Below, in pieces: positions 1 to 50,011 of a DNA stretch of 50,011 nt (position 1 is the first letter of the stretch; each line of letters opens with the position of its first letter). Position numbers and translations under genes: made by a program. The DNA is taken from assembly GCA_025362975.1 (NCBI GenBank), contig JANYES010000016.1, positions 1-50,011 of the forward strand, written 5' to 3'. The DNA is from Alphaproteobacteria bacterium (GTDB taxonomy: Bacteria; Pseudomonadota; Alphaproteobacteria; Rickettsiales; SXRF01). Under the pieces are notes generated by a model. It did not search any database. It had not been told where the DNA came from and saw only the letters and a program-made list of their open reading frames with translations.

Positions 1-67
1 TCGCCAGTGTTACCGATGATTCCCGAAACTCCGATGAATAAACGGTGGATTTTCTTTTCTCAGTCAT
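1..67 (-). mobile_element. IS3-family transposase OrfA, N-terminal end only (runs off the left edge)
   Basis: Reading leftwards from an ATG at 67, the frame is open to the window edge and begins MTEKRKSTVYSSEFRES. This is the typical opening of an IS3-family OrfA, a small helix-turn-helix protein that binds the element's ends and is joined to OrfB by programmed frameshifting. Only 22 codons are visible, so the group within IS3 and intactness cannot be judged. The terminal inverted repeat should lie just upstream on this strand, roughly at 100-140, where a TG-starting GC-rich stretch occurs (reverse strand TGGCTACAGTATTCCGG). I could not confirm it without the other end. The element sits at the edge of a decayed island. 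Confidence 0.6.
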
Positions 68-205
68 AATAGCTATTCCTTACCTTTCCTCACCCCATTA
101 TTACTTCAGGTGAGTTGTCCGGAATACTGTAGCCACATCATATTCTAGTTAATAAGAACGTCACAGAACTCCTCTACAAGCCTCCCAAGCATTAAGTGCC
201 TTGCA

Positions 206-598
206 CTAAACTTGCCTTAAATAATTTTCTAAGCCCTTATCTACGCAATACACAAAACAGCCTTTCATGCCCCGTGTCATGAGAGTGCGATAAGTATTCT
301 TTATAAGTATATCTAGTTCCTTTGCGCCTTCTATAGGGTCTTTCTTTAAAAGGCTTTTGTAGCCTCTGACCGTAGAATCATTTTTTGACCGCTTTGTAAC
401 ATTCGTTCGAATGGTCCCGTCAGCGTAGGTCATATCCTCACCAATAATAACCCCGACATAATCAAGTTCTAAGCCTTGGCATGTATGAATACAGCCGATC
501 TGATTGACTGACTCCTCCTTCATAATCCAGAGCATCCCATCATCAGTCAAATTCCACTTCATCTTAAAGTCAGAATCACCGAATACAATAAAGTCATA
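206..598 (-). pseudogene. DUF2075-family (Schlafen group 3-like) protein, C-terminal fragment
   Basis: The conserved part ends at the stop at 206 and can be followed back to about 598, where it runs into an unrelated integrase fragment. It contains the family's C-terminal signature CIHTCQGLELDYVGVIIG (residues 24-41 counted from the ATG at 562) and the late motif TYRTLMTRGMKG. Full DUF2075 proteins are several hundred residues long, with an N-terminal P-loop ATPase domain. Only about 130 residues remain here, so the helicase-like ATPase core is gone. The family often occurs in accessory or defence-rich islands. An internal ATG at 562 exists, but a functional product is unlikely. Confidence 0.72.
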
Positions 599-690
599 GT
601 GCCTTTCTTGGTGTCCACATCCTGCCAGCGTAATGACATGATTTCACCTTTACGTGCACCGGTAGACAACGCGACCACTACAAGAGTAAG
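598..690 (-). pseudogene. Tyrosine recombinase (phage-type integrase) internal fragment
   Basis: About 30 codons on the minus strand read STGARKGEIMSLRWQDVD. This is the box I region of the tyrosine recombinase catalytic domain, where the TG-x-R-x-GE motif holds the first catalytic arginine. The similarity stops abruptly on both sides. At the low-coordinate end it joins the DUF2075 remnant, and at the high-coordinate end it joins a plus-strand helicase remnant. The rest of the enzyme (N-terminal binding domains, HxxR and catalytic Tyr) is absent. The nearby tRNA-Gln gene is a plausible former attachment target. This is a relic with no activity. Confidence 0.7.
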
Positions 691-691
691 A

Positions 692-2239
692 GAATGGTTA
701 CGCAAAGAACTAGCTTTAGAAATTGATGAACTGATAGAATTGGAAGCAAAAGGGCGCAAGGGAACGAAAGCATCTCAAACTAGGCTAAACCAGATTGAAT
801 CAAAGTGACGACGTTTGGCTCGCCTTGATGAAATCAAGGCTTTTATCTACAGCCCCACTGGGGATAATAGAGAACGCAACTCCCTTAATCATAGCGAAGT
901 GATCAAAATTTGTGCCAGCTTTTTGAGTAAAAAGCCCTTGATGCAGCGCATTCTGATCAATCAGTTCCCCTTCTTGCTGATCGACGAGAGCCAAGACACT
1001 AATAAGCAATTAATTGATGCGCTGCTCTCCGTCGAGTCAGCACATCGCCAAGAATTCTGTATCGGGTTTATTGGTGATACCATGCAAAGAATCTATTCGG
1101 ATGGTAAAGAAAAAATCGAGGAAGAGCTTCCACCTGTTTGGGCAAAACCAGCGAAAAAACTAAATCACCGTTGTCCGAAACGCATCGTCCGCTTAATCAA
1201 TAAAATACGATCTGAAGTAGATAGGCAGCAACAAGAAGCCAGGACCGACAAAGAAGAAGGACATGTACGTGTCTTTATTCTGCCAATTGATACTGCAGAC
1301 AAAATCAGTCAGGAAGATGCCGCAAGAAAATTGATGGCCAAGGCCGCATCAGATGAGGCCTGGCTCGATAGAGAGCAATGTAAGATTCTAACTCTTGAGC
1401 ATCACATGGCCGCAAGGCGTATGGGATTTTCGGGCGTTTTTGATCCTCTTTATGAGGTTGAAGATTTCCGTACCGGCTTGCTTGATGGATCATTGTCGAT
1501 GATGCGCGTATTTACGGATAGAGTCTTGCCACTTGTAAAAGCAGAGCAGGATAAAGACAAATTTACAGCAGCAAAGATTGTTCGTGAGTTTTCTCCAATC
1601 TTGAGTGTAGACAGCATCAAGGCGGCACCAGATCAACGTAAACAGCTTCAAAAGGCTAAGATTGCGGTGCAAAGTTTAATGTCGCTATGGAAGAATGGCG
1701 AACCCACCTGTGGTGCGGTTCTGGAAAATGTTGAACAAAGCGGATTGTTCTCAATTCCAGATGGTTTGAAACCCTTATTGGCGATCCAGCAAGATGAAAC
1801 CAATGAAGCGGACGATACAAAAGATGAGGTCTCGGAGCAGGTAGCTGCGTTAGAAAAGATGCTTCATGCCTCTTTCTCCGAGATCCTGCACTACGCGCGT
1901 TATGTAGCGGATGATGCGCCCTTTGATACCCACCAAGGTGTAAAAGGACTTGAATTTGATCGAGTGATGGTTGTCATGGATGATTCTGAAGCACGCGGCT
2001 TTTTATTCGGCTATGAGAAACTCCTTGGTGCCCAAGATAAAACTACTGCCGACTTGAAGAATCAAAATGATGGAAAAGAAACAACGATTGATCGAACTCG
2101 TCGCCTTTTCTATGTGACTTGTAGCCGTGCCAAGAAAAGTCTTGGATTAGTAATCTATTCAGCCAAACCAACAGCGGTAAAAGACTATCTTACGAAGAAT
2201 GGTTGGTTTGACGAAGCAGAAATCATTCTAAAGCTTTGA
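692..2239 (+). pseudogene. UvrD/PcrA-like superfamily 1 helicase, 5'-truncated with an in-frame stop
   Basis: The frame reads through from about 692 with one in-frame TGA at 806-808, then continues open from an ATG at 815 for 474 residues. Counting from that ATG, visible SF1 motifs are: II DESQ (57-60), III GDTMQRIY (87-94), IV LNHRCPKRI (116-124), V THQGVKGLEFDRV (372-384) and VI RRLFYVTCSRAKK (429-441). The N-terminal part with the Q motif and Walker A (GxGKT) is missing, because the frame abuts an integrase fragment. ATP hydrolysis should therefore be lost. The type resembles UvrD-like helicases of accessory loci that pair with OLD-type nucleases (Gabija-like), but no nuclease is seen here. 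Codon use is AT-rich compared with the core genome. Confidence 0.7.
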
Positions 2240-2288
2240 GCTTCCTATTCGATATTTTTGACAAAAGGGTTGTTAACTGGAGCCTTAG

Positions 2289-2885
2289 ATGAATTCAAAA
2301 GACAATAAACTGAAGCACTTGGATTGGGCCATTAAAAGTCGCAGCGCTAATCAAATGTGCTCGCTTAGACTTTTGACGCTCTTTTACCATTTCGAGGAGC
2401 ATTGGAAGACAAAGAAATTTTCAAGAGCTGCTCAGGATTTGACCGCTGTTTCCTTCTCCCTTAGGAGAGCGGCATTTCTCGCTGATAAAACAGGAAAGCG
2501 AGGTATTGTGTTTGAACAAGGCAAGGCATTTCTAGAGTTATTAATCGAGGATAATGCAATATCCTATCCTCAAGACAAGAAATCAAGAGAGTGGACTTTT
2601 AATTACTATACGCGTAATGCGCGGTCATCTCTGGAAATCTTACATAAATTCTGGCCGGACGCAGTTCCTGCGTACGATGGCAAGAAAAGAAACGCTATAG
2701 TCCGATGGGAATACTGCCAGCAACTTCTAAACGAAGCAGTTACTGGCTTTGAAAAATTATTTCATGACCGAAAATTGCATGAAGATCAGGTTAAATGCGC
2801 CGAGACGGTCCGCGTCGAAAGGAAAAAGAGGCGCGCCAAGGTACGCGAGTTAAATACGGCACAGAAGCGCCAAGGCAAAAATTAG
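2289..2885 (+). CDS. Hypothetical protein, 198 aa, island-borne
   Basis: An intact frame starts 49 bases after the helicase stop, preceded by ACTGGAG as a plausible ribosome binding site. I do not recognise the family. The protein is mostly helical in appearance, soluble, with no signal peptide or membrane segment. It has a strongly basic C-terminus (residues about 165-198: RVERKKRRAKVRELN and following), which could bind nucleic acid. Base composition is AT-rich like the rest of the island. Being co-directional with the helicase remnant, it may once have been its operon partner. Whether it is still expressed is unknown. Confidence 0.5.
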   Translation: MNSKDNKLKHLDWAIKSRSANQMCSLRLLTLFYHFEEHWKTKKFSRAAQDLTAVSFSLRRAAFLADKTGKRGIVFEQGKAFLELLIEDNAISYPQDKKSREWTFNYYTRNARSSLEILHKFWPDAVPAYDGKKRNAIVRWEYCQQLLNEAVTGFEKLFHDRKLHEDQVKCAETVRVERKKRRAKVRELNTAQKRQGKN

Positions 2886-2943
2886 AGCAATCAAACCTAT
2901 TTTAAAAAATGAGTGACTACTGATGGCCATTTGTTATTCAAAA

Positions 2944-2961
2944 GTGCCCCGCCAGTGCCCC
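2944..2961. repeat. Paired GTGCCCC direct repeat near the tRNA-Gln 3' end
   Basis: GTGCCCC occurs at 2944-2950 and again at 2955-2961, one helical turn (11 bp) apart. The pair sits 63-80 bp outside the 3' end of tRNA-Gln, in an otherwise AT-rich stretch. Position and spacing would suit recombinase or excisionase arm sites of the former island, but no intact integrase is present to link them to. No gene is seen between 2886 and 3023. Confidence 0.3.
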
Positions 2962-3023
2962 ATCGGCCATTTTTGAGCTTATTTTGAGAGGGAAAATTAT
3001 CTAATTTATTATTATTTATCAGT

Positions 3024-3097
3024 TGGCTGGGGGACTAGGACTCGAACCTAGATTGACGGAGTCAGAGTCCGCTGTCCTACCATTAGACGATCCCCCA
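3024..3097 (-). tRNA. tRNA-Gln (anticodon CUG)
   Basis: Read on the minus strand, a 74-nt cloverleaf forms. The acceptor stem TGGGGGA (5' end at 3097) pairs with TCCCCCA, followed by discriminator G and an encoded CCA (3026-3024). The anticodon stem GCGGA/TCCGT encloses the loop CTCTGAC, giving anticodon CTG, which reads CAG glutamine codons. The T arm contains GGTTCGAGTCC. The 3' end faces the decayed island at 1-2990, the usual side for tRNA-targeted integration. A promoter-like sequence lies 38-67 bp upstream. Confidence 0.95.
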
Positions 3098-3134
3098 ATA
3101 TGGGCAGCTGCGAATACCAGCTTGGCAGGGGTGG

Positions 3135-3164
3135 TATAGAAGTGCACAGGGAGGTTTTTGTCAA
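3135..3164 (-). promoter_or_regulatory. Putative sigma-70 promoter of tRNA-Gln
   Basis: On the minus strand, a perfect -35 TTGACA (3164-3159) is followed by an 18-bp spacer and TCTATA (3140-3135). Transcription would start near 3127, about 30 nt before the mature tRNA 5' end at 3097. The -35 is strong and the -10 only partial. Confidence 0.5.
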
Positions 3165-3261
3165 TCATTGTCTGGTGAGTTTGCGTGATTATCTCGTGTG
3201 GTGAGTCCGGAATGTCGCTATAATGAATGAGAAACAGGCGCTTGTATTACCCCGGCACCTT

Positions 3262-3301
3262 AAAAAAACGGCCCTTCCGGTTGAAGGGAAGGGCCGTTTT
3301 T
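3262..3301. terminator. Bidirectional intrinsic terminator
   Basis: A perfect 10-bp stem CGGCCCTTCC (3269-3278) / GGAAGGGCCG (3287-3296) is flanked by A7 on the left and T5 on the right. It can therefore work on both strands. On the minus strand it lies just after the stop of the lipoprotein gene at 3344-3808. Confidence 0.85.
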
Positions 3302-3343
3302 GCGAGCTTTGAAGGCTGCGTGGTATTGCTAATTCGGTATGGG

Positions 3344-3808
3344 CTAGTCGGCGAGCATTTTTCCGGCTTTGTTGACGCGGATGACATGCTTGTCGCCGTT
3401 AGGCTGGCACAGGGTGGCTTCGTAGACGGTTTTGCCGCTGAGCTTGTATTTCTCTACGGTATCCACCTTCACGCCGCTGGCGTGTTTGGTGATGCCTTTG
3501 CGCACGGTTTTCGGCAGGTTATTCCAAGCGACGGTGCTGGAGGTTTTCGGGGTGGCGCTGAGCAGCTTGCCGTCCACATCGACCTTAACCGTTCTGCCGG
3601 AAGCTTTGGCTTCATAGACGTATTTACCAGCTTCGTTTTCACGCTCGACTGAGGTGAAGCTTTCCGACGGAGCGGCGCTGATGAGGCTTTTTTGAACCGG
3701 CACCGGCAGCGATGCCCACGGCACCATGACGTGATTGCGCTGGTCCTGCGTGGTGCAGGCGGAGCAGGCGAGGAGGAGGGAAGCGGCAATCAGGCGACGA
3801 TGTTTCAT
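3344..3808 (-). CDS. Putative lipoprotein with two PepSY-like repeats
   Basis: The 154-residue product starts with a lipoprotein signal peptide: basic MKHRR, a short hydrophobic stretch, and a lipobox around LLAC (Cys15; Cys18 is an alternative). It should be anchored to a membrane on the periplasmic face. The mature part holds two related segments (about 30-90 and 95-154). Each has the pattern W-x-x-LP-x-x-V-x-K followed by a strand reading Y-x-x-x-(G/A)-K-T/V-Y-E-A. This resembles the PepSY-like fold, often a small inhibitory or binding domain. No catalytic motif is visible. The gene is monocistronic, ends at a strong hairpin and has no informative partner, so the ligand is unknown. Confidence 0.65.
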   Translation of the reverse strand: MKHRRLIAASLLLACSACTTQDQRNHVMVPWASLPVPVQKSLISAAPSESFTSVERENEAGKYVYEAKASGRTVKVDVDGKLLSATPKTSSTVAWNNLPKTVRKGITKHASGVKVDTVEKYKLSGKTVYEATLCQPNGDKHVIRVNKAGKMLAD

Positions 3809-3925
3809 AGCGAGTCCTTAATATAAGATGATACTGGAATAATTGCGTACCCGTATGCCGAGATGCCGTCAAATATATTGAGTATTTTTAGCCGATTAGA
3901 GGCAAGAAAAATGCAAAGTGTTACA

Positions 3926-4384
3926 CTATTGCATCGCTTTGAACGTTTTGGGGTGTCCGAACAGCAGATGGTCGAGCGACCATTTATCGGCGCCGTGGGA
4001 GGCGATAACGGCGCAGATGACGGCCCAGAATGGCGCCAGCTCGTTGCTGTCGGTGTGGTAAATTACCCCCGACATGACGATCAAACCGAGCGCTCCAAAG
4101 CGTGCAAACAGGCCAAGTCCGAGCAGTGCGGACAATCCGACTTCGCCCATCATGCCCATCCATGCGGCGACTTTGACCGGCAGCAGCGGCACGTTATAAT
4201 CCTGAAACAGGAAGTACAGCGTGTCGGCTTTGCCTTCTAATATATAGTCGAGTTTAAGGTTGCCCGATTTCCAGAAATCATTGGCCACGAGCAGGCGCGC
4301 ACCCAGCAGGGCGAGGGGGAAAAGATGGCGGTCGGAGAGTTTTTTGAGTGGTTGCAGGCGCGCGGCGATGGCTGAAAAACACAT
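3926..4384 (-). CDS. DoxX family membrane protein
   Basis: This is a 152-residue integral membrane protein with about four hydrophobic helices. After a short cytoplasmic start comes LALLGARLLVANDFWKSG (from about residue 26), the DoxX-type first helix and following loop. It continues with a methionine/glycine-rich second helix (WMGMMGEVGLSALLGLG) and two further helices. DoxX proteins are small inner-membrane proteins variously linked to redox or thiol stress. No substrate can be assigned from this sequence. The gene stands alone, divergent from the HU-like gene across a 260-bp AT-rich spacer. It could also be described more loosely as a DoxX/SURF4-like protein. Confidence 0.72.
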   Translation of the reverse strand: MCFSAIAARLQPLKKLSDRHLFPLALLGARLLVANDFWKSGNLKLDYILEGKADTLYFLFQDYNVPLLPVKVAAWMGMMGEVGLSALLGLGLFARFGALGLIVMSGVIYHTDSNELAPFWAVICAVIASHGADKWSLDHLLFGHPKTFKAMQ

Positions 4385-4645
4385 GGGTTCATTCCTTATA
4401 TGAGTGTTCGTGAGTGATGTTTAGTTCGTCCGATTTGCCGCGAACGTTACATTTGATGGGGTGATTCATCTAGCGTTAAAACATAAACTGCTGATAAAAA
4501 TATTGGCAATCATGCTGCTATTTGCTTGCAACTTTAATAAAACCCTGCAAAATACGGCCTACGACAAAGGATATATGCAGCAACTTGCATGAATCCTTAC
4601 TTAATTAAGTAGTTTCGTTTAAGTTCAACCAAAGGGAGTCACCAC

Positions 4646-5029
4646 ATGGCTACAAGTGCAAAAAAGAAAGCAAAGCCGGCTGCAACCAAAGCTAAACCAG
4701 CTGTTGTTATCCGTCCAATCAAAGAAACGCTGACCAAATCGGCTCTTCTTAACCTCGTTGCTGAAAAGAACGACCTCACCCGCAAACAAGTTGCCGAAGT
4801 TCTGGCGACTCTCGAAGGCGTGATGCTCGGTTCCGTTCACCCGAACGGCGTCGGCGAATTCACCATGCCTGGCCTCTTCAAAATAACCCTGCGCAAAGTT
4901 CCGGCTCGTAAAGCTGGCACGATGATCCGCAATCCCGCCACCGGCGAAATGATGAAAGCTGCTGCAAAGCCAGCTTCCGTTCGCGTTAAAGTGCGCGCTT
5001 TGTCGAAACTGAAAACCGCTGCTCTCTAA
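4646..5029 (+). CDS. HU/IHF-family DNA-binding protein with basic N-terminal tail
   Basis: The 127-residue product has two parts. The first 28 or so residues are a Lys/Ala/Pro-rich tail (AKKKAKPAATKAKPA), like a histone H1 C-terminal domain. The rest is an HU-type fold: helices TKSALLNLVAEKNDLTRKQV and following, then the beta-arm region with GEFTMPGLFKITLRKVPARK and RNPATGEMMKAAAK. It should bind and bend DNA as a dimer in the nucleoid. The start is supported by AAAGGGAG ten bases upstream. It has a long AT-rich 5' region and its own terminator (5054-5089), so it is probably a strongly expressed single gene. HU proteins are usually about 90 residues, so the tail is an addition. Confidence 0.88.
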   Translation: MATSAKKKAKPAATKAKPAVVIRPIKETLTKSALLNLVAEKNDLTRKQVAEVLATLEGVMLGSVHPNGVGEFTMPGLFKITLRKVPARKAGTMIRNPATGEMMKAAAKPASVRVKVRALSKLKTAAL

Positions 5030-5053
5030 TAGCATCGACATTTCAATTGACTG

Positions 5054-5089
5054 AAAATGGGGTGGCAAGTAATTGCCGCCCCATTTTTT
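5054..5089 (+). terminator. Intrinsic terminator after the HU-like gene
   Basis: The stem TGGGGTGGCAA / TTGCCGCCCCA (one G-T pair, loop GTAA) is followed by T6. It lies 25 bases after the HU-like stop. The next open frame nominally starts inside this hairpin, which argues for a downstream start of the acetyltransferase at 5114. Confidence 0.8.
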
Positions 5090-5113
5090 ATGCTCATTTT
5101 AGTGCAAGATATC

Positions 5114-5581
5114 ATGACACCGCAGCTACAAGGAAACCGCGTATTTCTTCGGCAGCCTAAACAAGGTGATTTAGAAAAACGTCTTTTTTATGGCCGCGAT
5201 GCTGAAATTGTAAGGATGTTTGGTGGCAATACTCAAGATATGCCACCTCTTTCGGTGGAAGAAGCGTCTAAACTACATAGCCTCAACGAACAGAACCACC
5301 GCGCTCAATTTGCCTTAGGATTTTACGACCACTCCAAGCTGGGCAAGGGTCTGGGACAGGAAGTCACGCGGCTTGTGCTGGGTTATGCTTTTGGCGAATT
5401 ACACTTACATCGGGTCGATTTACGTGTGCTTGCCTATAATGTGCGCGCCATTCATTGCTATCAGGAATGCGGATTTACCATTGAAGGCAAAGAACGCGAA
5501 TCTGCCTATGTCGATGGCAAATGGCATGATGACTTAATAATGGCAATACTTGCCCATGAATTCATCTCGCAACCCTTATGA
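5114..5581 (+). CDS. GNAT acetyltransferase (RimJ/RimL-like), probably internally shortened
   Basis: The chosen ATG gives 155 residues starting MTPQLQGNRVFLRQ, the usual first strand of RimJ/RimL-type N-acetyltransferases. The frame opens earlier (5057), but that would start inside the terminator. The acetyl-CoA loop region reads LGKGLGQEVTRLVL, followed by the family-typical HLHRVDLRVLAYNVRAI and YQECGFTIEGKERES. Between SVEEASK and LHSLNEQNHRAQF, the segment that usually carries strands beta-2/beta-3 (an IGTA-like strand) seems missing, leaving the protein about 25-30 residues shorter than relatives. It may be inactive. Its stop overlaps the next ATG (ATGA). The substrate is unknown. Confidence 0.7.
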   Translation: MTPQLQGNRVFLRQPKQGDLEKRLFYGRDAEIVRMFGGNTQDMPPLSVEEASKLHSLNEQNHRAQFALGFYDHSKLGKGLGQEVTRLVLGYAFGELHLHRVDLRVLAYNVRAIHCYQECGFTIEGKERESAYVDGKWHDDLIMAILAHEFISQPL

Positions 5582-6456
5582 AGCGCCTGTCATGGTTGAT
5601 CCTCATAATGGTTGCAATATACAGCAGCGGGACGATGGCCGCGCTTAACTATACCGAGCTGCTCGCTCGCCCACGCGAGCCCAGCTTGCACATCGCCTAC
5701 GGTAAGGAGCCCGACCAGTTCGGCGAGCTGTACCTGCCGCAAGGCAAAGGCCCGTTCCCCATCATCGTCATGATTCACGGCGGCTGCTGGCTGTCGGCGC
5801 TGCCGGGGCAGGAGCTGATGGCATACCTGGCGCAGGACATGCGCGGCAGCGGCTTCGTCGTGTGGAACATAGAATATCGCCGCCTCGGCATTCTGCAAAC
5901 CGGCTATCCTGACATGTTCACCGATGTGGCAAATGCCGTCGATTATGTCGGCGAACTCGCCAAATCCTATCCGCTCGACACCGCCCACGCCATCGTGCTC
6001 GGCCATTCCGCTGGCGGGCAGTTAGCGCTCTGGGCCGCCGCGCGCGCCAGCTTCAAACAAGGCACCCGCTTCTACACCGCGCATGCCATGCATTTTACCT
6101 ACGCGCTAACGCTGGCGGGCATCAACGATCTCGAATCCTACCGTAACACCGGTCCCAACGCCTGCGGCGGACCCGCCACCATCGGCAGTCTCGTGAATAG
6201 CGCGCGCAAAAACCCTTACGCCGACACGTCACCCGCCGCCATGCTGCCGCTGGGCATCGAACATACTATAGTCTCCGGCGCGCAGGACCCCATCGTACCG
6301 CCGCAATTTGGCGATGCCTATGCCCAAGCAGCACAGTTGGCAGGCGACCCTGCCGATGTTATACTCGCGCCCGGCGCGGGGCATTTCGAATTGATCGACC
6401 CGGCGTCGGACGCTTGGAAACTCATTAAACCGCGCCTGCTGGCGCATCGGAAGTAA
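5578..6456 (+). CDS. Secreted alpha/beta hydrolase (BD-FAE / kynurenine-formamidase-like)
   Basis: The 292-residue protein begins with a Sec signal peptide (MKRLSWLILIMVAIYSSGT, cleavage near A21-A22), so it acts outside the cytoplasm. The oxyanion motif HGGCW is at 67-71, the nucleophile elbow GHSAGG at 142-147 (Ser144), a candidate acid is Asp237 in AQDPIVPP, and the base is His269 in GAGHFEL. This is a complete esterase-type triad of the HGG class. The substrate is unknown; arylformamidase-like and feruloyl-esterase-like enzymes share this layout. It overlaps the acetyltransferase by 4 bases and is followed 7 bases later by a membrane protein gene, suggesting one transcript. Confidence 0.82.
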   Translation: MKRLSWLILIMVAIYSSGTMAALNYTELLARPREPSLHIAYGKEPDQFGELYLPQGKGPFPIIVMIHGGCWLSALPGQELMAYLAQDMRGSGFVVWNIEYRRLGILQTGYPDMFTDVANAVDYVGELAKSYPLDTAHAIVLGHSAGGQLALWAAARASFKQGTRFYTAHAMHFTYALTLAGINDLESYRNTGPNACGGPATIGSLVNSARKNPYADTSPAAMLPLGIEHTIVSGAQDPIVPPQFGDAYAQAAQLAGDPADVILAPGAGHFELIDPASDAWKLIKPRLLAHRK

Positions 6457-6463
6457 GTGCAGA

Positions 6464-7861
6464 ATGATTGAGCCGCAGGAAAGGACAGAAAAGCGTTCGT
6501 TCGATTTCACCGTCCGCGCCACCTGCATCGCCGCGCTGGCGCTGATAGCATGCGCGTTTAGATTGTTTTTTCCTTTTGAGCGCATGCTCAAATTCGTGCC
6601 GCAATGGCAGCGCCTTGCTTTCCTTCCCGTCTGGGCCAACTGGCTGATCGGCGCTCTCGCCGTGGGCGCACTGCTATGGCTGTTGATTCGCCCGCGTAAT
6701 CGCATCGCCGCGGCCGCGGTCTTTGCCATCGTAACGCTCATGGTGCTTCAGGACGTCGACCGTTTCTCTTCAGGCCTGTGGATGTATGGTTTCATCATGA
6801 TTGTCATCGTAGTGGGGCAGGGGGGAACGCAAAAAGGCATGCAGGCTGTGCGGCTGATGTTCGGCGGCGCGTTTATCTGGTCGGGCACCCATAAATGCAC
6901 GCCGATTTTCTACCGCGACGTGCTTCCCGTACTCATGCAGCCGTATCACAGTTTCACCGAGCCGACCGGCGTGCTGGACATCGTCTTCATGACGTTGATG
7001 TACAGCTTCGCGCCTTTACAGATTCTCATCGGCGGGCTGTTGTTCGTGCCGCGCGGGCGCAAGCTTGCCTGCCAGCTTTGCATTATTTCCATTGTGCAGC
7101 TCTTCTTCCTGTTCGGCCCCCTCCAGCGAGTCGATTACCTCGCCATGTGGCCGTGGTATATCTGGCTCTACGCCGTCACCTTGCGCCTCTTCGGCGAAGC
7201 CCAGACTAACCGCCGCTCACAATTCCTGCTCTATGATATGGAAGGCTTAAGCGTCGTGGCGTTTATCCTCTACATCATCGCCCCGCTTAACGCCTTCTTC
7301 GCGCCGTGGTACGCATTGCCGGGCTTCAAATACGCCTCCGGCGATCAGGCCTATGCCATACTGGCATTCCAAAGCGAAGAAAGCTTTACAGGCGTGCCCA
7401 ACGATGTGCTTCAAAAACTCGTGCCAAGAATCTACCCCTCCACCGTGCCGCAATGGGTGAAGGCCGAATTCTACAGCCCGCTCTACCCACGCCCCGATTT
7501 GCACTTGTCCTACCCCGACCCCGCCTGCCAGACCCCGCGCGACCCCAACCGCGTCACCCAGCGCATGTTTTACGTTTCTGCGTTCAGGCACAGCAACGAC
7601 AAGACCTGGCATTTTCTGCGCCTCAATGAACTCGCTGATAATGAATTTAATATGCCCCTCTTTCCGACCCGCTTTACCTACGCGGTGGCTTCGCTCGGCA
7701 TGTGCCGCTATCTTGACCACCCCGGCACGGCGCGGATGGATTATTACAGCGCCTCGCGCCTGATGCACCACATGCGCGCCGCAGATACCTATCCTCTGTG
7801 CCGTTGGAAGGGTCGCTCTGACCCGGTTAAAAAATGGCGCAGGATGATTCCGTATAAATAA
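6464..7861 (+). CDS. Polytopic membrane protein, HTTM/DoxX-like, with a long C-terminal domain
   Basis: The 465-residue product has about seven to eight hydrophobic helices between residues 18 and 280, then a soluble C-terminal region of about 185 residues rich in Pro, Tyr and Arg. The segment GGAFIWSGTHKCTPIFYRD (around 132-150) recalls the YFxSGxxK helix of HTTM (gamma-carboxylase-like) and DoxX membrane proteins, but the match is weak and I see no catalytic residues. It probably sits in the inner membrane with the C-terminal part on one face. It follows a secreted hydrolase by 7 bases and ends at a strong terminator. This may be a two-gene envelope operon at the edge of the exosortase cluster. 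Confidence 0.55.
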   Translation: MIEPQERTEKRSFDFTVRATCIAALALIACAFRLFFPFERMLKFVPQWQRLAFLPVWANWLIGALAVGALLWLLIRPRNRIAAAAVFAIVTLMVLQDVDRFSSGLWMYGFIMIVIVVGQGGTQKGMQAVRLMFGGAFIWSGTHKCTPIFYRDVLPVLMQPYHSFTEPTGVLDIVFMTLMYSFAPLQILIGGLLFVPRGRKLACQLCIISIVQLFFLFGPLQRVDYLAMWPWYIWLYAVTLRLFGEAQTNRRSQFLLYDMEGLSVVAFILYIIAPLNAFFAPWYALPGFKYASGDQAYAILAFQSEESFTGVPNDVLQKLVPRIYPSTVPQWVKAEFYSPLYPRPDLHLSYPDPACQTPRDPNRVTQRMFYVSAFRHSNDKTWHFLRLNELADNEFNMPLFPTRFTYAVASLGMCRYLDHPGTARMDYYSASRLMHHMRAADTYPLCRWKGRSDPVKKWRRMIPYK

Positions 7862-7893
7862 AAAAGCCGCCGGAATCAACCGGCGGCTTTTTT
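7859..7893. terminator. Bidirectional terminator between convergent genes
   Basis: A perfect 12-bp stem AAAAGCCGCCGG / CCGGCGGCTTTT with loop AATCAA carries A-rich and T-rich flanks. It separates the plus-strand membrane protein from the minus-strand VPEMP protein and can serve both. Confidence 0.88.
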
Positions 7894-7912
7894 AAAAAAA
7901 GATAACGAGGCT

Positions 7913-8206
7913 TTACGCGTAGAGCGAAGCCTGGCAATTTTTGCGGATTGCGCGCAATGCCACAAACGTCATGACGATCAGCACCGGAACCATCATGAGC
8001 GGCATTTCAGGCACAGGATCGAGCTGGGTGACCGAATCGACTGTAATGGTCTCCGCATAAGCTTCCGTCATGAAGACATGATACAGGGCGCTGGTATCCG
8101 GCAGGTTAATACCCCCGGTCAGCACTACGCCGAGCGCATCGGTCAGCGCAAACAGCTTAAGGCCGCGAACTACGGATTTATTAAAAATTCTGCTGTCTGC
8201 TTTCAT
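7913..8206 (-). CDS. Small exported protein with PEP-CTERM-like (VPEMP) sorting tail; likely exosortase substrate
   Basis: The 97-residue product has a hydrophobic N-terminal segment (about 17-35). A possible signal-peptidase site TEAYA|ETIT lies after residue 51. Next come a short hydrophilic stretch, the motif VPEMP at 65-69, a hydrophobic helix (LMMVPVLIVMTFVAL, 70-84) and a basic end (RAIRKN, 85-90). Motif plus helix plus basic cluster is the tripartite layout of exosortase substrates such as PEP-CTERM proteins. The next gene on the same strand, 127 bp upstream (8334-9344), encodes an exosortase, which supports the pairing. The exported part would be only about 15-35 residues, unusually small. 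Substrate status is inferred from layout and neighbourhood, not proven. Confidence 0.6.
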   Translation of the reverse strand: MKADSRIFNKSVVRGLKLFALTDALGVVLTGGINLPDTSALYHVFMTEAYAETITVDSVTQLDPVPEMPLMMVPVLIVMTFVALRAIRKNCQASLYA

Positions 8207-8333
8207 AGGAAATCCCCATTATTAATTGCTACCTATCAATTCTATACTAAGCGACTGGCTTTATCAACCCTGTTTACACGCCGAAACACCGCTGTAAACC
8301 TTACAACAACATAATTTTTAACGATTTTTTAAT

Positions 8334-9344
8334 TTACTGCCGCACCGCGCGTGCCTTGGCGGCGGCACGGATGGCACGCTTGTAGACGATCATGGCGAAT
8401 ACCGTAAACGCAATGAAATAATATATCTGCCCCGCAAATGAGTGGAACATCTGCTTAGGCGCCCCGCGCCATTCCTGCATCGCTTCCGACGCGTCCGGCA
8501 TGGATGCGAAATAGGCGATGGTAAATAACGACGCGATACGCAGGCAATTCACGAGGAACATATAAAGGAAGCCCACAAGGTACATTTCGATCAGATGCAT
8601 GCGCCTGAAAATCGGCCAGTCGAACATCAAAATCGCCGATAGCAGGAACTGGAACATGAAAATCCCCTCAATACCGCTGCATGGGCGATACACCGCCAGC
8701 ATGTAATAGCGCGAAAACAGCCGCACATTCTCCCCGTCGCTGACATTCACCCCGATCTGAAACCCGATAGAATGCAGCATGCAATACACCACGAACGCCG
8801 TCGATTGGCACAGCCGCTCGAACAAGAACGTGTCGAACAGATTATACAGGCAACTCACGCACGACCCGAACGCCGCCACCGCCCCAAGCACCGGACTGGA
8901 ACGCACACGGTGGCAGAATGCCAAGAACGGCACCATGATAAACAGCCCCAAAACAATACTGGTAGCCAGAAAAATTGCCGCGATATCGTCGTGCTTCTTC
9001 GCGTTGATATTGAAGCCGATGATGAACAACACGAGGCTGGCGATCAACACGCCCAGCGAAAATCGCGTCTGTATTTTTTCCTGCCGGTTCAGCGCGCGAA
9101 TCAGCAACAGGAACGAAAACGGCAGCGTAAATAAATATGAAGCCGGAAAAATCATCACTGATTCGGTGATGGTGGTGTGGTCGGGAAACACCCAGCCGCG
9201 CTTGATCCACCCGTGGATATTGATGGCCAGCAGCCCCAGAAGGCTGAAGCCGCCAATCTTTAAATAATGCCCCAGATCGCTGGTAGCGAGTGTAGAAAAC
9301 AGGGTGCGGATTTTTTGTTCGTGGCTTTTCTTTGGGTCGGGCAT
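8334..9344 (-). CDS. Exosortase/archaeosortase family transpeptidase
   Basis: The multi-pass membrane protein (336 residues from the ATG at 9344) has the three catalytic signatures of exosortases. They are Cys222 in YRPCSGIEG, Arg269 in FLVNCLRIASL, and His301 in MFHSFAGQIYY, each in or beside a membrane helix. Exosortases cleave a C-terminal sorting tail and are thought to transfer the substrate to an envelope acceptor. The frame stays open to an upstream ATG at 9473, but that form would overlap the divergent glycosyltransferase gene. MPDPKKSHEQK leaves a 35-bp divergent spacer, so I prefer it. Neighbours are a VPEMP-tailed small protein and two glycosyltransferases, typical exosortase company. 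The subfamily is not identified. Confidence 0.85.
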   Translation of the reverse strand: MPDPKKSHEQKIRTLFSTLATSDLGHYLKIGGFSLLGLLAINIHGWIKRGWVFPDHTTITESVMIFPASYLFTLPFSFLLLIRALNRQEKIQTRFSLGVLIASLVLFIIGFNINAKKHDDIAAIFLATSIVLGLFIMVPFLAFCHRVRSSPVLGAVAAFGSCVSCLYNLFDTFLFERLCQSTAFVVYCMLHSIGFQIGVNVSDGENVRLFSRYYMLAVYRPCSGIEGIFMFQFLLSAILMFDWPIFRRMHLIEMYLVGFLYMFLVNCLRIASLFTIAYFASMPDASEAMQEWRGAPKQMFHSFAGQIYYFIAFTVFAMIVYKRAIRAAAKARAVRQ

Positions 9345-9379
9345 TGTCTTTAAGTGTCGAGATATGTTATCTGTAAAGT

Positions 9380-10951
9380 ATGACAGATTGGCTGCAAAAA
9401 GCAAAACTTCCGTTCGCCCGTATGCTTCGGGGCGGGTTGAAAAAAATACAACATTTGCCGCCCGGGCAGGCACTGCAGTTGGCCCTCATGGCCGCGCTCG
9501 CGCTGACGGCCTATTGGTATGCACGGTATTTCTCCGTCGTCATTTTCCGTTCCTACCCCTTTACCCACGACGAATACGTGAACAACTACCAGGCTCGCAT
9601 CTTCGCCGCCGGGCGTATGATGCTGCACATCAACGAGATGTTCGAGCCGATGATCGAAGTGTTCATGATTAGCTACAATGATTATATTTTTTCCAAATAT
9701 CCGCCGGGATTTTCCGCCATCCTTGCCATCGGCGCGCTGCTAGGCAAAGCCAACCTCGTCAACCCCTTCATCACCGCCGTATCGTCCTGCGTCATTTTCG
9801 TCTTGCTGCGGCGCATGTTTTCCGTGTTGGTCGCCGCCTGCACGGTCCTGCTGCTAGTCCTCAACTCCTATTTCCTTGGCTTTGGCGGCAGCTATTTCCC
9901 GCAACCGCTGACGCTGCTCATTGCCGCCTTCGTGTTTTATTTCTACCAACGCCACGAAGCCGACGGCCGTCGCCGCAATTTGTTCGCCGCCGCCTTCGTC
10001 ATCGGCCTGTGTTTTCTTGTCCGCCCGCTCGACGCGTTCTGCTTATTGCTCACCTTCTGCACCGCGCTGCTCTTCGAACCGGGCCGCACGCGCATACGCT
10101 GCATCACCGACATCGCCTGCTTCGGCACCGCCGGTTCATGCGGGTTGCTGGTGTTGATGCTCTACAATTACTGGCTGGTCGAGTGCTTCTGCGTCGCCGT
10201 GTACCCGATCTGGGATAGCGAGTTCAAAATCGTCGAGCCCACCGCCCTCAGCTGGCAGGAAAACCTGCTTCATGTCGCCATGCAATACGCCGATTCGCTA
10301 CTGCCGTATTTCCAGCTCAACCTGATCGAAAAATTCATTCCCATCATCGGCCCGATGTTCCTGTTCTTCGCGCTCGCCGGCGTGTTCGCCACTCCTAACA
10401 CCCTGTGCTGCGCCAGCGTGCTCTACATCATCGTGCAGGTATTATTCTACAACTTCCACCAGCAGGTCGGCGTATTCATCGCCAACGCCGGCTGGCCGCA
10501 ATACGGCACGCGATACTGGTATCCGCTTATCGTCCCGCTCTGCGTCCTCGCCGCCAACGGCTTGCGCTTCGCGCTGAAAAAGTTGCCGCTCTATGCTTTC
10601 GCCGCGCTCGTCGTCTTCACACTCACGCTGCAAATCACCCGCATCAACAGCGATGCCGCCGACTATAAGCAACGCTTTGACGACGTGCTGCGCATTAAAT
10701 ACGCCTTCGAGAAACGCTGCCCCGGCAAGGCTGTGGCCATTCTGTTCCCGCACGAATGGTACTTCTATTTAAACAAAAAAGAGTTCATCACGGTGGACGA
10801 TTTCAAGCGCAACATGTTCATGACCGGCCCGCTTTATTACGTGAACACCCTCAACGAAGCCATATGGTTCATTCAGCGCCGCCGCGATTACCATGTCTGC
10901 CAGTTCTTCCTCCACGAACACATCATGGACAACTGGCACAAGGAAAAATAA
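9380..10951 (+). CDS. GT-C-type membrane glycosyltransferase (GT39/ArnT-like)
   Basis: The 523-residue polytopic protein has roughly ten or more membrane helices. After the first helix, the periplasmic loop carries FTHDEYVNNYQ (Asp64-Glu65). This matches the conserved acidic pair of GT-C enzymes that use polyprenyl-phosphate sugars, such as PMT, ArnT and related proteins. A KYPPGFSA motif follows in the next loop, also typical. It would transfer a lipid-linked sugar to a protein or glycan on the periplasmic side. The donor could be made by the neighbouring GT2 enzyme. It is divergent from the exosortase across 35 bp. Its TAA directly abuts the TAA of the convergent GT2 gene with no base between. 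Acceptor unknown. Confidence 0.72.
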   Translation: MTDWLQKAKLPFARMLRGGLKKIQHLPPGQALQLALMAALALTAYWYARYFSVVIFRSYPFTHDEYVNNYQARIFAAGRMMLHINEMFEPMIEVFMISYNDYIFSKYPPGFSAILAIGALLGKANLVNPFITAVSSCVIFVLLRRMFSVLVAACTVLLLVLNSYFLGFGGSYFPQPLTLLIAAFVFYFYQRHEADGRRRNLFAAAFVIGLCFLVRPLDAFCLLLTFCTALLFEPGRTRIRCITDIACFGTAGSCGLLVLMLYNYWLVECFCVAVYPIWDSEFKIVEPTALSWQENLLHVAMQYADSLLPYFQLNLIEKFIPIIGPMFLFFALAGVFATPNTLCCASVLYIIVQVLFYNFHQQVGVFIANAGWPQYGTRYWYPLIVPLCVLAANGLRFALKKLPLYAFAALVVFTLTLQITRINSDAADYKQRFDDVLRIKYAFEKRCPGKAVAILFPHEWYFYLNKKEFITVDDFKRNMFMTGPLYYVNTLNEAIWFIQRRRDYHVCQFFLHEHIMDNWHKEK

Positions 10952-11923
10952 TTACTGTTCGGAAATATCCACCAGCCGGTAGCGAATGTCTTCCAGCAGC
11001 ATGCGGTTGACCTTTACGCTGTTGCAGATCAGCCCGGTTAAAAATGTCATCACCGCCGCCGATCCCAACACAATCGCCATCATCAGCGCCGGCATATACC
11101 CCACGCCTTGCCCCATCGCCATGTAGCGGATGTAACGCGACGCCATCGCTAAGCTCAGCACCATCAGCACCGCCGACACCGACGAAAAGAACACCAGCGG
11201 CCTGAACAGAATCAGCACATGGATAATCGTCTGCGCCGATTTCACAATATAATTTAAATTGCTGCGAATCAGCCGCGACGGCCGCAGCTCCTCGGGATTG
11301 ACTCGAATCGGCACGCAGGTCATCGGAATATTCTTATACCCGAGCTGAATAATCATTTCGATCGTATACGTGTATTTCGTCACGATATTAAGCCGCTTTG
11401 CCACGTCCCGGTGAATCGCGCGGAACCCCGACGGCACGTCCTCGATATTCGTTTTCGAAATAAACCGCACCACACGGCTGCCGAACCGCTGGAAGAATTT
11501 CTTCACCGTCGAGAAGCGTTGAATCTGCAAAATCGGCCGCGTGCCGATTACCACCATCGCGCTGTTATCCAGAATCGGCTGCACCAGTTTTTCGATATCG
11601 TCGGCGCAGTACTGGTTGTCCGCATCGGTATTGACAATCGTGTGTGCGCCCAGCTTCACCGATGCTTCCAGCCCGCTCATAAACGCGCTCGCCAGCCCTC
11701 TATTATACCCGTGGCGAACGATGTGATGCACGCCCAGCGCGCGCGCCACATCCACCGTCCGGTCCGTAGACCCGTCATCGATCACTAGAACTTCCACCGT
11801 ATCGTAACCCGCGACCGAAAGCGGCAGCGCCTTCAGCGTAACCGGCAGCGAGTCCTCCTCGTTGAAGCAAGGAATCTGTATAATTAACTTCCGCTTACGC
11901 GTATCGTCCGGTATCTCTGTCAT
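10952..11923 (-). CDS. GT2 family glycosyltransferase (polyprenyl-phosphate sugar synthase type)
   Basis: The 323-residue protein has an N-terminal GT-A domain. It starts LIIQIPCFNEEDSLP, then carries VLVIDDGSTD (46-54) and the metal/nucleotide-binding TDADNQY (99-105). Residues about 235-312 hold two membrane helices. This is the layout of DPM1/GtrB-like enzymes that load a sugar from a nucleotide donor onto polyprenyl phosphate at the cytoplasmic face. The product is the usual donor for GT-C enzymes, and one is encoded next to it on the other strand. The sugar identity cannot be read from sequence. The stop codon abuts that of the GT-C gene. Confidence 0.85.
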   Translation of the reverse strand: MTEIPDDTRKRKLIIQIPCFNEEDSLPVTLKALPLSVAGYDTVEVLVIDDGSTDRTVDVARALGVHHIVRHGYNRGLASAFMSGLEASVKLGAHTIVNTDADNQYCADDIEKLVQPILDNSAMVVIGTRPILQIQRFSTVKKFFQRFGSRVVRFISKTNIEDVPSGFRAIHRDVAKRLNIVTKYTYTIEMIIQLGYKNIPMTCVPIRVNPEELRPSRLIRSNLNYIVKSAQTIIHVLILFRPLVFFSSVSAVLMVLSLAMASRYIRYMAMGQGVGYMPALMMAIVLGSAAVMTFLTGLICNSVKVNRMLLEDIRYRLVDISEQ

Positions 11924-11988
11924 GGCTTAAGCTATACGCCTTGCTCGCCTCCTTGTCACCTGCTTCTTATCGTCTTATACTCCCGCGC

Positions 11989-12369
11989 ATGCAAACCTCC
12001 ACGCCCCCAGTCCAAGCTGAATTCTGGCTCACCGCCTTGCGCGGCCTCGTCCGCCGCTGTCCCGCCTGTGGCCACGGCAAGCTGATGAAATCCTACCTCA
12101 AGCCTGTAGGCGAATGCAGCGAGTGCCACGAACCCTATGGCCATATCCGCGCCGATGACGGCCCCGCGTGGCTCACCATCGTCCTCGTCGGCCACATCCT
12201 GGGCCCCATCCTCCTCACCGTCATTCCAAACTCCACATGGCCCGACTGGCTCTCCCTCATCCTCTGGCCCAGTTTCGCCTTCATTCTCGCACTCTTCATC
12301 CTGCCGCGCGCCAAAGGACTGTTCATCGCACTCATCTGGCGCGCCCGCTGCGCCGGTTCGGAACAATAA
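11989..12369 (+). CDS. DUF983 family membrane protein with zinc-ribbon-like cysteines
   Basis: I chose the ATG at 11989 (126 residues, starting MQTSTPPVQAEFW) over a TTG at 11941, which adds an unlikely extension. Four cysteines form a ribbon: CPAC (24-27) and CSEC (43-46). The family signature YGHIRADDGPAWLTI follows, then two membrane helices. DUF983 proteins are small inner-membrane proteins of unknown function, common in alphaproteobacteria and sometimes near cytochrome oxidase genes. Here the gene lies one base ahead of a quinone oxidoreductase (TAA c ATG), so the two are probably co-transcribed. Confidence 0.82.
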   Translation: MQTSTPPVQAEFWLTALRGLVRRCPACGHGKLMKSYLKPVGECSECHEPYGHIRADDGPAWLTIVLVGHILGPILLTVIPNSTWPDWLSLILWPSFAFILALFILPRAKGLFIALIWRARCAGSEQ

Positions 12370-12370
12370 C

Positions 12371-13348
12371 ATGCGCTACATCGACTACAAAGACGGCGGC
12401 CCCGAACTCCTCACTATCGCCACCAAACCCACTCCCGAACCCAAGCCCGACGAACTCCTCATCCGCGTGCAAGCCGCCGGCGTCAACCGCCCCGACATCG
12501 TCCAGCGCAAAGGCCTTTATCCTCCGCCGCCAGGAGCCAGCCCCATCCTCGGCCTCGAAGTCGCAGGCGAGGTAGAAGCCATAGGCGCAAACGTCACCAT
12601 TTATAAAAAAGGCGACCGCGTCTGCGCCCTAACCAACGGCGGCGGTTACGCCGAATTCGTCGTCGCCCCTGCCACCCAATGCCTACCGTGGCCCATCGGC
12701 TACGACGCCATCCGCGCCGCAGCATTGCCTGAAAACATGTTCACCGTCTGGTCCAACCTCTTCATGAGACCAACCGTCCGCGCGGGCGAAACCCTCCTTG
12801 TCCACGGCGGTTCCAGCGGCATCGGCCTGACCGCCTTACATCTCGCCCATGCGCTCGGCATCAAAACTTTCACCACCGCCGGTAACGCCGAAAAATGCGC
12901 CGCCTGCGAGCGGGCAGGGGCTATCGCCATCAATTATAAAACTGAAGATTTCGAAAAGCGCATTGCCGAACTCACAGATAACAAAGGTGTCGACGCCATC
13001 CTCGATATGGTCGGTGCTGCCTACCTGCCGCGCAACCTCAACTGCCTCGCGCATGACGGCCGCCTCGTCCAGATCGCCGTCCAGACTGGCTCAAAGGCTG
13101 AACTCAACCTCTCGCAAATGATGACCCGCCGCCTCATCCTCACCGGTTCCACCCTACGCCCGCGCAGCGCAACCGAAAAAGCCGCCATCGCCCAGTCTCT
13201 GCTAGAACACGTCTGGCCTATCTTAGCTCAAGGCCAAGCCGCCCCTACCATCCATGAAGTTTTCCCTTTCGAAGAGGTCGCCCAGGCCCACGCCCTTATG
13301 GAATCCAGCCAGCACATCGGCAAGATCATTTTGAGACTGGCCGCGTAA
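12371..13348 (+). CDS. NAD(P)H quinone oxidoreductase, PIG3-like zinc-independent MDR family
   Basis: The 325-residue protein has the GroES-like catalytic domain (1 to about 125). It carries AAGVNRPDIVQRKGLYPPPPG and ILGLEVAGEVEAIG, the hallmark of PIG3-type quinone oxidoreductases. The Rossmann domain includes HGGSSGIGL (145-153). No structural-zinc cysteine cluster is present, which fits the zinc-independent branch. It likely reduces quinones with NADPH in the cytoplasm. The true start is the ATG at 12371; the frame is open further upstream, but that would lie inside the DUF983 gene. It begins one base after the DUF983 stop. Confidence 0.87.
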   Translation: MRYIDYKDGGPELLTIATKPTPEPKPDELLIRVQAAGVNRPDIVQRKGLYPPPPGASPILGLEVAGEVEAIGANVTIYKKGDRVCALTNGGGYAEFVVAPATQCLPWPIGYDAIRAAALPENMFTVWSNLFMRPTVRAGETLLVHGGSSGIGLTALHLAHALGIKTFTTAGNAEKCAACERAGAIAINYKTEDFEKRIAELTDNKGVDAILDMVGAAYLPRNLNCLAHDGRLVQIAVQTGSKAELNLSQMMTRRLILTGSTLRPRSATEKAAIAQSLLEHVWPILAQGQAAPTIHEVFPFEEVAQAHALMESSQHIGKIILRLAA

Positions 13349-13438
13349 GCCCCGAAAAATTCTTATAGATTATTTCCCCCACCCTCATTATAAAGACTGG
13401 TATCGAAATCCCGTTACTCCTAATCCATTGATTTATTT

Positions 13439-13852
13439 ATGCAGCATAACGTAAAACGCTCCCCGGCCCGCCCGATTTCGCCGCACCTGACCATCTACCG
13501 CAAGCAGATTTCCTCGGTGCTGTCCATCACCCACCGCATGACCGGTCTGGCCCTGCATTTCGGCACCGCGATCATCGTGCTGTGGCTCTGGTCCTCTGCC
13601 TACGCGCCCGCTTACTACACCACGCTCTACAGCCAGCTTTCCTCCATCCCCGGCCAGATATGCCTGTTCGGCTGGGTCCTGTCGTTTTATTTCCATCTGG
13701 GCAACGGCATCCGCCATTTGTTCTGGGATATGGGCATCGGCTTTAGCCTGCCGGTCATGAAGCGCAGCGGCCTTGCCGTCGTCGGCTTCACACTTGTAAT
13801 GACCGCGCTCACCTGGTTCATCGCTCTCACCACCACCGGAGCCGCCTCATGA
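13439..13852 (+). CDS. sdhC: Succinate dehydrogenase cytochrome b556 subunit
   Basis: The 137-residue membrane anchor of complex II begins with the conserved RPISPHLTIY (11-20) and SITHRMTG (29-36). Three membrane helices follow. His86 in FHLGNGIRHLFWDMG is the expected heme b axial ligand of the SdhC side, and the Ser/Arg in SITHR belong to the ubiquinone site. The length is normal. It is the first gene of sdhC-sdhD-sdhA, and its stop overlaps the sdhD start (ATGA). The 90-bp upstream region is AT-rich and should hold the promoter, although I see no convincing -35/-10 pair. Confidence 0.94.
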   Translation: MQHNVKRSPARPISPHLTIYRKQISSVLSITHRMTGLALHFGTAIIVLWLWSSAYAPAYYTTLYSQLSSIPGQICLFGWVLSFYFHLGNGIRHLFWDMGIGFSLPVMKRSGLAVVGFTLVMTALTWFIALTTTGAAS

Positions 13853-14271
13853 GCACCAACCTGAATAAAGCCCCCGATCTGCGCAGCAAACTAAAACGCG
13901 TCAAAGGCTTAGGCTCCGCCCATCACGGCGCGCAGCACTGGTGGCTGGAGCGCGTCACGTCCGTCGCCCTCGTGCCGCTGAGCCTGTGGTTCGTCTCCTC
14001 GCTCGTCACCGGCATGCTGTCGCCCAACGTCGTCAAAGTCGCCACGTGGTTTGCCTCCCCCGTCAACGCCATCATGATGGTCATGCTGCTCATGACTATG
14101 TTCGTGCACACCCGCATGGGCGTTCAGGTCGTCATCGAAGATTACATTAAATGCCCGTTCAAAAAATACAGCCTGCTGCTGCTCAACACCTTCATCTGCT
14201 ACCTGTTCGCAGCGCTCAGCATCCTCGCCGTCCTGAAGCTGCATTTCCTTGATGTCGGTTCAGCAGTCTAA
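13849..14271 (+). CDS. sdhD: Succinate dehydrogenase membrane anchor subunit
   Basis: The 140-residue hydrophobic protein has three helices and the SdhD start [20 protein letters not shown]. The second helix reads [17 protein letters not shown]. Its His followed by G-x-Q-x-V-I-E-D-Y is the usual SdhD heme/quinone-site region. With SdhC it forms the membrane domain that passes electrons to ubiquinone. Four-base overlap with sdhC suggests translational coupling. sdhA starts 19 bases downstream. Confidence 0.92.
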
Positions 14272-14290
14272 GCCACATAGAGAATCAAAT

Positions 14291-16081
14291 ATGACCCAAG
14301 CATACAAAATCGTTGATCATTACCATGATGTCGTCGTCGTCGGCGCTGGCGGCGCAGGCCTTCGCGCCACCTTCGGCATGGCATCCGCAGGGCTTAACAC
14401 CGCCTGCGTCACCAAAGTGTTCCCCACCCGCTCGCACACGGTAGCCGCCCAGGGCGGCATCTCCGCGGCCCTTGGCAACATGGGTCAGGACGACTGGCGT
14501 TGGCACATGTACGACACCGTCAAAGGCGGCGACTGGCTCGGCGACCAGGACGCAATCGAATACATGTGCAAACACGCGATGGAAGCCGTCGTCGAACTCG
14601 AACATTACGGCGTTCCCTTCTCCCGCACCGAAGAAGGTAAAATCTACCAGCGTCCCTTCGGCGGCATGACCACCGAATTCGGCAAAGGCACCGCCCAGCG
14701 CACCTGCGCTGCCGCCGACCGCACCGGCCACGCCATCCTCCACACGCTCTACACCCAGGCACTCCGCCACGACGCTCAGTTCTTCGTCGAATATTTCGCC
14801 GTCGACCTCATCATGGACGAAGAAGGCTCGTGCCGCGGCGTCATGGCATGGAACCTCGATGACGGCACGCTCCATCGCTTCAACGCCCACATTACCGTCA
14901 TGGCCACCGGCGGCTACGGCCGCGCCTATTTCTCTGCAACGTCCGCCCATACCTGCACCGGCGACGGCGGCGGCATGGTCGTGCGCGCCGGCCTTCCGTT
15001 GCAGGACATGGAATTCGTCCAGTTCCATCCCACCGGTGTTTACGGCTCCGGCTGCTTAATCACCGAAGGTGCCCGCGGCGAAGGCGGCTACCTTGTGAAC
15101 TCGCAAGGCGAACGCTTCATGGAACGCTACGCCCCGCACGCCAAAGACTTGGCTTCCCGCGACGTGGTCTCCCGCGCCATGACCATCGAAATCCGCGAGG
15201 GCAGGGGTGTCGGTCCTGAAAAAGACCACATCTTCCTCCACCTCGACCATCTCGACCCGGCCACACTCCACGAACGCCTCCCCGGCATTTCCGAAACCGC
15301 GAAAATTTTCGCCAATGTCGATGTCACGAAACAACCAATCCCCGTGCTCCCTACCGTGCACTACAACATGGGCGGCATCCCCACCAACATCCACGGTGAA
15401 GTCCTCACGCTGAAAAAAGGCAATCCTGAATCCATCGTTCCCGGCCTCATGGCCATCGGCGAAGCCGCCTGCGTATCGGTCCACGGCGCTAACCGTCTCG
15501 GTTCCAACTCGCTGCTCGACCTCGTCGTCTTCGGCCGCGCCGCTGCCCTGCGCGCCGCCGAACTCGTTAAACCCGGCGCGCGCCACAAACCCTCCACCGG
15601 CACCAATAACAACGAAATCTTGGCGCGCTTCGATGCCATCCGCCATGCCTCCGGTTCGGCGCGCACCTCGGAAATCCGCCGCGCCATGCAAAAAACCATG
15701 CAGGGCCACGCCGCCGTCTTCCGCGAAGAAAAATCCCTCGCCGAAGGTTCGAGTAAAATCGAACAGGTCTGGCAGAGCTTCGACCAGCTCAACGTCTCCG
15801 ACCGTTCGCTCATCTGGAACTCCGATCTCGTCGAAGCGCTGGAGCTGGACAACATGCGCAGCCAAGCCGTGCTCACCATGAATTCCGCCCTAAACCGAAA
15901 AGAAAGCCGCGGCGCCCACGCCCGCGAGGACTATCCTGACCGCGACGACAAGAACTGGATGAAGCACACTTACGCATGGCTCGATGAAAAAGGCAAAACC
16001 TACATCGACTACCGCCCCGTGCATCTCAACACCCTGTCGAACGAAGTCCAGCCCGTTCCGCCTAAAGCCCGCGTTTACTAA
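14291..16081 (+). CDS. sdhA: Succinate dehydrogenase flavoprotein subunit
   Basis: The 596-residue protein has the dinucleotide-binding GAGGAG (18-23) and His49 in [12 protein letters not shown], the residue that covalently holds FAD. It also has the substrate-site [11 protein letters not shown], and [10 protein letters not shown] followed by [15 protein letters not shown] in the capping/FAD region. It oxidises succinate to fumarate on the matrix-equivalent (cytoplasmic) face of complex II. The frame is open upstream to 14249, but the ATG at 14291 matches the family N-terminus and avoids overlap with sdhD. Two small unknown genes separate it from sdhB, whereas many relatives have sdhA and sdhB adjacent. 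Confidence 0.97.
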
Positions 16082-16092
16082 AGGTTGCTGCG

Positions 16093-16683
16093 ATGCCGAG
16101 CGAAGATAGCGTCCAACTTGTAGAAATTTTCCTCCGCCGCTACGAGCAGGCGCTGCTACACTACGGCAACCAGCTCGATGCCGTCGAGGTGCATGCGCAG
16201 GAACGCCGGGAACGCACCCCCGAAGACCGCAACCTAGCTATTCCCGGCCTCTACAGCCGACAGGCGCAATACTTACGCGACGTGCTCGACCTTTTCGTCG
16301 ATGCCTTGGAAGACGACGGCTTCAAAACCAAAACCGTCGAAGAGCGCATCATCGTGCAGGAAACCTTCAGCCACGCCATCGCCGTGCTCAACATGATGCT
16401 CGACGAGGAAAAAGCCATCGACCAGCGAGTCAAACGCGGCACCGACCCGGAAAAACTCGCCGACAAATACCGCCGTAAACACTTCATCCCCGACGGCGAC
16501 CCGCTTGACGAGGATGTCGCCCGACGCATCACCCGCACCAGCAAACAACGCCGCGTCGAACATGCCGGTCTGGTGCACGAAATCGAAGGCGTCACCACCA
16601 TGAAAAGCGCCCTCGAAGAAATCCGCGGTAGCGTTTTCCCCCTGCGCCCCGGGCGCCGCCAAGGTATGGCGATCTATGACTAA
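16093..16683 (+). CDS. Hypothetical protein, 196 aa, between sdhA and sdhB (tandem paralogue 1)
   Basis: The start is 11 bases after the sdhA stop. I do not recognise the family. The protein is soluble, charged and mostly helical. Its first half has SRQAQYLRDVLDLFVDALEDD (about 55-75) and a TVEERII stretch that is closely matched in the next gene. The second half is specific: basic RRKHFIPDGDPLDEDVARR and a tail rich in Arg/Gly. No metal or catalytic motif is evident. Its place inside the sdh operon and the paralogous neighbour suggest retention in this lineage. A role in complex II assembly is possible but not shown; it is not SdhE or SdhF by sequence. Confidence 0.7.
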   Translation: MPSEDSVQLVEIFLRRYEQALLHYGNQLDAVEVHAQERRERTPEDRNLAIPGLYSRQAQYLRDVLDLFVDALEDDGFKTKTVEERIIVQETFSHAIAVLNMMLDEEKAIDQRVKRGTDPEKLADKYRRKHFIPDGDPLDEDVARRITRTSKQRRVEHAGLVHEIEGVTTMKSALEEIRGSVFPLRPGRRQGMAIYD

Positions 16684-17040
16684 CGCCGAACTCTTTCACA
16701 AGGTCGAAGACTTTTTGCACGAACACGAAGCCCTGCTTAACCGTCACGTCTTCACCTTGGACAATCTAGAGAACGGCGCCCACGCCCATCGCCTGCAACA
16801 CCCCCATGATCGCCAGCTTTTGGAGCGCGGCGCACTCACCCGTCAGGCGCAATACCTGCGCAACCTGCATGATTTGTTCGTCGACGCCGTCAACGACGAA
16901 GGCTTTCCCGCCGTCACCGTCGACGAGCGCTACTGGCCCGGCTGGTCGAAGCCGAACGCGAACTTAAAGAAATCCGCATCGCCGCCAGTAAAGGCCAGCC
17001 GCGCATTGGCGGTGCCGGGCCCTCGCTAGGGTTGTCATAA
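16676..17040 (+). pseudogene. Hypothetical paralogue 2 between sdhA and sdhB, probably frameshifted
   Basis: The ATG at 16676 overlaps the end of paralogue 1. The first 85 codons mirror it, for example TRQAQYLRNLHDLFVDAVND against SRQAQYLRDVLDLFVDALED, then TVDER against TVEER. After TVDER (ending 16930) the current frame turns into YWPGWSKPN and ends at 17029, which looks unlike protein. The -1 frame from 16927 instead reads ALLARLVEAERELKEIRIAA and continues to a TAA at 17040, a natural charged helix. A single-base loss near 16926-16932 would explain this. It may be a real mutation, a sequencing error or, less likely, programmed shifting. Function unknown. Confidence 0.6.
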
Positions 17041-17053
17041 TTTACATAAACGC

Positions 17054-17081
17054 TTGATTAGGGCGGCGGAAACGATACAAT
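17054..17081 (+). promoter_or_regulatory. Putative promoter of sdhB
   Basis: TTGATT (17054-17059), a 16-bp spacer and TACAAT (17076-17081) lie 39 bases before the sdhB ATG. Such a promoter would let sdhB be transcribed independently of sdhCDA and the two unknown genes. The assignment rests on the hexamers alone. Confidence 0.4.
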
Positions 17082-17119
17082 CCGCCATTATTAAAACGCA
17101 CTCCGCATAAAGTAGACAC

Positions 17120-17920
17120 ATGGCAGAAATCAGACTCCCCCCCAATTCCGTCGTTGGCAAAGGCAAAACCTTCAAAGCGCCTGAAACCGCCAAACGTGTC
17201 AAAAACTTCTCAATCTACCGCTGGAACCCCGAAGAAATCGACAGCAATGGTACCGTCGCCAACCCCACGCTCGACACCTACGAAATCGACATGGACGCCT
17301 GCGGCCCGATGGTGCTCGACGCCCTGATCAAAATTAAAGACGAAGTCGACCCAACGCTCACCTTCCGCCGCTCGTGCCGCGAAGGCATCTGCGGGTCGTG
17401 CGCCATGAACATCGACGGCACCAACACGCTCGCCTGTATCAAACCCATCGTCGACGTTTCCGGCGACATCAAAATCTACCCGCTTCCCCATATGTCGGTC
17501 ATCAAAGACCTCGTCCCCGACATGACGCATTTCTACGCGCAGTATCAGTCCATCAAGCCGTGGCTGCAAACTACCACCCCGCAGCCCGCCAACCGCGAAC
17601 GCCTGCAAACCCCGGAAGATCGGTCGAAACTCGACGGGCTGTACGAATGCATCCTGTGCGCTTGCTGCTCCACCTCCTGCCCCAGCTATTGGTGGAATTC
17701 CGACCGCTTCCTGGGCCCTGCCATCTTGCTGCAAGCCTACCGCTGGATCGTCGACAGCCGCGACGAATTCACTGGCGAACGCCTCGACGATCTCGAAGAT
17801 CCCTTCAAGCTCTACCGGTGCCACACCATCATGAACTGCACCAAAACCTGCCCCAAAGGCTTAAACCCCGCCAAGGCAATTGCAGAAATCAAAAAACTCA
17901 TGGTCAAAAAAGCCGTTTAA
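17120..17920 (+). CDS. sdhB: Succinate dehydrogenase iron-sulfur subunit
   Basis: The 266-residue protein carries all three iron-sulfur cluster sites. The 2Fe-2S cysteines are in [10 protein letters not shown] (Cys86, 91, 94) plus Cys106. The 4Fe-4S cysteines are Cys177, 180, 183 and 244, and the 3Fe-4S cysteines are Cys187, 234 and 240. The spacing is identical to the E. coli enzyme. It relays electrons from SdhA to ubiquinone. It is separated from sdhA by about 1 kb holding two unknown genes and has a plausible promoter of its own. A small secreted-protein gene follows after 16 bases. Confidence 0.97.
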
Positions 17921-17936
17921 CCCAAAGGAAAACGCG

Positions 17937-18230
17937 ATGAAGAAACGCCTGTTCGTACTCTGTACCTTCGCCTTCATTGCCAACGCCCATGCCGACGAAT
18001 ACGTGCAGGGCTACACCCGCTCCAACGGCTCCTACGTCCAGCCGCATTACCAGACCGCCCCCGACAACAGCGTCTATAATAACTACAGCACCAAAGGCAA
18101 CGTAAATCCCTACACCGGCCAGCAAGGCAACGTCGATCCCTATCAGGCACAGGAGCATCAGCAAGTCCGCCAGCTGAATTCCGGCACAGGGCTGTACGAG
18201 CCGCGCCGCTCATCAAATCTCTACCGTTAA
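17937..18230 (+). CDS. Small secreted protein with conserved SNGSYVxPHYQT / NVNPYTG motif
   Basis: The ATG at 17937 is preceded by AAAGGA and gives 97 residues with a clean Sec signal peptide (MKKRLFVLCTFAFIANAHA|DEY). The mature part is polar and Tyr/Asn/Gln-rich, with GYTRSNGSYVQPHYQTAPD and STKGNVNPYTGQQGNVDPY. Short periplasmic proteins with this same motif string are widespread in Proteobacteria and have no known function. No cysteines occur in the mature part. It follows sdhB by 16 bases, so it may share that transcript; thrB follows 13 bases later. Confidence 0.75.
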   Translation: MKKRLFVLCTFAFIANAHADEYVQGYTRSNGSYVQPHYQTAPDNSVYNNYSTKGNVNPYTGQQGNVDPYQAQEHQQVRQLNSGTGLYEPRRSSNLYR

Positions 18231-18243
18231 TCGGACGCGTCCA

Positions 18244-19233
18244 TTGGCCGTCTACACCAAACTCACCGCCAATGACATTGCTGCATTCCTCACTCACTAT
18301 CAGGTTGGTACATTAGTTTCCTTCAAGGGCATCACCGAAGGTGTCGAAAACACCAACTACCTGCTGGTGACGCAGAAAGACGGCGTCGAAACGCGCTACA
18401 TCCTCACCCTCTATGAACAGCGCGTGAACGCGAGCGAACTGCCGTTCTTCATGAGCCTCACCGAGTGGCTTGCCGATCGTTCCATCATCTGCCCGCGCCC
18501 GGTCAAAGGCGAGGGAGACCGCACCATTTTTTCCCTAAAGGACAAACCTGCCGCCCTCATTAATTACCTCACGGGGCGGGGCAGCCCGCACATCACCCCG
18601 CGCCATCTCGAACTTTGCGGCGAACTCATCGCGCGCATGCACCTTGCCGCCGAAGGCTTCCCGATGACACGCCGCAACGCGCTTAGCGTCGACGGCTGGA
18701 CGAACCTCTACCACCAGTTCCGCAGTCAAGCGAACACCATCACCCCCACCCTCGAAAAAGAAATCGCCACCGAACTGCAATTGCTCGAAACACACTGGCC
18801 CACTGGCCTGCCGCGAGGCATCATCCACGCCGACATCTTCCCCGACAACGTCTTCTTCACCGACGGCAACACCGACCAGCCCGACCTTTCCGGCATCATC
18901 GATTTCTACTTCGCCTGCAACGATTTCTGGATGTACGACCTGATGATCTGCTTCAACGCCTGGTGCTTCGACACCGGTCATAAATTCGTCCCCGCCCGCG
19001 CGCAAGCGCTGTTGAACGCCTACCACCGCCTGCGCCCTATTACAGACGCGGAACGACAAAATATGCCCATCCTCGCGCGCGGTGCTGCCATGCGTTTCCT
19101 CATCACGCGCTCGCACGACTGGCTCCACCGCGTCGAAGGAGCGCTGGTCAATCCTAAAGACCCGATGGAATATGTCGCCAAGCTGCGCTTCCACCAGCAG
19201 GTGCGAAGCGCCAAGGAATACGCCGCGTTTTAG
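18244..19233 (+). CDS. thrB: Homoserine kinase (ThrB, APH-fold type)
   Basis: This 329-residue cytoplasmic enzyme of threonine synthesis phosphorylates homoserine with ATP. It belongs to the aminoglycoside-phosphotransferase-like class used by many alpha- and gammaproteobacteria, not the GHMP class. Markers are SFKGITEGVENTNYLL (26-41), the catalytic loop GIIHADIFPDNVFF (Asp197, Asn202) and the metal-binding IIDFYFA (Asp220). The family N-terminus MAVYT fixes the start at a TTG codon (18244) with a weak ribosome binding site, so low translation is likely. The TAG stop shares two bases with the TAA of the convergent gene downstream. Confidence 0.92.
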   Translation: MAVYTKLTANDIAAFLTHYQVGTLVSFKGITEGVENTNYLLVTQKDGVETRYILTLYEQRVNASELPFFMSLTEWLADRSIICPRPVKGEGDRTIFSLKDKPAALINYLTGRGSPHITPRHLELCGELIARMHLAAEGFPMTRRNALSVDGWTNLYHQFRSQANTITPTLEKEIATELQLLETHWPTGLPRGIIHADIFPDNVFFTDGNTDQPDLSGIIDFYFACNDFWMYDLMICFNAWCFDTGHKFVPARAQALLNAYHRLRPITDAERQNMPILARGAAMRFLITRSHDWLHRVEGALVNPKDPMEYVAKLRFHQQVRSAKEYAAF

Positions 19234-20384
19234 CGCCCTGCGCCTAAATCCTTCTCCGCCGACTGCGCTTTATGCGCCAGCCACGCAGCCCACTGCCTCA
19301 GCAAATCGCCGCCGACATTCAGCGTAATCGCGCCGTCATTGGCCGCTTCTTTCAGTGCTTCGAGTAACGCTTCACCGCCCGGCGTTAGCTTGATTTCCGG
19401 CGCAGCTTCCTTGCGTTGGCGGAAATCTTCACCACGCCCACGGCCGAGTTTGCCGCGCAGCACCTGTGAGTTCTCGCGCACATGGTCGATCACGTCGTTG
19501 ATTTTTGCAAGCGTCTCGGCGGTGTTGTCCGCACCGGACACGACGATTACGCCGGTATCCTTGCGCTCATCGCCCGATGATGCGTGATAAATCTCGCTGC
19601 GAGCTGGCGACAAGTTGCGTGTCCTGAGCAGTTTTTCGACTTCGTTGGTCATGCGCACCACTTCCGCGCGCGCGTCCGGCTCCGAGCCCGCGTTGATGCG
19701 GATCACGATCTGCGTCGTGTCCTTAACATCGCCCTCGCGCACTGCGTCCGATTCCTTGCCCGTCACAATAGCCAGCGGCATCGGAAAGACAGTCGCGCTC
19801 AGCCCACCTTCAAGCTCATTGAGCGCATGCGTTTTCAAGGTCGATTTGGCAGCCGCGTCGCGCTGCGCGGTTTTAATGCGCTTCAGGTAGCTCTGCGTCA
19901 CCGATAATTCCGGAGCCGGCTCGCCCGGTGGCGGCACCATCGGTTTCCCGTGACGCGGTAGGGGGCCGAATATCGGCGGCGTGGATTTCGGCGGCGATGA
20001 GGTGAATTCGGAATCGTCGAGCGTAATGATTTCGCTAGGTTTTTCTTCTTGGTTTGCGGCTGCCGCTGCGGCATTCTTTTCCGGCGAAACGATATGGGCT
20101 TCGAGGTATTCGTGTGTTGCGCCCAGTACCGCGAAATACTTGGTCGGGTCTTCGAACGTCGCGTTCAGCGTGAAATTATTTCCATCGGCGTTCAACGTGT
20201 CGAATAAAGCCGGCTCGTTAGCGCGGATGATGTCGGCGATCTGTGTGCCGTGATTGAGCGCCAGCGCATGCTTCGCCGTGTCGTCGCCGCTTTCGAATTC
20301 GATGCGGATGGTGTTGGTCGCATCGTTGTCATTGACGTTTACACTCAACTGACCATCATGTATTTTGTAATTTTTCGCGCCCAT
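19230..20384 (-). CDS. Hypothetical protein, 384 aa, lineage-specific
   Basis: I do not recognise any family. The layout is: an N-terminal beta-rich domain (1 to about 110) with FTLNATFEDPTKYFAVLG; a Pro/Ser-rich linker (about 128-165, PPKSTPPIFGPLPRHGKP); a second mixed domain (about 200-300) with TQIVIRINAGSEPDARAEV; and a helical C-terminus. No signal peptide, membrane segment or catalytic motif is seen, so it is probably cytoplasmic. It stands alone on the minus strand, convergent with thrB and sharing stop-codon bases with it. Ribosome binding is suggested by AGGACGAG before the ATG. The linker suggests two independently folding units. Confidence 0.7.
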   Translation of the reverse strand: MGAKNYKIHDGQLSVNVNDNDATNTIRIEFESGDDTAKHALALNHGTQIADIIRANEPALFDTLNADGNNFTLNATFEDPTKYFAVLGATHEYLEAHIVSPEKNAAAAAANQEEKPSEIITLDDSEFTSSPPKSTPPIFGPLPRHGKPMVPPPGEPAPELSVTQSYLKRIKTAQRDAAAKSTLKTHALNELEGGLSATVFPMPLAIVTGKESDAVREGDVKDTTQIVIRINAGSEPDARAEVVRMTNEVEKLLRTRNLSPARSEIYHASSGDERKDTGVIVVSGADNTAETLAKINDVIDHVRENSQVLRGKLGRGRGEDFRQRKEAAPEIKLTPGGEALLEALKEAANDGAITLNVGGDLLRQWAAWLAHKAQSAEKDLGAGR

Positions 20385-20500
20385 GTTTCTCGTCCTATTT
20401 TACAATGTTTAAAAGTAAATATTTATTAAAAATTTGTGGCAAAAATAGCGGCTTGCTTATGCAAAGTCAAATATTTACGCCGTAACCCCAGTAACCATCC

Positions 20501-20944
20501 ATGCCATTGAAAAAAGTAAAAATATATACCGACGGAGCATGCTCTGGCAATCCGGGCCCCGGCGGTTGGGGCGCCATCCTCGTCTATGGCGAGGTTGAAA
20601 AGCAACTTTCCGGCCACGACCGCGAAACTACCAACAACCGCATGGAAATGATGGCCGCCATCGGCGCGCTCGAAGCGCTCAAATCCCCCTGCGATATCGA
20701 CCTCTACACCGACAGCACCTATGTGCAGAAGGGCATCACCGAATGGGTGCACGGCTGGAAAAAACGCGGCTGGAAAACCGCCGACAATAAACCGGTAAAA
20801 AATGAAGATTTATGGAAACGCCTCGAGATCGCCAACGGCAAACACACCGTCCGCTGGCACTGGGTCAAAGGTCATAACGGCCACGACTATAACGAGCGCG
20901 CCGACCAACTCGCCGTCAACGCCTGCAAATCTGCCCGCAAGTAA
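20501..20944 (+). CDS. rnhA: Ribonuclease HI
   Basis: The 147-residue enzyme cleaves the RNA strand of RNA-DNA hybrids, removing primers and R-loops. All catalytic residues are present: Asp11 in [11 protein letters not shown], Glu49 in NRMEMMAA, Asp71 in YTDSTYV, and Asp135 in NERADQLA. The flexible-loop His125 is in [14 protein letters not shown]. The basic protrusion GWKKRGWK, used for substrate binding, is also present. The length matches single-domain bacterial RNase HI with no hybrid-binding domain. It is divergent from the unknown gene at 19230-20384. Confidence 0.97.
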
Positions 20945-20981
20945 ACGGCCTTATTTTTGTGCCATCCCACGCAGAATTGTC

Positions 20982-21001
20982 ACCGCGTCGCATGACGCGG
21001 T
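20982..21001. repeat. Dispersed hairpin repeat, copy 1
   Basis: ACCGCGTC / GACGCGGT with a GCAT loop, preceded by TGTC. Related hairpins lie at 21589-21608 and 31161-31182. All are in intergenic DNA and share the plan GTCACC(C/G)CGTC - 4-nt loop - GACG(G/C)(G/A)GT. It differs from the nearby terminator in lacking a T-run. Confidence 0.4.
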
Positions 21002-21038
21002 CCGCGTTTGTGCGCGGAAGTGCGCAAGCACCCATAAA

Positions 21039-21069
21039 CAAAAAGCCCGGCAAATGATGCCGGGCTTTT
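21039..21069. terminator. Terminator between rnhA and the minus-strand small genes
   Basis: The stem AAAAGCCCGGC / GCCGGGCTTTT (loop AAATGAT) is flanked by A- and T-rich sequence. It can end transcription of rnhA from the left and of the small Gly-rich gene (21092-21238) from the right. Confidence 0.85.
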
Positions 21070-21091
21070 CAATCCAATTGCTGCGTGAGCT

Positions 21092-21238
21092 TTAAGAAGC
21101 CGCGCCGCCACCCATGCGCCCGCCCGTTGCACCAAAGCCACCGCGCGTGACCACAGCGCTTTTGCCGCCGCTGGTAAACCCGCCGAAGCTGGAGCCGCGT
21201 ACGCCGCTGCTAGAGTAGCTATTATAATAGTTATGCAT
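21092..21238 (-). CDS. Small Gly/Ser-rich C-terminal ORF (48 aa), DUF1190/YgiB-like tail
   Basis: An ORF of 48 residues, too short for most gene callers, starts at the ATG at 21238. It overlaps the last 8 bases of the 64-residue ORF upstream in a different frame. It begins with Tyr/Ser (NYYNSYSSSGVRGSS) and continues Gly-rich with VVTRGGFGATG and GGRMGGGAAS. TRGGFG is reminiscent of the C-terminal tail of DUF1190 (YgiB/UPF0441) proteins. It ends 23 bases before a strong terminator in the right orientation, which supports a real gene. Either two coupled small genes or one frameshifted lipoprotein gene would fit. Confidence 0.45.
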   Translation of the reverse strand: MHNYYNSYSSSGVRGSSFGGFTSGGKSAVVTRGGFGATGGRMGGGAAS

Positions 21239-21425
21239 CCTCTTCCGCTTCCTTGCGTTCGACTTCCTGCTGGTTCGGCCCGCAACCTGGCATCGCGATC
21301 ATGCCGGCACTCATGGCACCTGCCACCAGCACCGTATGCTGGATCGTGCGCACAACACGGCTGCTTAGGCGTTTCTTTGGCGCCGCTGCTTCTGCCGGTT
21401 GTTCGGTGGTTTCTGGTTCCTGCAT
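21231..21425 (-). CDS. Small membrane protein or lipoprotein, 64 aa
   Basis: The product has an acidic/Ala-rich start (EPETTEQPAEAAAPKK), a hydrophobic stretch TVLVAGAMSAGMIAMPG (about 31-47) ending at Cys48 (MPGC, a lipobox-like context), and a charged end QEVERKEAEEDA. The N-terminal extension before the hydrophobic segment is long for a lipoprotein, so the real start could lie elsewhere, or the protein may be a tail-type membrane protein. AGGACGAGATG gives a ribosome binding site. The stop overlaps the start of the Gly-rich ORF in another frame. Together they resemble a DUF1190-like lipoprotein split by a frameshift. Confidence 0.5.
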   Translation of the reverse strand: MQEPETTEQPAEAAAPKKRLSSRVVRTIQHTVLVAGAMSAGMIAMPGCGPNQQEVERKEAEEDA

Positions 21426-21588
21426 CTCGTCCTCCGTGGTTTTTTATGCAGTAGCCTGTAAATTAACGAATTTTTAGTAGTTTTTGGCAAAAAGTCAAAG
21501 CGCAATGAAATGTGATAACTGACGGCACTACATTACCTAACCTACTGTTCTGTCAACCTCAAGACCGGCTATGTCCAACTTAGACCGG

Positions 21589-21608
21589 ACCCCGTCAAAC
21601 GACGGGGT
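21589..21608. repeat. Dispersed hairpin repeat, copy 2
   Basis: ACCCCGTC / GACGGGGT with loop AAAC, a perfect 8-bp stem followed by GAC. It lies in the 280-bp spacer between the small lipoprotein gene and the bactofilin terminator. Apart from this repeat I see no gene there. Confidence 0.4.
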
Positions 21609-21650
21609 GACAAATCGAAGAAGGGGGGCAATAGAAATAGAAGCCCATAA

Positions 21651-21687
21651 AAAACCCCGGCTGGTTTCCCGAGCCGGGGTTTTTTTC
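21651..21687. terminator. Terminator of the bactofilin gene
   Basis: The stem AACCCCGGCT / AGCCGGGGTT (loop GGTTTCCCG) has a run of As on the left, serving the minus-strand bactofilin gene that ends at 21709. It also has T7 on the right. Confidence 0.85.
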
Positions 21688-21708
21688 TGCTAGGAAGCTG
21701 CGGCTAAC

Positions 21709-22458
21709 TTAAGCGGCAACCTTATTGTCTTCTTTCGCACGAGTAGTCGGGCGAGGGCCGGTTGAAGAGATCGGGCTGGCGGTCTTGATTTCGCCCGTCA
21801 GCTCACCGCCGCGTTCGATTTCGATTTCACCATACGAGATTTTCCCACGAACTTTGCCGGTTGCGTAGATAACGAGACGGTTGCGAACAACCAGATCGCC
21901 TTCAAACAACCCGGAAATTTCCGCGTCTTCAATATTAGCCGAACCTTTGAACGAGCCGGTTTCGGCGATTTCAACGGTGTGCACATCATTGAGCGTAGCG
22001 TCAACTTTACCTTCGATCACGAGACGGTCGCAAGTCGCGATTTCGCCCTTGAGCAGGATGTCGTTGCCTACGGTCAGTACGCGACGGCCCATCTTGTTGG
22101 CTTTGTCTACACCGACGCCGGTGGAGGGCGAAGCTGCCGGTTTGGTTTCCGGCATGCGGCTGCGAACCATATCGCCGCCCATGCTGGACATTGGCGACGT
22201 GTTCGGACGGAAGGTGGTTGCCGACGGAGCCGGGTTAGAGCGGGCTTCGGGACGTGCTTCCGGAGCTGGGCGAGCAACAGTTGCTGCAGGCGCGGCTGCG
22301 GTGGTTACAGGCGTAGCTGCCAGAGCAGCAGGCGCTGCGTTGGTAGCAGTTGCGGTTGGTGCGTTAGCAGTGATCGTGTCCCCGGACATGTGTCCTCCTT
22401 GTCCTTGTTCAGTGGTGGTATCAAACAGGCCGTTATCGGCATCTTTACGACGAAACAT
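21709..22458 (-). CDS. Bactofilin (polymer-forming cytoskeletal protein)
   Basis: The 249-residue protein has an N-terminal disordered Ala/Pro/Thr-rich region (about 25-125) and a C-terminal bactofilin (DUF583) domain. That domain is a right-handed beta-helix with repeats such as KGEIATCDRLVIEGKVD, SANIEDAEISGLFEG and GKVRGKISYGEIEIERG. Bactofilins polymerise without nucleotide and organise envelope sites such as stalks or peptidoglycan remodelling zones. Alphaproteobacterial bactofilin genes often lie next to an M23 peptidase. Here the nearest M23 gene is about 22 kb away, so the partner is not indicated. The first residues (MFRRKDADN) look like the usual membrane-associating start. The gene is monocistronic with its own terminator. 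Confidence 0.92.
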   Translation of the reverse strand: MFRRKDADNGLFDTTTEQGQGGHMSGDTITANAPTATATNAAPAALAATPVTTAAAPAATVARPAPEARPEARSNPAPSATTFRPNTSPMSSMGGDMVRSRMPETKPAASPSTGVGVDKANKMGRRVLTVGNDILLKGEIATCDRLVIEGKVDATLNDVHTVEIAETGSFKGSANIEDAEISGLFEGDLVVRNRLVIYATGKVRGKISYGEIEIERGGELTGEIKTASPISSTGPRPTTRAKEDNKVAA

Positions 22459-22615
22459 ATATATCTCCCTAGCAGCTTTAAATTCTCAATGGCATGCATC
22501 GCTGCATGAATGTCAAAAATGAGGTTATAAGAATTGTTTTCATTATGCCACAAGAATCTTTAACGAAGCGCGATAAAAATTAATCACGCCTCGATCGCAC
22601 TATTTTTTGCGCGCG

Positions 22616-23680
22616 TTATTTCAGTTTTTTCTTCTTGAAAAAAACAGTGCTCGCAGCAGTTTTGAAAATAGGATTCGTAAGCGCTGCGCTCAGCAACCAG
22701 TCAGGTGCGCAACGTTCGTAAACCACACGCAATCCTTGCTTCAAATAGAAACGCGGATAAATTTTTTCGAGCAGAAGTGACGGATGTTGTCCGCCGTTAT
22801 GCAGGTAGTGCGCAATCGTTTCACCCAGTGTTTTTCCGTAGTGCAACGCGGTGTGGATGCCGCCCGCCGTCAGCGGCGACACGATGCCCGCCGAATCGCC
22901 GAGCAGTATCACGTTATCGCGCGCAAACGGCCGCACCAGCCCGCCAACAGGAATCAACCCGCCGCGCCGCGCCACCACTTTCGCATTGGAAAAATCAAAC
23001 AACGGCTTCATGCGTGCAACGAACGCATCGATGTCGGGACGCCGCGGCATGCGCTGTGCAATCCCTACCTGCGTCACGCCCACGCTCGGTATCACCCAGC
23101 CGAGATATCCAAACGCCAGCTTCTGGTCGAGGAAACAATAAAACGCGTTGTTATCGCCGAGTTCCAAACCCTCATATTCCGCCTCCGCGCCGAGCAGGAA
23201 TTTAGTGTTCTGCCCCAGCTCGAAATGGTCGGCCACCTTCGATCTCGGCCCATCCGCACCGATTAAAAACTTGCAAGAAAACGATCCGTTATTGACATTG
23301 ATGCGCTCACCGGATTGCACCCCCGATTCATACGCCGTATCATACAGGACCACCGCACCCGCGCGGGTGGCCTCGTCGGATAAATGCCGCATCAGCCCCG
23401 GCGTATCGGTCGTCAGGAAGAAATAATCCTTCGCATGCAGCTCCACCGCCTTCAAATTCGGCGCGAACAGCTTCACATCCGTCACTTTGCGCGTCAAATG
23501 TTCCGGCACCGAAAACTCCCCCGCGCATTCGCCGACGATAATCCCGGTGGTGTGCATGCCTACGCCGGCTGCTTTTTTGCGTTCCAGCAACACCACGGGA
23601 ATACCTGCCGTGGCAAGCGCTTTAGCGCAGGCAAGGCCAGCAAACCCGCCGCCTGCAATCACAACTTCAGTTAATGCCAT
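22616..23680 (-). CDS. FAD-dependent oxidoreductase, geranylgeranyl-reductase-like
   Basis: The 354-residue protein starts with the FAD-binding Rossmann motif VVIAGGGFAGLACAKAL (6-22). It continues with LIGADGPRSKVADHF, the DG motif of group A flavin monooxygenases and geranylgeranyl reductases, and later VILLGDSAGIVSPLTAGGI, the GD motif that contacts the FAD ribityl chain. It is probably a cytoplasmic or membrane-associated reductase of isoprenoid or lipid double bonds, or a hydroxylase. The substrate cannot be fixed. It is divergent from the nitrilase-like gene across 77 bp and ends with a Lys-rich tail. No operon partner is evident. Confidence 0.78.
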   Translation of the reverse strand: MALTEVVIAGGGFAGLACAKALATAGIPVVLLERKKAAGVGMHTTGIIVGECAGEFSVPEHLTRKVTDVKLFAPNLKAVELHAKDYFFLTTDTPGLMRHLSDEATRAGAVVLYDTAYESGVQSGERINVNNGSFSCKFLIGADGPRSKVADHFELGQNTKFLLGAEAEYEGLELGDNNAFYCFLDQKLAFGYLGWVIPSVGVTQVGIAQRMPRRPDIDAFVARMKPLFDFSNAKVVARRGGLIPVGGLVRPFARDNVILLGDSAGIVSPLTAGGIHTALHYGKTLGETIAHYLHNGGQHPSLLLEKIYPRFYLKQGLRVVYERCAPDWLLSAALTNPIFKTAASTVFFKKKKLK

Positions 23681-23757
23681 GTCTGTCTTTCATTGAATCC
23701 CGATGCATTCAGGTTTAACCATAACAAACCCAAAGCACAACATGAAGAGCAACCGTC

Positions 23758-24582
23758 ATGAAACTCGCCTGCCTGCAGATGAATTCCACGCGCGACATCG
23801 CCCACAACATCGCCCGCCTCGAAACCCTTGTAAAAGACGCGGTGGTACAAGATGCCGAGTTCGTCGCCACGCCTGAAAACACCTTCGTCATGGGTGAGCC
23901 CGCCGAAGGCGAAACGCGCATCTTCTATACAATGGCCAACCATCCCGGCATCCCCGCGAGCGCGCGCATCGCCAAAGACTATAAAATCTGGCTGCTCATA
24001 GGCTCCATCGCCGTGCTGGAAACCGGCGCCGACTCGCAGAAAACCTACAACCGCAGCCTCCTGTTCAACCCGGAAGGCCAGATCGTCGCCCATTACGACA
24101 AAATCCACCTGTTCGACGTGGCGCTCCCGGGCGGCGAAACCTACACCGAATCCGCGCGCATCCTCCCCGGCGAACGCGCCGTCACCGCCCAAACCCCGTG
24201 GGGCAGGCTCGGCATGACCATCTGCTACGATGTGCGTTTCCCGCATCTCTACCGCACGCTCGCCAAGGCCGGGGCTTCCATCCTCAGCGTCCCCGCCGCC
24301 TTCACAGTCCCGACAGGTGAAGCCCACTGGCATGTGCTTTTGCGCGCGCGCGCCATCGAAACCGGCTGCTTTGTCATCGCCCCTGCGCAAACCGGCACGC
24401 ATCCGGGCAACCGCAAAACCTACGGCCACGCGCTGATCGTCGATCCGTGGGGAAAAATACTAACCGATGCCGGGGAGGGCGAGGGCATAGCCATCGCAGA
24501 ATTAGATCTCGAAGAAGTCGGCAAAACCCGCGGAAAACTGCCGTCGCTGGTTCATGACAGGGAATTCAGTCTGAAAGATTAG
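23758..24582 (+). CDS. Carbon-nitrogen hydrolase (Nit1/deaminated-glutathione-amidase type)
   Basis: The 274-residue protein is a nitrilase-superfamily amidase with its triad visible: Glu40 in ATPENTF, Lys115 in YDKIHLFDV and Cys156 in MTICYDVRFP. The sequence around FDVALPGG and ESARILPGE is typical of the Nit branch. Members of that branch hydrolyse deaminated glutathione or omega-amides as metabolite repair. It is cytoplasmic, with no signal peptide. In other alphaproteobacteria this gene often follows grxC, but no glutaredoxin gene is seen here. Its TAG stop shares two bases with the stop of the convergent gene. Confidence 0.88.
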   Translation: MKLACLQMNSTRDIAHNIARLETLVKDAVVQDAEFVATPENTFVMGEPAEGETRIFYTMANHPGIPASARIAKDYKIWLLIGSIAVLETGADSQKTYNRSLLFNPEGQIVAHYDKIHLFDVALPGGETYTESARILPGERAVTAQTPWGRLGMTICYDVRFPHLYRTLAKAGASILSVPAAFTVPTGEAHWHVLLRARAIETGCFVIAPAQTGTHPGNRKTYGHALIVDPWGKILTDAGEGEGIAIAELDLEEVGKTRGKLPSLVHDREFSLKD

Positions 24583-25619
24583 ATGCTAGCGCAGGCGGCT
24601 TTTTCATCCGGCTTTTTGGGGCCGGTAAACATGCTGGTCGTCAGATCGCCGTTTACAAACGCGGCCACGCCCATCGTAGCGCCAATCAAGCCCAGTTTGA
24701 TCGCGATGCCCTTAAGGCTCGTCCAGTCGCCCACCGAATCGCCCGCCAGCAGCATAGCCCCGCCTGCTGCCGCACCCGCGATCAGCGTGGTGTTCGATAC
24801 CGGCAGCAACGGTGTGGCATCATTCAGTTTTGTTTCAAATTCCTTGCGGGCCTGATTGCCTTTGGATTCTTTCAGCAAGGTAAGCTTCGACGCCAGCTCG
24901 CTTGCGCTTTTATCAAGCGCAGCCGCCGCATCGGCCTGTTCTTTTTCGAATTTCTTTTTCGCTTCCGGCTCGGTCGGAGCTGTCGTCGGTTTTTCGATGT
25001 TTTCGTTCACCGTTTTAATGATGGTTTCTTTCAGCTTGCGTTCAAGATCGACGCCGCTCAACGTAGCGTCTTCAAGCAACGGGCCGACACTGGCTTTCAG
25101 CGCTTCTGCGACTTTAATCTTTTTGCGGTTCGGCTCATTCAGCCCGCCGATAAACCCGTCAAGGCTGTTACTCGCGTTCGGCGCGGCCGAGCCACGATCC
25201 ACCGCCATATCACCGGCCAGCTTCACGCGGATATCGTCCGACGACATTTTAAACAGATTGGCATTAGCTTCCTTGTCGAAGTTCGCCTGCATGCCCGCCA
25301 CCGCCGCAACCACGGGGCCAACGGCCGCATCCGTGCCCTGACCGGGCAGCACTTTATTCACCGCTGCCGCCAGCGCGGCTTTCACCGCGTTTGAATCGCC
25401 GGTTTTTACCGCGTCGGGCACGGTGCGTGAAATTTCCTGCGAAATCGCGAGGCGATTGGTAAGCGTAGTGTTCAGCCCGCCGAGCATCGCTTCCAGTGAC
25501 GACGTCGCTGGCTGGTACAGGCGCTGCATGGTCGCCTTCTTTTCCTTGTCATCCGGTGCCGGGCTGCTGCCGGTGACGAATTTTTTAACCGAATTCCATG
25601 CGTCGCTTAAATCGCTCAT
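24579..25619 (-). CDS. Hypothetical Ala/Lys-rich protein, 346 aa, with C-terminal membrane segments
   Basis: I do not recognise the family. The protein is rich in Ala, Lys and Glu, and mostly helical. A probable coiled coil lies around 205-265 (EAKKKFEKEQADAAAALDKS and following). Near the C-terminus are two hydrophobic segments (TLIAGAAAGGAMLLAG at about 281-296 and LGLIGATMGVAAFVNG at about 311-326). There is no signal peptide, so it could be tail-anchored with a large cytoplasmic domain. It stands alone on the minus strand, convergent with the amidase gene and sharing stop-codon bases. It has the same solitary placement as two other unknown genes (19230-20384 and 31198-31713). Confidence 0.7.
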   Translation of the reverse strand: MSDLSDAWNSVKKFVTGSSPAPDDKEKKATMQRLYQPATSSLEAMLGGLNTTLTNRLAISQEISRTVPDAVKTGDSNAVKAALAAAVNKVLPGQGTDAAVGPVVAAVAGMQANFDKEANANLFKMSSDDIRVKLAGDMAVDRGSAAPNASNSLDGFIGGLNEPNRKKIKVAEALKASVGPLLEDATLSGVDLERKLKETIIKTVNENIEKPTTAPTEPEAKKKFEKEQADAAAALDKSASELASKLTLLKESKGNQARKEFETKLNDATPLLPVSNTTLIAGAAAGGAMLLAGDSVGDWTSLKGIAIKLGLIGATMGVAAFVNGDLTTSMFTGPKKPDEKAACASI

Positions 25620-25730
25620 AATCCTGCCTATCGCTAATGGTATGTGTGCCTATGCTCTAAATCATATAGAAAAATAGTAAAAACTGTATGACAATTCCAT
25701 GACGATTGCCCCGATGTAATAGTATGAAAA

Positions 25731-26489
25731 TCAAGTTTTTTTTCCAGAAAGTATATAATTAACGCTTAAATCTTTAGGATTCAATTCCCACTTAAAGTTC
25801 AATGGGTTCATGGTAGCCCCGGTCATTTCCACCAGATCAATCCCATTTTTGCGCAATTCCAAACACAGCTCCGAAGGCCGCACAAATTTCGACCACGTAT
25901 GCGTCCCCCGCGGTAGCCAGCGCAGCACATATTCCGCCCCTAGAATCGCCAGCAAATAGGCCTTCGGCGTACGGTTCAGCGTCGACCAGATCATCATCCC
26001 GCCCGGCTTGAGCAGGTTGCAACAAGTCGCCACGAACGCTGGAATATCCGCCACATGTTCAATGATTTCCAGCGCCAGCACCGCATCATACTTCGCCCCT
26101 GATTCCGCCAGCGCCTCCGCGCTCGTTGCGCGGTAATCGATGGAAAGCCCGCTGGATTGCGCATGCAACCCCGCCACGCCGATATTCTGCGCTGAAGCAT
26201 CAATCCCCGTCACCTGCGCCCCCAACCGGCACATTGGCTCGCTGATCAGCCCCCCGCCGCAGCCGATATCCAGCAACGTCAAATCCCGTAACGGCTGGGC
26301 GCCGCTCGCGTCCCGCCCGTAATGCGCGACTATCTGGTCGCGAATAAACCAAATCCTCACCGGCCCGATCTTATGCAATGGCTTGAATTTGCCATCCAAA
26401 TCCCACCATTGGCTCGAAATCCGCGAAAAACGCTCAATTTCGTCTGGGTCGATAGTAGCAGAAGCGACTGTATTTTGATGAATTTCCAT
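25731..26489 (-). CDS. ubiG: Ubiquinone biosynthesis O-methyltransferase
   Basis: The 252-residue SAM-dependent enzyme makes both O-methylations in ubiquinone synthesis. It shows the UbiG opening IERFSRISSQWWDLDGKFKPLHKI (in part, residues 18-41). SAM motif I is LLDIGCGGG (72-80). Further matches are the acidic GAQVTGIDAS, the UbiG-typical ALEIIEHVADIPAF, and the end motif LNFKWELNPKDLSVNYI. The length is normal. It is divergent from a TPR-methyltransferase gene with 62 bp between the starts. It supplies the quinone used by succinate dehydrogenase but is not in that operon. Confidence 0.94.
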   Translation of the reverse strand: MEIHQNTVASATIDPDEIERFSRISSQWWDLDGKFKPLHKIGPVRIWFIRDQIVAHYGRDASGAQPLRDLTLLDIGCGGGLISEPMCRLGAQVTGIDASAQNIGVAGLHAQSSGLSIDYRATSAEALAESGAKYDAVLALEIIEHVADIPAFVATCCNLLKPGGMMIWSTLNRTPKAYLLAILGAEYVLRWLPRGTHTWSKFVRPSELCLELRKNGIDLVEMTGATMNPLNFKWELNPKDLSVNYILSGKKT

Positions 26490-26551
26490 TTTTTTTCTGG
26501 TTATTTACACAAGGTTGTTTTAAAGTAATCAGGCACACCAAGGAGCATTCC

Positions 26552-27625
26552 ATGCCGACCCCAAAGCCCTCCGCCAGCAACGCTGCCAAAACCATCAAGG
26601 CTAATGTGGCCAAGAGCAAAGCTGAAATCAGCAAGGGTTTCAAGGATGAATTCATCACTTTGCAGCGCGATGTCAAGAATTCCTTGTTCGGTTGGGTAAG
26701 CCGGTTCCAAAAATTCCGCGATATCGTCAAGAATAACTACGAGCTTGGCCGCATGCATTTGGGCCTCGGCAATATGAAAGACGCCCAGCTGCGCTTCAAA
26801 TTCGTCCTCTGGCTTGACCCCCTGCATGTTGACGCCACCTATTATCTAGGCGTTGTCTACCTCTCCAAAGGCGACAAAAAACAAGCCGCTGATTATTTCC
26901 GCCGCGCCCTTAAAATGCGCCCCAGCTTTGAAGAAGCGAAATACCTGCTCAGCGTCGCCGCGGGCAAACCCGTCTCCGGTGATTCCATGCCCACACGTAT
27001 GCCGCTGACCCTCGCCACCGAACTCTTCGACGGCCTCGCCTACGACTACACCCAGCAGCAGATCGGCATGATGAAATACGAAGGCCACACCCAGCTCGAC
27101 AACACGCTGCGTTCCTGCATAGTCCCGGGCCGCATCGATCACGTCATCTTGGAGCTCGGCTGCGGCACGGGCCTGTGCGGCCCCGGCGTTCGCGATTTCG
27201 CCTCGCATCTAACCGGCATTGACCTATCGCAGAAAATGCTCGAAGAAGCAGTCCTGCTGCAAGATAACAACGACAAGAAAATCTACGACGCGCTTATCAA
27301 GCGCGAAGCCGTCGAGTTCCTCAAAGACTCCCAGAACAGCAGCTACGACGTGGTCATGTCCGCTGGCATGTTCAGCTATATCGGCGACCTCGAAGCTGTC
27401 TTCACCGAATCGGCCCGCGTGCTCAAAGGCGGCGGCTTCTTTGCGTTTACCGCCGACCACATGGAAGGCGAGGGGTATCGCTTCGTCCCCGCCGAAGCGC
27501 GTTTCAGCTATTCGAAGCCTTACCTCGAAGCCCTCGCCGCCAACTGCGGCCTGAAAGAGCTGCGCGTGAAAGACCACCCGGTTTACGCCAACTACCCTGC
27601 GTGGATATGTGTCTTCCAAAAGTGA
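26552..27625 (+). CDS. TPR-repeat SAM-dependent methyltransferase
   Basis: The 357-residue fusion has a Lys/Ala-rich start (1 to about 40), at least two tetratricopeptide repeats (about 62-130; NNYELGRMHLGLGNMKDAQ and VVYLSKGDKKQAADYFRRAL), and a class I methyltransferase domain. That domain has motif I ILELGCGTGLCGP (199-211), then LTGIDLSQKML and a motif IV-like YDVVMSAGMFSYIG. TPR-methyltransferases of this plan are common in alphaproteobacteria but uncharacterised. The TPR part suggests a protein or peptide target. It is preceded by AAGGAG and followed by a GNAT gene that overlaps its end, so the two may act on the same target. Confidence 0.8.
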   Translation: MPTPKPSASNAAKTIKANVAKSKAEISKGFKDEFITLQRDVKNSLFGWVSRFQKFRDIVKNNYELGRMHLGLGNMKDAQLRFKFVLWLDPLHVDATYYLGVVYLSKGDKKQAADYFRRALKMRPSFEEAKYLLSVAAGKPVSGDSMPTRMPLTLATELFDGLAYDYTQQQIGMMKYEGHTQLDNTLRSCIVPGRIDHVILELGCGTGLCGPGVRDFASHLTGIDLSQKMLEEAVLLQDNNDKKIYDALIKREAVEFLKDSQNSSYDVVMSAGMFSYIGDLEAVFTESARVLKGGGFFAFTADHMEGEGYRFVPAEARFSYSKPYLEALAANCGLKELRVKDHPVYANYPAWICVFQK

Positions 27626-28079
27626 CGTGTCCACCCGTTTCCGCTTAGTCGGCCCCGAGCAATCGGGCATTCTCACCGCCATCCACCGCGCCTGTTTTTC
27701 CAACTACTGGAACCCCGACGCTTTCAGCGATTTCTTCAACGTCGAAGGCACCTACGCTATCTTAGCCGAGGCTGAAAGCGCCCCGCAGGCGATGGTCGTC
27801 TGGCGCGTCCAATACGAACAGTCTGACATCATCACCATCGCCGTACTCCCCGGTTCGCGCCGCTTAGGCCTAGCGCGCGATCTCATGACGCAGGCCATCG
27901 CTAGCGCCCGCACCGAAGGTGCTAAGTCCATGTTTTTAGACGTAGAAGAAGGCAATACTGCCGCCCTCCAGCTTTATAGTAGTTTCGGTTTCACGCAGAT
28001 CAACCGCCGCAAGCTCTATTACCGCCAGAAAGACGGCTCTTTCACAGATGCACTTGTCATGACGAGCAAACTTGCCTAG
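27609..28079 (+). CDS. GNAT acetyltransferase, RimI-like
   Basis: The start is uncertain. GTG at 27609 overlaps the methyltransferase gene by 17 bases, and GTG at 27627 starts one base after its stop. The product (156 or 150 residues) carries the RimI plan: FSNYWNPDAFSDFF, then strand DIITIAVLPGSRRLGLARDLM (acetyl-CoA loop R-x-x-G-x-A, in part), FLDVEEGNTAALQLYSSFGF and RRKLYYR. RimI acetylates the N-terminal Ala of ribosomal protein S18 and relatives modify other proteins. In alphaproteobacteria rimI often follows tsaB, which is not the case here, so target identity is open. Confidence 0.8.
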   Translation: MSSKSDVSTRFRLVGPEQSGILTAIHRACFSNYWNPDAFSDFFNVEGTYAILAEAESAPQAMVVWRVQYEQSDIITIAVLPGSRRLGLARDLMTQAIASARTEGAKSMFLDVEEGNTAALQLYSSFGFTQINRRKLYYRQKDGSFTDALVMTSKLA

Positions 28080-28125
28080 AGTACGCCTCTTTTGAAGGTT
28101 TTGGGGTAGGTTAAACAGCGAAATC

Positions 28126-29352
28126 ATGGCACTCATCGTACAGAAATTCGGCGGCACATCCGTCGCCAACATCGAACGCATCCGCAACGTCGCCATCAAG
28201 GTTAAAAAAGAACTCGACCTCGGCAACAAAGTCGCCGTCGTCGTTTCCGCCATGTCGGGCGTCACCAATCAACTCGTGGGCTATGTCAACGAGCTTTCCC
28301 CGCTCGAAACCTCCGCCGCATGGGCCGAATACGATCAGGTCGTTTCCTCCGGCGAACAAGTGACCAGCGGTCTGCTCGCCCTCGCACTGCAGGAAATGGG
28401 CATCCCCGCGCGCTCCTTCTCTGGTTGGCAGATACCGCTCGAAACCGACAGCGCCTACGGCAAAGCCCGCATCGCAAATATCGGCCCCGACGACGTCCAC
28501 AAAACCCTCAACAGCGGCATGGTCGCCGTCGTCGCCGGTTTTCAGGGCATCCATAACGGTCGCGTAACGACCCTGGGCCGTGGCGGCTCCGACACGTCCG
28601 CCGTCGCACTCGCCGCCGCCCTCAAAGCCGACCGCTGCGACATCTATACCGACGTCGACGGCGTCTACACCACCGACCCGCGCATCGTCGAAGGTGCCCG
28701 CAAGCTCGAAAAAATCACCTACGAAGAAATGCTCGAACTCGCAAGCCTGGGCGCGAAAGTCTTACAAACCCGTTCGGTCGAGATGGCCATGAACCACCGC
28801 GTAGTTGTGCAGGTGCTCACCAGCTTTGCCGACATTCCCGGCACATTATTAGTCAATGAGGAGAATATCGTGGAACAAAAACGCATCACCGGCATCGCCT
28901 ACAGCCGCGACGAAGCCCGCATTACGCTCACCGAAATCGCCAATATTCCCGGCATGTCGGCAGCGCTCTTCGGCCCGCTCGCCGAAGCCAACATTAACGT
29001 CGACATGATCGTCCAGAACGTCACCGAAGACGGCCACGCCACCGACATCACCTTCACCGTGCCGAAATCCGATCTCGACCGGGCTCTCGCAGCGGTAGAT
29101 AAAGCAGGCGCCAAGCTGAAGTTCAAATCCATTCACGCTGACCGCAATGTCGCCAAAGTCTCCATCGTCGGCGTCGGCATGCGCAGCCACGCCGGTATCG
29201 CGCTCACCATGTTCCGCGCCCTCGCCGACAAAAACATCAACATCCTCGTCATCTCCACCTCGGAAATCAAAACCTCCGTGCTGATCGCCGAGGAATATAC
29301 CGAACTCGCCGTGCGCGCGCTGCACGCCGCGTTCGAACTCGAAAAAGCGTAA
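28126..29352 (+). CDS. lysC: Aspartate kinase
   Basis: The 408-residue monofunctional enzyme phosphorylates aspartate, the first step toward lysine, threonine and methionine. The kinase domain begins VQKFGGTSVANIERI and includes TLGRGGSDTSAVALAAAL and YTDVDGVYTTDPR. Two ACT regulatory domains follow (about 265-408; GIAYSRDEARITLTEI and VSIVGVGMRSHAGIAL), the sites of Lys/Thr feedback. An in-frame GTG at 28870 with GAGGAG six bases upstream could start a beta subunit of 160 residues covering only the ACT region, as in Bacillus and Corynebacterium. thrB, the later enzyme of the Thr branch, is 9 kb away. Two small unknown paralogues follow. Confidence 0.96.
   Translation: MALIVQKFGGTSVANIERIRNVAIKVKKELDLGNKVAVVVSAMSGVTNQLVGYVNELSPLETSAAWAEYDQVVSSGEQVTSGLLALALQEMGIPARSFSGWQIPLETDSAYGKARIANIGPDDVHKTLNSGMVAVVAGFQGIHNGRVTTLGRGGSDTSAVALAAALKADRCDIYTDVDGVYTTDPRIVEGARKLEKITYEEMLELASLGAKVLQTRSVEMAMNHRVVVQVLTSFADIPGTLLVNEENIVEQKRITGIAYSRDEARITLTEIANIPGMSAALFGPLAEANINVDMIVQNVTEDGHATDITFTVPKSDLDRALAAVDKAGAKLKFKSIHADRNVAKVSIVGVGMRSHAGIALTMFRALADKNINILVISTSEIKTSVLIAEEYTELAVRALHAAFELEKA
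28858..28872 (+). promoter_or_regulatory. Internal ribosome binding site and GTG for a lysC beta subunit
   Basis: GAGGAG (28858-28863), a 6-base spacer and GTG (28870-28872) lie in frame at codon 249 of lysC, just before the first ACT domain. The site matches the position where alpha2-beta2 aspartate kinases start their regulatory subunit. Use of the start is inferred from sequence only. Confidence 0.5.
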
Positions 29353-29357
29353 ACCTC

Positions 29358-29708
29358 GTGACCGTCCAGCGCATGTGGATAGTCGCCGATAAAACCATGC
29401 CGGTGCGCCGCATCGACCATGAGCTTTCCAATGGCAAGCTTGCCTTGCGCGTCCACTGCACCGACACGGCAGCCGCGCGCGACTGCATCGAAACCTTGCG
29501 CCAGCTCGACCCATATTGCGGTCTTGCCCGCGCCAGCATTAACATGAGCATCGGCATCCGCGCGTCGCAGCTTGGCGCTTGCCTCGCCGAAAACGGCTTG
29601 ATCGATGACGCCTGCAAACTTGAAATGAGCGGCCCGCGCCTCGCGTGGCGCACCGATAAACCCCATGCGAATGGGGCAATAAAAGGCCCGCACAGGCGGT
29701 TTAATTAA
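29358..29708 (+). CDS. Hypothetical protein, 116 aa (tandem paralogue A, after lysC)
   Basis: GTG start 5 bases after the lysC stop. The family is not recognised. The protein is small and soluble, and aligns along its length with the next gene. Shared features are W-x-V-x-D-x-x-MPVR-x-I at the start, LD-x-YC-x-L in the middle (LDPYCGLARASI), and a later L-(I/M)-I-D-x-x-C segment. Two conserved cysteines occur at matching places. The C-terminal tail is basic (RTDKPHANGAIKGPHRRF), possibly RNA- or DNA-binding. Its position directly after lysC suggests co-transcription, but no role in lysine synthesis can be read from it. Confidence 0.65.
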   Translation: MTVQRMWIVADKTMPVRRIDHELSNGKLALRVHCTDTAAARDCIETLRQLDPYCGLARASINMSIGIRASQLGACLAENGLIDDACKLEMSGPRLAWRTDKPHANGAIKGPHRRFN

Positions 29709-29736
29709 ACACTAATCGGGGTAGGGGAAACGAACC

Positions 29737-30069
29737 GTGGCATTAAAAGCATCGTGGAATGTACAGGACCGGCTGATGCCGGTGCGTCAAATCCGCTACG
29801 AAAAAACACCCGATTTCAGCTTCCTCGAAGTCACCTTCAAAAGCGACGAAGAAGCCCGCAAGCGCCTCGACGAACTAAAAATCCTCGATCAGTACTGCGA
29901 CCTCCACGGCCCCACCATCACGCTCGGTGAACATGTCACCCCCGAAGAGCTTGGCACCTTCCTGGAAGGCCACACCATGATCGATCGCATGTGCCTTGCC
30001 GAGCTTCGCACCGACATGCAGGCCTATCACGGCGGGCCGCCCAGAGGTGGACGGGGACGTCGCTTCTAA
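29737..30069 (+). CDS. Hypothetical protein, 110 aa (tandem paralogue B)
   Basis: GTG start at 29737 preceded by GTAGGGGA. It pairs with paralogue A: WNVQDRLMPVRQIRYE against WIVADKTMPVRRIDHE, then ILDQYCDLHGPTI against QLDPYCGLARASI. Both conserved cysteines are kept. Identity seems modest, so the duplication is old. The tail is Gly/Arg-rich (GGPPRGGRGRRF), like an RNA-binding RGG tail. No enzyme motif is visible. A nitronate-monooxygenase-like gene follows after 67 bases. Confidence 0.65.
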   Translation: MALKASWNVQDRLMPVRQIRYEKTPDFSFLEVTFKSDEEARKRLDELKILDQYCDLHGPTITLGEHVTPEELGTFLEGHTMIDRMCLAELRTDMQAYHGGPPRGGRGRRF

Positions 30070-30136
30070 TACCGCTTTCCTTGCCGTAAAAAACGGCTAT
30101 AACCGCACATTAACCAAAAATAATAAACGGGATGAT

Positions 30137-31147
30137 ATGTCTGATACTTTGAATGCACTCTGGTCACGCGGCACTGAATTCCTCGGCACGCGTTACGCCA
30201 TCATGGGCGGCGCCATGTCGTGGGTGTCCGAACGCAACCTCGTTTCGGCGCTCTCCAACGCCGGTGCCTTCGGCGTCATCGCCAATGGCTCCATGCCCCC
30301 CGAGCTGCTCGAAAAAGAAATCATCGAAACTAAAAAACTGACCGGCAAACCCTTCGGCGTCAACCTCATCATCATGCACCCGCAGCTCAACGAACTCATC
30401 GAAGTGTGCAAACGCAACAACGTCACCCACGTGGTCCTCGCCGGTGGCATCCCCTCCAGCAACACCGTCAAAGCCATCAAAGATTACGGCGCCAAAGTCA
30501 TGGGCTTCGCCCCCTCCGCCATCATCGGCCGCAAGCTCGTGCGCAACGGCGTTGACGCGCTCGTTATCGAAGGCATGGAAGCCGGCGGCCATATCGGCCC
30601 CGTAACGACCTCCGTCCTCGCGCAGGAAGTCCTCCCGCAAATCACCGACGTGCCCGTCTTCATCGCCGGTGGCATCGGCCGCGGCGAAGCAATGGTCTCC
30701 TATCTCGAACTCGGGGCGTCAGGCGTCCAGCTCGGCACCCGTTTTGTCTGCGCCAGCGAATCCATCGCCCACGCCAATTTCAAAAACCTCTTCATCAAAT
30801 CGCAAGCTCGCGACGCGGTGCCTTCGGTTCAGCTCGACCCCGATTTCCCGGTGATTCCCGTGCGCGCCATCGGCAACAAAGCCACCGAAGCCTTTGCCCG
30901 CATGCAGCGCGAAGTCATCGAACAAGTCGCCCGCGGCGAACTCGATAAAAAAGAAGCCCAGCTTAAAATCGAACATTTCTGGGCCGGTGCGCTGCGCAAA
31001 GCCGTGATCGACGGCGACATCGAAAACGGTTCCGTCATGGCGGGTCAATCCGTCGGCATGGTCAGCAAAATCGAACCCGTGCAAGCCATCATCGACGAGC
31101 TGATCGCGCAGGGCGAAGCCTGCCTCCACAAGCGCAAAGCGGCGTAG
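30137..31147 (+). CDS. NAD(P)H-dependent flavin oxidoreductase / nitronate-monooxygenase-like TIM barrel
   Basis: The 336-residue FMN enzyme belongs to the 2-nitropropane dioxygenase/FabK superfamily. It shows the start TRYAIMGGAMSWVSERNLVSA (in part), substrate-loop NGSMPPELLEKEI, KPFGVNLIIMHP, and the active-site segment IEGMEAGGHIGP. The FMN phosphate loop is VFIAGGIGRGEAM, with GASGVQLGTRFVCASES after it. Members oxidise nitronates or reduce enoyl-ACP (FabK). The two cannot be told apart here, although the EAGGH-IGP string occurs in both. The ATG at 30137 fits; upstream extension of the frame runs into paralogue B. Cytoplasmic. Confidence 0.85.
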   Translation: MSDTLNALWSRGTEFLGTRYAIMGGAMSWVSERNLVSALSNAGAFGVIANGSMPPELLEKEIIETKKLTGKPFGVNLIIMHPQLNELIEVCKRNNVTHVVLAGGIPSSNTVKAIKDYGAKVMGFAPSAIIGRKLVRNGVDALVIEGMEAGGHIGPVTTSVLAQEVLPQITDVPVFIAGGIGRGEAMVSYLELGASGVQLGTRFVCASESIAHANFKNLFIKSQARDAVPSVQLDPDFPVIPVRAIGNKATEAFARMQREVIEQVARGELDKKEAQLKIEHFWAGALRKAVIDGDIENGSVMAGQSVGMVSKIEPVQAIIDELIAQGEACLHKRKAA

Positions 31148-31160
31148 TCAAGCAGGCTGT

Positions 31161-31182
31161 CACCCCGTCATGCGACGGAGTG
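31161..31182. repeat. Dispersed hairpin repeat, copy 3
   Basis: CACCCCGTC / GACGGAGTG with loop ATGC and one mismatch in the 9-bp stem, preceded by TGT as in copy 1. An A-run follows on the plus strand, which is the wrong side for a terminator of either neighbour. Confidence 0.4.
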
Positions 31183-31197
31183 AAAAAAAAAGCAGAA

Positions 31198-31713
31198 TTA
31201 TTTCCCCTGCGAAGCGCCTTTTTCGCGCTTAACCAGATCGGCAAGGTCTTTGACCAGCGCCGGGTTCGTCACATGGTGCTTTTCCATGAGCTTCAGCACT
31301 TCCTGTTCCACCTGCTGCGATTCGCGCTGCTGCGGAGTGCGCGTACCCGCCGCCAGATTATCCAGCAATCCGTTGATCTGCGTTTCCAGCTCAGCAAGGT
31401 TGCGTTGCCCCGCCGCGACAATCGGCTTAATGCTCACCCGGTCGATATCTTCATACGACACCACGGCCGCTACCGGAATATCCAGCAAGATGGCCAGGTC
31501 ATTACCAAGATCGCGCAGCATCACATCCCCGGCTTCACGGGCGGGGGCGAACCCGACATTATTCCTGAAACGATGCCACGCCTCGTCGATGGGAATGGAC
31601 ACCTCGACCTTCGTTGTGCCCATGCCGTCATCCTGCCAATGGCCTTGCGCTGTAGATGCCTTAATCTCGACCGGCATGCCTTTGATTTCGCGTTTGATGG
31701 TAATATCGTTCAT
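31198..31713 (-). CDS. Hypothetical protein, 171 aa, lineage-specific
   Basis: I do not recognise the family. The N-terminal half (1-60) appears beta-rich (ITIKREIKGMPVEIKAS). The C-terminal half is helical and Gln/Glu/Lys-rich, with a likely coiled coil at about 100-165. There is no signal peptide or membrane segment. It stands alone on the minus strand, convergent with the flavin oxidoreductase gene and divergent from ptsP. A plausible ribosome binding site (GAGGGAAT) lies before the ATG at 31713. It resembles the other solitary unknown genes of this window in placement and composition, but I see no sequence similarity to them. Confidence 0.65.
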   Translation of the reverse strand: MNDITIKREIKGMPVEIKASTAQGHWQDDGMGTTKVEVSIPIDEAWHRFRNNVGFAPAREAGDVMLRDLGNDLAILLDIPVAAVVSYEDIDRVSIKPIVAAGQRNLAELETQINGLLDNLAAGTRTPQQRESQQVEQEVLKLMEKHHVTNPALVKDLADLVKREKGASQGK

Positions 31714-31909
31714 TATTCCCTCGTTTTTACTTCACAGGAGTGTAACGCAACCGCCTTAAAAAATCACCCTTGATCCATGCTGCACTGCAATATATTTAGC
31801 GAATAAAGAGGTTTTTTAACCCCGCATACAAATAAACACCTTCCCGCACCCTGTTCGCGGACCTACTTAGCCTGTATACTGAACCATTAAAAATGGTATA
31901 GCTTACCTC

Positions 31910-34177
31910 ATGCCTCGCATCGCCAACGCCAAAGTCCACACATCGTCACCGCTGCTGTTGCTGCGCCAGATTCGCGACGTCATGGCGCAGGCGCTCTCAG
32001 CACAGCTGCGCCTTGACCAGGTCGTGGAAGTCATCGCCTCGGGCTTCGCTTCCGACGTATGCTCCGTGTATTTGCTGCGGGCAGGGGACGTCTTGGAACT
32101 CTTCGCCAGCAAAGGTTTGAAGGCCTCCTCCATTCACAAAACCCGCCTGCAAATGGGCCACGGCCTCGTCGGCGAAATCGCCGCCACCTCCGAGCCGCTG
32201 AACTTAGCCGACGCGCAGGCCCATCCAAAATTCGAATACCGCCCCGAAACGGGTGAAGAAATCTACAGCTCTTTCATCGGCGTGCCGATTTTGCAAAGCG
32301 GCAAAGTCATCGGCGTCCTCGTCGTCCAGAGCAAAGAAGCAAAACAATATTCTCCCGACCAGATGGAAATCGTCCAGACCGTCGCGATGGTCCTATCCGA
32401 ACTCGCCATCTCCGGCCAGCTCGTCGACCTCCAGGAAATTAAATCCGCAACCGACGGCCTTGTCGCCCAGCAACTCTCCGGCATGCGCCTGTCTTCGGGC
32501 ATGGCCAAAGCTGTGGCCGTCCTCCACACCCCGCAACTTATCATCACCTCATATGTTGCCGCCGACCCGAATGTCGAGCAGGAGCGTTTCGTCAATGCCC
32601 TGCGTTCGTTGCAGGAATCCTTCGACAGCTTCATCCAGTCCTCCAACCTTCCCGACGACGACGAGCAGCGCCAGATCATCGAAACCTACCTGCTGTTCAC
32701 CCAAGATCGCGGCTGGAAAAACCGCGTCACCGACGCCATCACCTCGGGCCTCACCGCCGAAGCCGCCGTGCGCAAAGTCCAGCAGGGCCTGCAAGCGAAA
32801 ATGAGCCAGCTCGCCAGTCTCTACATCAAAGAACGCATCCAAGACTTGGAAGACCTCTCCAACCGCCTCTTACACCTGCTCATGGGCAAACCGCTCGCAC
32901 CCATGCCGCACGAATTACCGGCCGAGTTCATCTTAGTCGCCAGAAACCTAAGCCCCGCCGATTTGCTCGACTACGATCATAAACGCCTCAAAGGCCTCAT
33001 CTTGGAGGAAGGCTCTACCACCTCCCACACCGCCGTCATCGCGCGCGCTATGGACATCCCCGCGCTCGCCAAAGTCGAAAAAGCCACCAGCCGTATCCAG
33101 TCCGGTGACATCGTCATCCTCGACGCCGAAAGCTCCCACGTCTACGTGCGCCCCAGCTTCCAGATCGAACAGCTCATGGACGCGCAGATTAAATCCCACG
33201 CCGCCCGCGATGCCGAATACGAAAAATTACGCGACTTGCCCGCCGTCACGTTGGACGGCGTGCGCATTTCCCTTAACGTCAACGCCGGTCTTTACGTCGA
33301 CACCAAAAACGTGGTTCAGGAAGGCGTCGACGGCATCGGCCTCTACCGCACCGAACTCCCCTACATGACCTCCGACACCTTCCCCGAAGTCGAAGCCCAA
33401 GCCGCGCTCTACGCAGGCATGTACGAACAGCTCCCCGGCAAGCGCATCGTGTTCCGTAGCTTCGACATCGGCGGCGATAAAAAAGTGCCATATCTGCAAG
33501 CCGGTGAAGAAGAAAATCCCGCGATGGGCTGGCGCGCCACGCGCATCGGCCTCGACCGCCCCGGTATCCTGCGCAAACAGTTCCGCGCGCTCATCCAGGC
33601 CGCCGCCGGCAAACCCTTATACGTCATGATCCCTTTCATCGCCCAGGTCAGCGAATTCGAAATGGCCCGCCGCCTGTTTGATCTCGAACTCGAAGACGCG
33701 AAAGAAAAACCGTCGCTGGTCAAAGTCGGCATGATGATCGAAATCCCCTCCATCCTCTGGCAACTCGACACGCTGATGAAACGCGCCGATTTCGTCTCCA
33801 TCGGCAGCAACGATCTGATGCAGTTTTTATTCGCCTGCGACCGTGGCGCGGTCCACATGGCTGATACTTATGACACACTGTCGCCAGTAATGTTGCGCGT
33901 CGTGCATGAAGTGGTCGACAAGGCCAAAGAACATCATGTAGAAGTAAGTTTCTGCGGCGAAATGGCGCGCAATCCGATTGATTCTCTCGCACTCATCGGC
34001 TTAGGCGTCAGGAGCCTGTCAGTCTCGGCGTCGAGCATTGGCCCGCTGAAAGCGATGATACGCAGTGTGACGCTGTCGGATTTAAGCGTGTACCTGACCT
34101 ATCTGCTTTCACTCCCGGAATCCAGCGTACGCCAGTGGCTGGCGTCATATGCAAGGGATCACGGGATTATAGTATAA
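31910..34177 (+). CDS. ptsP: PTS-Ntr enzyme I with GAF domain
   Basis: The 755-residue protein is the first phosphotransferase of the nitrogen PTS, passing phosphate from PEP to NPr. It has an N-terminal GAF domain (about 20-165) that in other species senses glutamine. The PEP-utilising part includes the phosphorylated His373 in GSTTSHTAVIARAMDIPAL, then YRTELPYMTS, VFRSFDIGGDKK, and SNDLMQFLFACDR. Cys682 in SFCGEMARNP is the usual active-site Cys. No ptsN or ptsO is in this window. A RodZ-like gene starts one base after its stop. The 196-bp upstream spacer contains a TATACT that might be a -10 (31878-31883), without a clear -35. Confidence 0.94.
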   Translation: MPRIANAKVHTSSPLLLLRQIRDVMAQALSAQLRLDQVVEVIASGFASDVCSVYLLRAGDVLELFASKGLKASSIHKTRLQMGHGLVGEIAATSEPLNLADAQAHPKFEYRPETGEEIYSSFIGVPILQSGKVIGVLVVQSKEAKQYSPDQMEIVQTVAMVLSELAISGQLVDLQEIKSATDGLVAQQLSGMRLSSGMAKAVAVLHTPQLIITSYVAADPNVEQERFVNALRSLQESFDSFIQSSNLPDDDEQRQIIETYLLFTQDRGWKNRVTDAITSGLTAEAAVRKVQQGLQAKMSQLASLYIKERIQDLEDLSNRLLHLLMGKPLAPMPHELPAEFILVARNLSPADLLDYDHKRLKGLILEEGSTTSHTAVIARAMDIPALAKVEKATSRIQSGDIVILDAESSHVYVRPSFQIEQLMDAQIKSHAARDAEYEKLRDLPAVTLDGVRISLNVNAGLYVDTKNVVQEGVDGIGLYRTELPYMTSDTFPEVEAQAALYAGMYEQLPGKRIVFRSFDIGGDKKVPYLQAGEEENPAMGWRATRIGLDRPGILRKQFRALIQAAAGKPLYVMIPFIAQVSEFEMARRLFDLELEDAKEKPSLVKVGMMIEIPSILWQLDTLMKRADFVSIGSNDLMQFLFACDRGAVHMADTYDTLSPVMLRVVHEVVDKAKEHHVEVSFCGEMARNPIDSLALIGLGVRSLSVSASSIGPLKAMIRSVTLSDLSVYLTYLLSLPESSVRQWLASYARDHGIIV

Positions 34178-34178
34178 T

Positions 34179-34838
34179 ATGTCGAGCACGACTCAAAAGT
34201 CCGATTTAACACCGCAAGATATTGAAGAATACCGTGGAATAGGCAAACTCCTGCGTCAGGCCCGCGAACAGATGCGCATGCCTATCGATCAGGCCTCCCG
34301 CTTACTCCACATCCGCGTTCGCTACCTCGAAGCCTTAGAGGAGGGCAAGCTCAGCGAACTCCCGGGCCTGACCTACACCAAAGGCTACCTCCAGTCTTAC
34401 GCCGTCTTCTTGGGGCTCGACAAAGACGAAATCCTGCGCCGCTTCGAAGAAATGGAAGCCTCGCTCGCCCGCAAAAACTTCTATTTTCCTCAAGTGTTTA
34501 GCAAGGAAAAAACCCCGAGCAAACTCATGGTCTGGGGCAGCCTCGGCTTGGCCGCCGCCGCTTACGTCCTGTGGTCGCTCGTCGCCCACCCCGACGGACC
34601 CCGCCTGTCGCAGGTGGAAAAACTCCCCCCGCCCGTCACCACCATCCATATTTCTGAATCCATGCTGCGCGATGTTACTTGCCTTCGCTTCCCCGACCAG
34701 ATATACCCGCCTTGCACGTTTGCTGATACGCACGTGTTCAGCATGACCCCGACTCGCGGCTACCATGTTACGGTCATGGATTTTGGCTCAAAGGACGATG
34801 CGCTGAAAGAACCCGAAGAATCGGATTCTGAAAAATAA
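34179..34838 (+). CDS. RodZ-like helix-turn-helix membrane protein
   Basis: The 219-residue protein has a cytoplasmic HTH_25-type domain (about 19-90) with GIGKLLRQAREQMRMPIDQ, LLHIRVRYLEALEEG and LPGLTYTKGYLQSYA, the standard RodZ N-terminus. One membrane helix follows (115-136, LMVWGSLGLAAAAYVLWSL), then a periplasmic part of about 80 residues. RodZ links MreB to the membrane. This homologue is shorter than typical RodZ (about 330 residues) and I do not see the DUF4115 domain. It may be a RodZ-like regulator specific to this lineage. It starts one base after ptsP and lies 25 bases before ispG; a RodZ-type gene before ispG is a common bacterial order. Confidence 0.8.
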   Translation: MSSTTQKSDLTPQDIEEYRGIGKLLRQAREQMRMPIDQASRLLHIRVRYLEALEEGKLSELPGLTYTKGYLQSYAVFLGLDKDEILRRFEEMEASLARKNFYFPQVFSKEKTPSKLMVWGSLGLAAAAYVLWSLVAHPDGPRLSQVEKLPPPVTTIHISESMLRDVTCLRFPDQIYPPCTFADTHVFSMTPTRGYHVTVMDFGSKDDALKEPEESDSEK

Positions 34839-34863
34839 ACCCCAGTTTTGATACTGAGAGACA

Positions 34864-36100
<1,237 letters not shown>

Positions 36101-36108
<8 letters not shown>

Positions 36109-36655
36109 AAAAAAACATGTCGAAAAACTCGCAAACGAAACCGCCCCGCTGCCCTCCAGCCTCTACACCAAGCAGCGCCTGAAGTACATCGCGCAGCGTT
36201 TCAACGAAGTCGTCGGCCAGGAAGAGCCGCAAGGTTTCTGGCGCGCCGATTTCATGCCCGGAGCTGTATCGCCCTTCAACAAGCCGAAAAAAATCAGGCT
36301 GGTGAAACCTGTCGAGGAAAAAGCCAAAGCCAACGAAACCCCGGAAGCGGTCACCCCTGAACAATCCGTCGCCAGGCCCGTCATTGCCGATGAAGCAATT
36401 GCCGGATTCGCCCGCGCCGTCCTTTCACCCGAACAGATCTTTAGCAACGCAAGCCCCGTGCTGACCACAGACCGCATCAAAGACCTGCTCGTCGAATCCG
36501 GCATCCCGCTGTCGCGCATCCAAACCGAACGCGCCAATTACACCGGCGATTCCGATCATTCCCCGCGCGAATACGTGATTATCACCGAAGCCGATTTCCG
36601 CCTTTTCGAAACCTATATGAACGCCAAAATCAAATCGGGAGCCTGCGAACGCTAA
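36101..36655 (+). CDS. Hypothetical protein, 184 aa, between ispG and hisS
   Basis: The ATG overlaps the ispG end by 8 bases, and the stop overlaps the hisS ATG by one base (TAATG), so translation is probably coupled to both. The family is not recognised. The N-terminal half has basic and aromatic residues ([28 protein letters not shown]). A Pro/Glu/Thr-rich linker follows (about 72-95). The C-terminal half has ILSRIQ-like helical parts and [17 protein letters not shown]. No signal peptide, membrane helix or catalytic motif is visible. The context would suit a housekeeping role, but none can be assigned. Confidence 0.7.
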
Positions 36656-37989
36656 TGGCCGAAAAACTCCAGCCCATCCGCGGCACGCACGACATCCTCC
36701 CGCTCTCCTTCGGCGGCGAATTCGAACATTTCCACACCGTCGTCACCCTCGCGCGCGACCTCGCCGTCCTGTACGGTTTCAAAGAAATATCCACCCCCAT
36801 TTTTGAAATGACCGACGTCTTCTCCCGCTCGATGGGCGAAACCTCCGACGTGGTCTCCAAAGAAATGTTCACCTTCGACACGCGTGGCGGCGAAAGCGTG
36901 ACGCTACGCCCCGAATTCACCGCCGGGATCTCCCGCGCTTTCATCTCCAACGGCCTGCAACAGCATTTGCCGCTGAAGCTCTTTTCCACCGGCCCTGTCT
37001 TCCGCTACGAGCGCCCGCAAAAAGGCCGCCAGCGCCAGTTCCACCAGGTCAATTTCGAATGGATCGGCGACGCCAGCGTCGAAGCGGATGCCGAAGCGAT
37101 CCTGCTCGCCGGTCACATCATCTACACCCTCGCGGGCAATAAAGGCTGCACGCTGCTCATCAACACGCTGGGCGACATCGAAAGCCGCACCACCTACCGC
37201 GACGCGCTCGTCAACTACCTGACCCCGCACACCGCCTCACTCTCCGAAGACAGCCAGCGCCGCCTCGTAGCCAATCCCTTACGCATCCTCGATTCCAAAA
37301 GCGAACAGGACAAAGCCATCACCGCCAATGCCCCAAAAATCACCGATTATCTCAGCGCCGCTTCGAAAGATCGTTTCGAAAAACTCTGCGCGCTGCTCAA
37401 AGATTCGCACTTCATCGCCAAGCTCGAAATCTCGTCCTCCCTCGTGCGCGGCCTCGATTACTACACCGACACCGTCTTCGAATTCGTCGCCGAAACCGGC
37501 GAACTCGGCGCGCAAAACACCGTACTCGCCGGTGGCCGCTACGACGGCCTCGTCGAACAAATGGGCGGCAAACCCACCCCCTCCGTCGGCTTCGCCGCTG
37601 GTGTCGAACGACTGATGCTGCTCGCCGGTGCCAGCGCTTTGACCCCTCCCAAGCTCAAAATCAACATCATCCCCTTCGAAGAAATCGTCCCTAAAGCCAC
37701 CTTCGAGCTGGCTGGAAATTTACGTGTCCAATTGCAACACCTGCTCAACAAAACGCATCTACGCGTACCCTGCACGGTAGAAATCGCTTGGCAAGGCAGT
37801 GTAAAAAAGCGTATGGAACGTGCAGCGAAAAACGAGGCCACCCATGTGGTGATCGTTTCGCCGGACGAAATGTCCCGTGGAACGTGCCTGATAAAAACAA
37901 TGAAAACCGGGGCGCAGGAAGAAGTGCCGCTTGCAGAATTAATCGACGGCATTGCGTTGCAGAAACGCTTTTTTACGAGTTACGAATGA
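36655..37989 (+). CDS. hisS: Histidyl-tRNA synthetase
   Basis: The 444-residue class II synthetase begins LQPIRGTHDILP. It has motif 1-like PIFEMTDVFSRSMGE and motif 2 FRYERPQKGRQRQFHQVNFE. The histidine-binding segments are LVRGLDYYTDTVFEF and LAGGRYDGLVEQMGG, motif 3 is VGFAAGVERLML, and a C-terminal anticodon-binding domain ends the protein. The intact RQFHQ/E motif 2 region is the canonical bacterial type that reads G-1 of tRNA-His. That contrasts with the divergent HisRS of many alphaproteobacterial orders. The ATG overlaps the previous stop by one base. Confidence 0.97.
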   Translation: MAEKLQPIRGTHDILPLSFGGEFEHFHTVVTLARDLAVLYGFKEISTPIFEMTDVFSRSMGETSDVVSKEMFTFDTRGGESVTLRPEFTAGISRAFISNGLQQHLPLKLFSTGPVFRYERPQKGRQRQFHQVNFEWIGDASVEADAEAILLAGHIIYTLAGNKGCTLLINTLGDIESRTTYRDALVNYLTPHTASLSEDSQRRLVANPLRILDSKSEQDKAITANAPKITDYLSAASKDRFEKLCALLKDSHFIAKLEISSSLVRGLDYYTDTVFEFVAETGELGAQNTVLAGGRYDGLVEQMGGKPTPSVGFAAGVERLMLLAGASALTPPKLKINIIPFEEIVPKATFELAGNLRVQLQHLLNKTHLRVPCTVEIAWQGSVKKRMERAAKNEATHVVIVSPDEMSRGTCLIKTMKTGAQEEVPLAELIDGIALQKRFFTSYE

Positions 37990-38047
37990 GCGCCACGCGC
38001 TTCGCACGACATTTGAATTAACGACCCAGGCTAGAGGAAGATAAGCC

Positions 38048-39106
38048 ATGAATTTCGAAGATCGCCTAGGAATGCTGGTCCGCCGTCACGATGAGTTGCG
38101 TGACCTGTTGGGCGAGGGCAAAGTCGGTGGCAGTGAGTTTGCCAAAGTGTCGAAGGAATACTCCGACCTGACCCCGCTGGTAGAAACCATCCAGACCTAC
38201 CAGAATGCCCAGAAATCGCTCGCCGATTTAAAGGACATGTTGTCAGACCCCGAAATGAAATCCATCGCCGAAGAAGAAATGCACGACGTGCAGAAAAAAC
38301 TTCCTGAGCTGATGCGCAACATGCAGCTCGCTTTGTTGCCTAAAGACGCCGCCGACGAAAAGAACGCCATTATGGAAATCAGGGCAGGGACGGGCGGCGA
38401 CGAAGCCGCGCTCTTCGCCAACGATCTCTTCCGCATGTATCAGAAATACGCCACCACCCAGAGCTGGAAATTTGAAGTCATTTCCATCTCTGAAAACGAA
38501 ATCGGCGGCTACAAAGACGCCACGGTCGAAATCACCGGCAAAGGCGTCTTCGCCAAACTCAAATTCGAATCCGGCGTCCACCGCGTCCAGCGCGTTCCCA
38601 CCACTGAAACGCAAGGTCGCATTCACACATCCGCCGCCACCGTCGCTGTCCTGCCTGAAGCCGAAGAAGTCGACATCAAAATTGAAGACAAAGACCTCCG
38701 CATCGACGTGTTCCGCTCCTCCGGTCCCGGCGGCCAGTCGGTCAACACCACCGATTCTGCCGTGCGCATCGTGCATCTTCCTACTGGCCTCATCGTCCAA
38801 CAGCAGGACGAAAAATCCCAGCACAAAAATAAAGCCAAAGCGCTCAAAGTACTCCGCTCGCGTCTTTATGAAATGGAACGTGAAAAACTCGCCAACGAAC
38901 GCGCCGGCATGCGCAAGGAACAGGTCGGCTCCGGCGATCGCTCCGAGCGCATCCGCACCTACAACTTCCCGCAAGGCCGCGTCACCGACCACCGCATCAA
39001 CGTCACCCTCTACAAAATCGACGATGTGCTCGACGGCAACCTCTCTGAATTTATCGACGCCCTCATCGCCGACGACCAAGCCAAACAACTCGCGGAGCTT
39101 GGATGA
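38048..39106 (+). CDS. prfA: Peptide chain release factor 1
   Basis: The 352-residue factor reads UAA and UAG. The codon-recognition motif is PTT in [14 protein letters not shown] (a P-x-T form, as in RF1). The peptidyl-hydrolysis motif GGQ is at 228-230 in [14 protein letters not shown]. The helical N-terminal domain and the QHKNKAKAL and [14 protein letters not shown] segments are standard. The start is supported by AGAGGAAG. Its stop overlaps the next ATG (ATGA), and prmC, which methylates the GGQ glutamine, lies one small gene downstream. Confidence 0.97.
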
Positions 39107-39330
39107 ACAAAGCGGACTCAGCAAAATTCATCACCCGCGGCAAGCATGAACAGCATCCCGGCTACGCGCCGTGGCTCGCCCATGCGCTCACGCAATTAGG
39201 TCACAAACCGCTCAACGATTTGCTACTTGCCTCCGTGCGTGCTTTGCGCGAAAATCTACCGCAAATCATTGAAAAAGCGCAAAACCACGCCGCACGTAGC
39301 GGCGATAACAGGGCAGGGGAACGCACATGA
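39103..39330 (+). CDS. Hypothetical protein, 75 aa, between prfA and prmC
   Basis: The frame overlaps both neighbours by four bases (ATGA at each end), a strong sign of coupled translation in a prfA-orf-prmC operon. The family is not recognised. The 75-residue product is basic and helical: [20 protein letters not shown], then [20 protein letters not shown]. It has no signal peptide or membrane segment. Close relatives of prfA-prmC operons often lack a gene here, so it may be lineage-specific. A role in release-factor methylation or ribosome function would be a guess. Confidence 0.65.
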
Positions 39331-40220
39331 GCACAAGCACCTCTTTACTTCCAGACACATCCTGTGCTAAAGATGCACTGTACAGCGCGACAATCGCGCT
39401 GACGCGGGCACAGATCCCGACCGCCTCGCTCGATGCGAGGATTTTGCTTCAGCACATATTGGGTATCGACCGCGAAACCTTACTAGCCGATGACACGCGA
39501 ATGTTGACACTGAATGAACACAAGGCCTATCAGGCTTTGATCGCCCAGCGCTTAGAGCGCAAACCCGTGTCGCAGCTCATCGGCGCGCGCGAATTTTTCG
39601 GCCGCGTGTTCTGCGTGACCGAAGACACGCTCGACCCGCGCCCCGACAGCGAAACGCTGATCGAAGCGGTGCTTGCAAAATTCCGCGACCGAAAAGCCGC
39701 GCTACGTATACTCGATCTCGGAACCGGAACGGGTTGCCTGCTGCTCACGCTGCTGAGTGAATACGAAAACGCCACCGGCGTCGGCGTCGATATCAGCGAA
39801 GCTGCATTGCAGGTATCGCACAAAAACGCCGAAGCGCTGGGCCTGAAAACCCGTGCCATGTTCATGCAGTCGCGCTGGACGGAAAAGATGGAACAAGGCG
39901 GCAATGGCTGGGAAAAATTCGATATCGTCATTTCGAATCCTCCCTACATCGCCACCGGCGATATCGCCTTCCTCGCACCCGAAGTCAACCAGCACGAGCC
40001 GCACCTCGCGCTCGACGGCGGTTACGACGGGCTGGATTGCTACCGCGAGCTGATCCCGCAATTCGCGCGACTTCTCGCCACTAACGGACTTGCCGTGCTC
40101 GAAATCGGCGCGGGACAAGCCATCGATGTTTGCACCATTGCAACCAACATTGGCATAAAAATTGTAGAGATACGCCACGACCTCGGCAGCATTGAACGCT
40201 GCATAGTGCTTGGCCTGTGA
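39327..40220 (+). CDS. prmC: Release factor glutamine methyltransferase (PrmC/HemK)
   Basis: The 297-residue SAM enzyme methylates the glutamine of the GGQ motif in RF1 and RF2. It has the helical N-terminal substrate domain (about 10-90, LDARILLQHILGIDRETLL), the linker REFFGRVFCVTEDTLDPRPDSE, SAM motif I ILDLGTGTGCLLL, and the catalytic NPPY (204-207). A later EPHLALDGGYDGLDCYR is family-typical. Clustering with prfA fits the function. The start ATG overlaps the previous stop (ATGA). Confidence 0.95.
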   Translation: MSTSTSLLPDTSCAKDALYSATIALTRAQIPTASLDARILLQHILGIDRETLLADDTRMLTLNEHKAYQALIAQRLERKPVSQLIGAREFFGRVFCVTEDTLDPRPDSETLIEAVLAKFRDRKAALRILDLGTGTGCLLLTLLSEYENATGVGVDISEAALQVSHKNAEALGLKTRAMFMQSRWTEKMEQGGNGWEKFDIVISNPPYIATGDIAFLAPEVNQHEPHLALDGGYDGLDCYRELIPQFARLLATNGLAVLEIGAGQAIDVCTIATNIGIKIVEIRHDLGSIERCIVLGL

Positions 40221-40255
40221 ATTGAGAATAAATATTTAACCAGTAAGGACTAAAC

Positions 40256-40762
40256 ATGAGAAGAAAACCTAGCACACAAGGTGGCGGCGGCCAAGGCGGC
40301 GGCTTTAACAACCAGCAGCGCAAGCAGCGTTACCAGCAAGGTGGCAGCGGCGGCGGCGAACATCGCAGCCATAACCACAACAACGGCGGCCGCCCGCGCA
40401 AAAACTACACCGCAATGCGCGAAAAATACTTAGCCCAGGCCCGCGACGCGCTGGCCTCCGGCGATCGCGTGTTGGCCGAGAATTATTTCCAACACGCCGA
40501 CCATTGCTACCGTATGATGGTCGAAGAGGGCTATCAGGTGCGCAACACCTTCAACAATAATCAAGACGGTAATCAGGACGGAAATTCCGACGGCCAGTCG
40601 GATGAACAATCCGGCAACGTCGAAAACCAGCCCGAACATTCATCCGAAGAGCACATGCCGCAAGTCGGCAGCCAGCTCCCGGCCTTCCTCACCGCCAGCT
40701 TCGACCCCAACCAGAACCAGCAACCCGCTGAACCGGTCATCGTCCCGAGCTGGGAAGAGTAA
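40256..40762 (+). CDS. DUF4167 domain protein
   Basis: The 168-residue protein starts with a Gly/Gln/Arg-rich low-complexity tail (1 to about 45, GGGGQGGGFNNQQRKQR). The DUF4167 core comes next (about 50-95, YTAMREKYLAQARDALASGD, then VLAENYFQHADHCYRMM). The rest is a long Asn/Gln/Asp/Ser-rich disordered region ending VPSWEE. The core is an alphaproteobacterial family found next to prfA-prmC in many genomes. Function is unknown; the RGG-like tail suggests RNA or ribosome contact. It has its own ribosome binding site (AAGGAC) and ends at a strong terminator. Confidence 0.88.
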   Translation: MRRKPSTQGGGGQGGGFNNQQRKQRYQQGGSGGGEHRSHNHNNGGRPRKNYTAMREKYLAQARDALASGDRVLAENYFQHADHCYRMMVEEGYQVRNTFNNNQDGNQDGNSDGQSDEQSGNVENQPEHSSEEHMPQVGSQLPAFLTASFDPNQNQQPAEPVIVPSWEE

Positions 40763-40777
40763 TTTTTTCCTACGCGT

Positions 40778-40816
40778 AAAAAAACCGCTGCCCCTCAACC
40801 GGCAGCGGTTTTTTTA
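40778..40816. terminator. Terminator after the DUF4167 gene
   Basis: A 15-bp perfect stem AAAAAAACCGCTGCC / GGCAGCGGTTTTTTT with loop CCTCAACC closes the long ptsP-to-DUF4167 run. Confidence 0.92.
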
Positions 40817-41099
40817 TGTGCAGATTTCCCCTTCCAGACCACGCGCGGCCATGTTTCACCAACCCTGTCATGCATGACAACCAGACCTTCCAAAGGTGGC
40901 AGCACCCAAGGGCGGCATGAAAATTTCGGCGACACGTTATAGTCACTCTTAACCCCGCACTCATTTCGGGTCCGGTTCGAAAAAGAAAAACCACTTCCGG
41001 ATTGATTCCGGGAACGATTTAAGATGTAAAACGAAATGAATCCCAGCGGTAGGGACGAATCGAAGCAGCCACCAAACCCAGCAAACGCGGGAAGGGGCG
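40817..41099. other. Intergenic spacer without a supported gene
   Basis: 283 bp between the terminator and the DUF3108 gene. I see only imperfect dyads of the TCCGG-ATTGA-TTCCGG kind around 40970-41015 and no ribosome binding site or family match. A 110-codon minus-strand frame here looks like repeat-derived noise. Confidence 0.5.
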
Positions 41100-41957
41100 T
41101 CACTCCACGTTCACGCCAAACAAACAACTCTCAGCCGCCGCGCATTCCTGAGAAAGTGTCGCCGACAACGTCCCCATCCACAAAGACACCTCCGCCCGCA
41201 CCAGCATAAACCGCGAATCGTCGCTAAAGTACAATCGCACCGGCGGCTCGTTCGGGTCCGCCGCGTCCAGCTCCGACTTGGTATACCCCGCAAGCATTTT
41301 GCGCGTCAACGTCACCGGCACCACCGGCACTTGTTTCCCCAGATACGAAATCTGCTTTTTCTCCTCCACGACAAAGTCCAGCTCGCTCAAGCGCCGCCCG
41401 TCATACAGGTGTAAACTAAAGTTACCCTTGCCTGCGCGCACGGCCCCCCACGTCGCTTCGCGCATCCGAAGCGTCAGGCTCAGCGGATCGACCACATCTT
41501 TTTTCAGCTCGGCGTCCACCGGCGTGCGCGTCACCGCATTGTCGGGCGGCACCAGCATCTCTTGCCCTGCCTGAGCCCGGTGAGTAAGAAATTTCACGTA
41601 TTTTTTTTTCTTGCGCGTCTGGTAATGCGCTTCATACTCGGTCTCGGGATACGCAAACTCGCGGCCAGAGCCGCTCACCGTGGTATGTGACGAGTGCTTC
41701 ACGATCATATTGACCAGCCCCGTCGTCACAATATCGGACACGATGCTATAATGAGTAGGCGATTGTTCCAGCTCGATACCCAGCTTTCCGATGGGAATTT
41801 TGCCCAGGCTGAAGGCATAATGCCCTTTAAAACTGCCCAGCGCAGCCGGGTGTTCCTTCATCGCGCCGTCGGCAAAAGCGGGAGTTGTCAGCAATAAAAT
41901 GCTTAAAAACGAATATTTTAACTTGGACACATTGAAAAATCGACTGTTCACAACCAT
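41100..41957 (-). CDS. DUF3108 family periplasmic protein
   Basis: The 285-residue protein has an N-terminal signal peptide with a somewhat long lead-in (LKYSFLSILLLTTPAFA|DG, cleavage after about 29). The mature part is beta-rich, with the DUF3108 pattern: FKGHYAFSLGKIPIGKLGIELE, YETRKKKKYVKF-like strands, DVVDPLSLTLRMRE and FSLHLYDGRRLSELDF. DUF3108 proteins are periplasmic beta-barrel-like proteins of unknown role. The gene is divergent from clpB with 59 bp between them. The C-terminal Cys pair (Cys276 and Cys282, in SQECAAAESCLFG) could form a disulfide. Confidence 0.8.
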   Translation of the reverse strand: MVVNSRFFNVSKLKYSFLSILLLTTPAFADGAMKEHPAALGSFKGHYAFSLGKIPIGKLGIELEQSPTHYSIVSDIVTTGLVNMIVKHSSHTTVSGSGREFAYPETEYEAHYQTRKKKKYVKFLTHRAQAGQEMLVPPDNAVTRTPVDAELKKDVVDPLSLTLRMREATWGAVRAGKGNFSLHLYDGRRLSELDFVVEEKKQISYLGKQVPVVPVTLTRKMLAGYTKSELDAADPNEPPVRLYFSDDSRFMLVRAEVSLWMGTLSATLSQECAAAESCLFGVNVE

Positions 41958-42016
41958 ATACTCTGTAAGAATAAAGATACCTTAAACCCATGACATAATT
42001 CGCATAAGGATAAAAG

Positions 42017-44608
42017 ATGGATTTTGAAAAGTATACTGACCGTTCCAAACAGTTAATTCAAGCGACACAGACGTTGGCGCTTAGGAGCGGGAACCCCCAG
42101 ATTACCGCCGAACACCTGCTTGCCACACTGATGGACGATCGCGAAAAAATTGCCGAAAAGCTCATTCGCGCAAGCGGCGCCGATGCGGATAAAATCCGCG
42201 CCGAACTGGCTTCTTCCTTGAAAGCCATGCCGCGCGTCGAAGGCGCAGGCGCGGGCCAACCTTACCTCACACAAGACTTGGCCCGCGTCTTAGAATCCGC
42301 TGAAAAACTCGCCTCCAAAGCCAGCGATGAGTTCGTCACCGTCGAGCGCTTGCTGCAAGCCATCGCCATGTCCAAAGGCGTGAAAGCCGCCGATATCCTC
42401 GTCGCCTCCGGCGCCACCCCGCAAAAAATCAACGCCGCCATCAACGACATGCGCCAAGGCCGCACTGCCAGCTCCGCCAACGCCGAAGACCAGTTCAAAG
42501 CGCTCAAAAAATACACCAAAGACTTCACTGCGCTCGCCCGCGAAGGCAAGCTCGACCCCGTCATCGGCCGCGACGAAGAAATCCGCCGCACCATGCAGGT
42601 CCTCTCCCGCCGCACCAAAAACAACCCTGTGCTCATCGGTGAGCCCGGCGTCGGCAAAACCGCCATCGTCGAAGGCCTCGCCCAGCGCATCATCGCTGGC
42701 GACGTTCCCGAAACCTTAAAAGACAAACGCCTTTTATCCCTCGATCTCGGCGCCATGATCGCCGGTGCGAAATACCGCGGCGAGTTCGAAGAACGGTTAA
42801 AAGGTGTACTCAACGAAATGGCCCATTCCGGCGGTGACATCGTCTTATTTATCGACGAACTCCACAACCTCGTCGGCGCTGGCAAAGCCGAAGGCTCGAT
42901 GGACGCCTCAAACCTCCTGAAACCCGCACTCGCGCGCGGCGAGCTACACTGTGTGGGCGCTACCACCCTCGACGAGTACAAGAAAAATATCGAAAAAGAC
43001 GCCGCCCTCGCGCGCCGATTCCAGTCCGTCTTCGTGCCCGAACCAACAGTTGAGGATACCATCTCAATACTCAGAGGTTTAAAGGAAAAATATGAACTCC
43101 ACCACGGCATCCGCATCACCGACGCCGCCATCGTCTCGGCCGCAACTTTGTCGAACCGCTATATCTCCGACCGCTTCCTTCCCGACAAAGCCATCGACCT
43201 CGTCGACGAAGCCGCCGCCCGCCTGCGCATGGAAGTCGACTCGAAACCTGAAGGGTTAGACGAGCTGGACCGCCGCATCATTCAGTTGAAGATCGAGCGA
43301 GAAGCCCTTAAAAAAGAAACCGATAACGCTTCCAAGGACCGCCTCGGAAAACTCGAGATCGAACTAACCCAACTCGAAAAAGATTCCGCCGACTGGTCAA
43401 CCCGATGGCTGTCCGAAAAGTCGCAGCTCCACTCCGTCCAAAAGCTCAAAGAGCAGCTCGAAGAAGCCCAGCGCAACCGCGACATCGCCCAGCGCGCCGG
43501 TGACCTCACCAAGGCCGGGGAGATCGTCTACAGCATCATCCCCAAGCTCGCCGAACAGTTAAAAGACGCCGAAAAGTTAACGCAAAATGCGGTCATGAAA
43601 GAGGCCGTCACCGATCAGGACATCGCCGCCATCGTCTCGCGCTGGACCGGCATCCCTGTCGAAAAAATGCTCGAAGGCGAACGCGAAAAACTCCTCCAGA
43701 TGGAGTCCAACCTGCGCAACCGCGTCGTCGGTCAGGAAGACGCGCTCCTTGCCGTCTCCAATGCCGTCCGCCGCGCGCGCGCTGGTCTTCAAGACCCCGC
43801 GCGCCCCATCGGCTCCTTCTTGTTCCTTGGCCCCACCGGCGTCGGCAAAACCGAGCTGTGCAAAGCGCTGGCCGAATTCATCTTCGACGATGAAACCGCG
43901 CTGCTACGCATAGACATGTCCGAATTCATGGAAAAACACGCCGTCGCCCGCCTCGTCGGCGCCCCCCCGGGCTATGTCGGCTACGAAGAAGGCGGCACGC
44001 TGACGGAGGCCGTCCGCCGTAGACCTTATCAGGTAATATTGTTCGACGAGGTTGAAAAAGCCCATCCGGACGTGTTCAACATCCTGTTGCAGGTCCTCGA
44101 CGATGGGCGTCTGACCGACGGTCAGGGCCGCACCGTCGACTTCCGCAACACCATCATCGTGCTCACCTCCAACCTCGGCTCGGAATATCTGGCCGAAGCC
44201 AAAGGCAGCGAAATCACCGGCCCGATGCGCGACCATGTCATGCAAGCAGTCCGCAAAGCCTTCCGCCCGGAATTCATCAACCGGCTGGACGAGATCATCA
44301 TGTTCTCCCGCCTCGCGCGCGAAAACATGATCCACATCGTCGACATCCAGCTTAAAAACCTCGAAAAACGTTTGGCCGAACGCCACATCACCCTCGACCT
44401 CGACGCGGCCGCCAAAAACTGGCTCGCCGAAGCCGGATACGACCCTGCCTACGGCGCTCGCCCCCTCAAGCGCGTCATTCAGCGCTCGCTTCAGGATATG
44501 CTTGCAAACCAGATTCTATCTGGCACCATCGCCGACGGCAGCACAGTCAGCATCACTGCTGGCGACAGCGGCCTCGCCCTGAAGGGCAAGCAAACGAAAG
44601 TGGCCTGA
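42017..44608 (+). CDS. clpB: ClpB disaggregase (Hsp104 family)
   Basis: The 863-residue AAA+ chaperone resolubilises aggregates with DnaK. Domains in order: N-domain (1-145), AAA1 with Walker A GEPGVGKT (208-215), a ClpB-specific coiled-coil middle domain (about 405-525), and AAA2 with Walker A GPTGVGKT (605-612). The pore loop [12 protein letters not shown] and the C-terminal [11 protein letters not shown] are also present. No ClpP-binding IGF loop is seen, so this is a disaggregase and not ClpA/ClpC. It should be heat-shock induced, but the 59-bp upstream region shows no clear sigma-32 promoter. Its stop overlaps the next ATG (TGATG). Confidence 0.97.
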
Positions 44609-44934
44609 TGCAAGACGATAAACTCAACCCGGCGCACATTGAAGCGCTTGTCATTACGCATGCGGATTTCTTTGAACGTGAGCTGCGTCCGCTGCTGGCC
44701 GGAACGCAACCCGCATTGAATCAAAAGCTCGACAAACTATTGGAAAAAGCGGGCTATGACTACGCCGGGGATGCGCGCATGCAAGCCCCCACCAAATCCG
44801 AAACCGTCGAACTCCTCGGCGAAATCCACGTAGCGATGGAAGACGGGCCTGAAAAATCAACGCTGGGTAAAGTCCTCATGAAAATGACGGGATTGACGCG
44901 CCCTTCGCCGTCCAGTCCTGGCGTTTCTCCCTAA
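44608..44934 (+). CDS. Hypothetical protein, 108 aa, downstream of clpB
   Basis: The frame starts on the last base of clpB (TGATG), so it is likely co-translated. The family is not recognised. The small acidic-to-neutral helical protein contains IEALVITHADFFERELRPLL and a second helical half, TVELLGEIHVAMEDGPEKS. The tail is Pro/Ser-rich. No signal peptide or membrane helix is seen. As a clpB partner it might be an adaptor or a passive passenger. The sequence alone does not decide. Confidence 0.65.
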   Translation: MQDDKLNPAHIEALVITHADFFERELRPLLAGTQPALNQKLDKLLEKAGYDYAGDARMQAPTKSETVELLGEIHVAMEDGPEKSTLGKVLMKMTGLTRPSPSSPGVSP

Positions 44935-45036
44935 ATATACAACCTCAATCTCCCCCGTTTCATGCGGAACCAACAAGCCGCAACCGCGCAGTGACAATGG
45001 CGTTGGCACGTAAATTCAACTGAAATCAAAAGAAAA

Positions 45037-46509
45037 CTAGCGTTCTTCCGCGTCCGCCACGACCATCTTCTTGCTGCCGGACATGGCGACATCGGTCTTG
45101 CGTGGGGTGTTGGTCAACTGGGCCTGGATCTGATCCATATTCTTACGAAACGCTGCCATTTCACGGTCCGCCAGCATATTGCCCGCCTTGAACTTCACGC
45201 CCGACGGGTTGACCTGCTCGTTATTGATGAGGATTTCATAGTGAAGGTGAGGGCCGGTGGCCATGCCTGTGGCGCCCACATAAGCGACGATCTGGCCTTG
45301 TTTGACGTGATGGCCCGGCGACACGTTGGCGGCGAAACGGCTGATATGGCCGTAGGCCGAGGAGTATTTATCATTGTGCTTGATGCGCAGGTAATTGCCA
45401 TAGCCGCCTTTGCGGCCTTCGAAATCCACGGTGCCGTCGCCAGCGGCATAGATCGGCGTGCCCGTGGGCGCTCCGAAATCGATACCGCGATGCATCTTGG
45501 AGTAACCGAGGATCGGGTGGCTTCTCATGCCGTAGCCGGACGTAATTTTCGCGCCGTTGATCGGGGTGCGCAGCATGGCTTTGCGCACGCTTTCACCCTT
45601 CTGGTTATAAAAGTCGACCATGCCGCTCTTATCGACATAACGGTACAGGCGCATGGCTTCCCCGCCGATGGTCAGTTCCGCATATAATATATTACCATGC
45701 CCTGCCGCCGCGCCCTTACGGGTCTCAAGACGTTCATACAGCACGTCAATCGCGTCGCCCGGCTGCAAATCACGCTGGAAATCAACGTCATAGCTATAGG
45801 CCGTAATGATATCATTGAGTAAACCGGCCGGAATCCCGGAATTCATCCCGGTTTCGTACAGGCTCGAATCGATACGCCCGCCCGCATGGGCCAAACGGCG
45901 TTCCACCGGTTCGATGATCTTTTTGACTTCGAAATCGCTGTTATCGCCTTTTTTACGGACGATTTCGACCGTAGACGTGGGCGAAGTGAGCATTTTCACG
46001 CTGGCGATGATCGGCTGGTTGGTATTGCCCGGCTTATCGAGCACGACCGACACATTCTGGCCAATATCGAGTTTTTTAACATTATAAACGGTGCGGATCG
46101 ACTCAACCGCGTTCTGGGCCTCTTCATAAGAAGCTCCCGCGTCGGTCAGCAAACTCATCAACGTATCGCCATTTTCGACCTTCATGGCCAGCGACAGAGG
46201 GTAATTAAGGGTTTCGCGGGGCTTGGGCGCCTGTGCCACTGCGGCCAAGCGGGCCGGGGAGGGTGGAAGGGCAAGGGCGACGACGTCGATGCCCTTAGTG
46301 GTGTGAATTTCGTCTTTATCTGTAAAACTGGCCGTCTGGGCGTTGAGCAATGGCGATAAGGAAGGCAAGGAAATCGGGCCGGTGAGGGCAAGGGCGCAGC
46401 CGATGCCAAAACCCGTACCCAGTACGAACCACGACACCCGGCGCAGGCGCTTTTTGGCGCGTGAGCGGGTCGTAATCCTCACGGGATAGAAAGTTGCGTT
46501 GCCCTGCAT
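45037..46509 (-). CDS. M23 family murein endopeptidase (MepM-like)
   Basis: The 490-residue protein has a basic start, one membrane helix or uncleaved signal (about 25-45), and a periplasmic linker. A LysM/OapA-like segment follows (MKVENGDTLMSLLTDAGAS, about 109-127), then a mixed domain with LQPGDAIDVLYERLE, and the LytM zinc peptidase domain. The zinc and catalytic residues are His340 and Asp344 in HRGIDFGAP, and His421/His423 in GPHLHYEI. All are present, so it should cleave peptidoglycan cross-links, unlike EnvC-type activators. It stands alone on the minus strand, divergent from the str operon. Confidence 0.9.
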   Translation of the reverse strand: MQGNATFYPVRITTRSRAKKRLRRVSWFVLGTGFGIGCALALTGPISLPSLSPLLNAQTASFTDKDEIHTTKGIDVVALALPPSPARLAAVAQAPKPRETLNYPLSLAMKVENGDTLMSLLTDAGASYEEAQNAVESIRTVYNVKKLDIGQNVSVVLDKPGNTNQPIIASVKMLTSPTSTVEIVRKKGDNSDFEVKKIIEPVERRLAHAGGRIDSSLYETGMNSGIPAGLLNDIITAYSYDVDFQRDLQPGDAIDVLYERLETRKGAAAGHGNILYAELTIGGEAMRLYRYVDKSGMVDFYNQKGESVRKAMLRTPINGAKITSGYGMRSHPILGYSKMHRGIDFGAPTGTPIYAAGDGTVDFEGRKGGYGNYLRIKHNDKYSSAYGHISRFAANVSPGHHVKQGQIVAYVGATGMATGPHLHYEILINNEQVNPSGVKFKAGNMLADREMAAFRKNMDQIQAQLTNTPRKTDVAMSGSKKMVVADAEER

Positions 46510-46684
46510 GGCGATTCCTGCGTACCACTACTAATTGTTAACGAACACCGTTTGTATGCCCACGGATTGTATAACTCGAGAATAGTGCTAAGGGATTTTT
46601 TTTCCCCTGCCAACCCCAAAAAAGCAATCCCAGAATAATAAATCTTTTTTTTATTCTTTTTTTATGTTTACCCCGTCTTTTCGC

Positions 46685-46713
46685 TTGACGGGATGCGGCA
46701 GTCTCTCTAAGTT
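46685..46713 (+). promoter_or_regulatory. Putative promoter of the str operon, with a ~185-nt leader
   Basis: CTTGACG (46684-46690), a 17-bp spacer and TAAGTT (46708-46713) match the strong alphaproteobacterial housekeeping promoter type. The start would be near 46720, leaving a leader of about 185 nt before rpsL (46906). The 396-bp gap 46510-46905 holds no gene that I can support. A poly-A/T stretch at 46590-46670 lies upstream of the promoter and could act as an UP-like element. The leader has no terminator-like hairpin. Confidence 0.6.
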
Positions 46714-46905
46714 ACGCGCCTCCGAGAAATAAGGACGATACTGCCTTTAAAACGACTATACGCCTGAGAAGGTTTAGAAAGATTTAAAAGTAAGTCCCCA
46801 GGTTTTCGACGGGAAAGAGATCAAGTCAGCGTGGCCAAGTGTTATTAACGTAAATAGGCGGCCAGCGCTTCTAAAGATAAACTATTGCAAGATAAGGATT
46901 TTTGA

Positions 46906-47277
46906 ATGCCAACCATCAATCAGTTGGTCCGCAGCCCACGCCGCCTCGTTGCAAAACGCAACAAGGTGCCGGCTTTGCAGGCTTGCCCACAGAAACGCGG
47001 TGTTTGCACCCAGGTGAAAACCGTTACTCCGAAAAAGCCGAACTCGGCTCTTCGTAAAGTAGCCCGTATCCGTTTGACCAATGGCCATGAAGTATTCGGC
47101 TACATCCCGGGCGAAGGCCATAACCTACAGGAACATAGCGTTGTGTTGATCCGCGGCGGCCGTGTAAAAGATTTGCCGGGCGTTCGTTACCATATCATTC
47201 GCGGCACGCTCGATACGCAGGGTGTCAAAAACCGTAAACAGTCTCGCTCCGCTTACGGCGCGAAACGTCCGAAATAA
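46906..47277 (+). CDS. rpsL: 30S ribosomal protein S12
   Basis: The 123-residue decoding-centre protein has the canonical [17 protein letters not shown] and [13 protein letters not shown]. Lys43 and Lys88 (E. coli-like positions) are both present and Pro91 is intact, so there is no streptomycin-resistance substitution at these sites. It is the first gene of the str operon. The start is preceded by AAGGATTTTTGA. Confidence 0.98.
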
Positions 47278-47301
47278 GGCCAGAGAAATAAGGATTAAAG
47301 T

Positions 47302-47772
47302 ATGTCACGTCGTCGCGCTGCGATTAAAAGGGTTGTTCTGCCGGATGCTAAATACGGCGATATCGTCCTGACCAAGCTCATCAACACCATGATGTACGAT
47401 GGTAAGAAATCGGCTGCCGAAGCCATTGCTTATCAGGCGTTCGATATCATCCAGAAGAAAACCAGCCAGGATCCGCTGAAATTCTTCCATGACGCCCTGA
47501 ACAACATCAAGCCGTCGGTTGAAGTTCGCTCCCGCCGCGTCGGTGGCGCGACCTATCAGGTGCCGACCGAAGTGCGCGAAGAACGCCGTCTGGCGCTCGC
47601 CCTTCGCTGGTTGATCAACGCTTCGCGCGAACGCAAGGAAAAGACCATGCGCGACCGTATCGCAGCCGAGCTGATGGACGCAGTCAATGGTCGCGGCGGT
47701 GCCGTCAACAAGCGCGAAAATACGCATAAGATGGCTGAAGCCAACAAAGCCTTCTCACACTATCGCTGGTAA
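47302..47772 (+). CDS. rpsG: 30S ribosomal protein S7
   Basis: This 156-residue protein nucleates assembly of the 30S head by binding the 3' domain of 16S rRNA. It starts [20 protein letters not shown] and contains [20 protein letters not shown] and [13 protein letters not shown], both typical. In E. coli S7 represses its own operon by binding the rpsL-rpsG spacer. That spacer is only 24 bases here, so the same mechanism is not evident. Confidence 0.98.
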
Positions 47773-47785
47773 TTAGGGACTCTGC

Positions 47786-49861
47786 ATGCCACGTAAAACA
47801 CCGTTAAAAGATTATCGTAACATTGGTATCTGCGCTCACATCGACGCCGGTAAAACCACTACGACTGAACGTATCTTGTACTACACCGGCAAATCGCACA
47901 AAATCGGCGAAGTGCATGAAGGTGCTGCCACCATGGATTGGATGGAGCAGGAACAGGAACGCGGCATCACGATTACCTCGGCAGCCACGACCTGCTTCTG
48001 GAAAGAACAGCGCATTAACATCATCGATACCCCTGGACACGTAGACTTCACCATCGAAGTAGAGCGCTCCATGCGCGTACTCGACGGCGCCGTCACCGTC
48101 TTCGATTCGGTTGCAGGCGTAGAACCGCAATCCGAAACCGTCTGGCGCCAGGCTGATAAATATCACGTGCCGCGCATCTGCTTCGTCAACAAAATGGATC
48201 GCATCGGTGCCAACTTCGAACGCACCGTGCAGATGATGATCGACCGTCTCGGCACCCGCCCGCTGATCATCAACTTCCCGATCGGTTCGGAAGACAAATA
48301 CGAAGGCGTCGTCGACGTCATCAAAATGAAAGAAATCGTCTGGAAGGGCGAAGAGCTCGGCGCAACCTTCGAAGAGCAGGAAATCCGCCCTGAACTTCAG
48401 GCCCGCGCTAAAGCCACCCGCGAAGCGACCATTGAAATGGCCGTCGAAATGGATGACGGCATGATGGAAAAATACCTCGCTGGCGAAGAGCCTTCCGAAG
48501 CCGATCTGAAAGAATGTATCCGTCGCGGTACCGTCGCCTTCAAATTCGTGCCGGTTCTCAACGGCGCTGCGTTCAAGAATAAAGGCGTTCAGCCGATGCT
48601 CGACGCGGTGGTTGACTTCCTGCCGAGCCCGCTCGACATTCCGTCCGTGACCGCCATCGACGTGAAGACCGAAGCTGAAGTGACCCGCAAAGCCGACGAC
48701 AGCGAAAAACTCTCGGCGCTCGCGTTTAAAATCATGACCGATCCGTTCGTTGGTTCGCTCACTTTCGTTCGCATCTATTCGGGCACGCTGAGCTCTGGCT
48801 CGTATGTTCAGAACACTATTAAAGACAATCGCGAACGCGTTGGTCGCATGTTGCTGATGCATGCAAACAGCCGCGAAGACGTGAAAGAAGCTTTTGCTGG
48901 CGACATCGTAGCGCTTGCTGGCCTCAAGAACACCACCACCGGCGACACCCTGTGCGACGTTGATCATCAGGTGATCCTTGAGCGTATGGAATTCCCTGAA
49001 CCGGTCATCGAATTGGCGATCGAGCCAAAGACGAAAGCCGACCAGGAAAAAATGGGCATCGCGCTGTCGCGCCTCGCGTCGGAAGATCCTTCCTTGCGCG
49101 TGTCAACCAACGAAGAAACCGGCCAGACCATTCTTAAAGGCATGGGCGAGTTGCACCTTGAAATCATCGTCGACCGTATGCGTCGCGAATTCAAAGTCGA
49201 AGCAAACGTTGGCGCACCGCAGGTAGCTTACCGTGAAACCATTACCCTCAAAAAGGATATTGATTACACGCATAAGAAACAATCGGGCGGTACCGGTCAA
49301 TACGCTAAAATCAACCTCGAAATCGAACCGCTCCCACCGGGATCCGGCTTCGTATTCGAATCCAAAATCGTCGGTGGTGCTGTGCCCAAGGAATACATTC
49401 CGGGCGTTCTGAAGGGCTTCGAATCGTGTCTCTCTAACGGTGTGGTGGCGGGCTTCCCAACCATCGACTTCAAAGTAACGCTGGTTGACGGCGGCTACCA
49501 TGATGTCGATTCGAGCGTCCTCGCATTTGAAATCGCAGCTCGCGCAGCCTTCCGCGAAGGCATGCCGAAATGCGGTCCGGTTCTTCTCGAGCCGATCATG
49601 AAAGTCGAAGTCGTCACCCCGGAAGATTACATGGGCGACGTCATCGGCGATTTATCCTCACGCCGTGGCCAGGTCACCGGCATGGACAGCCGCGGCAACG
49701 CGCGCGTCGTCGATGCGATGGTGCCGCTGGGTTCGATGTTCGGTTATGTCAATACGCTGCGTTCGATGTCGCAAGGCCGCGCACAGTATTCCATGCAGTT
49801 TGACCACTATGAGCAGGTACCTGCCAATGTGGCCGAAGAAATCAAAAAGAAAGTAGCTTAA
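47786..49861 (+). CDS. fusA: Elongation factor G
   Basis: The 691-residue translational GTPase drives translocation and ribosome recycling. G1 is [14 protein letters not shown] (17-30, P-loop at 17-24), switch II is [15 protein letters not shown], and G4 is NKMDRIGA. The domain IV tip region reads [17 protein letters not shown], and the C-terminal domain V is complete. Length is normal for a housekeeping EF-G; no second copy is seen in this window. It lies 13 bases after rpsG. Confidence 0.98.
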
Positions 49862-49873
49862 GGAGCACATACT

Positions 49874-50011
49874 ATGTCGAAAGAGAAATTTGAACGCAAT
49901 AAACCGCACTGCAACATCGGCACCATCGGTCACGTGGATCATGGCAAAACGTCTTTGACGGCTGCTATCACCAAAGTGCTCGCTGAATCGAACAACAAGA
50001 ACACCTACACC
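49874..50011 (+). CDS. tuf: Elongation factor Tu, 5' part (cut by the right edge)
   Basis: Only the first 46 codons are in the window, starting [19 protein letters not shown]. The GTP-binding P-loop GHVDHGKT is at 19-26, and the sequence then runs [14 protein letters not shown]. It has AAGGAGC as ribosome binding site, 12 bases after fusA, the usual str operon order. EF-Tu delivers aminoacyl-tRNA to the ribosome. The rest cannot be judged. Confidence 0.97.

Follow-up and report, generated by a model that had tools for sequence, protein, structure and literature searches.

In genomes with a single rhombosortase target, the genes of the enzyme and of its GlyGly-CTERM target are usually adjacent, and such adjacency defines a dedicated system in the accessible text of PMC3237569. 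Lipid anchoring, to which HvPssA and HvPssD contribute, is described for the substrates of archaeosortase A in the accessible part of PMC7157517. Judged from sequence, the closest known system to the one reported here is XrtE/VPEID-CTERM (TIGR04162/TIGR04161), in which, as in our case, a single exosortase has beside it the gene of one small exported protein whose tail reads VPE[I] (loci L029 and L030).

In this study, we followed up a sequence-only reading of a stretch of 50,011 nucleotides (the window), which is contig C27 of the alphaproteobacterial genome G000 (rated 98.31% complete and 3.56% contaminated). We consider it well supported by the comparisons below that its exosortase belongs to a branch that matches no curated subfamily model and would represent a new subtype among the dedicated exosortase pairs, which are themselves a known kind of system. 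It is quite probable, in our view, that the small tailed protein is processed by the exosortase encoded next to it.

The exosortase, the small protein and their surroundings

The features of the locus are as follows:

8334-9344, minus strand: exosortase gene, 336 aa; no named subtype matches
8679-8681, minus strand: codon of Cys222, the proposed nucleophile; alignment column invariant
8538-8540, minus strand: codon of Arg269; alignment column invariant
8442-8444, minus strand: codon of His301; alignment column invariant
7913-8206, minus strand: candidate substrate gene, 97 aa
8054-8206, minus strand: residues 1-51, putative signal peptide by a rule-based call, with Ala-Tyr-Ala at its end
8012-8053, minus strand: residues 52-65, the 14 residues of the putative mature part that precede Pro-Glu (predicted cleavage)
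8000-8014, minus strand: VPEMP motif, residues 65-69, read in the sequence
7940-7999, minus strand: hydrophobic helix (residues 70-84) and basic cluster RAIRK (85-89), read in the sequence
9380-10951, plus strand: GT-C gene (PMT_2, 30.1 bits, cutoff 26.1)
10952-11923, minus strand: GT2 gene (Glycos_transf_2, 89.5 bits)
7860-7893: perfect inverted repeat whose 14-base arms contain runs of A and of T; it separates the substrate gene from a convergent 465-aa gene and was read from the sequence

The coordinates, the three residues and the succession of VPEMP, helix and basic tail that had been proposed earlier were all confirmed on re-reading. The longest frame of the exosortase is 379 aa (GTG start at 9473), and translation probably begins from the ATG at 9344, which gives 336 aa and the numbering Cys222, Arg269 and His301. 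A cysteine, an arginine and a histidine are the signature residues of the exosortase/archaeosortase superfamily, and the three columns are invariant in all eight aligned homologues. The superfamily signature TIGR04178 matches the window enzyme with 32.8 bits (cutoff 23) and lies above this cutoff in 8/8 aligned family proteins (26.0 to 42.3 bits). For the window enzyme, no other model is above cutoff, the next being XrtG with 13 bits of 102.75. Moreover, none of the named Xrt subfamilies of NCBIfam 20.0 is above cutoff for any of the eight family enzymes, and the highest score, 26.7 bits against a cutoff of 100, is that of archaeosortase C for L005. The supposition that enzyme and tail lie outside the named models was thus borne out by the profile search; the opposite outcome, an enzyme of a known subfamily with many non-adjacent substrates, was not seen. 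A sequence search with the exosortase matched no solved structure. Its AlphaFold2 model has a mean pLDDT of 67.7, with a better C-terminal core, and a Foldseek search of the PDB with this model returned nothing at E 0.001; therefore, structure adds little here.

The small ORF reads ...DPVPEMPLMMVPVLIVMTFVALRAIRKNCQASLYA, and its signal peptide is weak, with an Asp within the hydrophobic stretch. The protein has no match in Pfam, NCBIfam or PHROGs, and the PEP-CTERM model TIGR02595 is unlisted at E up to 10 for all eight small proteins of the family; in the genome of the window, this model gives four weak rows, all below cutoff. Pro-Glu is invariant in the eight aligned tails. A literature search found no paper that uses PEM-, PELP- or PEMP-CTERM, its one match being a 'dedicated exosortase' in a multi-substrate system, and no paper that pairs 'exosortase' with 'Bdellovibrio'.

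The step from the exosortase to the small gene, across a gap of 127 bp, is the only co-directional one among the four genes. The start codons of the GT-C and exosortase genes are 35 bp apart and divergent, and the GT2 gene converges on the GT-C gene; therefore, the four genes do not form one operon. A site scan found promoter-like and terminator-like sites no more frequently than in shuffled sequences, one promoter-like site lying 5′ of the small gene (8267-8239, minus strand). The inverted repeat at 7860-7893, which was spotted by reading and was not listed by the terminator scan, is probably a bidirectional terminator. The convergent gene beyond it (6464-7861, plus strand) encodes a 465-aa membrane protein with a MauE score of 19.3 bits, below the cutoff of 27. 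Elsewhere in the window (3926-4384, minus strand), a DoxX-family protein is encoded (43.2 bits, cutoff 23.6), which also has a sub-cutoff match (36.7 of 80 bits) to HvfX, a maturation protein of copper-binding RiPPs.

Pairing across genomes and in two phyla

The family is rare. A protein search matched 5 of 37 related genomes, G000 included, and a profile search of the order matched 5 of 174, with intact copies in four of the 174: G000 (two copies), G007, G012 and G022. An adjacent small gene with a PE[M/L/I] tail is present at all five intact homologues, among which the second pair of the window's own genome is counted. The co-occurrence check proposed by the sequence-only reading therefore came out in its favor, and the opposite outcome, a small gene that is not conserved beside the enzyme in relatives, was not observed. 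In the second pair of G000 (C20, L002), the enzyme is 31% identical to the window exosortase, and its upstream neighbor is a Cys-rich protein of 102 aa that ends in TTPEMSD, a helix and RRR. The other neighbors carry CLPEMSD (L003), VVPELPV (L004) and GSPEIPD (L005). Depending on the locus, the two genes are co-directional or convergent and the small gene lies on either side, which indicates that the conserved thing is the pair and not a fixed operon. At the limits used, viral contigs, phages and plasmids contained no relatives.

Degenerate homologues with all three catalytic residues replaced are present in two genomes of the genus (L026, 9608-10846, G000:C15; L028, 9280-10503, G002:C17), flanked by an RNase E/G gene on one side and by an Amidase_3 gene on the other, the latter followed by a class A PBP; this homologue is perhaps a conserved pseudoenzyme. 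G002 has the degenerate homologue only, and the whole-genome tail search found no tail there better than E 0.885.

When genome contigs were searched with the window protein alone, no hit was confirmed. The alignment profile found six loci, namely L016-L018, already known here, and the new loci L019-L021 in UBA2466, which is Bdellovibrionota. Each of the new loci has a Cys-rich small gene directly downstream that ends VPELPSWFGPFF...(K/R); the PE[M/L/I] motif had been recorded before these loci were read. The class of G556, the genome of L020, gave 14 exosortase rows from 10 of 15 genomes, and in eight of these rows a PE[L/I]P-tailed gene is adjacent (seven) or one gene away (one):

Adjacent PE[L/I]P gene, seven rows: L077, L078, L079 (= L019, L021, L020), L080, L083, L085 and L089, the enzyme of L089 being a 101-aa fragment at a contig end
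Tailed gene one gene away, one row: L081 (GAPELPEG, seen in L091)
Cys-rich domain, helix and basic cluster in the same frame, two rows: L084 and L087 (motif PQF, not PE)
Cys-rich tailed gene lacking Pro-Glu, two rows: L082 (adjacent) and L086 (at a distance of about 2.5 kb, seen in L093)
No candidate, two rows: L088 (none within the 9.4-kb contig) and L090 (contig end)

In G559, the exosortases L084 (1450-2949) and L087 (916-2439) add a hydrophobic segment, a Pro-rich linker, a Cys-rich domain and a basic tail in one frame. These frames, if real, would be natural fusions of enzyme and substrate.

The glycosyltransferases had been read as members of a self-contained cluster. In the rival model built on this, a lipid-linked sugar would come from the GT2 and be transferred by the GT-C, and the exosortase would attach the peptide to that glycan. 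The two genes do lie next to one another beside the exosortase in the window and match PMT_2 and Glycos_transf_2; their divergent and convergent directions exclude a single transcript for the four genes. A GT2 also lies about 8 kb from the second pair of the same genome, and in L020 the gene immediately downstream of the pair is a different GT2, after which comes the gene of a large protein whose C-terminus carries an NPCBM domain. However, homologues of the GT-C and GT2 genes are linked to each other where no exosortase is nearby, in G001:C68 (a genome that is 79% complete and has no exosortase match) and in G007:C8 (the exosortase of G007 being on C1). In addition, G012 (87% complete) and G022 carry the exosortase and have no GT match at E 1e-10 and 1e-40. 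The GT pair, which is absent beside the other four alphaproteobacterial exosortase pairs, was therefore rejected as a part of the module. We consider joining to a glycan by such a cluster to be improbable, and the proposed sugar-making and sugar-transferring roles to be unsupported. Because a GT2 is located downstream in one Bdellovibrionota locus (L020), a link to glycans is possible, though not a conserved one.

Tail searches and the proposed processing

In leave-one-out profiles run against 3863 ORFs (211 kb), each of the five tails ranked first among the non-training ORFs (E 0.0031, 2.1e-6, 1.4e-9, 7.3e-4 and 1.5e-5; next ORF 0.035 or worse). Against the same ORF set, the five-tail profiles gave the Bdellovibrionota tail of L019 an E of 0.13 or worse or left it unlisted, and L020 and L021 were absent among the matches listed. 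An eight-tail profile gave E 0.59 for L083 and E 2 for L085, and L089 was unlisted. Apart from the adjacent genes, themselves included in the profiles, whole-genome searches found nothing better than E 0.246 in G000, G002, G007, G012 and G022 and nothing better than E 0.158 in G555-G557, the search of G555 having overlooked the real, diverged tail of L089 in that genome. The genome-wide check that had been proposed thus found no further close tail, with profiles that are insensitive to diverged ones. Because such tails are missed, the genome search supports the absence of an unlinked substrate only weakly, and a single substrate per enzyme is suggested mainly by the neighborhoods, where the support is good. 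A dedicated neighboring substrate, as first read from the window, is supported by the conserved adjacent tailed gene in the order (5/5) and at the Bdellovibrionota loci.

A scan for short ORFs ending in PE[M/L/I], a helix and basic residues covered 57 loci (352,544 bases, some overlapping), with cut-offs chosen after the tails had been seen. Its 15 rows represent 14 genes, each of which lies beside an exosortase gene (12 of this family and two XrtE), more than chance would give. With an earlier and looser P[E/D] pattern, 31 loci yielded 14 rows, of which eight (seven genes) are beside an exosortase and six are chance frames; this pattern overlooked the three tails of L019-L021.

To our knowledge, neither the chemistry of bacterial exosortases nor the acceptor has yet been proven. 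One enzyme with one tiny substrate would offer a clean system for reading the cut site, the acceptor and the motif specificity, and its use is increased by the further natural pair in this genome and by the apparently fused forms in a relative. The course proposed here takes its export, tail retention, Cys222-dependent cleavage and acyl transfer from knowledge of the family. The signal peptide would export the small protein, and the C-terminal helix and basic tail would hold it in the inner membrane, so placed that the Pro-Glu-Met motif faces the periplasm. The exosortase would cut at or near the motif through Cys222, aided by Arg269 and His301. The new C-terminus would then go to an acceptor, for which an envelope lipid amine is the likeliest candidate and a glycan or water are the alternatives. 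The mature product may be as short as 14 residues. A lipid acceptor is our first guess because the substrates of archaeosortase A are lipid-anchored, according to the accessible part of PMC7157517.

By the A-x-A rule, the predicted lengths before Pro-Glu are 14 residues in the window protein, 12 in L004, three in L005 and about nine in L083, and L002 and L003 keep 43 residues with six Cys and 40 with four Cys. The three residues of L005 leave little cargo, and this near absence of a mature part, together with the pairing at 5/5 alphaproteobacterial loci, could suggest that the small protein, instead of being a substrate, assists the exosortase as an accessory subunit in the manner of the XrtF partner; when the partner gene beside XrtF is deleted, the same colonization phenotype results (PMC10936215, accessible part). 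However, the layout of the tail is that of sorting signals, and besides the initial Met only Pro-Glu is invariant, the remainder varying freely (4-8 Cys, or 3-14 residues). We therefore regard an accessory subunit as rather unlikely and prefer processing of the small protein by its neighbor.

The motif seems to have changed in step with the enzyme (PEMP, PEMS, PELP, PEIP). A more speculative proposal, which we think less likely than not, is that some exosortase systems have shrunk to the making of a very short peptide conjugate, as several members would keep 3-14 residues before Pro-Glu after both cleavages, by signal peptidase and by exosortase. Such a product would not be a surface protein; it would serve as a tag linked to a lipid or glycan, or be set free as a signal peptide, and enzyme and motif, once freed from many substrates, might drift together, up to the fusions of G559.

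Comparison with known sorting systems

A divergent form of XrtE/VPEID-CTERM must be considered, since XrtE too has one adjacent small tailed gene and, at E 1e-8, the class-level profile matched 3 of 385 genomes, namely G000 and two whose matches are XrtE. However, TIGR04162 is unmatched by all eight family enzymes and TIGR04161 by all eight tails, no CAAX-protease model matches, and two XrtE controls passed both TIGR04161 and TIGR04162; membership in XrtE was rejected accordingly. XrtE differs further in its fusion to a CAAX-type protease and its VPEID motif, and the sequence models do not cross-match. The tree groups the five alphaproteobacterial enzymes together (support 97/96), and the 18 family members in it are split from XrtE, which is placed with XrtD, at 87/87; the branches are long, so the deep branching order is uncertain. 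A divergent XrtE system is, in our judgment, very improbable.

The genome of the window also contains XrtD (C21, L027; 553.8 bits, cutoff 400), a third and more distant exosortase. The VPLPA-CTERM model gives 11 rows in this genome, two of them over cutoff, and the eight rows that were re-read (all but L065, L067 and L069) end in [VI]P[LV]PAS and a helix. L027 has a PrsT-like TPR neighbor, and the VPLPAS-like tailed genes (L060-L064, L066, L068 and L070) are on four contigs. Thus, the two pairs of the new kind coexist with a several-substrate system of a different motif. XrtD/VPLPA-CTERM (TIGR04152/TIGR03370) shares the superfamily signature and the tail layout with our family and differs in its scattered substrates, its VPLPAS motif, its EpsI domain (133.2 bits, cutoff 42.8), the PrsT-like neighbor (266.8 bits, below the cutoff of 312.2) and the nearby GT2-like ORFs, the last by reading alone.

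Unlike our pairs, the classical PEP-CTERM/EpsH system has a Pro-Glu-Pro motif, often twenty or more substrates, and exopolysaccharide loci, according to the accessible parts of PMC1569441 and PMC3237569. Rhombosortase/GlyGly-CTERM is alike in the adjacency of the enzyme and a single target (PMC3237569, accessible part), but it is an unrelated rhomboid protease with a different motif. XrtF is likewise an exosortase with an adjacent partner gene, although its targets are unknown and it is found in Flavobacterium (PMC10936215 and PMC12188702, accessible parts). With the present family, two phyla gain an exosortase branch that no model covers, and adjacency of enzyme and target genes, the definition given in the accessible text of PMC3237569, was found at 5/5 loci of the order. 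Because the dedicated pair is already known from that text and from XrtE, the novelty is that of a variant and not of a new kind of system.
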